Assembly (NCBI GenBank): GCA_949130485.1
Contig: OX422194.1
Location: 3,670,199 to 3,734,198 of the forward strand
Length of the DNA: 64,000 bases
Direction: 5' to 3'
Origin: Agelas oroides
Taxonomy: Eukaryota; Porifera; Demospongiae; Agelasida; Agelasidae
How positions within the stretch are numbered: position 1 is the stretch's first letter; each line of letters opens with the position of its first letter. The notes below the pieces were generated by a model. That model saw only the letters and a program-made list of their open reading frames with translations, was not told where the DNA came from and did not search any database. Shown here piece by piece: positions 1 to 64,000 of this stretch. The position numbers and the translations under genes were made by a program.

Positions 1-109
1 ACCTGTAGCTTCAGATTTTACACTCTCAAAATGGCCCTCTTATTAGTGAAGTGTTGGCTATACATTGTGACAAATCTGGGGGGCCCTAAGCGTCGTTCTT
101 ACTCTCCAG

Positions 110-2031
110 ATATGGACCAGAATGGTCTCATCAGTCGGCAGGACCTCTATGAGGTAATGGACTTGATCACTGACACCCAATTATCAGACGAGCAAAAGGC
201 AAAGATTGTGAATGAGGTAAGGAAATAAACCACGAAATGAGATAATTTGACTGTGTTGCTCTATACACAAGATATGGAAAAGTACGTAATTGCCCATTTT
301 CACAAGTGGACATTCTTAGGGGTATAGTGCACACATGCACTGTTCATGTGTTTTCTCTGTTAGAAGTGAGCAATATAGATCCCTTGTAATAAGTATATTG
401 TATAGTTCATGTTTACTCCAAGCCTTTGTGCACAGTTACATGTATAAGCCTCATGCTAAGGCTTCTTAGAACTAATTTTCACATCCTGTTTTATTTTTTA
501 CGGTGTGGGTCATGCTCCCAGCTTTCATTGTGTACACTGTAAGCAATGAAAGCTGGGAGCATGAGCGTCTGGAAATGAGGGTATACGTACATGTTCCCTT
601 GGGTGGGGAGGGGGAACTCCTTGTTTAAACAGTGATTCATTGTCATGAACCAATGGCAAGAGATAGTATATAAATTTGTACTGGAGTGTAGTCGTAATTT
701 ATATTATTGCTAAGCGGGAAGCGAGGCTAATAATCGTGCATTGTGGGATTTGAATCTCGGTTTTGTCTGTAACACTCAATTTACAGCTGTGCTCGTAGGA
801 ATGCAACTACGGTGGCAATCCAGAGCTAGTCAACAGAACATCATCTCTACTTGCATGATGAGCACCACTGAGACGCAACTTCCCCTTCTCTTACACTACA
901 TTAAGGGAAATAGATGCTTATGCTAACATCTCAAGCATGGTTATGAGCATAAGTATTCCTGGTTGTGTGGAATCAATCAAATATAGCTGACTCTTTCACT
1001 CAGTAGTGGCAGAAGACACTTCAAATTAGGGGAGCTGAATGATGAATGCATACGTAAACATGCAGGATCTGAGGGTGGTCTGTGGGCATCCCCCAAGAAT
1101 TTTTTTTGAGACGGGAGGCTCTGAGATCACTTCTGAGACCATTTTGGCCATAGATTAAAGTAAAATCTGCACTGTTGTATCCCACAACTGAATAAAGCTA
1201 CTAAAGGCCACTGTGAGGAATGCCACGTTTACGTTGCAACTACACTTATTCATAGGCTAGATTATGCGCGTGTGTGTAAAAATTGTCAGCCATCGGTACT
1301 TCCTATGGTCACTCAGGCAGTGCGAGCAAGATAGTGTTCAGGGCGAGGGTACCAGCGCATGAAAGGGGGAAGCCCCTTGGTCAATGCATTAGGTGCTAAA
1401 GTACACAGTTGTCAAGCCACATTACTCCTCCAATCAGTGCAAGAACTCATTCAAAGACTGGCAATAAACCTCCTTAGCTAGTTGACCTTTGTACCTGTTA
1501 CAATTTGTCACTCTATTGACTATTGTATGTAATCAGGGTAAAGGCCTTGTATTATTGGTTATGGCTATTCTTGTATCCTTTGTGCATCTCATGATCACAA
1601 GAATTCTATAATCTCAGTTTACAATGAGCACTCATGGGTTTACCAATGAGGACGGTAGGCACTCTTTTAGGAGGTTCCACATTCATCCATGTGAGTATGT
1701 ACGGTACTGAGCATCCTAATACACGCATAGCCAGGTCGCAGACAATGCCCGGGCACCACACGCGTTCACTTTTCCGGGGGGGCATGCTCCCCTAGTAAAT
1801 CTTTGCACTTTAGAGCCACTCGGCTTGGTCCTGAGGCTATTTCTAGCCCATTTGAAATGCTGTCGGCCCAGGCCTGGGTGGGCCCGGTTTGGCTACACTA
1901 CTGCTACAGTGTGTGTTGTTTCCTTGTTTATGCAGATATTCAGTGAAGTGCACAAAGAAGAAAATGCTGATGGTCTCAGCACAGAAGACTTTCGCTATGC
2001 AATAAGCAGATCCCCTGACTTTTCCATATAA
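110..2031 (+). CDS. CIB-family EF-hand calcium-binding protein, last two exons (5' partial)
   Basis: Two exons are visible, 110-216 (acceptor CCAG, donor gtaagg) and 1936-2031 (acceptor TGCAG, stop TAA at 2029-2031). They join in phase, and the first codon (Asp, GAT) is split by the upstream intron, so the N-terminal half lies outside the window. The first exon holds an EF-hand loop starting DMDQNGLISRQD with acidic or amide residues at positions 1, 3, 5 and 12. The last exon ends in ISRSPDF, which matches the conserved C-terminal tail of calcium- and integrin-binding proteins (CIB1-4) as I remember it. The final EF loop looks one residue short and lacks the canonical acid at position 12, so calcium binding there is doubtful. 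CIB proteins are small cytosolic sensors that bind integrin alpha tails and other partners. Assignment to CIB is fairly sure; which paralogue is not. Confidence 0.78.
217..1935 (+). other. Intron of the CIB-family gene
   Basis: This 1.7-kb stretch lies between the two CIB exons. Apart from one perfect hairpin at 511-563 I see no coding region or RNA gene in it. The short ORFs present lack any family resemblance. Confidence 0.7.
511..563. repeat. Perfect 20-bp hairpin with 13-nt loop
   Basis: The arms (catgctcccagctttcattg and its exact complement at 544-563) flank a 13-nt loop inside the CIB intron. The arm sequence CTCCCAGCTTTCAT resembles the interior of the hairpin at 16181-16265, so it is probably a minimal copy of a related MITE rather than a functional RNA. 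Confidence 0.6.
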
Positions 2032-2805
2032 GAACTTGCAGTGTAGTCTCAGCCACACTCACAGTATAGTACCATTAGAAATTATCATAGGTCTTGCTAT
2101 TTCAGTATTTGATCAGACAGTCTTCTTTCATGTTATGTATAAAGTTGGAGCAGCCAGTGAAAGTTATTTGTTCTTGACTTTCTGCAGAACATTTGGTTTC
2201 AGAATATGAAGAGCTTGAGAGTATCAGAGTTTCCATCAGTTCTTTTTACCAGGCTATACAAATCTCATTGATTGTACATGCATGTCATATTCAAAGAGTG
2301 TGCACATAAATATATTATTCTCAGATATGGTCTACAGTTGTATTTTGAACTTCATTTCAATGAACCATTTTATTTTTTAAAACCATTGCAAGAGGTTTTG
2401 CTTCCCCTCTTATCGAAGCATGTGGGGAGACGCTTGAAGCTCATTAGTTAATGAGCACAATGGCTACCAAATGTATTACAATGTGGCTATTTGCACCTTG
2501 ACCTCCTTGAACAGGAGAAGGAACCTTACTGGTAAAGTATATTCCACTATGTACATGATTCTCCCAACTGCACTTGACAGTGCAAAGTTTACCCAATCGT
2601 CTGACAAAATCCACAAGTAGTTCATTGTTCAACATCACAAGAGCGCTTATACATACCCACTGACTGGTAATTCCACTGATATTTCCCCAACAGTATCTAC
2701 TCCAGCATAATGAAGTGATGCATGTACAATAATTATGTGAATCAACAGGCTTGTAGGGCAATCTCTCCTTAGAGTATCTTGCTAGTGATTAGTTAATCAA
2801 GATAG

Positions 2806-2870
2806 TACTGGTGGCACTAGCCAGGGGCTCTGGGTTTGAATCCCAGCAACTGTGGGCTTTTCACTTGCCT
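2806..2870 (+). repeat. tRNA-derived SINE fragment
   Basis: The segment contains GGGTTTGAATCCC, a good RNA polymerase III B box, inside a short T-arm-like stem. It is followed by TTTTCAC, as in the reverse-strand copy at 22610-22695. No clean cloverleaf can be drawn, so I call it a SINE remnant and not a tRNA gene. Confidence 0.4.
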
Positions 2871-5619
2871 CTATTTTCCTTCATAATATTAAACATCCAA
2901 CATCAGTCCTTACTTGAGCCTTGACTCGTTTTCATCCCACAGAGAAAATAGCTCCATGCGTCTGAAACCTAGCGGTCTGCCCGTGGGGGTCCAAATATTT
3001 TGAGGTCCTGCACGCTGCATTAACAGCTCCGGGGGTATTTACGTTTCATCCCTCGTTCCCAGTCCATAGTGCAGGAGCGAGGCTGTGCCCCCCACAACGC
3101 TGGATCGACTCTGAGTCTCTGTCTCTGTCTCAGTCTGGCTGGCTAGTGATTAGTTACGGTCTACCTGTCGAGCAGTCTATCTATCTACGGCCAGTAGTTT
3201 GGAGACGACAATCACCGGGGAACCAAGCCATGTGACCATCAAAATACGACTACTATCCTGACGACTATATGCTACCATGTGTCATATGAGGTAGGTTAAC
3301 TTGGGTGCCTCTTGACATCCCAGGGTCTGGCCTCCTACTGGCTGTGTACATTGAAATTCATACAGTATTATGTTAGAGGACACTTGCTTCTTGATGAGGA
3401 GGAGGACAAATTGAGAGAGCAAGTACTTGTGTGTATGAGGGGGGAGTTAGATGGTGTGTGGATCAGTGATTGAGGGCTTGTTCTGCACTTAGGCCACTCC
3501 AATTTAATTTTTTTAGTTTCCGGTCCTCCACCCGCGTCCGTTTTCCTGATTGAATTTATTAGGACTACGCAATTACGCAGTGATTGAGGGTTTGTTCTGC
3601 ACTTACGATTGCAAGAGTCGAACACAATCAAGCAAAGTTGAGCAGGACAGATTCTTATTGCTCAAACTACTGTGGGAATATTTTGTAAGAGATTTCTTAA
3701 GGGGAGGATGTGTTGCCATTTGCAGCATTACTATCTCTGTAGGAATTTACCTCTAGCATCACTCCTGCTTTATCCTGCTAATAACTGTATCGTGAAAACT
3801 TTCTCCCCTAAACGTTTGATTTGAGTGTAAACATAGACATTCTCCAGTGAAATACAAGACATTCTGGACACACCCATACCATAATTGAGTTAGGTGAAAT
3901 AACCAACCCATTCCATGAGCTGGTGACTGTAATTTGTTGGACAAAACAGTTCTTTGTAGGACTGGCCTCATTAGGTTATGGAAACTTACTTTTCCCGGTC
4001 AATTATTAAAACTGTTCCTGAAAACATAGGACAGTAACCCTCTAACCTGCTAACCTTCTCAGTAGGTATGCAGCAGCCATGTCCCTCTTCTCCCAAGAAG
4101 TGTATAGTATTTATGCCCAATTGTTATGATTTGTTCAGGAATTTCACATAGGATGCCCACATTTGGGAAAAAGTGGGGGGAGGGAGGGGGAGCTGGTACG
4201 TTGACTGATTGATTCAAGTTGACAGGTCACGTACTACCACACCATATTAGGGTACATACCTTGGTTGGGGTGTGGTGCAAGTAGTCCAGCAGTGAGCTTC
4301 TGAGGCTGTGAAATATCCCTTGTGTCCATGATACCCATGTGTAGAGAAACCTAGGTTAGTGGTGTGCAGTAATGCCCATGAGAGCTGCATGGTTGGTTGA
4401 TGTGGATGACATTGGATGCACTACCGATTAATGGAGCATGATGCCTTGTGAGCAAACAATATTCTTGATGTCGTGCTTATAGATGTAGATACATCAGTAG
4501 ATATATCTGTAGATACATCTGTACATCTTGTTCAGTAGCAGTGACCTATGTACCTGGTTGGCACATGATGTCCCAGTATCTACATATGTGCGTAGCCTGC
4601 CCATAGTGGTTGACCATCAATGATTAGTGTGAAGAGTGCCTTCCCTTCCTTAGATATCTTTGACGTTCTTTCTCCTCTTCCTTTCGCATGGTGCCAAAGA
4701 GTTTGTGTAAAATTGTATGCCTATCTATGGTATTAGTGGTTGTTGATTTTTGTAGATGTTTTGATTTGGAAGAAAGCATGTAGCAGAAAGTTGGTGCTAT
4801 TGTTTTAAAGTACACAAGCCAACAATCTTTATCACATGTATGTACCCCTTTTGTTGCTCTCTCTCTGTTGTTGCAATCATCCTTTTAGTGTCCTAGACTC
4901 AGCTTAATCCTAGCTGCCTGCCTTACTTACACCAGACATCCCAAGTGACCCACCTTTTGCGGGTTGGACCTGCAATTTCCATGATAGACCTGCTGCTAAC
5001 TCTCTTAACTGCATTATAAAGTAGCCCACTGGCTGGCCCTCCGGCTCTTTTTTGTTGCTTGCTGTACTGGGAGTGAGGCTAGTAAACACACAGTTTGGAC
5101 TCTGCATATGCCCATATCCAAGTACTGTACACGCTCAAATTCTTGGAGGAATAATGCACAGACCTACCAGCGAAAAATGCAAGAATTTATCCACCATGAA
5201 AATTTCAATGTATGCGGTAGTTGACTGTACAAAAATGGCGTCCATCAGGTACATGTTATTGATGCATGTAAAACTACCTTCCCCCCCCCTGCCCCACCTT
5301 ACCAAGCCACATTCATGTGACCAGCATTTCAGCCTTGACATGTCTGTTACACGTGCCAGATTGTTGTGCTTGTCAACTTTGACTACCTTGGCACACATCA
5401 CATTCTCTGTTGGTATATTGCATACTGTGCAAGAGATGTGTAAATGTATGTACTTCTGGCAAATAGCACTGGTGTGCAATATTTGGAATACCTACTGTTG
5501 TCTCTTTGGCCTATGCTAATTGATGGCCTTACTGACATCCCAATGTGTAGCTAAGTACATGACACAGAACTAAGCTGCATGTTTCACCATGGTCAGAACA
5601 CGAGTTGCCTCTACAGGCT

Positions 5620-5692
5620 GGGGGGTGGGGGGGGGGGGGGGGTGGGGAAGGGAAAGGAAAGCAGGGGCAGGGGGGGGGAGGGGAGGGGGACT
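5620..5692 (+). repeat. G-rich low-complexity tract
   Basis: Long runs of G are interrupted by single T or A bases. The tract could form G-quadruplexes and is a place where read errors are likely. Confidence 0.8.
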
Positions 5693-7329
5693 AAATTGGG
5701 TATTCATTAGTGATGAGTTGACTGACCTGACAGGTGGCTAGCACTATGTAATGTGGTTAGCCAGTTGTAATTGGGTGCTTGTAACTGTTGGCAAAACACA
5801 CATGGTATATAGATATAGTAGGAATGTTCTGGGATGAACAGTGTACCACACACAGAAGCCATAGTGAACAGTAGCAAATAAATTTACAGGAGTTTTTGCG
5901 AACTGGCAGCTGTACTTTTAGGGTAAACACAATTTACACCCTGAGAAGTGGACATCAAAACTGAATCTCAGTTATGCCATTTCACATCTGTTATGTACTA
6001 CTTACACCCACTGTGGTAATTTAATGCATGATTGAATCAGCACCAGGTATTGATTGCTCTCTTGTAGAGTGGAATGTAGTATGTAATAACAATGAACACC
6101 TTGCACATGACATCACCACTTTTGATAATGGGACACTTATAGGACTTCAGTATGTGTTGGGTTGTAACTTGGTAGGTTGCAGCCGTACTAGGAGTATGCA
6201 TGCACATCATGTTGGTGCACATGTGGACTGGCACTCTTGTTCTTGGGCGTCCCTTCACATTATTGCTCTTTCTTGTGTTACTGTCAACGCAACTTGAGAA
6301 TGTAAAATGAGAGAGTGTACTTTCAGTGGCCTCTTGGTTGGCTCCTGTGAAAATGAAGAAGGTTATCTGTTACCAACTTGAGCTCAGAAAATGGGGGAGT
6401 ATACTAGCACTTTGCTTTCTCTGGGTGCCAGCCTCAGCTTTGTTCAGCTTTCGACTCCTCCACACCCAGCCTTGCCAGGTTTCTGTGTCCCCCCCATCAT
6501 CCTCCCAACCCCCTTTGCCTGAGCATGATAGATTGACATTTCTAAGTGTGACCAACAAGTATGTATGTAGTATGTGTTGTATGTGTGTACGATGTATGAG
6601 AATTGATCCCTGCTTCAGAGCCTCATGCTAATGCACTCAGTGTACCTGCATGTGCAGCCTACAAACCTCTGTAAGTTTTGAAATGGTGCTAGTTGGCTTA
6701 GGCTGTTTGATGCACTGCATCTGGCAGTCTGTCTTCATTAGTGTACTGCAGCTTGTTCTTTGTAACTTAGCCTTCCAGCTGTTCCTCTCCCCATTAAACT
6801 GCTGTCTATGTTACAGGGCCTAGTGGTATAAATGTCTTCACCAGCATGAACCTGGCCTCATGCGAATCATGGAAGTGGAATAACATACATACCAACATGT
6901 ATGTACATAACATATACATATATAGAAGCAGTGAGAACCTTCTATTTGTGGCCCACCTTTGGTTCCAAGTTATGTCCTGTTTAGCAAAGTGTCCTTATTT
7001 CAGGGGGAGCAAACTAGGGGCTTGGTCCACATATCCTAACCTACTAAGGTGTCTTTACTCTCGAGGTGTGGGTTCAATGTACATACCTGACAGCCTAAAC
7101 CTCCACTCAATTGAGCTGGCTGACAGTAATTATTAAGCACATGTTTACAAGGCACTATGGTAACTGGTCATACAGAAGCCAGAGGGAATAGAAGCAGATG
7201 AGGTATTTCAAACTGGAAACGTATGTCTCTTACATTTTGGTAGACTAAACACTACATTTAATGGGGATCCCATTCATGTCAGATTTGTTTTTCTTGTAGA
7301 ATAAGTTAGCAATCATTGGACGACAGGTA

Positions 7330-7760
7330 TATTCAGACACTCAAACGTGGAGGGAAAACTGCGTAAACATTCGGCGATACCACAAGGCTGTAGTGGAGGT
7401 ACACGGTGCGCGGTGTACAAAAAATGACGCCTGCTCATTGTTTCCTGTTGGCGCTAGAAGCAATAAAATGGCCGTCCGAAAAACATCAATATTCGGAAAA
7501 GTGTATGTATTTTCAGACACTGTTATTTGTGCCTTCTCTGAAGCTGCTTTTAGAGAGATTTTAGCATCGATACGATGCCCCAAGACCTCCCCAATTCTCA
7601 ATATATTTTGGTAGCGGTAGCTGCTTTGAACACTCAGTGGCGCAGCTGAACATGGGCCAGTCCGATTCGATCAATAATCAGACGGTGAAATTTGTCGTTT
7701 CTTGCTGTGTTGTCTCCAAACAAGTTGAGGTCTCCACCATATTAGCATCAGTAGAATCTA
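7330..7760 (+). promoter_or_regulatory. CpG-richer segment, candidate KANK promoter and 5' exon
   Basis: CpG dinucleotides are clearly more frequent here than in the surrounding 5 kb, a feature also seen at the 5' ends of the GT92 and KDM4 genes in this window. The KANK coding exon needs an upstream non-coding exon, and this is the nearest plausible site. No core promoter motif was recognised, so this is inference only. Confidence 0.22.
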
Positions 7761-7814
7761 CAGGCTCTTGGCTACATGCTGGTACTTGTCCGGTGTTTGT
7801 GCGTTGAGTAGTAT

Positions 7815-8900
7815 GCAAAAACAGAGGGGGAAGGCCTGGCCCATTTTATTATGTGAATGACATCCATGTCTACCTAGGTAGACAGAGGGGAGGAGGGGTC
7901 TCCGACTGAAGGAATGAGCTGGAAACTTTTTTATTGTAGTGTCTGTCCAAGTGCTGGAGTTCTGGATGTTTGTGGAGCCCAAAACTTACCACTTGTTGTT
8001 CGGAATCGCATGTGCGAAATACATTCTTTCAGTTGGGGACCCTTTTCCCCCTCTGTCTACCTAGGTAGACATCAACATCATTTACCGTAGAATTTCTAAT
8101 TATTCGTACACCCTATTAATTCGTACACCCCCCTTTTCCAGGAAAAGATGGTAATTTATGTACTCTAATTTATTCATACGCGTAAAAATGAAGTTATTAT
8201 TCTGTTGTTTGTACAGCGGAAGCGCATTTGAGCACAAGCACTCTGAGTTGATGCAAATATGGTGAGAGCGTTTCCAACATCCACAAATGCGAATGAACAC
8301 GTTCTTTTGGCTCTTGACTCTGATCGTACGGGCAGGAACAATGTCGAAATAAGCCAGGGTGGGGGTCAGTCCGCGTGTTCCCGCAGGTTTATTCGTGCGA
8401 AGCCTCGTGAGACTAACGTTCAGCGAATGCTGTACAGCATGCTGTAAGTTCATTCTTCGATGTCGGCTAAGAGTCTTAGTGCGACTGACATGTTTATGTG
8501 AAGTGTAACTGTGTAAGTTGTGGAGCCTCGTAAACTTCAAGTTGCTCGCCCAGCGTAGGCATATATATATATGTATGCACGTAGATCGAAGCCAAAGTTA
8601 CTTGTTACTAGTTGTTATACATAATGGCAGCTAACTGAAGCTAGAAAGTACCTGGTGATTGGTTTCCTTAGTGTCAAAAACCATAGATCTATGTGAAAAC
8701 TTGCACACGTTTTTCTTCTATTCACTTCGTACAAATACTCTATTTATTCGTACACCCCCCGTTTCTCGGAATATTCGGTAATTTTCGTACTCTATTCAAA
8801 TCGTACAGCTAAAATTGAAATTATTTAATTTAGTACGAATTATTAGAAATTATACGGGTACATAATAAAATGGACCAGGCTTCCCCCCTCTGTTTTTGCA
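7815..8900. mobile_element. Nested inverted-repeat elements upstream of KANK
   Basis: The outer arms read GCAAAAACAGAGGGGG near 7815 and the complement CCCCCCTCTGTTTTTGC near 8885-8900, extending inwards through an AAAATGGxCCAGGC-like match for about 40 bp. Inside is a second pair: CCGTAGAATTTCTAAT at 8085 and the complement of CCGTATAATTTCTAAT ending near 8858, with TA next to the left end. The inner unit also has direct copies of ATTCGTACACCCCCC at about 8118 and 8746. Small ORFs inside have no recognisable family, so this looks like a non-autonomous element, possibly one MITE inside another. Confidence 0.55.
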
Positions 8901-9118
8901 AACTGTAAAACGATAAAAAAAAACTGGACGGTGGGAAGGCCTGGGGATGAGGCTAGCCTCATCCTACACAATTGCTTTGTACTATGCCTCATTGTGTTTT
9001 GTGTTATGTTTAACATACCATGTGTTGACTGTGTTGACTGTGTTGGAATTTAGTCTACCTATTATGATGAACTTTTTTCTATTTGTTACAGGCTCTGCTA
9101 ACATATTTTTTATAAAGG

Positions 9119-19106
<9,988 letters not shown>

Positions 19107-20367
19107 CAGGTGAGGATGAGCATGTGTGACACCAATCAGAGCTGGTTAGTATTATGAAGTGTGCAGAAATACTCTCAATAGCTGTCATCGTGCTGGTACG
19201 AGAGTTCATAACAATTGTTGTGTACTCCTGTAATTAATGCAGGAAACTCCTCCGCCTTATTTGATGACCAAAACTGCTGCCACATGCCAGAGTACTTGAT
19301 ATGGTGTCACTCAATATTACAGATTCAAATTCAGTAAGGCTTCTTCCCAGCTTTTGTGGCATGCTGTATGTAATCTGGGGAGGGAGAGCCTGGGAATGAG
19401 GCTAACATATACAATGCTGAGTCACCTGGCTCTTAGGAGAAGGGAGAAAAATTGGTATTCATTTGTTTAACTTTTCTGAAAAGCCCGAGTCTGTAATATG
19501 AGTGTGTCAGCTTAATTCTGCTTAGTGGACACTTCTCAATTGTGAGCATCATCTATATAACAGATACTTCCGAAAATCCTGACTGCCCTTCCATTCACTT
19601 CAATATTTAACCAACCCCTGAATAGTGAACACCCTGCCGAGTACTCTGTAACAATGCTTAACAACCCTGATTTAGTGGACATTTGTCACTTTCTGCAAGA
19701 TTGTCCACCATCACTGCTTGACATTAGATTAGCACTTTTACTCATAGTACCAACCTCTGGTTAGCCTTCCCTGCAACAAGGGAAAGTTCTGAAAACTTTG
19801 TAGTCAACAGCCCGATTACACAGTGCCATGCCTACCAGAAATGTACGAGTAGCCCCTGAGTTAGGGACACCTCAATATGAGGGACACCATGGTGTCTGCT
19901 TTAGAGGGGTCCACCGTAATGTCATTGTACATGTATGTGTTGTGAACTACCTCCAGCAATTTCGATCTCCACGACACTATGTGTATGTGTTACATTTCTC
20001 CTTCCACCCCTAGACCTGAACCCACTGTGGCGAAGATTACTTCTCAGTCTTCTGTGTTGCTACTTTGTTTATTCTTCTAAAACCATTATCATATTTGTAC
20101 TTAGATTCAATCATTTTTATATGTGTAGCACAATCACTTTACAGTTTGTGGCCCTGCAGTCAAGTAAAGTTTTTGAAATATGCTGATAGCATATAGAGTA
20201 CAGAATAGTGTTGTTTGTAGCTCCCTGGATATGAAACAATCGAGGCAGGAGCCAGGAAAGAAGGCACCAGTACAGTGACTGGTCTCCCCGGCCATAGGCA
20301 ACCAACGTTAGGGGAATTCCCTACTTGAGTTGCTGAGTGTGCATGTTTTCGCGGAGAAAGTTTGCCA
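19107..20367. other. KANK-ULK3 intergenic interval
   Basis: About 1.26 kb between the KANK stop and the ULK3 start. It holds an isolated right end of the TAGCCTCG MITE (GAGAGCCTGGGAATGAGGCTA shortened, near 19384-19403). The ULK3 promoter should lie near its right end, where GCGGAG and other CpG-containing sequence appears just before the ATG. No ORF with family resemblance is present. Confidence 0.55.
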
Positions 20368-23300
20368 ATGGATCCCCATCCCAGTGTCAGTGCGTCATTG
20401 AGCGCCTGGTCTGTTGTCCCACAGTTGAAGGATTTTGTGCTGACAGAAAAACTGGGCTCCGGAACGTATGCCACAGTCTACAAAGCTTTCAAAAAGGTGT
20501 TGATGACTACAAAGTCAAAGAGCATAGATAGTAGCAAAGAAGTCGTGGTGTAGAGTATGTGTACAGAAACACGGTATACCTGTTGGTGTCCGCTACTCTT
20601 ACAGAACAACACAGTAGTAAGGAGGGAGGGTCTCATGCACAGTTCATGACAGTCTGGGCACTGTAGGATGTACCAGTGGTAGTATTGCATGTGTCACTAG
20701 CTAGACCAGGCTTTCACAGAGAGGGGGAAATTGAGTATTCAAGCTTTGCCCCACTGGGAAGAAATTATGTTATCGCTAATGTGTCATGTATCATGTGTCA
20801 AAATACTGTAATATGATTGGGCCACACACTATATGGTGCAGTTCACCAGATCCTCCTTCCTCGATCTTTAGTGGAAGTAGGGTCTGGCTCATGAGACTAT
20901 GCCACCTACAGGGTCATGGGAGAGAGGTGGTTGCTGTGAAGTGTATAGAACGAAGGCGGTTGACGAAAGTATCCATGGAGAATTTGATGACTGAGATAAA
21001 AGTGATGATGGATTTGGACCACCAACACATTGTGAAACTGAAGGACTTTGAGGTAAGGCAGGCACAATCACACAAACACCTAAGCAGTAGACCTACCTTT
21101 TGTCACTCGCAGTGCTAAGAAGTAAAACGTGTCACGTTAGTAGGTGATGTACCTGGACGTCTGGAGGTATGGTATAAATTCCTAAAAGGAGATGTGGTAT
21201 AAAATACCAATGTGGTTTTTCATCTGGTTGTTGACAGCACTATTGCAGTTGCTTTAACTTGCTTGGTTTTTACTGACCCTGTGTGCTGATGGTTCTAGAA
21301 TGTGCCACACCTCCAGACAAGCCTGATTTGTCACTGTACATGATGGGTTTAACCAAGCTCCCAGCCCCTTTCCCATGCTCTAAGGGGACAGGGAGAAAGA
21401 AGGGTTTTTGCTCATGCTCGTAACAAGAGCTTATGAGTGCCACGGATAAACTCCTACCAACACTTACCTATGTTAAGCAAGTGTTCAAGTGAAGGAGAAA
21501 GGAAATTTGCATTTATGCCTTCACATGGTTGATGATGTGACTTATAATTAGCTATCAACTTTCACTGTACAATCCATGACAAACAGTGATGCTTCATAGC
21601 TTACCAGCATGTTGGTTTAGCAGTATAAATCATTGCAAACAACCGTTACGGTAATAGAGTGCTATATGTTCTATATTGAGATGTGTATTAGAGGTACCTA
21701 ATTGCTGGAGGGTGAGCGATCAAAGGTAAACAATGTGGACGACACAGAAATAGCATACTTTATGACATCACAGTTGTGTGAATATAGTTCATAATTGCTG
21801 GGAAATTAAGTGCATGCACAAACTGTGGATACTTGGCTCTTTTTTCTCTCTGCGCCTGGGAACAAGGCTACCAGGCTCTTCTGCTTTTTGTTTTGCAAGT
21901 GACAAAAATTGGGAAGGAGTGCGAGACCATGCTTTTTTCATGTACATGAAAAGGTGACAATTCAATACACAAAACAAATTAATTATTGAGGAAACATTAT
22001 TGAATGAGTCAGCCTAAACTTTACCCTGAATTGAATACCAGTGCTTATAAACTTGTCCTCAAGTGTTTGGGAACTTGAAACAATAGCTTTCATGTTACAC
22101 TGTACAAACAACAGCCTGATCATGGAGTACTTGCTCTGTCAGCACAAAACTTCTCTCTTTCCCAGTCATGGTGCACTGTCATGACAGTGGCCAACTTTGT
22201 GTGCTTGTCATATGTTCTCGGCATGTAAGGTTTGACACTGATACTCCATGTATGGTACATACTCTTGTTCTCCCAGTGACAAATTAGGCGTGGGAATGAG
22301 GTTTGCAATTTTTCAGTATAAGAACTGGTTGCCTGGACGCAACAGTATAATATGCATGTTGGGTCAAGTTATATTTATTCCCTTGCAGTGGTGTGATACA
22401 CACATCTTTCTGATAATGGAGTACTGCAGTGGAGGAGACCTGTCTACCTTCATCCACAGCAGAAGAACGCTGAAGGAGAGCTCTGCAAGAAAATTTCTGA
22501 GACAGCTAGGTGGGCTATGCACGACACCCCTGGAACACGTTTGATATACTAGTACATGCTTATGATATCTTGCCTCATGCTGGAAATAAAAAGATATGAT
22601 GCAAAAATAGAGGAAGGTGAAAAGTCAGCGACCACTGGGAATTGAACCCAGGACATCTGGCTTAAGCTGCCAATGCTCAGTCCTCTTTTATATTGAACAG
22701 GTGGTACTGAATGCCTCAACTGCACACCTAGCAGGATCTAAATCTCTTTATTTCTAGCAGGAAGCAAGATGTTCTAAGCATTTAGAATGAAAAATACTCG
22801 GCATGGGTTCTCTCCTGATGTAGACAATTTTCCAGTTGACCCCTAATGGAGGTGTGATGGCACACGCTGAGTTGCTGCCAGGTGTGTGACTGAGACATTC
22901 AGTACCACCACAGATTGTGTAGTCTCGGAACCAGACCTTTGAAAAATTGCATGCTGGAAAAAGAGAGTCTGGTAAATGGGCTGCTATGCAGCCGCTGATT
23001 GGCTATTGATTAGCATTCTGATGTGCATTTATTGGAATTGCTAACTGTACTAGAGCTGTCTTTGCAAGTGGCCATCACTAGAGCTGTCTTTGCAAGTGGC
23101 CATCACTAGAGCTGTCTTTGCAAGTGGCCATCACTAGAGCTGTCTTTGCAAGTGGCCATCACTAGAGCTGTCTTTGCAAGTGGCCATCACTAGAGCTGTC
23201 TTTGCAAGTGGCCATCACTAGAGCTGTCTTTGCAAGTGGCCATCACTAGAGCTGTCTTTGCAAGTGGCCATCACTAGAGCTGTCTTTGCAAGTGGTCATC

Positions 23301-26300
23301 ACTAGAGCCGTCTTTGCAAGTGGCCATCACTAGAGCCGTCTTTGCAAGTGGCCATCACTAGAGCTGTCTTTGCAAGTGGCCATCACTAGAGCTGTCTTTG
23401 CAAGTGGCCATCACTAGAGCTGTCTTTGCAAGTGGCCATCACTAGAGCTGTCTTTGCAAGTGGCCATGTTTCGCTTTGTTGTAGAAGGTTGTGAACGTCA
23501 AGCAGAAAGATTAGAATGTTTCTGCGTGAGTTTAGAAGGCTCTACCTGTGACGGAAGGTTCAGCAGTTATTAAAATTTCTAGCATTTATAGTGTATAGCT
23601 ACTTGCACCCCCAGCCTGTTTACCAGACCCACCTTACTGTTTTTTTTTTTGGGGGGGGGGTGGGGGGGGGGGGGTCTGGAAGTGAGATTACAGGTTTACT
23701 AGGCACATGAGACTGCACAACTACCCAGCACCTCTCAAAGTACACTAAGTCACTCCAGTGAGGCTGCTATGCATTGAAATACCATGACTGAACTTTCAGC
23801 TGTGTAGTCAGAAGTAGACTCAGCTGCATATACAGTTCTGTGGACAACAGAGGGAAGTCACATACACACGTGTACCAGCATTTTATTTCACAGTCAAGAT
23901 GACTACCGGTGTTTCCAAACCTACCCTGTAAGGGTACGAGGCTAACTCTATATAAGCTTGTGACTCCACCTATGTACTTTAACCACGTAACCATCAAACT
24001 TTCAATACCAGCTGTGAACAAGGAATTGGTTGACCACGGAACGTGCTACTTCACATGGCCAATGTGCTTATCTTCCCTTAGCTCTTGCACTACAGTTTCT
24101 CAGGTCCAAGGGTATAGCACACATGGACTTGAAGCCTCAAAACTTACTTTTGACTGGAGACAGAAGACCAATCTTGAAAGTTGCAGGTAAGGTAACACTG
24201 GTAGTAAGCATATTGCCTGTTACTATGTGATTGCGACAGTGCACTCTATTGTTGTCTATGTGATAAGTAAGCTGTGTGCTTTCTAAAGTCTTTAATAACT
24301 AAACTGCACTGATCATAAATACCCACTAATTTTTTTGTATATGGCCGCAATAGTAACAGTACACAAATGGCAGTGGTTGTAAGATGTGGGAGATGAACAT
24401 TGTTGATTGCTCTCTCAGATTTTGGCATGGCACAACATTTGAGTGCTGATGACCATGCTGGGTCTTTTAGAGGTTCTCCTCTCTACATGGTAAGTACACA
24501 CAACTGGGATACTGGTAACTGTGTGCTGCATGTGTTTGTATGTAGTGTCATATCTACTGTGGGCATACTCCTTCAATCATGTGCTGAGTGAAGAGGAAAG
24601 TTCCAGGCCTCCACCCCTAGTTTTTGTTGCTGGCAGTACTAAAGACCTAGTCGCGTACAGTGGTACACCTGGACATCAGTTGGATATCTGGAAGTAGACC
24701 AAAATCCTAGAAGCAGTCTATTGCCTGGATGTTGAAAGTGCTATTGTGATTGCTCAAGGTTTACCTTGCTGCTTGACACTCAGCTACTGGTCTTGTGCAT
24801 GAAAATTGTTGTGGGATATATCCTAGCAGGTTACTATCGTACCATCCAAGCATGTGTACTAACTATAGGAGGCTAGCTCCAGGCTAATTAAACTACAGCA
24901 AGGTTGATTGCAGCACATATACAGGTTTGACCTTTTCTCAGAAGGAGGATCCCCTTAATAAGTATCTTGGAGTATCCCGGTACATACGTATTGTTTTGTA
25001 TTAACAGGCTCCAGAGGTAATACTTGGCGACCAGTATGATGCCAAAGTGGACTTGTGGTCTGTCGGAGTTATTCTGTATGGTACGTACCAGGACTTATAT
25101 TTAGAACTATATTACACACCTGCACACACCAACCTGCCACAGTGTAAATGTAGTGTCTTCAGGTTATCCAGCCATGGATAGTGAACGTAGATTTGAATAC
25201 TTCTTGGATACCACACCACCAACATCTTGCGAGTCTGTACTAGGTAGATGGTATATTGCTATAGAGGCCTGTGTGGGAAGGTATAGTAGACATTCTTCAA
25301 CTTATTTATGCTTTACACTAGCCCAAAAGTTTTAGGAAACTTGTTTAATACACCAAACGTTTCGACCACTCTACGGTGGTCTTCTTCAGTGGCACTAATA
25401 CAACAATAGCATATCAACAGACACTCATAGATACACAGATGAGAAGCCACGTGTGACCTAACAGTCAGCATGTGACCCGGAAGTCAATTCTGTGCTGTTG
25501 ATGCTCTGTGCATGTGTGGAGTGTCCTCCCTGATAAGTGTGTCATATACATGAGATAGGATGCCTTCCTCCTGGTTGAGTGGGTGGGGCTGGCTTCTCAT
25601 GAGCTGGTACATGAGAAGCCAGCCCCACCCACTCAACCGGGAGGAAGGCATCCTACCTCATGTATATGATTGTTGTATTAGTGCCACTGAAGAAGACCAC
25701 CGTAGTGTGGTCGAAACATTTGGTGTAATAAACAAGTTTCCTAAAAAGTTTTGGGTTAGTGTAAAGCATAAATAAGTTGAAGAAAGATGGTATATTGGAA
25801 ATTTCACCAGCTTCACATAAACATGTCCTTTGTCACTGCCTCTCTTTGGTTACTCATGATGTGGCAACAGCCATCCAGTTGGTCAGGGAAATCTGACTCA
25901 CTCAGAACATGTTGAAGGCAACACTTCTGCACTTCACACTTGCATGTAGTGGAATTTAAATATTACTATAAGGAAGTGTATTTGCTATATAAAGCAGTAC
26001 AGCAAAAATAATACCAGCATGTTACTCCTTGGTGACTCCCTATACAGTATCTAGGATATCACTGCTGATCTGAAGGTCAAAGGACATTTGATTCATTATG
26101 TAATGTCTGTTTTATTGCAGAGGCTATATTTGGAATGGCTCCCTTTGCATCAAAAACATTTGAGGAACTACATTGTAAAATCCTTGACCCAAAGGAAATT
26201 GAGGTAACACAATTACCACAATAAACTGTTACCATAGCAACCCAGTGATACAGCACCTTTGATATTTGAAGGGTGTGTGTGTTCTGGTATGTCAGTTGAC

Positions 26301-27622
26301 CCCTCACATTTGTAGGTTATAGGATGTGATACAGGTGGCATGCATTGCTGTATGTAGCATAATGAAGTACAGGGACGCTTCGGTGGGGGTCAAGATGGTC
26401 ACTGGTATAAAAGAACACAAGACTGAATTGGTGTCTGGGCCAATTTTATCTGCTGTGTACGGCAGGGTTGTAGTAATTGAAAAACCAAATGTAATGACTA
26501 CGTAATGATTACAGTTTTCAAACACAGTAATCACTTAAAATCAACTGCTGTAATTTGTAATGCTAAAACAAAAGGCATGTAATTGTTTGCAGTGGATAGT
26601 CACTACCAATTACAAGTTCAATTACCCTAATCTCCAGAAAATAGGCCCACCCTAGCCCAACCCCCTTTTTGAAGGAAGTTGTTGCAAAGGGTGCTTTTCT
26701 CTCTCTAAAGTACGCCCACCTATTTATGCCGCAGTACATGCTGTTATGTTGAGCAAGAAGCACTGAAGAAGCAGCACTGTGCAAGAGGAGGGAAATGAAG
26801 GCAGACACCATTTGCTGTCATTGGATAAGCAAGCACATGACAAAAGAAGCACTGCAGAATCACAGCATGTGTACATAAATAGGGCTAGACTAACTGCATG
26901 TGAGGTGGGCGTATTTTTTAGGGAATCATCACAACACTAAAAATACGTCCACCCCCCTCTTTGAGGAGCCACTCAAGTTCATCTCCCATGGACGTATTTT
27001 CGTGTTTATGGTATAATACTGCTGTTCAATAGATGTGGCAAGAGCATGCTGTGTCAGCACATTTACATTAAAACCAATTCATGACTACTTTGACCTGTAA
27101 TGTAATTTGTCATTTTTCTGTAACTGTAATCATTATTCGTGAGTAACCTTGGTTTAATTGATGATTCAGGCTCAAGTAATTGTAATCAATCAAACCATGC
27201 CAGAATTCAGTTACTACAACCCTGGTGTACCGTTTCAGTGAAGTGATAGGCTGTTCAGCTGTCACGGTGCTCAAGTGTGCATGGTTTGGCAAGTGATCTT
27301 GATTCTCAGGTATGGCAGCCCTCTTTCCTGATAACTTCTTCAGGGTTTGATCTATGAGGTAGGGTGTTGAGGTTTGTATTGGGCGGTGCTGACCGTATGC
27401 CTCATTTGGATAAGTCTTTTCCACTTGTGATACTCCTTGCACAGAAATCCTTTGGTTGGTGCATGAGGGTTTGTTGCTTTCAGCTGTTCATGCTTTCGCC
27501 TAGATTCTTCTAAGGTATATCTTTTTCTTTTAGAGTAGAACGAAAGTGCGCACTATTTACTTCTCTGCTGTGAAGGTAGAGCCTATACAGGGAAAATTCT
27601 GCCTGGCAGCTATATAGGGTTG

Positions 27623-27653
<31 letters not shown>

Positions 27654-30600
27654 ACACGGACACACACGCACACACATGTGCAACACACACACACGCACAT
27701 GTGGATACACACACACACGAGCACACACACAAACGCACATGTGGATACACACACACACGAGCACACACACAAACGCACATGTGCACACACACACATGTGC
27801 ACACACACGCACATGTGCATGCACACACACAAACGCACATGTGCACACACACACGTGCACACACACACACACACATGCACACACACGTGCACATGTGCAC
27901 ACACACGCACACGTGCACACACACACACACACACGTGCACACACACACACACACACACACATGTGCACACACACACACACACATGCACACACATGCACAC
28001 ACATGCACATGCACACACACACATGCAATGTACATAATATCGACATGCACATGTGTTGTGAGAATCACATTTGCTGGGTTGTTTTAGATACCTGCACAAG
28101 CAGAAGTGTCAGAGTTATGCAGAGACTTACTTCACAAGCTTCTCCAAAGAGACCCTCAGATGAGACTGTCCTTTGATGATTTCTTCAACCATCCCTTCAT
28201 TGACCTAGAGCACATGCCTCGGGCTGACAGCTTGCAGCAGGCTGTAAGTCTGCATGATTGTACAAAATAGCTCTGAGGATGTGAGCTAATTGTACATGTG
28301 TGCAGTCGTGTTTGAAGTGGTAGTCCCATATTGTCATTCATCATAAAATCTTTTGCCAAGAGAACTGTTCTCTCAGCTTGAGAAAATAGTTGACGTAAGA
28401 GCTAAGAAGCTGTCATCTAATCACACAGAATTCAACCAAGATAAATTTCATTTATCTGGGTGAGCCATGAATACAGCAGAACTTCTGTTCCCATGCAGAG
28501 GTCATTGGTGACACAAGCTGTTGCAAAAGACTCAGAAGGCAAAATCGGGTCGGCTGTGAACTATTATTGCCAGGCTTTGGAATACTTCATTCCAGCTTTG
28601 GAGTGTAAGTAACTGAGTACTATCTGAATAAATTAGAGGGGCAATCTGACAATGGAAGCCATTGCTACGCAAGGTCACGCATCTATAACACTGCCATAGC
28701 AACACCCATAATACATTATACATTTTTACAGTGACATGTGGGATTAACCCACCCAGGCTCTGAGTCTTTCACTGTTGTGTGATTACAACTACAGATGAGC
28801 AAGATCAAGCTACGAAGGAAGCATTGTACCAAAAGGTATGTAGAAATGGATCCTGAATATTCCAAGGTCCATTCTAGAATGATACTGGCATGTTCCAGGC
28901 TGTTGTATTATGAGGTGATCTAAGGTTTGTACCTCTGATCTGTCATCACATGCAATTCTGATCCAGAGAGAATGAGCTGGCAATTAGTAATCACTCACAG
29001 AATGATCAGTGAGTGATTACCATAGTACTCTAGCATATCCTTGTTGAGATGTTGCGACACTGACATAGGAATGATGCACGGAGTTCTTGGCTCATTACAT
29101 ATCCCTGTCCATGACATGGCATCATCCTAGCCTTGTTTACAGGCCTTCACCACCTCCAGTATTTGCAAAGGGGAAAGGCCTGGGATTTCCGATGGCCTCA
29201 GGAAGACAGAGGGTAGACACGAGGCGTGTGGTGCCTGGCCATTGTGATGGCATTGATTAGTCCTCGTATTGAGAGTAATAAGACAGTTAGTTCCTTGTGA
29301 ACATTTCAGCCTCTAGTCCTTGGACAGTCATTTTACAAGGAAGGGTCTTGTTGGGCACCACCCCTCATGTGTCTACTCTCTGCCTACCTGACATAATCGC
29401 TTGTGACAGGATCTCCTAGGCCTTCTCCCTCCATATTTGCATACTGGAAGTGACCAACTACTAGAAGCAGTGGAGGCCTGGCAGCAAGGGTAGCAGTATC
29501 CATTAGGCAAGTGAGCAAGCATATAGTTTCTCCTTATCAGTTTATATTGCCAGCCTCTAGTCCTCTCTGATTTAAAAAAAAAAGAGACCTATATGAAAAG
29601 ATTTAGCAATGTGTCTATGCTTAAATCAATTTAGATTGAACAGTATATGGAGAGAGCAGAATGTTTAAAGGAGATGCTTAGGACAAGCAGACCGTCCCTT
29701 AGACAGAAGCTACCTCCACATAAACTGCTAGGTATGTTAAGTAATGTTGTGAGCATGCAGTAGATAGGGTCACAGTATGTGCAAAGCGAGAAACCATGTA
29801 TATTGCAGTGGCGGATCTAGAAATTTAGAAAGGGGGGTTGAGTCACTGGCGCGCGAAGCGCGCCGGAAAATTTTTGGGTTGCTACGCCCACTTTCGGTCA
29901 CGTGAACGCATTTAAATAAAATATAGCTGGGAGGCCGAACCGAGGGGTCCGTCACAAAAGAAATCTCGTACACAGTGTTGTTTTAGTTAACTATAAGTTT
30001 AACTAAATACATTTTAGTACGGCCTTTTTAAAATTTAGTTAACCAAAACTACAACTAACTAGCTAAGCTGGGAACTATAACTAAAATATCCAAGAACATA
30101 CAAGAAGAAACCTGTCGGCAGAAATCCAAACTGAAATCCAGAAATCCAAACTGAAATCCAGAAATCCACTGTGAAATCCAGAAATCCACTCTGAAATTCG
30201 AAATCCACGTGAAATCCAGTGGATTTCGAAATCTCGTACACCGAGGCGCGCCGTGGCGGACCCCTCGGGCCGAACTGAATATCTCGAAGCAACTCTAGGC
30301 CTAGTCAAACGTCTGGAGATCAGTAAGGAACTGATACGTGAGTGTGTAACTGTGCCTGGTTGTTGTTGCTGCATGCCACTGCTGCATAATCATTTGATGG
30401 ACTCGTACAGTTATGTACGCAAAACACATTACTAGCCGCCAAAGGGGGGTGCATTTGCACCCCCCTTACCCCCCCTAAATCCGCCACTGTATTGCACAGA
30501 GCCCCCTTTCAGACATTGATGAGATCAAATAGCACAAACTATTGTCAGTGCACTTAGCACCTTGATAGATGAGTGTAGTGTTTAATGTCTCAGTTGGCAA

Positions 30601-33600
30601 CATGTAGGGGCTCTGTTGTGTTTTTTATCCTTGATGGCAACACTTACCATTTAGGAGTAAGATCCAACATTCTTTAGAGTGCATGTGTTTGTGTGAACCA
30701 TGTAAAGTGTCTGTGCATGTATTTGCTTTTGTACAGACAAACTGCAGGCAGAGAACCCCAAGGTGAAGGCTGCACTTACCAAAGCTAAACTAGCAGAAGA
30801 GATGGACTCTAGTAATAACTACCAGCAAGCATTGGAGCTTTATGAGGGTGCTGTAGAAATTCTCATTCCATTGATTGAAGGTTAGTATGTGTGACATAAG
30901 CAGATGCCGAGTGTAGATAATCACTGGCAAAGTGTCTACTATATACTGCTATTGTAACTTTCTTGTACGTGTACTCCACTTTCATGATCCACTGCAGAAC
31001 TTCCTAGTCATGAACAAAAGAAAATAATTAAATCACAGGTAGGTGAAGTTGAATGAATAAATGAATGAACACAAACTAACTAACTAAGCAGCAGATCGAT
31101 GAATAAACTGCATGCCACTGTAAAAACACTTGCATGGGTTATCTTCAAAGGAACTTTGTAGTTTAATCAGTTTCCTCTTTCAGAAGACCTATTTGGCTAC
31201 ATTTCTGGTATTTCTACTATAACCATGCAACCAAGGAAATCTTCCAGGGGCAGATGTAATTAAAGCAACACCAAACCTCCCCAGAAATGTTGATTTTTAC
31301 ACTGTAAAAACATTTGGGTTACTTCAACCATATTTTGGTCATCTCAGTTGCATGCCTGTTGTGTAAGTGAAACATTAGCTATGAACGTCATCAAGGGATG
31401 CTTACAATTTGAATCAAAGTGTAGTTGAGAAGCTTCTCCCTTTTGTTAGATTAGGATCATCTTGCAGAAAGCCTATAAATCAGCATTTCTGGTAAGGTTT
31501 GGTGTTTCTTAGATCCTACACATCCGCCCCTGGAGGAGTTCCTTGGTTGCATGGTTATCCAGGAATGTAGTCAAATAGCTAGACTTTCTGCAAGAAGATC
31601 CTAAGTTAACAAAAAGGAGAACCGTCTCAACTACACTTAAGCTTTCAATCAAATTGGAAGCATCCCTTGAAGTTTGTAAAGTGTCACGTACATAACAGGC
31701 ATGCAACTGAGATGACCATAATATGGTTGAAGTAACCCAAATGTTTTTACAGTGTAGGCTTTATAAAGGCGATACTATTTTAACTAAAGGGAGCTCTAAT
31801 TGGAAACATCCCTTGAACTTGATCATGTGTCACACACACAACAGGCAACTGAGATGCTCAAAGTAAGGTTGAAGTAACCCAATTTTTTTTACATTGCGCG
31901 ATGGAGGAAAATAAAAGTAGTGAGCAGATGGATAGGCCATAGGTTCACAGTGAATTTAAGAATGGACACGTTATCACATCATGGTATGTTTTGTTGGTAG
32001 TGATTTCCACAGTATCTTCATCCTCTCCAGACATTTTGACTCCAATCTATTCTTTCGTACCTTCTTTGCATGGATCTACCTGCCTTTTCGACTCGAGTGT
32101 AGATGTAGTAGCAAGTGTGTGCACTGGATGAAGAGGCAGATGATGATGAATCTATCTTATGCATTTGAATTGGTCTTCATTCATATAAGCAAGCATATAT
32201 GAACTCAAACCACTGATCATAGTAACGCGTACGTATGTTATATAACATTGCAGGTACAGACATATTTGGACCGAGCAGAAGATGTTACAATGTTAATCAA
32301 GGTACACACAGGGCCAGGGTTGTGAAGTAGTTACAAGAGCATGTCAACTCTGTAATTGGTTAGCCTTGTTCCCAGGCGCTCGAAATTTTTAGAGCGCCTG
32401 GGAATGAGGCTATGTAATTGGTATGCTGGACGCAGTTACAGTGAACTTAGTACAGTGGAACTCCTCTTAGAGGACATCCCTGAAATAAGGACATCTGGTT
32501 AATCAGGACACTTGACTGAGTTACAACTTATATAAATACGTATTATTCTCCCCCTGAAATAAGGACACCTCACTAATCAGGACAATTATTTTGGTCCCAA
32601 GGGTGTCTGTATTAGACGGTTCTGTATCTCTTTTTAGTAGACAGAATCATTCTGTCCACATTTTGTGCACATGCATAGGACACAATGTGTAGTGCACATC
32701 TTCACTTCACAATGACTACTACTTCTCTCCAGAAATCTCCATCAAAATTAAACCGATCAACTTCCTGGGGTGATACAGAAACATCTGATTCACGTGAGTT
32801 GAAACTGTTGTTTAAACGCACTAATGCGAGCATCTACTAGATATGTTTATCATGCCCATGCAAGGAGTACGGTATGTAGCTTATTATCTACCTCTGGTTA
32901 ATTGGTGATGGTTGCTGTAAGTTGGAAATGAAATCTTACTGATACCATACTGTAAGCCGCCACAAGCTGGAGGTAGTTTGAACCCAGACCCCCTCCAAGA
33001 TTAACAGGTGGTGAAAACCTAGGAATAAGGCTTTGTGATAAACAGTAACAAATCCAGCTACTAGGGCGGATGCACACAGCATTATGGGACAAGCCTAAGT
33101 GAGCAGCCTGCAGGCTTTACCCTATACAAACCGATGCATGCTTATCAAACACTATACTTGGCTAAACAAGCCAGGAGACTACCGTATAGCGGGTTTACTT
33201 CGCGGGAGAAAATTTTCACGAATGGCTGGCATTTGTGTATTTCGCAAATAAAATTTTTGCGGATTGCCATTATATTAGCCACACCCCCTATTGCGCGCAC
33301 GGCATGGGTGCAATCATGGTGCAATATTTGCGAATAATATTTTCGCGAACTGGGACAGATCCGCGAAATTCGCAAAAATTTTCTCCCGCGAAATAAACCC
33401 GCTATACGGTATATGTTCTCACATTATCACTAGGATGGCATGTTCTCTATTGTGGCAAGTATTAATATGTAGTTCATCCAGACTGCATTGCCTGTGTCTA
33501 GTCTGCTAAGCTGTACTATACTTTAGTCGGCACACAAGCTGTAAAATTCTGTGCTTAACATACTGCTCACTCAGGTTTACTTGCATTGATGCATCTGCCT

Positions 33601-33613
33601 ATAGTGCTTACTG

Positions 33614-33648
<35 letters not shown>

Positions 33649-33858
33649 CTGATTCTGACCTTACACTCTCTGTAGGATGCAAGGTGCAGTAACTACAGTT
33701 TGCTGAGCAGGAACTATAATAGTATGCACTGGAACACCAACATACTAATATCGCTGCATTAACTCATTTCAGTCAGAAATTATAAGCAAATGAATGAATC
33801 AGATGTATTCACTTCATGTACTTACTATAGATATTCAAATAGTTACTCCACTCTATAG
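20368..33858 (+). CDS. ULK3: ULK3-type serine/threonine kinase with two MIT domains
   Basis: Sixteen exons: 20368-20496, 20912-21052, 22389-22509, 24082-24186, 24419-24489, 25008-25080, 26121-26203, 28088-28243, 28499-28604, 28795-28835, 29635-29731, 30737-30880, 30998-31038, 32254-32301, 32733-32793 and 33773-33858, about 500 residues (human ULK3 has 472). All junctions keep frame. The kinase domain shows the glycine loop [10 protein letters not shown] (residues 29-38), catalytic Lys53 in VAVK, alphaC Glu71, HMDLKPQN with Asp146, DFG at 166-168, then GSPLYMAPE. Two MIT helical bundles follow, roughly residues 290-365 and 385-455. ULK3 acts in autophagy induction, GLI/Hedgehog signalling and the ESCRT-III abscission checkpoint, with MIT domains binding ESCRT-III tails. 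The start was chosen as the first in-frame ATG before the kinase domain. The last exon is the weakest call, because its sequence is not conserved. Confidence 0.9.
20790..20905. mobile_element. MITE half-copy related to the element at 39120-39514
   Basis: The run with TTCACCAGATCC, GGAAGTAGGGTCTGGCT and ATGAGACTA matches the right arm of the 39120-39514 element (TTCACCAGACCC, GGAAGTAGGTCTGGCT, GTGAGACTA). It sits in ULK3 intron 1 and ends a few bases before the acceptor of exon 2 (20912). Confidence 0.5.
22610..22695 (-). repeat. tRNA-derived SINE fragment (reverse strand)
   Basis: On the minus strand the segment reads CCTGGGTTCAATTCCCAG, a B box in a 5-bp stem, followed by TTTTCACC. This resembles the fragment at 2806-2870. 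It lies in the intron after ULK3 exon 3. Confidence 0.45.
23051..23467 (+). repeat. 28-bp minisatellite, 15 copies
   Basis: The unit starts TAGAGCTGTCTTTGCAAG and is repeated head to tail fourteen times in full plus 25 bp. Only a few units differ, by single bases (GTCATC for GCCATC, GCCGTC for GCTGTC). The array may be the core of a larger element: TAGTCTCGGAACCAGAC at 22919 is loosely inverted at about 23676-23692. It lies in the ULK3 intron before exon 4. Confidence 0.97.
23640..23675 (+). repeat. poly-T/poly-G tract
   Basis: About ten T bases are followed by more than 20 G bases with a single T. The tract is low complexity and its length may be unreliable in the assembly. Confidence 0.9.
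25292..25785. mobile_element. Long palindromic element in ULK3 intron 6, possibly Penelope-like
   Basis: Arms of about 120 bp (CTTCAACTTATTTATGC at 25295 and its complement near 25768) enclose a near-perfect central hairpin at about 25540-25670. Each arm carries the paired motif GAAGAAGACCAC and GTGGTCGAAAC, a short stem that resembles the terminal hairpins of Penelope-like retroelements. The direct repeat AGATGGTATATTG occurs at about 25246 and again at about 25786, which could be a 13-bp target duplication. Class assignment is tentative. Confidence 0.6.
27626..28022 (+). repeat. CA-rich degenerate microsatellite/minisatellite
   Basis: About 400 bp of CACACA with interspersed CACATGTG, CACGTGCA and ACACGAGCACAC blocks lie in the intron just before ULK3 exon 8. 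At 27700-27840 there is a higher-order repeat of about 53 bp with CGCACATGTGGATACAC. The long His/Thr and Cys/Val ORFs on both strands here are repeat artefacts. Confidence 0.95.
29128..29491. mobile_element. Degenerate foldback element in the ULK3 intron
   Basis: The left end TAGCCTTGTTTACAGGCC is loosely mirrored by GGCCTGGCAGCAAGGGTA near 29475-29491. An inner pair (GGCGTGTGGTGCC and GGCACCACCCCTCATG) is also inverted. This looks like an old member of the TAGCCTCG family. Confidence 0.4.
29806..30489. mobile_element. MITE with CAGTGGCGGAT termini
   Basis: The element begins CAGTGGCGGATCTAGAAATT and ends AAATCCGCCACTG, with CCCCCCTT mirrored by AAGGGGGG next to each end. TATTG flanks both sides (29801-29805 and 30490-30494), a 5-bp candidate target duplication. 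Inside, 30118-30232 holds tandem repeats of a 17-18-bp unit built on GAAATCCA. It sits in the ULK3 intron between exons 11 and 12. Confidence 0.75.
31187..31900. repeat. Inverted-repeat cluster in ULK3 intron 13
   Basis: About 200 bp at 31309-31508 recurs as its reverse complement at about 31565-31755, and a third partial copy in the same orientation as the second follows at about 31795-31900. Shared landmarks are GGTTGAAGTAACCCAA and its complement, and CTTTCTGCAAGA. The arms continue outwards through ACCATGCAACCAAGGAA. No coding remnant was recognised. Confidence 0.7.
32361..32412. mobile_element. Minimal hairpin MITE with 10-bp target duplication
   Basis: TAGCCTTGTTCCCAGGCGCT faces AGCGCCTGGGAATGAGGCTA across a short AT loop. 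TGTAATTGGT lies directly on both sides (32351-32360 and 32413-32422). At 52 bp it is the smallest copy of the family in the window and lies in a ULK3 intron. Confidence 0.9.
33181..33410. mobile_element. TA-flanked MITE with CCGTATAGCGGG ends
   Basis: The termini ACCGTATAGCGGGTTTA and TAAACCCGCTATACGGT are inverted. The arms run for about 45 bp through CGCGGGAGAAAATTTT, and TA borders each CCGTATAG end as a possible 2-bp duplication. Similar CCGTATAGCGGG repeats are, from memory, common in sponge genomes. It lies in the last ULK3 intron. Confidence 0.85.
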
Positions 33859-33864
33859 CAATTA

Positions 33865-33932
33865 TAGCCTCGCTCCCAGGCCACTCCCAGATTTTATCTT
33901 GCAGCTGTGGGAGTGGCCTGGGAATGAGGCTA
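33865..33932. mobile_element. Hairpin MITE with 9-bp target duplication at the ULK3 stop codon
   Basis: TAGCCTCGCTCCCAGGCC is mirrored by GGCCTGGGAATGAGGCTA. TAGCAATTA occurs at 33856-33864 and again at 33933-33941. The first three bases of the left copy are the TAG stop proposed for ULK3, so the insertion follows the stop by six bases and duplicates it. Confidence 0.9.
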
Positions 33933-34419
33933 TAGCAATTATAGACTCTTTCACTAGTAAATGGCAGGATGACAGAATCTACGCCAGAACTGCCTACACA
34001 TAGCAGAGCTCAGCCATTTTATAGAGGTACAGAATATCAGGTCAGGTAAACTTGTGCATAAATTAATACGATACAAGTAATACTTGTTCCATTGTATTGG
34101 CTCATTACCCAAGTGCTTATTAGTATGAAGTATGAGCATTTCCGAATTATGGTTGCCTAGTGTATACCTTGCTTTTTTACTAGAACCAATATTCTTTTCT
34201 AAAACTTTAATAATTATACTGGCAAATGAATATTAGACTATTCTCATATTTTTATCCCTACTGAAAACCTAATAAGGCTGATACATGTACTGACGAGACA
34301 AAATTAATTACCCCCACTATAGACATCCATTGCATTACTATATAATCCTGACGGAGGTGGAGAGGTAAGAAATCAACTTAGCACTGTCTTGTGTGCTCAA
34401 ATTTGTTGTTTTTACATTA

Positions 34420-35730
34420 TTAGCATTTTTTAGGCTTGATACCCTTTCTGACATGTGCCACGTACGCCAGCTGCATAGGAAACTCCACACTTCTATAACC
34501 CTTTATATGTTCCAGGCCCATCTGGCAGCCTGTGTCAACAATAGCAGAGGAGCGATGGAAAGACTTCCCTTCAGCTGCTTGGTCACGATACGCATATGAC
34601 ACCAGCTGGGCAGTGATGTTCCCATCTTCTTCTACTTTTCCTTTTAAACCGCAGTCTGGAAAGTACATGTACTCATGAAAGTGACACGAGCCACAGGAAT
34701 TACCACAACACCTCTGTACATAGTATTGTATTTTGGTCTTATTAATGACCCTTGGAGTAAAAAATTCATCCACATCTAAGAGCATGATATAGTCGTACGT
34801 CCCACGATATCGGTATATGCAGTCTTCATGGGCTAACACTTGGGAGTGATAGTAAACTTGACCATTGTCTAGCCATTGTTTCCACACATTTATCGACACA
34901 AACCCTTCCTTCATTGCATGTTGAAGTTCCTTATTCTCAATCCCAGCACCCTTCTTTGTAAAAGAGTCCTCTACAATCAGGTGCACATGATCGACGCCAA
35001 TTGTCCTCTGGTAGTGGAGCCACTCAGTCAACAGTGGTGGTGTACCATAGACTGGTGCACAGCAAATTGTAACTGTAAACTGTTCATTTTGAGGAGGGCT
35101 TAGATGAGGGGCAGGAATCATCAAAGGATGTTCAGACTCACTGCATGTTACAGAATCTTTATTGTTATGCCTTCTATACAGGATAAATCCCCTGCTACCA
35201 TTCTTTGCAGGTATATCGAAACAGTTCACAAATACTGTGTCATGGGAAAGCTCAGGGTGAGCATGATGGACCCAGCCTGTTTGTATCAATTGATGCACCT
35301 CAAATTTTTTGCTGTTCATATTCACATGCTCACCAACCGCACAGCCAACAATCAAATTGTGCTTGAGAATGGAAATCCTTACTTCTATCAAGAAAACAGA
35401 TACGTTCTTGTGACCACCTCGCTGTCTGTCATCAAAATACACTGATCTGACAATGATATCCTCTAGTGAAAAATTCTTAGATGGACCATCATATTTTTCG
35501 CACTGTGATGGCAAATATTTGGGTAGAACTGAACCTAGAGGGGAGGTGACTGGAGTGGCTGTACCAGGATACTGTTCACTACGGTCTTGAGCTGCCGTTT
35601 CGCGGTTGATATACATGATGGATGGCAACCCGTACTCATGTCTGTAATATGTTACACTACCAATCGTGATAAGGATACAGGAAAGCACCAACGGGACAAG
35701 CACCTGATACTGCTCCTTCATTTTATCCAT
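34420..35730 (-). CDS. Glycosyltransferase family 92 protein (type II membrane)
   Basis: A single uninterrupted reading frame of 436 residues with no intron. Residues 1-8 are cytosolic, 9-27 form a hydrophobic signal anchor, and a stem with Ser/Thr/Pro reaches to about 75. The catalytic GT92 (formerly DUF23) domain spans about 215-430: CAPVYG, then EWLHYQRTIGVDHV, and the metal-binding D-x-D at 319-321 in MLLDVDEFF. A Cys-rich CCGNSCGSC stretch follows at 341-349. Family members are Golgi enzymes that, in nematodes and vertebrates, add galactose to N-glycan core or branch sugars; the substrate here is unknown. The gene converges with ULK3 (560 bp between stops) and starts 58 bp from a divergent candidate exon. 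The first ATG in frame precedes the membrane anchor, so the start is well supported. Confidence 0.88.
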   Translation of the reverse strand: MDKMKEQYQVLVPLVLSCILITIGSVTYYRHEYGLPSIMYINRETAAQDRSEQYPGTATPVTSPLGSVLPKYLPSQCEKYDGPSKNFSLEDIIVRSVYFDDRQRGGHKNVSVFLIEVRISILKHNLIVGCAVGEHVNMNSKKFEVHQLIQTGWVHHAHPELSHDTVFVNCFDIPAKNGSRGFILYRRHNNKDSVTCSESEHPLMIPAPHLSPPQNEQFTVTICCAPVYGTPPLLTEWLHYQRTIGVDHVHLIVEDSFTKKGAGIENKELQHAMKEGFVSINVWKQWLDNGQVYYHSQVLAHEDCIYRYRGTYDYIMLLDVDEFFTPRVINKTKIQYYVQRCCGNSCGSCHFHEYMYFPDCGLKGKVEEDGNITAQLVSYAYRDQAAEGKSFHRSSAIVDTGCQMGLEHIKGYRSVEFPMQLAYVAHVRKGIKPKKC

Positions 35731-35788
35731 TGTTACGTAATTATGACGTCTAGGGGGAAACAGTGGGCATTAATTGGAATACGAAGCA
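35731..35788. promoter_or_regulatory. Candidate bidirectional promoter
   Basis: Only 58 bp separate the GT92 ATG (minus) from a + strand ATG in good context (AGCAATGG). The interval contains TTACGTAATTATGACGTC-type CRE-like sequence near its left end, and CpG density rises across 35720-35890. No TATA box is evident. Confidence 0.4.
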
Positions 35789-35879
35789 ATGGCGGTGAAG
35801 CGAACAGAGCGCGAAAACGTCAGTTCTCTGGAGCCCAGCGGCTGCAGACGAGGACAAAACCCGCGGAAACTGTTGCTAG
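35789..35879 (+). CDS. Candidate first coding exon of an unidentified divergent gene
   Basis: ATG opens a 30-codon frame starting MAVKRTEREN, rich in Arg and Lys, that ends in a textbook donor (CTAG then gtaagt), leaving phase 1. CpG content and the Kozak-like start support a real exon. Any following exon lies beyond a transposon block. The terminal exon candidates at 59186-59432 need the same phase, which allows but does not prove a gene of about 23.6 kb. No family was recognised. Confidence 0.4.
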
Positions 35880-35980
35880 GTAAGTTGCTTAGTTTATGTA
35901 GTTGAGTTTATATTTTTATGATAGGGTACTGAGAATGAAATCGCGCGATTTGTTAGACTGAGTGTTAGTTTTGTGGAGTT

Positions 35981-36349
35981 AGGCCATACCAAATTGATTT
36001 TATGTTTCACGGATTTCTTAGGTCAGAAACATGACCCGGTAGGCAGGCAAAAAAAAAAAAATGACCAAACTTCTCATGAATTTAATTAGATACCATTCAG
36101 CCACACAAAACTGCTCGCCATCCTCCATTCTTGCCACGTGGTGAGTACTTAGCCTCGTTTCCAGGCCTTCGCGCGTTCGTCACTTGCAGTACGATAATTT
36201 GTACTGCTAGTGACGAATGCGCAAAGGCCTAGGAACGAGGCTAGATTACGTGTACATATTAATTGCATTTTTACTTTTTTTTTTTCAATTTTCAAAAAAA
36301 AAGACCCGGCCAGATCCGTGAAACATAAAATGAATTTGGTATGGCCTTA
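35981..36349. mobile_element. MITE with AGGCCATACCAAATT ends, carrying a nested hairpin
   Basis: AGGCCATACCAAATTGATTT and TTTATGTTTCACGGAT at the left are matched in inverse orientation by ATCCGTGAAACATAAAAT and AATTTGGTATGGCCT at the right. Between the arms lies a complete TAGCCTCG hairpin at 36150-36243. The element sits 100 bp downstream of the candidate divergent exon. Confidence 0.8.
36150..36243. mobile_element. Hairpin MITE (TAGCCTCG family) nested in another MITE
   Basis: Nearly perfect 40-bp arms run from TAGCCTCGTTTCCAGGCC to GGCCTAGGAACGAGGCTA. Its 9-bp flanks do not match each other, so either the duplication has decayed or the arms were rearranged. Confidence 0.8.
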
Positions 36350-36454
36350 GTTTGCTAAATCTGTTTGATGTGTTTCAACTTTGTACCGTGGATGTAACTT
36401 TGAACAAGATCTCGATATTATAGAGCACTGAATTGAACACTTAAGCTCCATCCC

Positions 36455-37292
36455 ATGCCTCGGTATCAGATTTGCAGCATACCTGGATGTTCTAGCAGGA
36501 GTGATAGGGAAGAGTTTCATGGGGTAAAATTTCATCGCCTGCCTCAAGACCCTGTTCTGAGATACAAGTGGTTAGTTAGTATTAAGAAGCCAATTAGTGT
36601 GAGCGAGAACACCAGGATTTGCAGCCTGCATTTTGAGGGGAGTGGAAGAACTGCTGATTGCCCAGTACCAACCATTTTTGCATGGAGTGTGGCAGTTAAA
36701 CATTGACAACCTCCAGCCATCCGTAACCCCATACCTTGCAAGAAACAAAAGCATGAGGAGGTTCCATCACCAGCAGAAGTAGCAAGGGGAGAAATTGAAA
36801 GGCATGAGGAGCAAATTGCTCAGTTACAGGTAGATGTGTTGCGACTTGAAGATGAAGTACGAACATTGTTGTCGCAGCTTTTCTGCCTAAAGCGGTTTGA
36901 AGGAAGCAATTCAGATATTCAGTTTTACACTGGCCTTCCATCATACCCTGTGTTTATGTGCCTATATAGATACCTTGAACCTCTATTATGTCATCTACGT
37001 CTATGTCACAGTGATGTTAAGAGTACCTCTACCCAAACATTTAAACCCAGAGCACGAGCATTGCAACCCATTGATGAACTATTCCTGGTATTAATAAGGT
37101 TACGATTATTGGAACAAGATTTAGCGCATCGATTTAATATTGGCATTGCTACTGTATCTCGTATCTGTGTAACCTGGATCAAGTTCTTAGACCAGCAACT
37201 TAGACCCCTCATCACATGGCCCTCAAGAGCAGTTATCGATACACATATGCCACCACAGTTTAAAGAATTTTACCCCTCTACCCGTGTGATTA
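36455..37292 (+). pseudogene. THAP-domain/DDE transposase remnant (ISL2EU/Harbinger-like)
   Basis: An N-terminal THAP zinc finger is visible: CSIPGC, then CSLHFEG with the C2CH spacing, followed by PVPTIF. A coiled segment (near 36790-36880) and the helix-turn-helix region RFNIGIATVSRIC come next, then the start of the DDE_4-type catalytic domain up to PSTRVI. The frame is single but broken by one in-frame TGA at 36704. At about 37293 the sequence switches abruptly into the opposite-strand SWIM protein, so the catalytic core is deleted. THAP plus this transposase type is known for ISL2EU-like elements. Confidence 0.75.
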
Positions 37293-38055
37293 TACTTTGG
37301 CTTGGTCACTTCCAGCATTTTCACTGGTATTGGTTCTTTTTTAGATTTTGCTGGAACTCCCCACTTTCTGGGCAGCAAGGTCGAACTTGGCCCACCACTG
37401 TTTCCATGGGTAGCACATGCTCTCTTGATGTCGTCTACTGCAAACATTAATGCAGCAGTGTGATTGCAGGCTGAACTACCTGCAACACAGGTACAGCTTC
37501 CGTGAATAATTTGCCCATTCATTTTGTTAACAGCTATAGCTGTTTTGTATGCTCCAGCTTTCTGTGAGGGTAACACAGTTGCACAGATGATGCAGTATAC
37601 TGAGGTGCTGGTCACATCATGAACTGATAGCCATTGGACCTTCTTTGAGTCAAACAGCCTGTATCCCCTCTCGAATGGCTTTGTTGCGGTGACACGCTCT
37701 TTGCGCAGTCTACCAGTGATGAAATATTGGTGAATGTGTTTGAGGGTGAGCAGAGGCAGTTCAGCTACATTAGCATCTATCCACCTTGTTCTGACACTAT
37801 TGTTCAGCTTGATAACCATTGGGTGCTGTCTCATCAGTTTCTTCATCACTCTCTTCTACAGGTGAATCAAGCCCGCACCTGATTGCTCCTTCAACCCTAT
37901 AAATAAACCAGTATTATGTTTTCATGTGGTGTATTAATAATTTTTACTAACTGGAAGGGAGGGTTCAAATCTCTCCGCCTACTGGGCCGCTACAGTAACC
38001 AAGTTACGTTCTAACTTACTTCGCTACAAGTTCGTCCATTTTCATCCCAGAATAG
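37293..38055 (-). pseudogene. SWIM zinc-finger protein remnant (partner ORF of the THAP element)
   Basis: The main open stretch (37293-37849) contains a SWIM finger, CTCVAGSSACNH (CxC...CxH), preceded by LPLLTLKHIHQYF, a pattern I know from YqaJ-exonuclease proteins encoded as the second gene of ISL2EU-like transposons. A short upstream exon with MKMDELVAK (about 38018-38042) and a donor/acceptor pair are plausible, but joining them meets a stop, so the copy is frameshifted. The C-terminal YqaJ nuclease part is missing at the junction with the transposase. The two ORFs are tail to tail, as expected for one internally deleted element. Confidence 0.65.
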
Positions 38056-38357
38056 CTCAATCCGCGGACCTTCAGCCAGGTTTTGAGCGCAGCGTATGCC
38101 CACTTATGGACCGGGGCAGTGCTGCAAGACCGCGAAGGGCGTTAATCCGGGATTCACTTTGTTCACCGATTCTGAGGTCAGGCACGTGTGCTGTGATTAC
38201 GTAATGCATTACTCGAGTGTAAGTGTATGTAAGAGAGGGAAAGTTGGCGTGTCCGAAACACAGAAAAGCAAGGTGAGGGCGAAATTTATGTAAAGCTAGT
38301 CTAAAATGCCCCTGCAAAGTGATAGTCTGATAGTTGAGGTAGAAATAAGGGATCTGT

Positions 38358-38400
38358 GCCTGCCAGTGGCACACATGTATGTACAATGCCACTGGCAGGC
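38358..38400. repeat. Short perfect hairpin
   Basis: GCCTGCCAGTGGCA is mirrored by TGCCACTGGCAGGC across about 15 nt. Its function is unknown and it may be a terminal structure of the THAP/SWIM element. Confidence 0.6.
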
Positions 38401-38589
38401 TACATACTCTTGATGACACCCCAGCTTGAAGTGCTCAAGCATCTTGGCCATGCAAACTCTGATGACAACAGATCAGCAGAATTGAAGCGATTTTACCATT
38501 TATCGCTGTTTGGGATGATGTTCGAATGAAGTATGGCCTTAGTTTAGATCAGAAGAAGCTACATGAATGCTACCAAATTGTTTATCAGC

Positions 38590-38650
38590 AGAAAATGGCA
38601 ACCCCAACAAACTCTGCATTATGCAGAGTTTGTTGGGATTGCCATTTTCT
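38590..38650. repeat. Hairpin with almost no loop
   Basis: AGAAAATGGCAACCCCAACA is mirrored by TGTTGGGATTGCCATTTTCT around a TGCATTATGCA centre. The 30-bp arms contain a single mismatch or so. It is probably a foldback remnant. Confidence 0.75.
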
Positions 38651-38895
38651 CCCCAAGGAGGTAGAATAACTCCATGGTGGGTGTCATTAACTTTATGCCT
38701 TGGCTGATGATCACATAAGCCAGACCAAACCAGCCAAAGCACAGATTGTGTTCAGTGTCATGCACAGGGAAGGGTCAGGTGGCTTCTCAGAGGGTTTGTG
38801 TGTTTGTGGAATGCACTCAGAGGAAAAGCTGATTGCTAGCTTTTGAAAGAGAATTCAAGTTTAAAATTGGTACCTGCGCACTCTTTAGTTAAACC

Positions 38896-39026
38896 TAGCC
38901 TCGTTCCCAGGCCTCCACCCATTTTTTGTTCTTCGGTTGCGTTCAGTATAATACACGGAAGCGAAAGAGCAATACTGAACGCAAACCGAAGAACAAAATA
39001 CGGGTGGAGGCCTGGGAACGAGGCTA
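38896..39026. mobile_element. Hairpin MITE, TAGCCTCG family, 131 bp
   Basis: The arms TAGCCTCGTTCCCAGGCC and GGCCTGGGAACGAGGCTA extend about 60 bp inwards through TTGTTCTTCGG and GCGTTCAGTAT. AGTTAAACC to the left and AGATAAACC to the right give a 9-bp duplication with one mismatch. Its interior is shared with the truncated copy at 58822-58919. Confidence 0.88.
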
Positions 39027-39119
39027 AGATAAACCCACCCTCTCACCAAAAAGTGTCTGCTGACACAAGCCAAATACCTAATTGGGCTTACTCCAGATTT
39101 TTAATCAGTAATGTAATGG

Positions 39120-39514
39120 AGTCTCGCAGGCCCGACCCACTTCTGCAAAAGAAGGGAAGGGTCTGGTGAACTGCGTATACAAGCCATGTCCCACTGGAAT
39201 GCAATTAGCTGGATGACGTAACCAGATATCAAATAATGCACTCTTGAATTTACCTGTTGCGGAGTAAGCACGCTCCTCGAGAAGTATAGTCGAAGTGTTT
39301 TGTACAGCTTCTGCAGTAGCGGAAAAGATGCCCTAGCTCTCTTTCACCATTTTCAAGACAGTGCTATTGCTACTCAAACAGTCATGTAATGCATCATTTC
39401 ACTAAATACTGCAATGTGATTGTACCACACTGTACAGTGCAGTGGGACACAGCTTGTATACGCATTTCACCAGACCCTTCCCTTTTTGCGGAAGTAGGTC
39501 TGGCTTGTGAGACT
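39120..39514. mobile_element. MITE with AGTCTCGCAGG-type ends
   Basis: The left arm (AGTCTCGCAGGCCCGACCC, GGAAGGGTCTGGTGAA, TATACAAGCC) is matched in reverse by the right arm (GGCTTGTATACG, TTCACCAGACCCTTCC, GGTCTGGCTTGTGAGACT). Each arm is about 75 bp. A related half-copy lies in ULK3 intron 1. Confidence 0.8.
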
Positions 39515-40883
39515 AAATATAATGCAGGAGCAAGTAAAAGTACTTCAATTGTGCTGCTAAAAACTTGCGATTCTTCAACACAAAGCATTTATTTATCCTT
39601 CATCTAAAATTACAAAGCTTCAGCACAAGGATTCTGGCTTTTGTCACAAGACCCTTTCTCTGTTGGTTGGGTTTGGGCACGAGACTGGTAGACAACAAAA
39701 TTAAGTAGCTGAGTGATTTACAGCCATCTGTCTGATTGGCCGCACTCAACACACGAATGCTCATCAAGTCACCAGACCTTTATCTGTGAACAGGAGGGAG
39801 ACATGACATCACATCATAGTGGCAATTAATATGCTGTGATGATATTCCAAGGGCAAGAATTGTGAATTAGTGCTACAAACAAGGTGGTTCTACGAATGAA
39901 GTCAGGATGAGTGCATTCAGTTTTCAACTGTGCTGAAGCCATCTGACAGGCTAGACCTGTACATTGCTAGTTTAATGGTCAGTTGTTCATGAGAAGCAAT
40001 TTTGACTAGCCAGGCGGCTTCGGTTTTGTTGAAAAATCCATGTGCCCACATCGGTTTCGTCCATAGAGCACTAGTTGTAGCTTGTATTCATGGTTGTTGC
40101 CCTTGGAATATCGTACAGCACATTGTCAATGCCACATGATCACCATGGGCCAGTGTGGCGGTGCTTATGTCATTGCTGAATGCTAGGAATTTCATTCTAA
40201 TCCATTAATGTACTATTCCCATTGTTCTCTTTAGATGCAAAACACAAAGATCCAAGTTTCCGAGACAGTCACAGATCTCTACCAAATTTGCAGACACAGT
40301 AGTGCATTGCTTGTGTCACTGTTCTCATCTTCAGCTAGATAATATGCATCTAAAATTTTGCATGATTTCATTTCAGTGAACCTTGTGTATATTTTACTTT
40401 ATCAGAGAGTTTAGTACTTTTCTTCTACATTGGCTGTGATTTCCATTTGTTTTAGCTTGCATGAAGACTTCATTCTGCAAAACCAAACCCTGCATGCGTA
40501 GCCTGTACACTGCCAGTGCCAGCATACGTTCAGTTCGGCGCGCGAATGCGCGCATCAGCATATTCTGTCACGTGGTAATCATGTGCCTTCTGTCCTCAGA
40601 GTCGGTGAACAAAGTGAATCCCCGTTAATCCACTGTCCGATCATTGATGGAGCAACCTACTCAATTTTCGGCAGCTCCCCTCAGCGCCCAAGGCAGTTAC
40701 GCTGACGAAGATCAGGCGTGAAGCAGTAGGATCTTGCAGCTTTCCAACAGTGCAGAAATCTTGCCGAGAGTTGCTTCAGGGAGGGAACAGGAAGCGGCGT
40801 CCGAAAATACATTTTTTTGCCGATTATCATAAATTTTCGGACTGTTACGCTAATCCCCCTAGCGCTAGCGGGGATTGACGCTC
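39515..40883. other. Interval left of the large transposon
   Basis: I see no gene here. Near 40555 there is a GCGCGCGAATGCGCGC palindrome, and near 40857-40875 CCCCTAGCGCTAGCGGGG, just outside the transposon end. Confidence 0.5.
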
Positions 40884-40944
40884 GTATGGCACGCCACGCA
40901 TAACAAAATTATGAAGTCGACTTCAACATGCAGTAAGTACGTAT

Positions 40945-41273
40945 GTCGTTATATTGCGACTTACCAAGTCGTTATATCGCGACTTCCAGGTCGTTATATT
41001 GCGACTTACTAAGTCGTTATATCGCGACTTCCAAGTCGTTATATTGCGACTTACCAAGTCGTTATATCGCGACTTCCAAGTCGTTATATTGCAACTTACC
41101 AAGTCGTTATATTGCGACTTCGTATGTCGTTATATTGCGACTTACCAAGTCGTTATATCGCGACTTCCAAGTCGTTATATTGCGACTTACCAAGTCGTTA
41201 TATCGCGACTTACCAAGTCGTTATACTGCGACTTACCAAGTCGTTATATTGCGACTTCGTATGTCGTTATATT
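40945..41273 (+). repeat. Left TIR array of about 22-bp quasi-palindromes
   Basis: About 14 copies of AAGTCGTTATATCGCGACTT, alternating with a version reading TATATTGCG, are joined by ACC or CC spacers, so the period alternates 23 and 22 bp. Each unit is nearly its own reverse complement (AAGTCG...CGACTT). The array resumes at 44465-44520 after the LINE insertion. Confidence 0.95.
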
Positions 41274-41431
41274 ATAATAATATAATAATAATTTTAATGA
41301 CAAGAGAAGCCGGGGTGGCTTATAAGTCAATAAAGTATGAACTGTGTAATTTAAAGGCTAAATGAACAAACTTGGCTAAGGAGTTTACGACAGCTGTGTT
41401 TTCGGATGTTAACAGACGGATAAATTTGTCT

Positions 41432-44400
41432 CTAGTGGAGATACATGAAGCTTGGGTGGAATTTAACAATGATAGTGTACAGTTCATCCCTCAGGTCATT
41501 ATATACAGGACAGACACATACGAAATGGACTTCATCCTCGATGCAGTTGCATAATTTGCAAAGTCTCTGTTCTGGGGGGATGGAGCATGGTTTGTGGTAC
41601 CATAGATAATAGAGCCAAATGGATTGGCAACGGCAAAAAAATTTACGGCCAAACCCGGGCAAAACGCAGATGACGTCACGTCCTATCCTTGGTACGGCAC
41701 ACCCATTGAAGTTACGGTGAGCAGGCATGTCAGGAAATGCTTACTAACAGGTTTATCTCCTGTGCAGGGTATTGTACGGTAGGTCCAAGCGTATCTATCG
41801 ATTATTGCACAGTATCTGCATGCTCTGGTAAATAATTGTGCTATGCTTGGCTGTGAATTAATTGTTATGCAACGTAGAAACGCTAAAACAATAGTTTTGT
41901 AGTTTTTTCTGGAAACTAAACAAGGCTATCCCATGTTGCAAGCGGTCATAACGTGTAAGCAATAGCCAAGAGTGCAATAGAATGGCTTATTTATCTGTAA
42001 TACAACGCACAGTTTCGTGCGAGGCCTTGAAGGGTGTAAATAATGTGAAAAGTCTTGTAGTTTTCTAGAAAGATCGGTGCACTAGGTTAGGTCAAGTCTG
42101 CTGGTACAGTATTAGCAGTAGATTGGCAAGTGCAATGCTGACAAAAAAAGGGGTCTGCAGCGATTGTGTGCACTTTTCCCTGGCCTTCTGCACAGGTGGC
42201 TTCAGCAGTCTCAAAGAACACATCGATCTGTCCTGGTTGTCTCCAGGCCTACTGATAACTCCAAGGACCGTTTCGCACTCCATCCTTAACAGAAGCAGTC
42301 TGCCAGGCACTACTTGATATCTGGGGAAGCAGAAAGCAGACATAACTGTCGCTCTCGTGCAGTCGGCGCTTACAGTCATTGCCGCGTTCGTCTGCATCAC
42401 GTGACCGTAACGAGGATTGCACGTAAAATTATTGCCGTTGCCAATCCATTTGGCTCTATTATCTATGGTGGTACCTTCCCAGTTCTATCTGAAGCCTGTG
42501 ACAACTCACTCTCAACTTGGTGAGAGCTATCCGATACTTTGCTACCTTGACTTGAGAGAGGTAACTCTCCAGTTCGAATCGGGACTTGAACAGTCTGTAA
42601 GTTCGTAGTTTGTTTCCTGCTTCACCTCTCTTGCTAGTCTGTCTGCTAAGTTCGCTGTTCCAGAGCTGAATAAACTGATCTCTGTAGCGTATCATTACTT
42701 GCTCTATTTCTCTTCGTCCACATCCCTGTGGAGTGAATGCAAACGACATACCAGCCTTGTCAAATAGCTGTTTTACCTTTGTTACCCAGGTGGTTTTACC
42801 AGTTTGATGCATCCAAGTGGATAGATGAAAGGCCTCTCTGAGGAGATCTGGAATCTCCTCTGAGCAGAGTCTATTCCAGTAACACAATATCCTTTCTCTC
42901 CACAGGAGGTGAAGGGGAAGCTGTCCGAGCTCTCCACGTACGGCCATGTTTGTTGCACTTGGTGGCAAGTTTAAAATATATTTTAGAAAATGCATTTCTG
43001 TTGCCTCCAGCTCTGGATCCACTACATGTCCCCATAGTTCGCAACCGTAAGATAATACTGGCAGTATCATAACATCAAATAGCTTCAGTGCAATGGTGAT
43101 GGGTGGGTACTTTAACTTTACAAGTAATCTTTGTAGTGCAAATATTGCTTTCTTCCCTTGGTTGGCCTGGGCTTTCTGAGCTTTATTATAAACATGGTTT
43201 GTTGAGAGCCACACTCCCAAATATTTGTATTCCTGTACCATTTCCAGGTTAATACCCTCAAATGAGAAAGGTGACAGTAATCTTGGCTTTTTCCCAAAAG
43301 CACATACTTTGGTTTTGTCTATATTTACCTCTAATTTCCACTCTTCACAGAATTCCTCCAGTGATCTGAGATGTTTTCTCAAACCCTCCTCACTTGAAGA
43401 CATCAACACGATATCATCGGCATACATTAGTAGATCAATGGGTCTGTTCCACAGTCTGGTTCCCATTTTGTTTTTCGCAAGTTCAGCCTCTAGTCCACTG
43501 ATGAACAGGCTGAAAAGAAGAGGGCTCAGATTGCAGCCTTGCCTCACCCCCACTTCACAACGGAACTGGTCTGTGACCTCGTGATTTGACAGTTTCAGAC
43601 TTGACATGGCTTTTGAGTACATTGACTGCAGGATTGTCAAAGTTTGTTGACTAATTCCCAGTTGAACCAGCTTTTTCCATAAACAGTAATGATCAACTGA
43701 GTCAAACGCTTTTCTGAAGTCAACATAGCACAAAAAGAGTGTGCTTTTCTCATAGGATGCTCTCTCTATTAGTGTGTTCACTATAAATAAACAATCTGTA
43801 GTTCTTCTATTTTTGCGGAAACCAAACTGTGTTTCTGGTAGGAGTTGTCTTGCAGTTGCCCATTGTGTTATTCTATCGTATAGGATAGCTGTGAACAGCT
43901 TGCCCATTACATTTAAGAGAGTTATCCCTCGGTAGTTGTTCGGGTCATCTCTTGGACCTGATTTATGTAACGGGCATATAATACCTGTGGACCAACAGCT
44001 TGGGTATTCTCCAGATCTCATGACATTGTTGAATAGGATAGCCAGCATTTCGATTAGGGTGTTATCTAGGGCTTTGAATACTCCTGGTGGTATTCCATCC
44101 TCTCCAGGTGCTTTATTCACTTTTAGTTTATGTAGTACCTCTTCCACCTCTGCCACTGATATTTCCCTATCAAGGTCTGGTACACATACCCTTGAGGCAT
44201 TTGGTGGCTCATTCCGTTCATTACTTCTTTTCATGTTTAAGTTTTGGAGGTGTGACAGCAGCTCTTTGGGATTTACGCCTGTTTCAATATGTTTGTCTTT
44301 CTCCCTCAGGTGGTTAACAGTCTTCCAGAAGTCTCTTGGGTTTTGGTTGTGGGAAGTAAGAAGATTTTTATGGAAGTTTGTCTCCACTACACATTTTCTG

Positions 44401-44460
44401 GCTTTAATTATTTTTTTGTAAACTTTCTTTTCTTTGAAGTATTGCTCTCTTAAGTTTGTA
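41432..44460 (-). pseudogene. LINE reverse transcriptase ORF, truncated and split by a MITE
   Basis: From the 5' breakpoint near 44460 the frame stays open to about 42472 and encodes a complete RT: KAPGEDGIPPGVFK, FRKNRRTTDCLF, DFRKAFDSVDH, RQGCNLSPLLF and the catalytic YADD. The thumb and a C-terminal region follow. The MITE then interrupts it after GRYH. Beyond the MITE the frame resumes as HKPCSIPPEQRLCKLC with a Cys/His knuckle and ends at 41432. With one TSD copy removed, the two parts join in frame, so the ORF was intact when the MITE landed. The clade is not assigned; the RT looks Jockey/CR1-group-like. Confidence 0.85.
41600..42468. mobile_element. 869-bp MITE (CCATAGATAATAGAGC ends) inside the LINE ORF
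   Basis: The termini CCATAGATAATAGAGCC and GGCTCTATTATCTATGG are inverted, and the arms extend about 50 bp (GGATTGGCAACGGCAA). TGGTA flanks both sides (41595-41599, 42469-42473), a 5-bp target duplication. The interior resembles the element at 54303-56953. No transposase was recognised. Confidence 0.92.
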
Positions 44461-44464
44461 TCTA

Positions 44465-44520
44465 GCGACTTACTAAGTCGTTATATTGCGACTTCCAAGT
44501 CGTTATATTGCGACTTCCAA
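44465..44520 (+). repeat. Remainder of the left TIR array beyond the LINE
   Basis: GCGACTTACTAAGTCG continues the quasi-palindromic series cut at 41273. The array then dissolves into TGAAGTCGCAGTCG at the inner edge. Confidence 0.85.
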
Positions 44521-44562
44521 TGAAGTCGCAGTCGTTCCTAGGCGATTGCAGGTTAGATAGCT

Positions 44563-46428
44563 ATATGGCACGTGATATATCACGTGCCATAGCACAACGA
44601 CTATGGCAGCTATATCTCGCGGAGTTGTGGGGATGTGAGAGATCTTTTGAGGAGTTGTCGACTTTCATGCAGGATGCAGACAGGCAAGCGAGTACTGCAA
44701 ACCAGGCCTATTCCGAGTATGCCCTTGAACGTCTGCAAATCTCAATTGTGAGTGTACTGTATCTGATGTGCTGAATCATCTGCGAAGTATCCCTCCCAGT
44801 GGTGACCAGCAACACGGCTCAAGTTGTTGATTACTTTTGTTGTGAGTTATCTGCACTTTTCCGGTGTTTGAGAGACATTGCTCAGCAGTGGCAATTGCAC
44901 CTAGACCAGTACCTACCACACAGTGCTGCCACTTCTTTTGTTGCACCAATTGTCAACACACCTGCCACACAAAGACACCCTGGAAGACCAAGATTTGACA
45001 TTACAAAGGACTGTGTATCGCAGGCGTTCGGAATATGGGTTGCTTGATACCACTTTGACTGGGAATATCACAGATGCAGAACTCAAGGTTGTTGTTGAGC
45101 AGATGCGTAGAGATTTACCATGCAACACTTGGAGAAACTATGGTATGGGGTCACCTAAAATCTATGGGATTTAGAGTGATGAGGGAAAGAGTTTGGCTTG
45201 CCATAAGGGAGACTGATCCTCTGCATACTGCTCTGCGCTGGAGAGGTGATCTGATAGGAAGAAGCCCCTACTCAGTGCCTGGCCCAAACTCACCTTAGCA
45301 CATTGGTAATACTCTTGTGAATGTACCTGTATCATAGACATGATTTCTAAGGACAATTGCCGTAGAAGGTAATCTGCTGCTCACAAAAATATCACTTGTT
45401 TGTTGCCATTGGCATTGTTACTCTGCTGCACACTCGTAACAATACAGACGGCAATAAACTTGTGATATTTCCGGTATAGCTTTGTACTATGGTGATACTT
45501 ATATGCATAGTTAAAACTGTCCTAAGGCACACATCAATGTTTTATGTGAAACTGCTAAGACTGGTCATTTTGTTGTCTAAATTTGTGAGTTCAAGCTTGT
45601 GTGTCATAACTATCGTGTGTGCTAGTAGGTCAGTATGATAGCTTATTGATGAGGAGTACCAATGCTATTTTATACAGATGGCCATCACAAGTTGGTGAGG
45701 TGGCATTTTGTTACTCACTGTGCTATTGATGGTTACAGCAGACTGGTGCTGTTCCTAAAGTGTTCGAACAACAACAGAGCTAGCACAGTGTATGACTCAT
45801 TCCTACAGTCAGTACAGCAGTATGGGTTGCCATCAAGGGTTCGTTGTGACCAAGGAGGAGAAAACATGCTTGTTGCCCACCATATGATACATCATCGTGG
45901 CAGTGTTAGTAGGAGGTTCTGTACACAACCAGCGCATTGAAAGACTGTGGAGGGACATACACCGCTGTGTTACTTCACTTTTTTTATCGATTTTTAAAAT
46001 TATTTTCTTGAGCACCATGGGCATCTCGATCCAATTAGTGATACTCACTTGTATACTCTTCATTATGTGTATTTGCCACGGATCAATAGAGCATTACAGC
46101 AATTCCACCAAGCCTGGAACCATCATGGAGTTCGCACAGAAGGAGGGAGAACACCTAACCAGTTATTCACTGCAGGATCTCTACAACTTCGTAACTCTGG
46201 TTTGGCAGCGCTTGACTTCTTCAATAATGTTGCTGATGACTATGGTACTGATGAAGATGGCATTGCTAACCCTGACAATGAAGGTGTGGAGATTCCACCC
46301 TCTGAAGTCCAGCTGACTGAGGAACAGGTGAATGAGCTGCAGCAAATTGTCAACCCACTAACCGATTGTGATGACATGGCAGTTGACTTGTATTTGCAAA
46401 TCCTTGAGTTTGTTCAGTCTGTGATTTA
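44563..46428 (+). pseudogene. Integrase-core (DDE) transposase, heavily decayed
   Basis: An ATG in the palindrome ATGGCACGTGATATATCACG opens a helical N-terminal frame (44563-44750). After an apparent intron comes a segment ending HPGRPRFDIT, then a helix-turn-helix piece TVYRRRSEYGLL. Further on come HTALRWRG and YSVPGPNS, and the catalytic core DGHHKLVRW, AIDGYSRLV, RVRCDQGGEN, SVHNQRIERLWRD and LYTLHYVYLPRINRAL, ending at a TAA near 46428. This order is typical of the integrase-core proteins widespread in fish, cnidarian and sponge transposons. Damage: a deletion between PRFDIT and TVYRRR, frameshifts near 45110, 45905 and 45990, and TAG in place of the conserved Trp at 45300 just before an intron (45309-45671 region). 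Domain family is sure, superfamily name (IS3EU-like?) is not. Confidence 0.78.
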
Positions 46429-47165
46429 AGTGATATTTGTGCTTGTATTACCGTTCTGTTTAGTTTAGCATACATGCATTTGTACTTGGCATTATTTTGA
46501 ACTGAAACAGCTGGTAATGACTAAACTGCATCATCTCAAGGTTGAACATAATCATAATACTAATGTAAGAATGATACTCAAAGCATCACAATGTACAGTA
46601 GACTCAGTTGAAGTGCATCTTCACTTCAGAACTGCAAGACAAACTCTTGTGCAACCTCAGGGTAGGCAAGATATGTGGTTGGAAGTTCACGAGTGTTGCC
46701 TGCATGTATGGCTGATTGCATGTCTCATTGTTCTCAACATTTTGTAGAAAGCTGGCTGTTGTTTGAGGACTTCTACACATCCAATTAACCCAGCACATGC
46801 TAGTACATACTGGTTCCTAGTCTCATTCTCATGCATATCCCAATTCTAGCCCAGCCTATAGCAGTACATACTGGCTCACAGTCTCATTCCCATTCCAGGC
46901 CCTTTTGCAAACAAGACTAACTGCATAGCCTTATATATAGTCTCATGCAAGATCACGTCAGATAAAACGAGAATGAAAGAACATGATCATGAGAATGAGT
47001 TACGAGCATCCATGGCCCATGCACCTAGACTACATACACACTCTCATGCAAGATCACAACACAATCAGTTGAGTATGAAAGACCATGGTTAGAGTTATAA
47101 AGCATCCATGGCCCATGCACCAAGACTACAGGCAGCTTGGCCTGTAAGAACAGCAAGTAACATGG
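46429..47165. other. Interval between transposase pseudogene and palindrome
   Basis: No ORF of known family is present. Loosely repeated segments (CTCATGCAAGATCAC, CATCCATGGCCCATGCACC) occur twice, near 46946 and 47041 and near 47009 and 47101, so a tandem duplication of about 95 bp is likely. The stretch is internal to the large transposon. Confidence 0.55.
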
Positions 47166-47300
47166 TAAGTCGCGATATAACGACTTGGTAAGTCGCAATA
47201 TAACGACTTGGAAGTCGCGATATAACGACTTGGTAAGTCGCAATATAACGACTTGGAAGTCGCGCGATATAACGACTTGGTAAGTCGCAATATAACGACA
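47166..47300 (+). repeat. Inner quasi-palindrome array next to the giant palindrome
   Basis: Six units of the AAGTCGCGATATAACGACTT type (same family as the TIR arrays) abut the left edge of the palindrome at 47301. Confidence 0.9.
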
Positions 47301-49271
47301 TAATGTGGTGGCCCGGTAGTGTCAAAAACGACTTTCGCATGTCACATTGAATCCGGCTCCGCAATCGCTAAATTAGATATACGGCATTGCGTTATTCGTA
47401 AATATACGGTAGCGCGATCGGTCAGTGATCACCCTGTGCGGTCACCGATCGGAGTGGTGCGGTCTGTGATCACCCCGTGCGGTCACCGATCGGAGTGGTG
47501 CGGTCTGTGATCTACCTGTGCGGTCACCGATCGAGGTTGTGCGGTCTGTGATCTACATGTGCGGTCACCGATCGAGGTGGTGCGGTCTGTGATCACCCTG
47601 TGCGGTCACCGATCGAGGTTGTGCGGTCAGTGATCTACCTGTGCGGTCATCGATTGAGGTTGTGCGGTCTGTGATCACCTTGTGCGGTCACCGATCGGAG
47701 TGGTGCGGTCTGTGATCTACCTGTGCGGTCACCGATCGAGGTTGTGCGGTCTGTGATCACCCTGTGCGGTGACCGATCGGAGTGGTGCGGTCTGTGATCT
47801 ACCTGTGCGGTCACCGATCGAGGTTGTGCGGTCTGTGATCACCTTGTGCGGTCACCGATCGGAGTGGTGCGGTCTGTGATCTACCTGTGCGGTCACCGAT
47901 CGAGGTTGTGCGGTCTGTGATCACCCTGTGCGGTGACCGATCGGAGTGGTGCGGTCTGTGATCACCCCGTGCGGTGACCGATCGGAGTGGTGCGGTCTGT
48001 GATCACCCTGTGCGGTCACCGATCGAGGTTGTGCGGTCTGTGATCACCCTGTGCGGTCACCGATCACTCAGTGCGCTCACCGATCTGCCCTGTGCGGTCA
48101 CCGATCTGCTCTGTGCGGTCACCGATCTGCTCTGTGCGGTGACCGATCACTCAGTGCGCTCACCGATCTGCCCTGTGCGGTGACCGATCACTCAGTGCGC
48201 TCACCGATCTGCCCTGTGCGGTCACCGATCTGCTCTGTGCGGTCACCGATCTGCTCTGTGCGGTGACCGATCACTCAGTGCGCTCACCGATCTGCCCTGT
48301 GCGGTGACCGATCACTCAGTGCGCTCACCGATCTGCCCTGTGCGGTGACCGATCACTCAGTGCGCTCACCGATCTGCCCTGTGCGGTGACCGATCACTCA
48401 GTGCGCTCACCGATCTGCCCTGTGCGGTGACCGATCACTCAGTGCGCTCACCGATCTGCCCTGTGCGGTGACCGATCACTCAGTGCGGTCATCGATCTCT
48501 CTGTGCGGTCACCGAACAGGGTAGATCGGTGAGCGCACGCTAAGATCGGTCACCGCACAGGGCAGATCGGTGAGCGCACTGAGTGATCGGTCACCGCACA
48601 GGGCAGATCGGTGAGCGCACTGAGTGATCGGTCACCGCACAGGGCAGATCGGTGAGCGCACTGAGTGATCGGTCACCGCACAGAGCAGATCGGTGACCGC
48701 ACAGAGCAGATCGGTGACCGCACAGGGCAGATCGGTGAGCGCACTGAGTGATCGGTGACCGCACAGGGTGATCACAGACCGCACAACCTCGATCGGTGAC
48801 CGCACAGGTAGATCACAGACCGCACAACCTCGATCGGTGACCGCACAGGTAGATCACAGACCGCACAACCTCGATCGGTGACCGCACAGGTAGATCACAG
48901 ACCGCACCACTCCGATCGGTGACCGCACGGGGTGATCACAGACCGCACCACTCCGATCGGTCACCGCACAGGGTGATCACAGACCGCACAACCTCGATCG
49001 GTGACCGCACAGGTAGATCACAGACCGCACAACCTCGATCGGTGACCGCACAGGTAGATCACAGACCGCACCACTCCGATCGGTGACCGCACTGGGTGAT
49101 CACAGACCGCACCACTCCGATCGGTGACCGCACAGGGTGATCACTGACCGATCGCGCTACCGTATATTTACGAATAACGCTATGCCGTATATCTAATATA
49201 GCGATTGCGGAGCCGAATTCAATGTGACATGCGAAAGTCGTTTTTGACACTACCGGGCCACCACAACATAA
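47301..49271. repeat. 1.97-kb palindrome made of 41-bp GATC repeats
   Basis: The outer arms (TGGTGGCCCGGTAGTGTCAA at 47305 and its complement at about 49248-49267) match for about 120 bp through ACTTTCGCATGTCACATTG and TATACGGTAGCGCGATCGG. Inside are head-to-tail copies of a 41-bp unit made of 21- and 20-bp halves, each with GATC and GCGGT: GATCGGAGTGGTGCGGTCTG then GATCACCCTGTGCGGTCACC. Towards the middle the variant GATCACTCAGTGCGCTCACC dominates. Orientation inverts near 48512. The left arm holds about 27 units and the right about 15, so the arms have changed length since inversion. Confidence 0.93.
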
Positions 49272-49541
49272 GAAGTCGCAATATAACGACTTGGTAAGTC
49301 GCAGTATAACGACTTGGTAAGTCGCAGTATAACGACTTGGTAAGTCGCGATATAACGACTTGGTAAGTCGCAATATAACGACTTGGAAGTCGCGATATAA
49401 CGACTTGGTAAGTCGCAATATAACGACATACGAAGTCGCAATAACGACTTGGAAGTCGCGATATAACGACTTGGTAAGTCGCAATATAACGACCTGGAAG
49501 TCGCGATATAACGACTTGGTAAGTCGCAATATAACGACATA
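49272..49541 (-). repeat. Right TIR array of quasi-palindromes
   Basis: The reverse complement of this segment follows the left array almost unit by unit, including the odd GACTTCGTATGTCG spacer and the CCAGGTCG variant. One unit here has lost two bases (AAGTCGCAATAACGACTT). Confidence 0.93.
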
Positions 49542-49895
49542 CGTACTTACTGCATGTTGAAGTCGACTTCATAATTTTGTTATGCGTGGCGTGCCATACC
49601 GTTCGAGCTCCATTTTTCAGTCGCCGGATACGGTGGACTCCGCCTTCCTTTCCGTGGCATAACAGAGTATCTGCGTGGCTTAGTCTCCGTGTACGAGCGT
49701 CCGATTATGGCTGGTGTCCGAATATTGATCGTTTCCTCATATTATGGACGTACGTAAGTCTTTCCGTAAATTCTAATTCCACTCTAATTTAACGTGATTT
49801 ATTTAAAGTATTGCACCATAGACAATGATTGCACCTATAGTTGAACTTTAATATATTTGCACGCCTTCCAAGTGGATTTTTGGTTGTTCGCGAGT

Positions 49896-50909
49896 ATGGA
49901 TACTAACCCAGAATCAGTAGAGAAGAGAGAGAAAAGGTTGCGGAGTCGGAGAGAACGAGAGAGGGCCCGCCGTGCTTCCGAGACAGCGGAGCAAAGGGAA
50001 GAAAGGTTGAGAAAACGGAGAATGAGGGACAGGGCTAGGCGGGCTTCACAAGCTACCGAAGATAGGGAGGCACGACTGCAGCAAAGAAGGTACAGACTGG
50101 ATGCTGAGACTGCCGAGGAGAGAGAGGCCAGGCTGCAGCTGAGAAGGGACAGGCTGGCAGCTGAGACTCCCGACGAAAGAGAGGCCAGGCTGCAGTATAT
50201 GAGGGACAGGCTGGCAGCTGAGACTCCCGAGGAAAGAGAGGCCAGGCTGCAGCATATGAGTACTTACCAGCATGAGAGATTGGCAGCTGAGACTGCCGAG
50301 GAGAGAGAGGTCAGGTTACAGTGTGACAGACAGAGACACAGAGATCAACAGCTTGTGCAGTCACAGCTCCCACTGTTTGAACAGTATTCCATTCGAGCTA
50401 AGATGCATAAGTTTCATGCACACTTCGCTACGCTAGATCTGTCAACATGTACCACCTGTTTGGAGAGTTTTCCTGGTCTTCAGCTTCACTTGGGGTCTGC
50501 TGAGTGTCTGCGCTGTAGCCGGGACAAGCATATACCGAAGTTATACTCCTCTGCCAACAACATGGATACCATCTGAACTGCAGGTTGGTAATAATATTAC
50601 TGTTATGTTATCCTATGTAACTGATGTGTTCCTTCTTACCATCTGAACTGCAGGTTGGTAATAATATTACTGTTATGTTATCCTATGTAACTGATGTGTT
50701 CCTTCTTACCATCTGAACTGCAGGTTGGTAATAATATTACTGTTATGTCATCCTATGTAACTGATATGTGTTCCTTCTTACTATCTGAACTGCAGGTTGG
50801 TAATAATATTACTGTTATGTCATCCTATGTAACTGATATGTGTTCCTTCTTACAGGGATTAACACAAGTGGAAGAAATGTTGATTTCTGGTGTGCTACCA
50901 ATCACGTAA
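49896..50909 (+). pseudogene. N-terminal part of a Helitron-type ORF
   Basis: ATG at 49896 starts an Arg/Glu-rich helical repeat region in which a 17-20-residue unit (ETAEEREARLQLRRDRLAA type) is iterated about seven times. A Cys-containing domain follows: STCTTCLESF, SAECLRCSRDKHIPKLYSSANNM. This combination precedes the Rep/helicase region in animal Helitron polyproteins as I recall them. The frame then breaks: the expected PSELQ-GLTQVEEMLIS is present but in another frame and split by an intron-like insert (50584-50855), and it stops at 50909. The rest of the polyprotein is absent. Confidence 0.6.
50568..50855 (+). repeat. Four tandem copies of an exon-end plus intron unit
   Basis: The 70-72-bp unit begins ACCATCTGAACTGCAG, then GTTGGTAATAATATTAC, and starts at 50568, 50638, 50708 and 50780. 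The last copy ends in a clean acceptor, TTCCTTCTTACAG, directly before GGATTAACACAAG, which continues the coding sequence. Confidence 0.92.
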
Positions 50910-51044
50910 TATCCGGAGGAGTGAACGGAAGTAAGCATCTTGGTGGCTACAGTTCCGAAGTGGGTTTCAACATAGATAATAGACCTACAAGTTTTGTTGA
51001 ACATGGATACCCAGAGCAGTTCTAGAAGAGCTCTCAAGCCACCG

Positions 51045-51365
51045 CAGGAACAGGAAGTCGCCTAAGATCGGATACGGCCGAGAAACGAGAGAGACACTGA
51101 GAGCTCGACGTGCTGCAGAGACTGCGGAACAAAGGAGCGAGAAAGCGAAGGGAGAGAGGTTGTGCTAGGCACGCTGCTCAAACTGCTAGTGAAAGACAAG
51201 CTACTTTACAGCGAAAGGTACCCGTGAGCGCGAAAGAATGGCAGATGAAACCCCTCGGAGGAGAGAGAAACAAGATTACAGCAGACGAGTACCAATCAAC
51301 GCGAAAGGTTGACAGTTGAAACCCCTGAGGAGAGAGAAACGAGGTTACAGCGGATGAGAGATAGA
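51045..51365 (+). pseudogene. Second, degraded Helitron-type N-terminal copy
   Basis: Out-of-frame remnants of the same Arg/Glu-rich repeat region (GAGACTGCGGAACAAAGG, CTGAGGAGAGAGAAACGAG) occur in several frames with stops. It ends at a 42-bp C run. Confidence 0.55.
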
Positions 51366-51371
51366 CTGTAC

Positions 51372-51372
<1 letters not shown>

Positions 51373-51404
<32 letters not shown>

Positions 51405-51414
51405 ACCCGCACTT
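51373..51414 (+). repeat. poly-C run of 42 bases
   Basis: An uninterrupted run of C bases follows GACTGTACA. Such a run is suspicious for sequencing or assembly slippage and may mark a collapsed junction. Confidence 0.95.
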
Positions 51415-51568
51415 ATTAAAACAATGTCTTTAATCTATTATTAATGTGTATTGCCCCAGTCGTTTGACAAATTAAAGCGCCTCATTTTTAATGAAACAGC
51501 TCAACCACAAATGAGTCATCCATATCTATTTATAAAATAGGTATAGTGCAGACGCCACGTGTTCTACA

Positions 51569-52066
51569 ATGGAGTCGTACAGCAATTCTTCAGCAAGAGT
51601 CCCCGAGTCATCACGGAACAGAGAAGACAGACTGCAGCGTAGAAGAGAGCGAGAGAGAGCTCGTCGTGCCTCTGAAACCGCGGAACAGAGAGAGGAACGG
51701 CTGAGAGTGCGGAGAGCAAGAGATAGGGCTAGACGCGCCGCACAGACTGCCGAAGAGAGAGACGCCAGATTGCGGCAAATACGCGATAACCGACATGCTT
51801 GCGCATTCGAGCTCACGCTCGCCCCCACAATGCTGTGCATTCACCTAGTTTATACATATGGTACGTGCGTATTCCGTATATATACATCCTGCCCCATTTG
51901 TGCGCGATGCAATATTTCCACATTGCAAGTTAGTTCATGTAACCACTGTTGCTCAAGGGACAAGACTAGCAGGACAGAAAGGCTGAACAGTGGGAACCAA
52001 CGTAACAGGGACTTGAAAAAGGCGAGGAAAGGAGGCACGACTAGCAAGACGGAAGCTGATTATTAA
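51569..52066 (+). pseudogene. Third Helitron-type N-terminal copy
   Basis: A frame starting MESYSNSSARVPESSRNRED continues with RERERARRASETAEQREERL, the same repeat as the 49896 ORF, for about 75 residues. It then loses similarity. A further CNHCCSRDKTSRTERL echo near its end suggests the Cys-domain start is present but altered. Confidence 0.5.
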
Positions 52067-52836
52067 CGTGCTGCGTGACACTGCCGCCAACCGGGAGTGT
52101 TCTGTGTAAGACAGAGTGATTAGCTTGAGGACCCGAACCAGAGAGGTCTGTGTGACTTGACCGAACAACCCTCGTTAGCAACAGCTACAGAAGAGCTTCT
52201 AAAACCCCATACCACAACTCCAGTAATTGTGCTCTGGAAAAGGGCTGGCAATAGTCTACACCACCCTGACTCTATACCCATACCTGAGAGAATTCTGATC
52301 CCATGCACAGCTGTATGGTCTCAGCAAATATCCGTGCACTATATACACCGTGAATTGAGGAGACAGTGCATGCCAAGATGTGAATAAGTTGGAGACACAG
52401 GAAAACAACGGAATATACTTGTTCGTATCAAGATGTTGAACCCTCATCCTTGCAACTCTTCAAGCCACCTCCAAATGTTTTGAGACCTTGTTGCATGCAG
52501 CATTTCACAGTAATTACACAGAGAGTGTACAACGAACCCAAGATTAGCACAACACAAGTTATATTGCTCCACAAACACTGGGATACATTCGATATCCTAT
52601 ATAGCCTGTTCCCCAGGTGTTCTCCTCCTCTAGTTTTACAGGCTACAGTTGGAGGTGGGGAAGTCCTGGGAATGAGACATATATGCAAGTGGGAAAAGGT
52701 AGTGTATATGGAACGCTACTGCACCATATAACTCCCTCATGCTCGCCCCACAATGCACTGCATTCCCCTAGTTACGTAATAATGGATAAAGGTCCATTAA
52801 CGTAATAAGGTATGGTTGCGGTTCGACTGTTTAGCA
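52067..52836. other. Interval without recognised gene
   Basis: It holds an old hairpin of the TAGCCTCG family at 52602-52680 (TAGCCTGTTCCCCAGG to CCTGGGAATGAGACATA) and otherwise nothing I can name. It may be the 3' part of the degraded Helitron copies. Confidence 0.45.
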
Positions 52837-53269
52837 TACCGTAAACGCTTTAATTAACGCGCCTCTCTAACCCTTTTACCGGAAGCTAATTTTTCTTGCT
52901 CTAACGCGGGCGCCCCTTGACGACATAAATCTTTTTTAAGGGCGCTTTCTATTAAGAGAGATTTCGCACCCGACTCGTGTGACTTTCGAGACATCTAGTT
53001 CTTCGACTGATTTCTACTTTTACTTTTAATCTCTGGACTCCAAACGCGCTTGTATTCATGATAGCCTCGACTAACTTATTCAAATTTGATCGTTGTCAGT
53101 GCAGCCATACTCAGCTCTTTCGACTTCACGGAAAGGTGTCAGTTGCGCTCTAATTCGAAGGCGCCTCTCTAAATAAGGCGCCCCCAAGGGTCCGAAGTAG
53201 CTCCAAACAAGGCGCCTTTGCGGATCGTAATTATTTTTTAACGGCGCGTTAATTAAAGCGTTTACGGTA
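52837..53269. mobile_element. TA-flanked MITE with CCGTAAACGC ends
   Basis: TACCGTAAACGCTTTAATTA and TAATTAAAGCGTTTACGGTA are exact inverses, continuing through ACGCGCC/GGCGCGT. TA borders both CCGTAAACG ends. The interior has GGCGCC-rich segments inverted near both ends. Confidence 0.88.
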
Positions 53270-53345
53270 GATTGTAAACATCTACGAAACCGGCAACCGG
53301 CCGGGATTAGTCTCGTGCCCCGCCCGAGCGCGCCTCCGAAATGGT

Positions 53346-54126
53346 CCGGTGTCATAGGGGATCCGGCACCCCCGAGAATTTGGCATCCCCGAGTCAATTC
53401 CCCTAGGGATTTTGGAACCCCCTCGGTGTTTTTGGTATCCCCCACCAAACAGGGAATTCGGCATCCCCATGCAAAATTCCCTAGAGAATTTGGCATCTCC
53501 ATGGAAAAAGTCCCTAGCATTCGAATCATATATAAGAATCACTTCTGTTATGGCACCCTTATATGTAAGATTACAATACAGCAAGCACTTGAAACATTCA
53601 TTACAGTTCCATTGTCGGCCTTCTGCTGCATGGAAATTGCTCTAGACCCACACACTTGAGGTTTTCGCCAGCTCTCTGATAACCTGCAAGGTAGCATAAG
53701 AAGTTCACAGCTTCGGGGTAGGTACCATTGGCTAGGTAGTCTGCACTTCGCCGTAGTTCGTTTCACGCTCCGCCTCACCGTCCGACCGATTGATCTGCGC
53801 TGCATAGTCCGCCATGATTCTGATTCTCGGTTGATATGACTAGTATATAGTGCACCACACGCTCTTCAAATAGTCACGCAAGTTAACCGTGACTGACACC
53901 ATAGATAATAGAGCGCTGAAACTGTTCGTAGCTCTATTATCTATGCTGATACCAAGGTCAGCAATCGGATTCGTACTGAACCGTCGCGGGATGCCTAATT
54001 CCCCAAGGGGTGCACCGCAGGGTGCCAGAATCCCTCAGCGTATTTTACTCGGGGGCTCCAATATCGCTAGGGTATTTTGCGTGGGGGTGCCAAAAACCGG
54101 GGAAGCCAGATTCCCTATGACACCGG
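53346..54126. mobile_element. Inverted-repeat element rich in GGCATCCCC motifs
   Basis: CCGGTGTCATAGGGGA at the left is the inverse of TCCCTATGACACCGG at the right. Both sides carry several copies of GAATTTGGCATCCCC-like or complementary motifs, so the arms fold on each other. A 47-bp mini-element of the CCATAGATAATAGAGC family lies inside at 53899-53945 (flanked by TGACA/TGATA). Confidence 0.65.
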
Positions 54127-56001
54127 TGAACAAAGTCGGGCTTATTTCTCGCGTGAGAACCCTCAAAGGTAGAGAGAGAGAGACCTTAATTGCGCGTGGG
54201 CGTACCCGAGACTCAGAACAGGGAAAAGAGCGAAGGTAGAGGCCAACTTACTACATGTATCTAGTTATCGGGGGTTGAATATCATACACACCGAGCGTTG
54301 AACCATAGATAATAGAGCTACCGTGGCCGAACAGGGATTGGAAACGGCACGTCGAATCATCGTTTCGGTCACGTGATCTGACGCACACTGCATTGGCAGT
54401 AGACGACTGTGCGAGAGCGGCGGTTATGTGCGTTTCTTCTTTCCCCGAATGTCGAGTGCTTTCTGGCAGACTGCTATTGCGATGGAGGGATATTCACGAG
54501 TCCTGAAAATTATCCGCAGGCCTAAAGACGACTAAGACAGATTGATATGTCCTCTGCATGAGCTGGAGGCACCTGTTCAGAAAGCTGGAGAAAAGTGCAC
54601 ACAATTACTGCAGCTCTATTGTTTTGTCAGCATTACATTGAGCTATGTACTGCTAATACTGTACCAGCAGACTTTACCTAAACCAGGGTACAGATCTCTC
54701 TAGAAAACTACAAGAGTTTTCACATTATTTACACTTTTCAAGGCCTCCCATCAAACAGTGTACTGTATCACAAAGAAATAAGCCACTCAGTTACATTCTT
54801 TGCTAATGGTTACACTTTATGACAGCTTGCATCATTGGGTAGCCCTGTTTATTTTCCAGAAAAAACTACGATACTATTATTTTAGCATTTCTACATTGCA
54901 TAAAAATCAATTCACAACTGTGCATAGTACAATTTTCTACCAGAATATTGTAGATACCGTGGTATATCAGTAAATGCCAAGAACCTCTAGTGCGATGACC
55001 CGCGCGGGAGATAAACCGGTTAGTGGGCACCGCCTTCTAACCGAAACACCCGGAACGAGGATTCAACGTGACGTCATCGGCGTTTTGCCCGAGTTTTCCC
55101 GTAAATTTTTTGTCCGTTTCCAATCCCGTTTCAGTGCTCTATTATCTTAGCCTCGTTCCCAGTCCACCACAGCTATCATCGCTTGGAGTACGAATGAAAG
55201 GCACTGAAGTGCCAAACCCTCGGCGCAGCAGTGCATGTGATTGTACTTGTGTGTTGACTAGAATCTATCACTGTCTCGTGAACAATAGAAGCTGTCATGC
55301 TTGCCAGATGTGTTTGGTTCTGTTCTTACCTGTGCAAAGTCTGCTCACGTGTTTCAGAAGCTCTCTTACTCGTTTTGCGGACTTTGTCTCTCTCTTTCCC
55401 CACTAATAACCCTTCCTCAGACAGTAAGGCTTTTCTACGTTTCATTGCGTTCTCAGGCTCCCCAACAGCAGTACACTGTGCTTTCCTTTCTTCGATGCGA
55501 AGGCATGGCCACAGTCACAAACTGATCTCTTCACGTGCACCACGGTATTACACTGTGCGCATACCTTTCTCAGACGCATAGACCTATTGCACTCCATTGC
55601 GTGCACTACGGTATTACACTGTGGGCATACCTTTCTGAACCTCTCGTAAAAGACAGTCACAAACGTTCGACGGAAAACACTATACCGCGTGCTCCAAGTC
55701 ACGTGATCACACATTACCGATACGTACGTGTTACGGAGAGGTATACGGAAACATTGCACGTGAAGAAAATGGCTGACTTAGTCGCCGTAAGTTTATAAGT
55801 TAACGCTTCTAACTTTTGAACCAAGCAGTTTTAGAGAAAACGGCTTTATAATTTTACTGCATTTTCCGCGCTGTAGCCGCTGATACCTCTCATTGAACGC
55901 CTAAAAGCGCGAGAAGGCAGAATAGAGAAAACGGACACACACACAGACACACAGACACACAGGACAACTACTGTAACCCTCGCGCATGCGCGCCGAGGGT
56001 T

Positions 56002-56891
56002 AATAACGCGCAGGAGGCCTGGTAATTATCACGTGATGTATGCCACTGTTACGTCACACATGCTAGTTAGTAAATTTTGTAGCCTCGTACCCAGGCGAAC
56101 GATGTCTTGGGAACGAGACTGGAATTATTATGCAGCAGTAGCCACGGTATCGATCGATAGCGTATGGAAAGAAATAAAATATGTAAAGCGCGAAGAACGA
56201 AGAGCAAGCTAGTGTTATAGCGACTTCAAAACCAACCTCTGGAACCGTTAGCAACAGCTGGTCGCGCTCCAGGTTCGTCATACAGCTTCTAGCGCTCAGC
56301 AACCGTCAACTTTCACTCTTGTTTCCATTCGAGCGTCCTTTTCCTCGCGTTCTGTTCTTATTCGTCTTCGTCTAAACATGAAATTCGTTGGATAAACGTC
56401 CCGCACGAGCTCCAGTCCGGGGAGTCGCTAAGTTGACCCAACTCCATGTGGTTACGTCATCTATTGAATATCCATAAGTAACCCGCCGCGCGCACTTACG
56501 GAGACTGTATACCGAGCCAACGATGACAGGTATTCACACCAGAGGAAAAAAAAAAAGTACACCTAGTGCATTCCCTGGCCCAGCCCTAACCCTAACCTTT
56601 AACCATTTAGCCAACAAGCCACAACAGACAACCAGCGCACTAAGTACCGCTTTCTGCAGCATGCAGTTGAGCGCATGCAGTTGTGCGCATGCGTAAGGAG
56701 CCAGTGCAAATTAACCTTTGAACCTCTGACGTCACCACATGGAGTTGGGTCAACTTAGCGACTTCCCTCCAGTCCGTCCAAAGTCGGCTTTGTGCAGTTG
56801 CCTCGTGACGTAGCGAAAAATATTAAAGTTATGTTATTACGTCAGTGGCATACATCACGTGATAATTTTTACCAGGCCTCCTGCGCGTTAT
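56002..56891. mobile_element. Third-layer MITE with AATAACGCGCAGGAGGCC ends
   Basis: The left arm AATAACGCGCAGGAGGCCTG, ATCACGTGATGTATGCCA is matched inversely at 56833-56891. It contains a small degenerate TAGCCTCG hairpin (56080-56118) and the fourth-layer element. Confidence 0.8.
56423..56763. mobile_element. Fourth-layer MITE with AGTCGCTAAGTTGACC ends
   Basis: AGTCGCTAAGTTGACCCAAC and GTTGGGTCAACTTAGCGACT are exact inverses and continue through CCATGTGGT. The interior holds CCCTAACCCTAACC and CATTTAGCCAACAAGCC, shared with the partial copy at 58540-58770. Confidence 0.9.
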
Positions 56892-57539
56892 TCGTACTGC
56901 AAACGACGATAGCTGTGGTGGAGGACTGGGAACGAGGCTACTATTATCTATGGTTGAACGCATAGTTGGTTGAACAACGCGCCTTTCTGTTTTAGTCCTA
57001 TTTCGATTACGTCATGCTTACGTAGAAAAGATACCAGGCTAGGCTCACGGGTGTTTCATTGCATTGGAGACATAGCGCAAACATTTCCGGTACACTACAA
57101 GTAGTCATGGAAGCCTTCGCATCGTTCAGGCACCATGTTGCCAAGGCACCACTCTTGCAACCACGCATGGTATAGCAAATATCTACTTACCTAGATCTGA
57201 TTCGTCCCATGCAAATCACCATGGACACATCCGCGCAGCAGCTGCTATGGGCTAAGTGAACTGCGCATGCTATAATTATCACCCTACGCAAACCGTCTAC
57301 GCGAAGGAGCTGTATGGTTTCCCCCACTAAAAGCTGAAAGTTTTTACAACTACAATTTATGCGCAAAATTGTAGTAAGAAGGCGGTAGGTACTTCACTTC
57401 CCAATGTATTATAGTCAACTTATAATTTTTGGGGGGGAGTAGAGAAAGCATAAAATACCATCAAAATCAGTTAGCTTGCTGGGTGTGTGGAAAGGCACGG
57501 AAGGAGTATGCACAGTGTAAATAAAAAAGTACAGTAATT

Positions 57540-58060
57540 TGTTGTGGCAAAGGACGTAATTCTTTCCCTACGGATATCTTGCTTATATATGGCGAACTTT
57601 TACGTTAGATGTGAAGTAATGACAGGGTACCCCTCTGGTGACTCATGAGTGAATGTAAATGAGATTCACAGCCAATTATGTAATGAATATACAGAGATTT
57701 ACCTTTGAGGCAAAGGACGTAATTCTTTCCCTATATAAGGATATCTTGCTTATATATGGGGGAGTTTTACGTTAGATGTGAAGTAATAACAGGGTACCCC
57801 TCTGGTGACTCACGAGAGAATGTAAATGAGATTCATAGCCAATCATTTGATAATTTACAGGAATATACTTTTTGAGGCAAAAGACGTAATTCTTTCCCTA
57901 TATAAGACCACATGTGCATACTTTTTGGGCATTTTACATACAATGAAAGCACGTAATTCTATCCCATGAGTAACCCATGGTGCGAATGACGTAATTCTTT
58001 CCCATGAGTGACTCATGGGAATGGTAACGTAATTCCTTCCCATGAGTGACACATGGTCTT
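57540..58060 (+). repeat. Tandem repeat of about 165 bp, then shorter derivatives
   Basis: The unit with GGACGTAATTCTTTCCCTA, GGATATCTTGCTTATATATG and GGGTACCCCTCTGGTGACTC occurs at about 57549 and 57714, and a partial third at about 57882. From 57950 a 30-bp derivative, ACGTAATTCTTTCCCATGAG, is repeated three more times. Confidence 0.88.
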
Positions 58061-58539
58061 TTTCTAAGTGACCCACTTGTGTTGTATGTGGGAATGCTCG
58101 TGTGAGGCGCCACAGCTATCCTATCACGCTTTCCCAGTGACCATGAGAAGCGTGCCTTGTGGCTGAAGGTGTTCCAGCTGAGGAGCAGTTCAAGCCCCAC
58201 TATTGAGTATGTTCTCGACATTTCCGTGATGGCAATCCGCAGAAAGGGCCCGACATAGGTCTAGGAAAGCGTTTTGCTTCTCCAGTGAAGAAGGGAGCCC
58301 CTAGTACCAATGTGTCAGACTCCGTGAGCTGAATAGCTGCAGGGTAAATACCAGCCTAGTTGCTGCTCGCTGCTTCAGTATCGATATCAGACTTTGTTGC
58401 GCAGTGCTCGCTCAAGCAATTGCTCTCGTTCACACTTCCAATAACGTTGCTAGGATCCTAGTGGCATCCACCTAAGTAGAGTAAACGGTATGCTGGAGTT
58501 GCGCACGAGGTTCAAAAAACTGTATCATTGCAATTGGGA

Positions 58540-58770
58540 GAGTCTAAGTTCACCACGATCCATGTTGTGGTTACGTCATTATTGAATATCCATAAGTAAT
58601 CCGTCGCGCACTTACCGAACCACCGAAGACGAAGGTGTTCACCACACTTATAAGACCAGGGGGAAAAAAATTCAACTAGTGCATTCCCTGGCCCAAGCCC
58701 TAACCCTAACCTTAACCCTTACCCTTAACCATTTAGCCAACAAGCCACAACAGACGACAAGCACACTATT
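58540..58770. mobile_element. Partial copy of the 56423 MITE family
   Basis: It matches the left two thirds of that element (GGTTACGTCATTATTGAATA, TGCATTCCCTGGCCC, CCATTTAGCCAACAAGCC), with an extended CCCTAACC run. The right arm is missing. Confidence 0.75.
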
Positions 58771-58821
58771 CGGTTAATGTATGTGAGCTCTGTGGGGACA
58801 AAGTCTGCAGAGAGTTTTTCA

Positions 58822-58919
58822 TAGCCTCGTTCCCAGGCCTCCCCCGTTTTCGTTCTTCGGTTTGCGTTCAGTATAATACACGTGCGGAAGAGCGCGAAAA
58901 ACAGGGAAGGCCTGGGAAC
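58822..58919. mobile_element. Truncated TAGCCTCG hairpin MITE
   Basis: It begins TAGCCTCGTTCCCAGGCC, carries the GTTCTTCGGTTTGCGTTC interior of the 38896 copy, and ends GGCCTGGGAAC without the final CGAGGCTA. Confidence 0.75.
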
Positions 58920-59185
58920 ACCTATCACGTGCGACGTCAGGTGGAGGTGAACACAGTGGCAATGCAAAGACAATGCATAATTAGCACAATGTCCAGACAG
59001 TGCTAGCAGCCTTGTCACCAGATTCACACCTATGGAGTCAAGGGACTATGGCAGTTAAACAGAGGCATGCAGACCTCTGACTGGTTGCATTCACACCGCG
59101 CCACCACCCGGGAAACCCCAACTGTTGGTCCCCTTGGCCAGTCTCCTTCCGTCACAACACACACCAACACACAAACAGACTGCAG

Positions 59186-59432
59186 ATAGTCCAGGCGAAT
59201 ACACCCTCGGTAGATGTCTCTTACACTTTCATGTCTTGTTAGGTCAATGTCTCGTTCAGTGCACATCGATACTCAGGAGCTGCCACCTCCGCGTCGTCTG
59301 TCAGTAGTAACTGAGCGTCGGGCGTTCTCAAGCCCCCTGCGCCTGGGACTTCTGGAGAGGCAAGCCTCTCTTCCCCTCAGTCTTGGTACGGACGCAGACT
59401 ACCCAAGACCTGTTGAGCGCCTTAAGTCTTAA
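59186..59432 (+). CDS. Candidate terminal exons of an unidentified gene
   Basis: A 24-nt mini-exon (59186-59209, acceptor CTGCAG, donor gtagat) and a last exon (59260-59432, acceptor GTTCAG, stop TAA) both fit phase 1 and together would encode DSPGEYTL joined to VHIDTQELPPPRRLSVV and on to VERLKS. The last exon is CpG-rich and its Arg/Pro/Ser composition looks coding. An upstream partner could be a phase-0 piece at about 58237-58320 (LGKRFASPVKKG) or the exon at 35789, but no complete join is demonstrated. No protein family was recognised. Confidence 0.33.
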
Positions 59433-59904
59433 GTATAATACATATTTATATGCGCATACGCGTCGTTGCCCTAACAACACCCTAAATTAACCCTAACCCA
59501 ACCAATCAGATTAGAGCTTTGAAACGCACTTCGGTACTGCATGTGTACTGTAGCCCAACTTTCCCGCTCGCAGTTAGAAAAGATCTGCAGTAGCCCAGGG
59601 GTTAAAGTCAAGCCTGATAACACGGAAGTATAAATATTTCCGTAAAACCCGCGTCCAAATTCGAAAATCACCACCCCCAGACAGCCTCCTCGATTTGTGA
59701 CCTGGGAACGAGCCTAGGCTAAATGTGTACGTTATGATGACGTCATACAACCGTTCGTGTACGTGTATACGTACACACAAAACTACCGAGCACAGTACTG
59801 ACAGACGTTGTCGTTGAAAGCTTCTCTGTTGTACAAAAACGTTGCCTCTGTATTTGCCAGCGTCGCGCAAACCTATTAAAGAAGTAACAAGTCTGTCTGA
59901 GAAG
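59433..59904 (+). promoter_or_regulatory. Upstream region of the KDM4-type gene
   Basis: This 470-bp stretch between the candidate terminal exon and the demethylase ATG has raised CpG content near 59740-59900 and CRE-like ATGACGTCAT at about 59733. It should hold the promoter. No TATA box is evident. A half-copy of the MITE end (GACCTGGGAACGAGCCTAGG) lies near 59700-59717. Confidence 0.4.
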
Positions 59905-60529
59905 ATGGCTTGGCGGTGGGAGGAGGGCGGCGTGATGTGTTTCACGCCAACTATGGAGGAATTCCGCGACTTCTCTCGTTTCATTGAGTATATGGAAGAA
60001 CAGGGAGCTCACAAGTGCGGTGTCGCCAAGGTAAAGCACTGGGATTTGGGTTTTGTATGTTAATGGTCTAAGCGTTTGTCGTGCCGGGTAGTCAGCTGTA
60101 GTTGGCATTCGACGATGACATCCTGTACAGTCAGTCTTCCTCCTACACAAATTTTAGGTTATTCCACCAAAGGAATGGCGACCCCGCAAGTCCTATGATG
60201 ATATTGGCTCTCTGCGTATCAGCACCCCCATTTCCCAGTTTGTCACGGGGCAGCAGGGGGTGTACCAGCTGTACAACATCCAGAAGAAGGCCCTCACCTT
60301 CAGTGAGTATGCAGAAATGGCCAACAGTGACAGGTATGAAGAGTTCTAGTGCAGCAGCAGTGGACACCATCTTAGAAATTTTGCTAGTGACAGAACTCTA
60401 CATGCTATGCATGTTAGGGTGTGGCTAGGGCTGGGTTAGGGCTGTTGTAAATACTGTAAAGCATGGAGGATAACGGTCTTATGTTGTTAAACAGCTAGTG
60501 GCACATACCCTGTGTGTGCATGCGCAAGT

Positions 60530-60587
<58 letters not shown>

Positions 60588-63486
60588 TGCGTGTTTCAGT
60601 TACCCAAATTTTTGGCAAGTTAGGTATGAAAAGCACCATAAAATAGACAAGGAATTGATAGCATCTATACACTTGGATAGTGGCAAAATCGGCTCCATTC
60701 TTAAATTTGGCTGCATTTTTGTTTGACTTCAACATCGTAGCTGGATATAATACACAAGGCCTGGTTATGCATTCTCACAACTCCACCCAAGGTCAACATG
60801 TGATCACCACCAAGACAGAGAAATGACACGGCTCAATCATTGGTTAGAGTCTCTCAAAGCAAATGAGGGAGAGTTATGACGAACTCCACCAGTTAGAAGA
60901 GCTTGATGGTAAATTGTGGAAGAGTATGGTAGAGCCAGGAAGAGCTATAGATTTGGTCTAGTGGGGTCAGTATGGTAGAGCCAGGTAGAACCATGGTACA
61001 GGGTACAGCCAGGTTGGATGTCTTGATCTTCAGCCACACCCACTTTGGGTGAGACCACTAGATCTCTAGTTAGCCTCTTTCACAGGCTCTCCCCTTGCCC
61101 CAACAAAAAATAAGGGGAGAGCCTGGGAACGTGGCTAATCTCTAGTTGCAAGTACACAACTGTTTGGACCTGTTGACCCATAGTTAGTGTGAATGTGCAG
61201 TGCTTATCTTGTATACCAATGAGTAGTAGAACCTCCCAATCCATGTGTGATAAGTTTCACATGTGAGATACGAGGCACTCCCACTTGACACTACAGTTCA
61301 TTTCTCTACTTATAGTGGTCAATAATGAGCCTGATTATACAATGTCTCAAAGATGTACTCATCCAAGATTTTTGACCAATTAACTACTGAGACGTGTTTG
61401 CAGCCAGTATATAGTATTCACACACTTCTGACAGGTACAAGCCTCCCAAGGCAAAGGACAACGAAGAGTTGGAGCGAAAATATTGGAAGAATGTGACCTT
61501 CAACCAGCCACTGTATGGCGCGGACATCCCGGGTACCCTCACTGAGGCGAATGTGCAAGAGTGGAACATCAACAGTCTGGACACCATCCTGGACACAGTC
61601 CCTCGGGAGTATGGGGTACACATCCCTGGAGTGAACACTGCCTACCTCTACTTTGGGATGTGGAAGACCAGCTTTGCCTGGCACACAGAGGACATGGACC
61701 TCTATAGTATCAACTACCTCCACTTTGGTGCACCTAAACAATGGTGGGTTGGTGGTTGTAAGGGTGTGGGGCATTTGTATCTTATGACATGGGTGTACAT
61801 GATATGTGTGATAACATGTGATGTGCAGTTTTATCTGTTGTCTTGTACCTCTTAGGTATGCCATCCCACCAGAGCACGGCCCAAGGCTGGAAAGACTTGC
61901 TAAAGGTGAGGAGTACATATTTCTAAAGTATATGGTGCTACTGTGAGAGATACATATGCCATCTTGTCATTAGGGTTCTTTCCGGACTGCTTTGAAGAGT
62001 GTTCGAGCTTTCTGCGGCACAAGATGACCATGATCTCTCCTTCCATTCTGAAGCAGTACTCCATCCCTTTCAACAAGGTCAGTGCGTTTGCACCCTCCCT
62101 TGTGGAGGGGCTGATAATAGTGCGATAATAAACCCAGCTGTTTATTGTGACCTTAGGTGGTGCAGGAGGCTGGCAACTTCATCATCACCTTCCCCTATGG
62201 CTACCATGCTGGCTTCAATCAGGGTCTCAACTGTGCTGAGTCCACCAACTTTGCCTCCCTGCGGTGGATCGAGTTTGGAAAGAAGGCCACCCAGTGCCAC
62301 TGCAGAAAGGATAACGTCAGGATCAACATGGAGCTGTTTGTAAAGAAGTTTCAAGTAGGATGCCTCCTCCTAACCTCCCCATTCTTATTTTGGACTTATC
62401 TCTGTACCTTTTTTGCTCCCTTCTCTCTACACATCTTCCTCAAGGCCACCTCTGTTCGCACTCCTCTCTGCATGGCCGTTTCCCTCTTTCTGTTTTTCCT
62501 CTCCTCTTTCCCTTGCCGCTCCCCCTCTCCCCTTCCCTCTCTCTCTCTCTCTCTCTCTCCTTCTTTTCTTTACCTCTCCTCTCCTTCTCCTCCCTCCCCT
62601 CTCCTTCTCCCCACTCCCCTCTCCTCCTCCCCCCTCCCCTCTCCTTCTCCCCCCTTCCCTCTCCTCCTCCCCCCTCCCCTCTCCTTCTCCCCCCTCCCCT
62701 CTCCTCCTCCCCCCTCCCCTCTCCTTCTCCCCCCTCCCCTCTCCTCCTCCCCATGGCTAGCCTTGTTCCCAGGCCCAAAAAGGAGAAGGAGGAGGAGGAG
62801 GAGAAAGGCCCTGGTTTCAGCCATTTATGCATGTGCGTAATCGCGCCTCCGGATACTATCGATATACTTCTGTGCATTTGTGATGCCTATATTGTTACAC
62901 TGTCCGTAGATTTTTCATGGTAGCAATGGCGTGCACAGAACTTACTGGATTGTGTGCATCCAGTAACGGATTTGAAGCTTTAAATGCAAGCTGTGAGCTG
63001 CCATGGAGTCAGTTGACGAGAAGAAACCACTACCTCTGGCATAACCACTGCAAGAGATAACTTGGGCTTTCATTGCACTTCTGTCTGCCCTCTTTCTGTT
63101 AGAGCTCTTCATTAATGAACAGTGCAAGGCTGTTCGCCAAGACATTGAAGTAGAGGCCTACTTATGCTAGCTAGGCTAGTTGGTAAACAGCGACGTCATA
63201 CAATCGACCATGTGACTTTGTTTGAAGGCGTCATTAGCACCCTCCCACTGATGGACACATGCTAAAATCAGTGATAATTAAGCGCATGTGTGAATGGCTG
63301 AAACCAGGCCCTTTCTCCTCCTCTCCGGGCCTGGGATCAAGGCTACTCCATGGCTGTTTCTCTCCAGGGAACATTTTACCTCCTATACCTCTTACACAAG
63401 TTATTTCTTCCACCTATGTAGCCAGAACAGCAGAGTGAGGACTCGAAGGAAAAGCTCACCCAGCCTCAATTACCAACTTCTGACAT
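59905..63486 (+). CDS. KDM4-type JmjN/JmjC histone demethylase (3' partial)
   Basis: Seven exons are visible: 59905-60030, 60158-60333, 61435-61743, 61856-61905, 61974-62077, 62157-62354 and, less surely, 63422-63486 with a donor gtatgt, after which the gene leaves the window. The start is the first in-frame ATG. JmjN (residues 11-52) has [15 protein letters not shown]. JmjC keeps every metal and cofactor residue I can place: iron ligands His184, Glu186 (AWHTED) and His272 (YGYHAGF), 2-oxoglutarate Lys202, and the KDM4-specific zinc site Cys230, His236, Cys302 and Cys304. Phrases such as [11 protein letters not shown] and [13 protein letters not shown] are near-identical to vertebrate KDM4A-C. 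The enzyme removes methyl groups from H3K9me3/2 and H3K36me3/2 in the nucleus. PHD and Tudor domains, if present, would be downstream. It is expected to be catalytically active. Confidence 0.93.
60527..60596 (+). repeat. (GT)n and (GCGT)n microsatellite
   Basis: About 20 GT units are followed by five GTGC units, in the KDM4 intron between exons 2 and 3. It can form Z-DNA and is likely polymorphic. Confidence 0.97.
61071..61137. mobile_element. Hairpin MITE with exact 9-bp target duplication
   Basis: TAGCCTCTTTCACAGGCTCT faces AGAGCCTGGGAACGTGGCTA. ATCTCTAGT is directly repeated on both sides (61062-61070 and 61138-61146). It lies in the KDM4 intron before exon 3. Confidence 0.92.
62529..62756 (+). 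repeat. CT-rich polypyrimidine tract
   Basis: After (CT)n at 62538-62560, a 20-bp and related units (CCCCTCCCCTCTCCTTCTCC) are repeated about ten times. The strand asymmetry can support triplex (H-DNA) formation. The long Pro/Ser/Leu ORFs here are artefacts. Confidence 0.95.
62758..63345. mobile_element. 588-bp Mutator-like MITE in the KDM4 intron
   Basis: TAGCCTTGTTCCCAGGCC at the left and GGGCCTGGGATCAAGGCTA at the right are inverted, and the arms extend about 80 bp (AGGCCCTTTCTCCTCCT, GAAACCAGGCC, CGCATGTG). CCCCATGGC (62749-62757) and CTCCATGGC (63346-63354) form a 9-bp duplication with one mismatch. A minus-strand ORF within (62942-63145) has no recognised family. Confidence 0.88.
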
Positions 63487-64000
63487 GTATGTTTGCTCTA
63501 TGTACACATGCAGGGAGATGTGGATCATTGATAGTTTAAGCCTCTAGCAATAAGCATGCTGATGGTTCCTAAGGTGATAGTTTCCATAGAGATTATAGTT
63601 AGTAGTAGTATGTAGGAGTATGTATTGTATAGACCTAGTACTACAAATACCCAGTGCATGTGTAAGGTCACTAGAGAGTGGGGCTCTGCACCCTTCCATC
63701 AGCTATAACTTAGGAATGAGGCTAAAGGGTGGCATCAGCTGAAACTGTCAGCTTAGATGCACCACAAATTAGCATAGTTGGTGTAGCTTTTGTCACTTGC
63801 ATTGCTAAACGTGTGCAATAAACTTGGTATCAAGTCAGGTATATGGGACTTTCATAGCCACTTCACTTGAATGGAGGATGTCATAAACATGTCTGTTGTG
63901 TTAGTATACTCCCCAATGCTTACCAGGTGTTCAGTAATATAAGAGACATTTTTAGAGAGGCTATTACATGACAGTGGTGAGCACCACAGCAGTTAGGTGT
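63487..64000 (+). other. Downstream intron or 3' region of the KDM4-type gene
   Basis: No further exon is evident before the window ends. An AATAAA (about 63820) preceded by GTGCAATAAAC could be a polyadenylation signal if the gene ended early, but the donor at 63487 argues for continuation. Confidence 0.4.

Follow-up and report, generated by a model that had tools for sequence, protein, structure and literature searches.

An IS3EU-like transposon with arrays of quasi-palindromes in its terminal inverted repeats and two nested mobile elements in the sponge Agelas oroides

The sequence analyzed here (the window, 64,000 nucleotides of the Agelas oroides genome; C12:3670199-3734198) contains, at 40884-49599, a dispersed DNA transposon with two other mobile elements landed inside it (Table 1). 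An earlier note, made from the sequence alone, described this region as one 8.7-kb transposon of an undescribed family. The element itself was confirmed, with one correction to its boundaries, namely, that the leading G of GTATGG is the last target base. The 8.7-kb size is inflated by a nested LINE and a nested foldback element, denoted P; once these are removed, the focal copy (copy A) is about 3.4-3.6 kb long. Just outside the element, the ORFs at 49857-50576 and 51569-52066 encode tandem arginine-rich repeats, the former matching STPRs (PF21107).

Table 1. Features of copy A and its nested insertions (window coordinates; TIR, terminal inverted repeat)
Feature	Position	Strand	Remarks
Focal IS3EU-like transposon, copy A, with two nested insertions	40885..49598	+	tips TATGGCACGCC / GGCGTGCCATA
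Left tip, containing GAAGTCGACTTC (two abutting half-sites)	40885..40941	+	at least 35 genome tip matches
Left TIR array, 14 units, 22/23 bp (AAGTCGTTATATYGCGACTT)	40942..41271	+	
Nested LINE, TAA-type tail; RT ORF 42459-44387	41272..44463	-	RVT_1 E 3.8e-40; boundaries approximate
Left array remainder past LINE	44464..44520	+	
Transposase relic, rva_4 DDE core in pieces 45662-45940, 45897-46316, 46049-46429	44564..46429	+	
Right TIR array, inner part, split by element P	47163..47303	+	
Nested foldback element P ("giant palindrome"), 41-bp units, tip TGTGGTGGCCCGG	47304..49265	.	own target site duplication
Outer right TIR array, 11 units	49272..49540	-	
Right tip	49541..49598	-	

The exact inverse ends and mirrored arrays of quasi-palindromes reported in the earlier note are present. 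Counted inward from TATGG, the two ends of copy A are identical over 125 bp, in an end-to-end alignment with 307 of 329 columns identical. The units of the left array (40945-41255) are spaced by 22/23 bp, as are those of the outer right array (49275-49538) except for one spacing of 43. Across the centre of the unit AAGTCGTTATATTGCGACTT, 16 of 20 bases pair (8 of 10 pairs). The half-sites AAGTCG/CGACTT occur 12/14 and 13/10 times in the two TIRs, compared with 5/5 in the remaining 55,285 bases of the window. A perfect 28-bp palindrome, TATGGCACGTGATATATCACGTGCCATA, with the focal tip word TATGGCACG at both its ends, lies at 44564-44591, where the transposase relic begins.

The giant palindrome of the earlier note is real but is a separate insertion: its own target site duplication (TSD; ACATAA at 47298-47303 and 49266-49271) and its many copies elsewhere rule it out as part of the focal element. 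The tips of P have 36 genome matches (the two of the window copy counted), 35 of them at 95-100% identity, which, paired by position, make 17 copies and 2 single tips. Among the 12 copies examined, the flanking duplications agree at 6/6 in 8, at 5/6 in 2, and at 4 and 3 positions in one copy each. P is an independent foldback family, apparently a recent one. No autonomous partner of P was found; ORFs longer than 90 aa are present in three longer P copies. Some GingerRoot elements, in the available text of PMC10045372, likewise have TG..CA ends and a 6-bp TSD.

The 3' part of the nested LINE has 41 genome matches, the window copy counted; in copy E, another long copy of the focal element, no LINE match was detected at the thresholds used. 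A related LINE piece in copy D lacks the part corresponding to window 41602-42467, so the origin of the LINE stretch may be more complex than a single insertion. The same segment, 41602-42467, is bordered by an inverted repeat, noticed by eye (TAATAGAGCCAAATGGATTGGCAACGGCAA and its complement). Two TAA-tailed LINE copies, one in the window (41272-44463) and one in L040 (~7481-8703), interrupt TIR units at their TTATAT/ATATAA centre, in different focal copies and at opposite ends; a LINE target preference for the unit centre is possible.

In the 259-Mb genome, the left TIR yielded at least 55 matches and the first 62 bp at least 35 matches to the tip, two of them those of the window, such match counts being lower bounds. 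By position, 28 of the 35 tips form 14 inverted pairs, and 7 are single. The element is thus not the single-copy sequence that the earlier note had allowed for, and its ends mostly travel together rather than occurring apart. The focal termini are TATGG..CCATA, with single-base variants in E, L049, L050, L051 and others. Copy E (C19), at 3,410 bp, has no large insertion between the arrays and the core. The numbers of array units (left/right) are 14/11 in A, 22/17 in B and 11/18 in E; the eight short focal copies have 1-4 units per end.

Target duplications were surveyed in 13 focal units; copies C and D, which make up two of the inverted pairs above, counted here as a single unit delimited by its outer ends. 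In six short copies (387-431 bp), identical 6-mers adjoin TATGG and CCATA; the flanks agree at 5/6 in short copy L044 and at 4/6 in L052, so that seven of the eight short copies have a 5/6 or 6/6 TSD. In the 4-kb copy L051, the flanks agree at 1/6, and in the long units A, B, C+D and E, at 2, 4, 2 and 2 of 6, respectively; copy A (flanks CGCTCG and CCGTTC) therefore has no intact 6-bp TSD. Among 156 non-cognate flank pairs, none agreed at 6/6 and six agreed at 5/6. A 4-bp TSD adjoining GTATGG was considered and rejected, because 6 bp next to TATGG fits better and agrees with families X and Y described below. The short copies L044-L050 contain telomere-like CCCTAA or TTAGGG runs, in both insertion orientations.

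TSDs are absent in all four long focal units, whereas they are kept in the long X and Y copies. Copies C and D form a head-to-head fusion, at whose junction (L040 around 4217-4226) the tips are incomplete. Copy F (C19) and the right 2,007 bp of E share 99.6% identity. The left flank of E and the right flank of F (L041 and L042, ~348 kb apart on C19) both read CGGACT, and both copies abut one and the same satellite-like repeat. The other 6/6 cross-pair listed (left of B with right of L053, CGCGCG) is presumably a chance match in GC-rich sequence, so that a shared 6-mer alone is weak evidence for a link between E and F; the pair may reflect either misassembly or an insertion that was split. Any of three causes, ectopic recombination, aberrant transposition and misassembly, could account for the rearrangement of the long units.

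The integrase-core transposase relic that the earlier note recognized corresponds to PF24764 (rva_4), matched by the three pieces with E values of 1.2e-33, 8.9e-09 and 2.7e-16. Judging from its sequence, the transposase of copy A is broken; the relic lacks the segment that encodes a helix-turn-helix (HTH) in copies C and D. Two frames of copy C (C13, L040) are uninterrupted and probably separated by an intron: one (281 aa) matches HTH_23 at 24.2 bits, against a cut-off of 24.6, and the other (261 aa) matches rva_4 at 257.7 bits. The C-terminal part of the transposase has 68 genome matches, mostly, distant paralogs. All four uninterrupted stop-to-stop paralog frames that were scanned match rva_4, and three of these (L033, L028 and L037, not L023) score above the cut-off for an HTH family. 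For the transposases of X (L028) and Y (L033), two further families introduced below, there are matches to the IS481 and IS3 models, well under the membership cut-offs. The D, D and E columns are present in the transposase alignment (A1). Among the Pfam matches listed for the transposases, which include rva_4 and HTH, there was neither a zinc-finger family nor THAP. The search against sequences of solved structures gave weak integrase matches, and in a low-confidence structure prediction for the family-Y protein, only helical N-terminal bundles were predicted with moderate confidence.

Several other rva_4 families reside in the same genome. Families X (L028/L029) and Y (L033/L036), with 16 and 65 query matches, respectively (many of those of Y being array units), have the tips TATGGGGCGCC and TATGGGGTGCC, transposases that are 57-58% identical to each other, and 20-bp arrays at both ends, unlike the focal array in sequence. 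Eight X/Y tip pairs were formed and all were examined; a 6-bp TSD flanks 7 of them, the exception being the X pair on C9, which has none. The transposase of family Z (L014/L058) is 52% identical to that in the window over 126 aa; this family has the tip TATGGCACGCCGTTCG and, at one end, a 21-bp array of 3.6 copies, and its second end was sought and not found. Family V (L018/L021) carries the TATGGCGCG tip at its 5' end, the end seen, where there is no array. Altogether, three of the five TATGG-tip families have arrays at both ends; of the two families seen at one end, Z has an array there and V does not. At one and the same position, immediately interior to the tip, four rva_4 families have different repeats, with a 20-23-bp period and palindromic cores of varying strength.

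The repeat scan covered 26 paralog loci with flanks of at least 1.5 kb. A 20-bp array was also detected in L038 (6.8 copies) and repeats of other periods in L017/L022, L025, L027, L035 and L037; the remaining scanned loci, most with ends outside the scanned sequence, yielded no 20-21-bp arrays. A TATGG tip was sought and not found in L023/L025; for L031/L034, for which only two genome matches were found, copy comparison placed the end, with no TATGG tip. Neither in L037 nor in the L018-family gene were the TATGGNNNGCC words accepted as tips.

IS3EU elements are described as having TA..TA termini and, usually, a 6-bp TSD in the available text of Kojima and Bao (PMC10045372), and as having TIRs that end in TAYGG..CCRTA, with 6-bp TSDs, in that of a paper on fungal TET/JBP (PMC12730594). 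The termini of the focal, X and Y families fit both signatures as given there. A 6-bp TSD is present in most short focal copies and in 7 of 8 X/Y pairs, and absent from the four long units, L051 and L052; the DDE transposase shows IS3/IS481 affinity, with model matches under the cut-offs, and no HHCC domain. Accordingly, the combination of TATGG..CCATA termini, 6-bp TSD and an rva_4 transposase matches a superfamily that has already been described, contrary to the earlier note. The focal element can be provisionally assigned to the IS3EU type on the basis of this published signature.

We consider it probable that copy A is an inactive IS3EU-type copy, whose arrays would serve as helpful but nonessential transposase sites. 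The transposase would bind the tips and the AAGTCG half-sites via its N-terminal HTH, and strand transfer staggered by 6 bp would produce the TSD. With units of ~20-23 bp, about two turns of DNA, the repeated sites would lie on one face of the helix, where they could make end recognition more specific or keep a multimeric synaptic complex together, in line with what has been proposed for Galileo; unequal exchange would lengthen and shorten the arrays. Our best guess is that the arrays act as a multi-site binding platform by analogy with Galileo. The putative platform for a dimeric protein, suggested also in the earlier note, is plausible given the HTH matches, the recurrence of arrays across families and the Galileo precedent; it is weakened by the short copies with 1-3 units per end, which moved with perfect or near-perfect TSDs. 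Because these copies also moved, long arrays are not essential and would be helpful rather than required. In a tentative and rather doubtful extension of the platform idea, family-specific dyad arrays of ~20-23 bp would co-evolve with the HTH of each transposase, forming a phased multi-site platform for end recognition that would have arisen or turned over repeatedly, so that each family would mobilise its own ends only.

The arrays might instead be neutral, satellite-like expansions generated by slippage and gene conversion, with a role in transposition confined to the tip-proximal units. This is a real possibility, somewhat short of an even chance: the number of units varies widely, from 22/17 in B to the few units of the short copies, family V lacks an array at its 5' end, and the unrelated element P has large arrays without palindromic excess. 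Neutral expansion does not, however, readily account for different repeats of similar period at the same position in four rva_4 families, with palindromic cores, albeit of varying strength. Control of expression rather than synapsis, with the arrays as a promoter, an enhancer or sites at which the transposase or a host factor would exert autorepression, seems unlikely. One array does lie upstream of the transposase gene, and repeated dyads are typical of regulator sites, but the focal, X and Y families also have arrays at the 3' end. That the element represents an undescribed superfamily is very improbable: we noticed no described family that joins this TIR architecture with an rva_4 transposase in the literature searched, mostly at the level of listings, yet the termini and TSD match IS3EU, and the transposase is of IS3/IS481-like affinity.

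The preferred reading, an IS3EU-type element with nonessential multi-site ends, connects the Pfam family rva_4, whose name says no more than "Integrase core domain", with 6-bp duplications and termini of the IS3EU type. Foldback and Galileo are the main known cases of long repetitive TIRs; such TIRs are present here in several families of an integrase-like superfamily. The array families lend themselves naturally to comparative study of the reasons for which transposons build ends with multiple sites. The locus also carries a warning for annotation: what looks like one big, exotic transposon can prove to be a nest of three mobile elements.

Many short sites for the transposase or an accessory protein also lie inside the ends of Ac/Ds and En/Spm, which differ from the focal element in having hAT and CACTA transposases and repeats that do not form one tandem TIR array. 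Galileo and Foldback share with the focal element long TIRs with internal repeats that are restructured among copies, and the TIR repeats of Galileo contain binding sites for the THAP domain of its transposase (available text of PMC3688188 and PMC4168063). Galileo differs, as described there, in its P-superfamily THAP transposase, 7-8-bp TSD and ~140-bp repeats (D. willistoni); with rva_4 and HTH domains, no THAP and a 6-bp TSD, the focal element does not belong to this group. Ginger1 and Ginger2, likewise eukaryotic TIR transposons with an integrase-like DDE transposase, have TGTNR termini and a 4-bp TSD (5 bp in TDD-4 and TDD-5), in the portion of PMC2836005 consulted, and are ruled out by the TATGG termini and 6-bp TSD. 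IS481EU, for which the available text of PMC10045372 gives TNT..AYA termini and a TSD of about 4, 15 or 25 bp, is excluded on the same two features. IS3EU and GingerRoot share the TAYGG..CCRTA termini, 6-bp TSD, IS3/IS481-related DDE transposase and TIRs longer than 30 bp; the available portions of PMC10045372 and PMC12730594 make no mention of long TIR arrays of 20-23-bp quasi-palindromes. The focal element thus belongs with a known superfamily and displays an unusual, recurrent end architecture, with arrays at both ends in three families.
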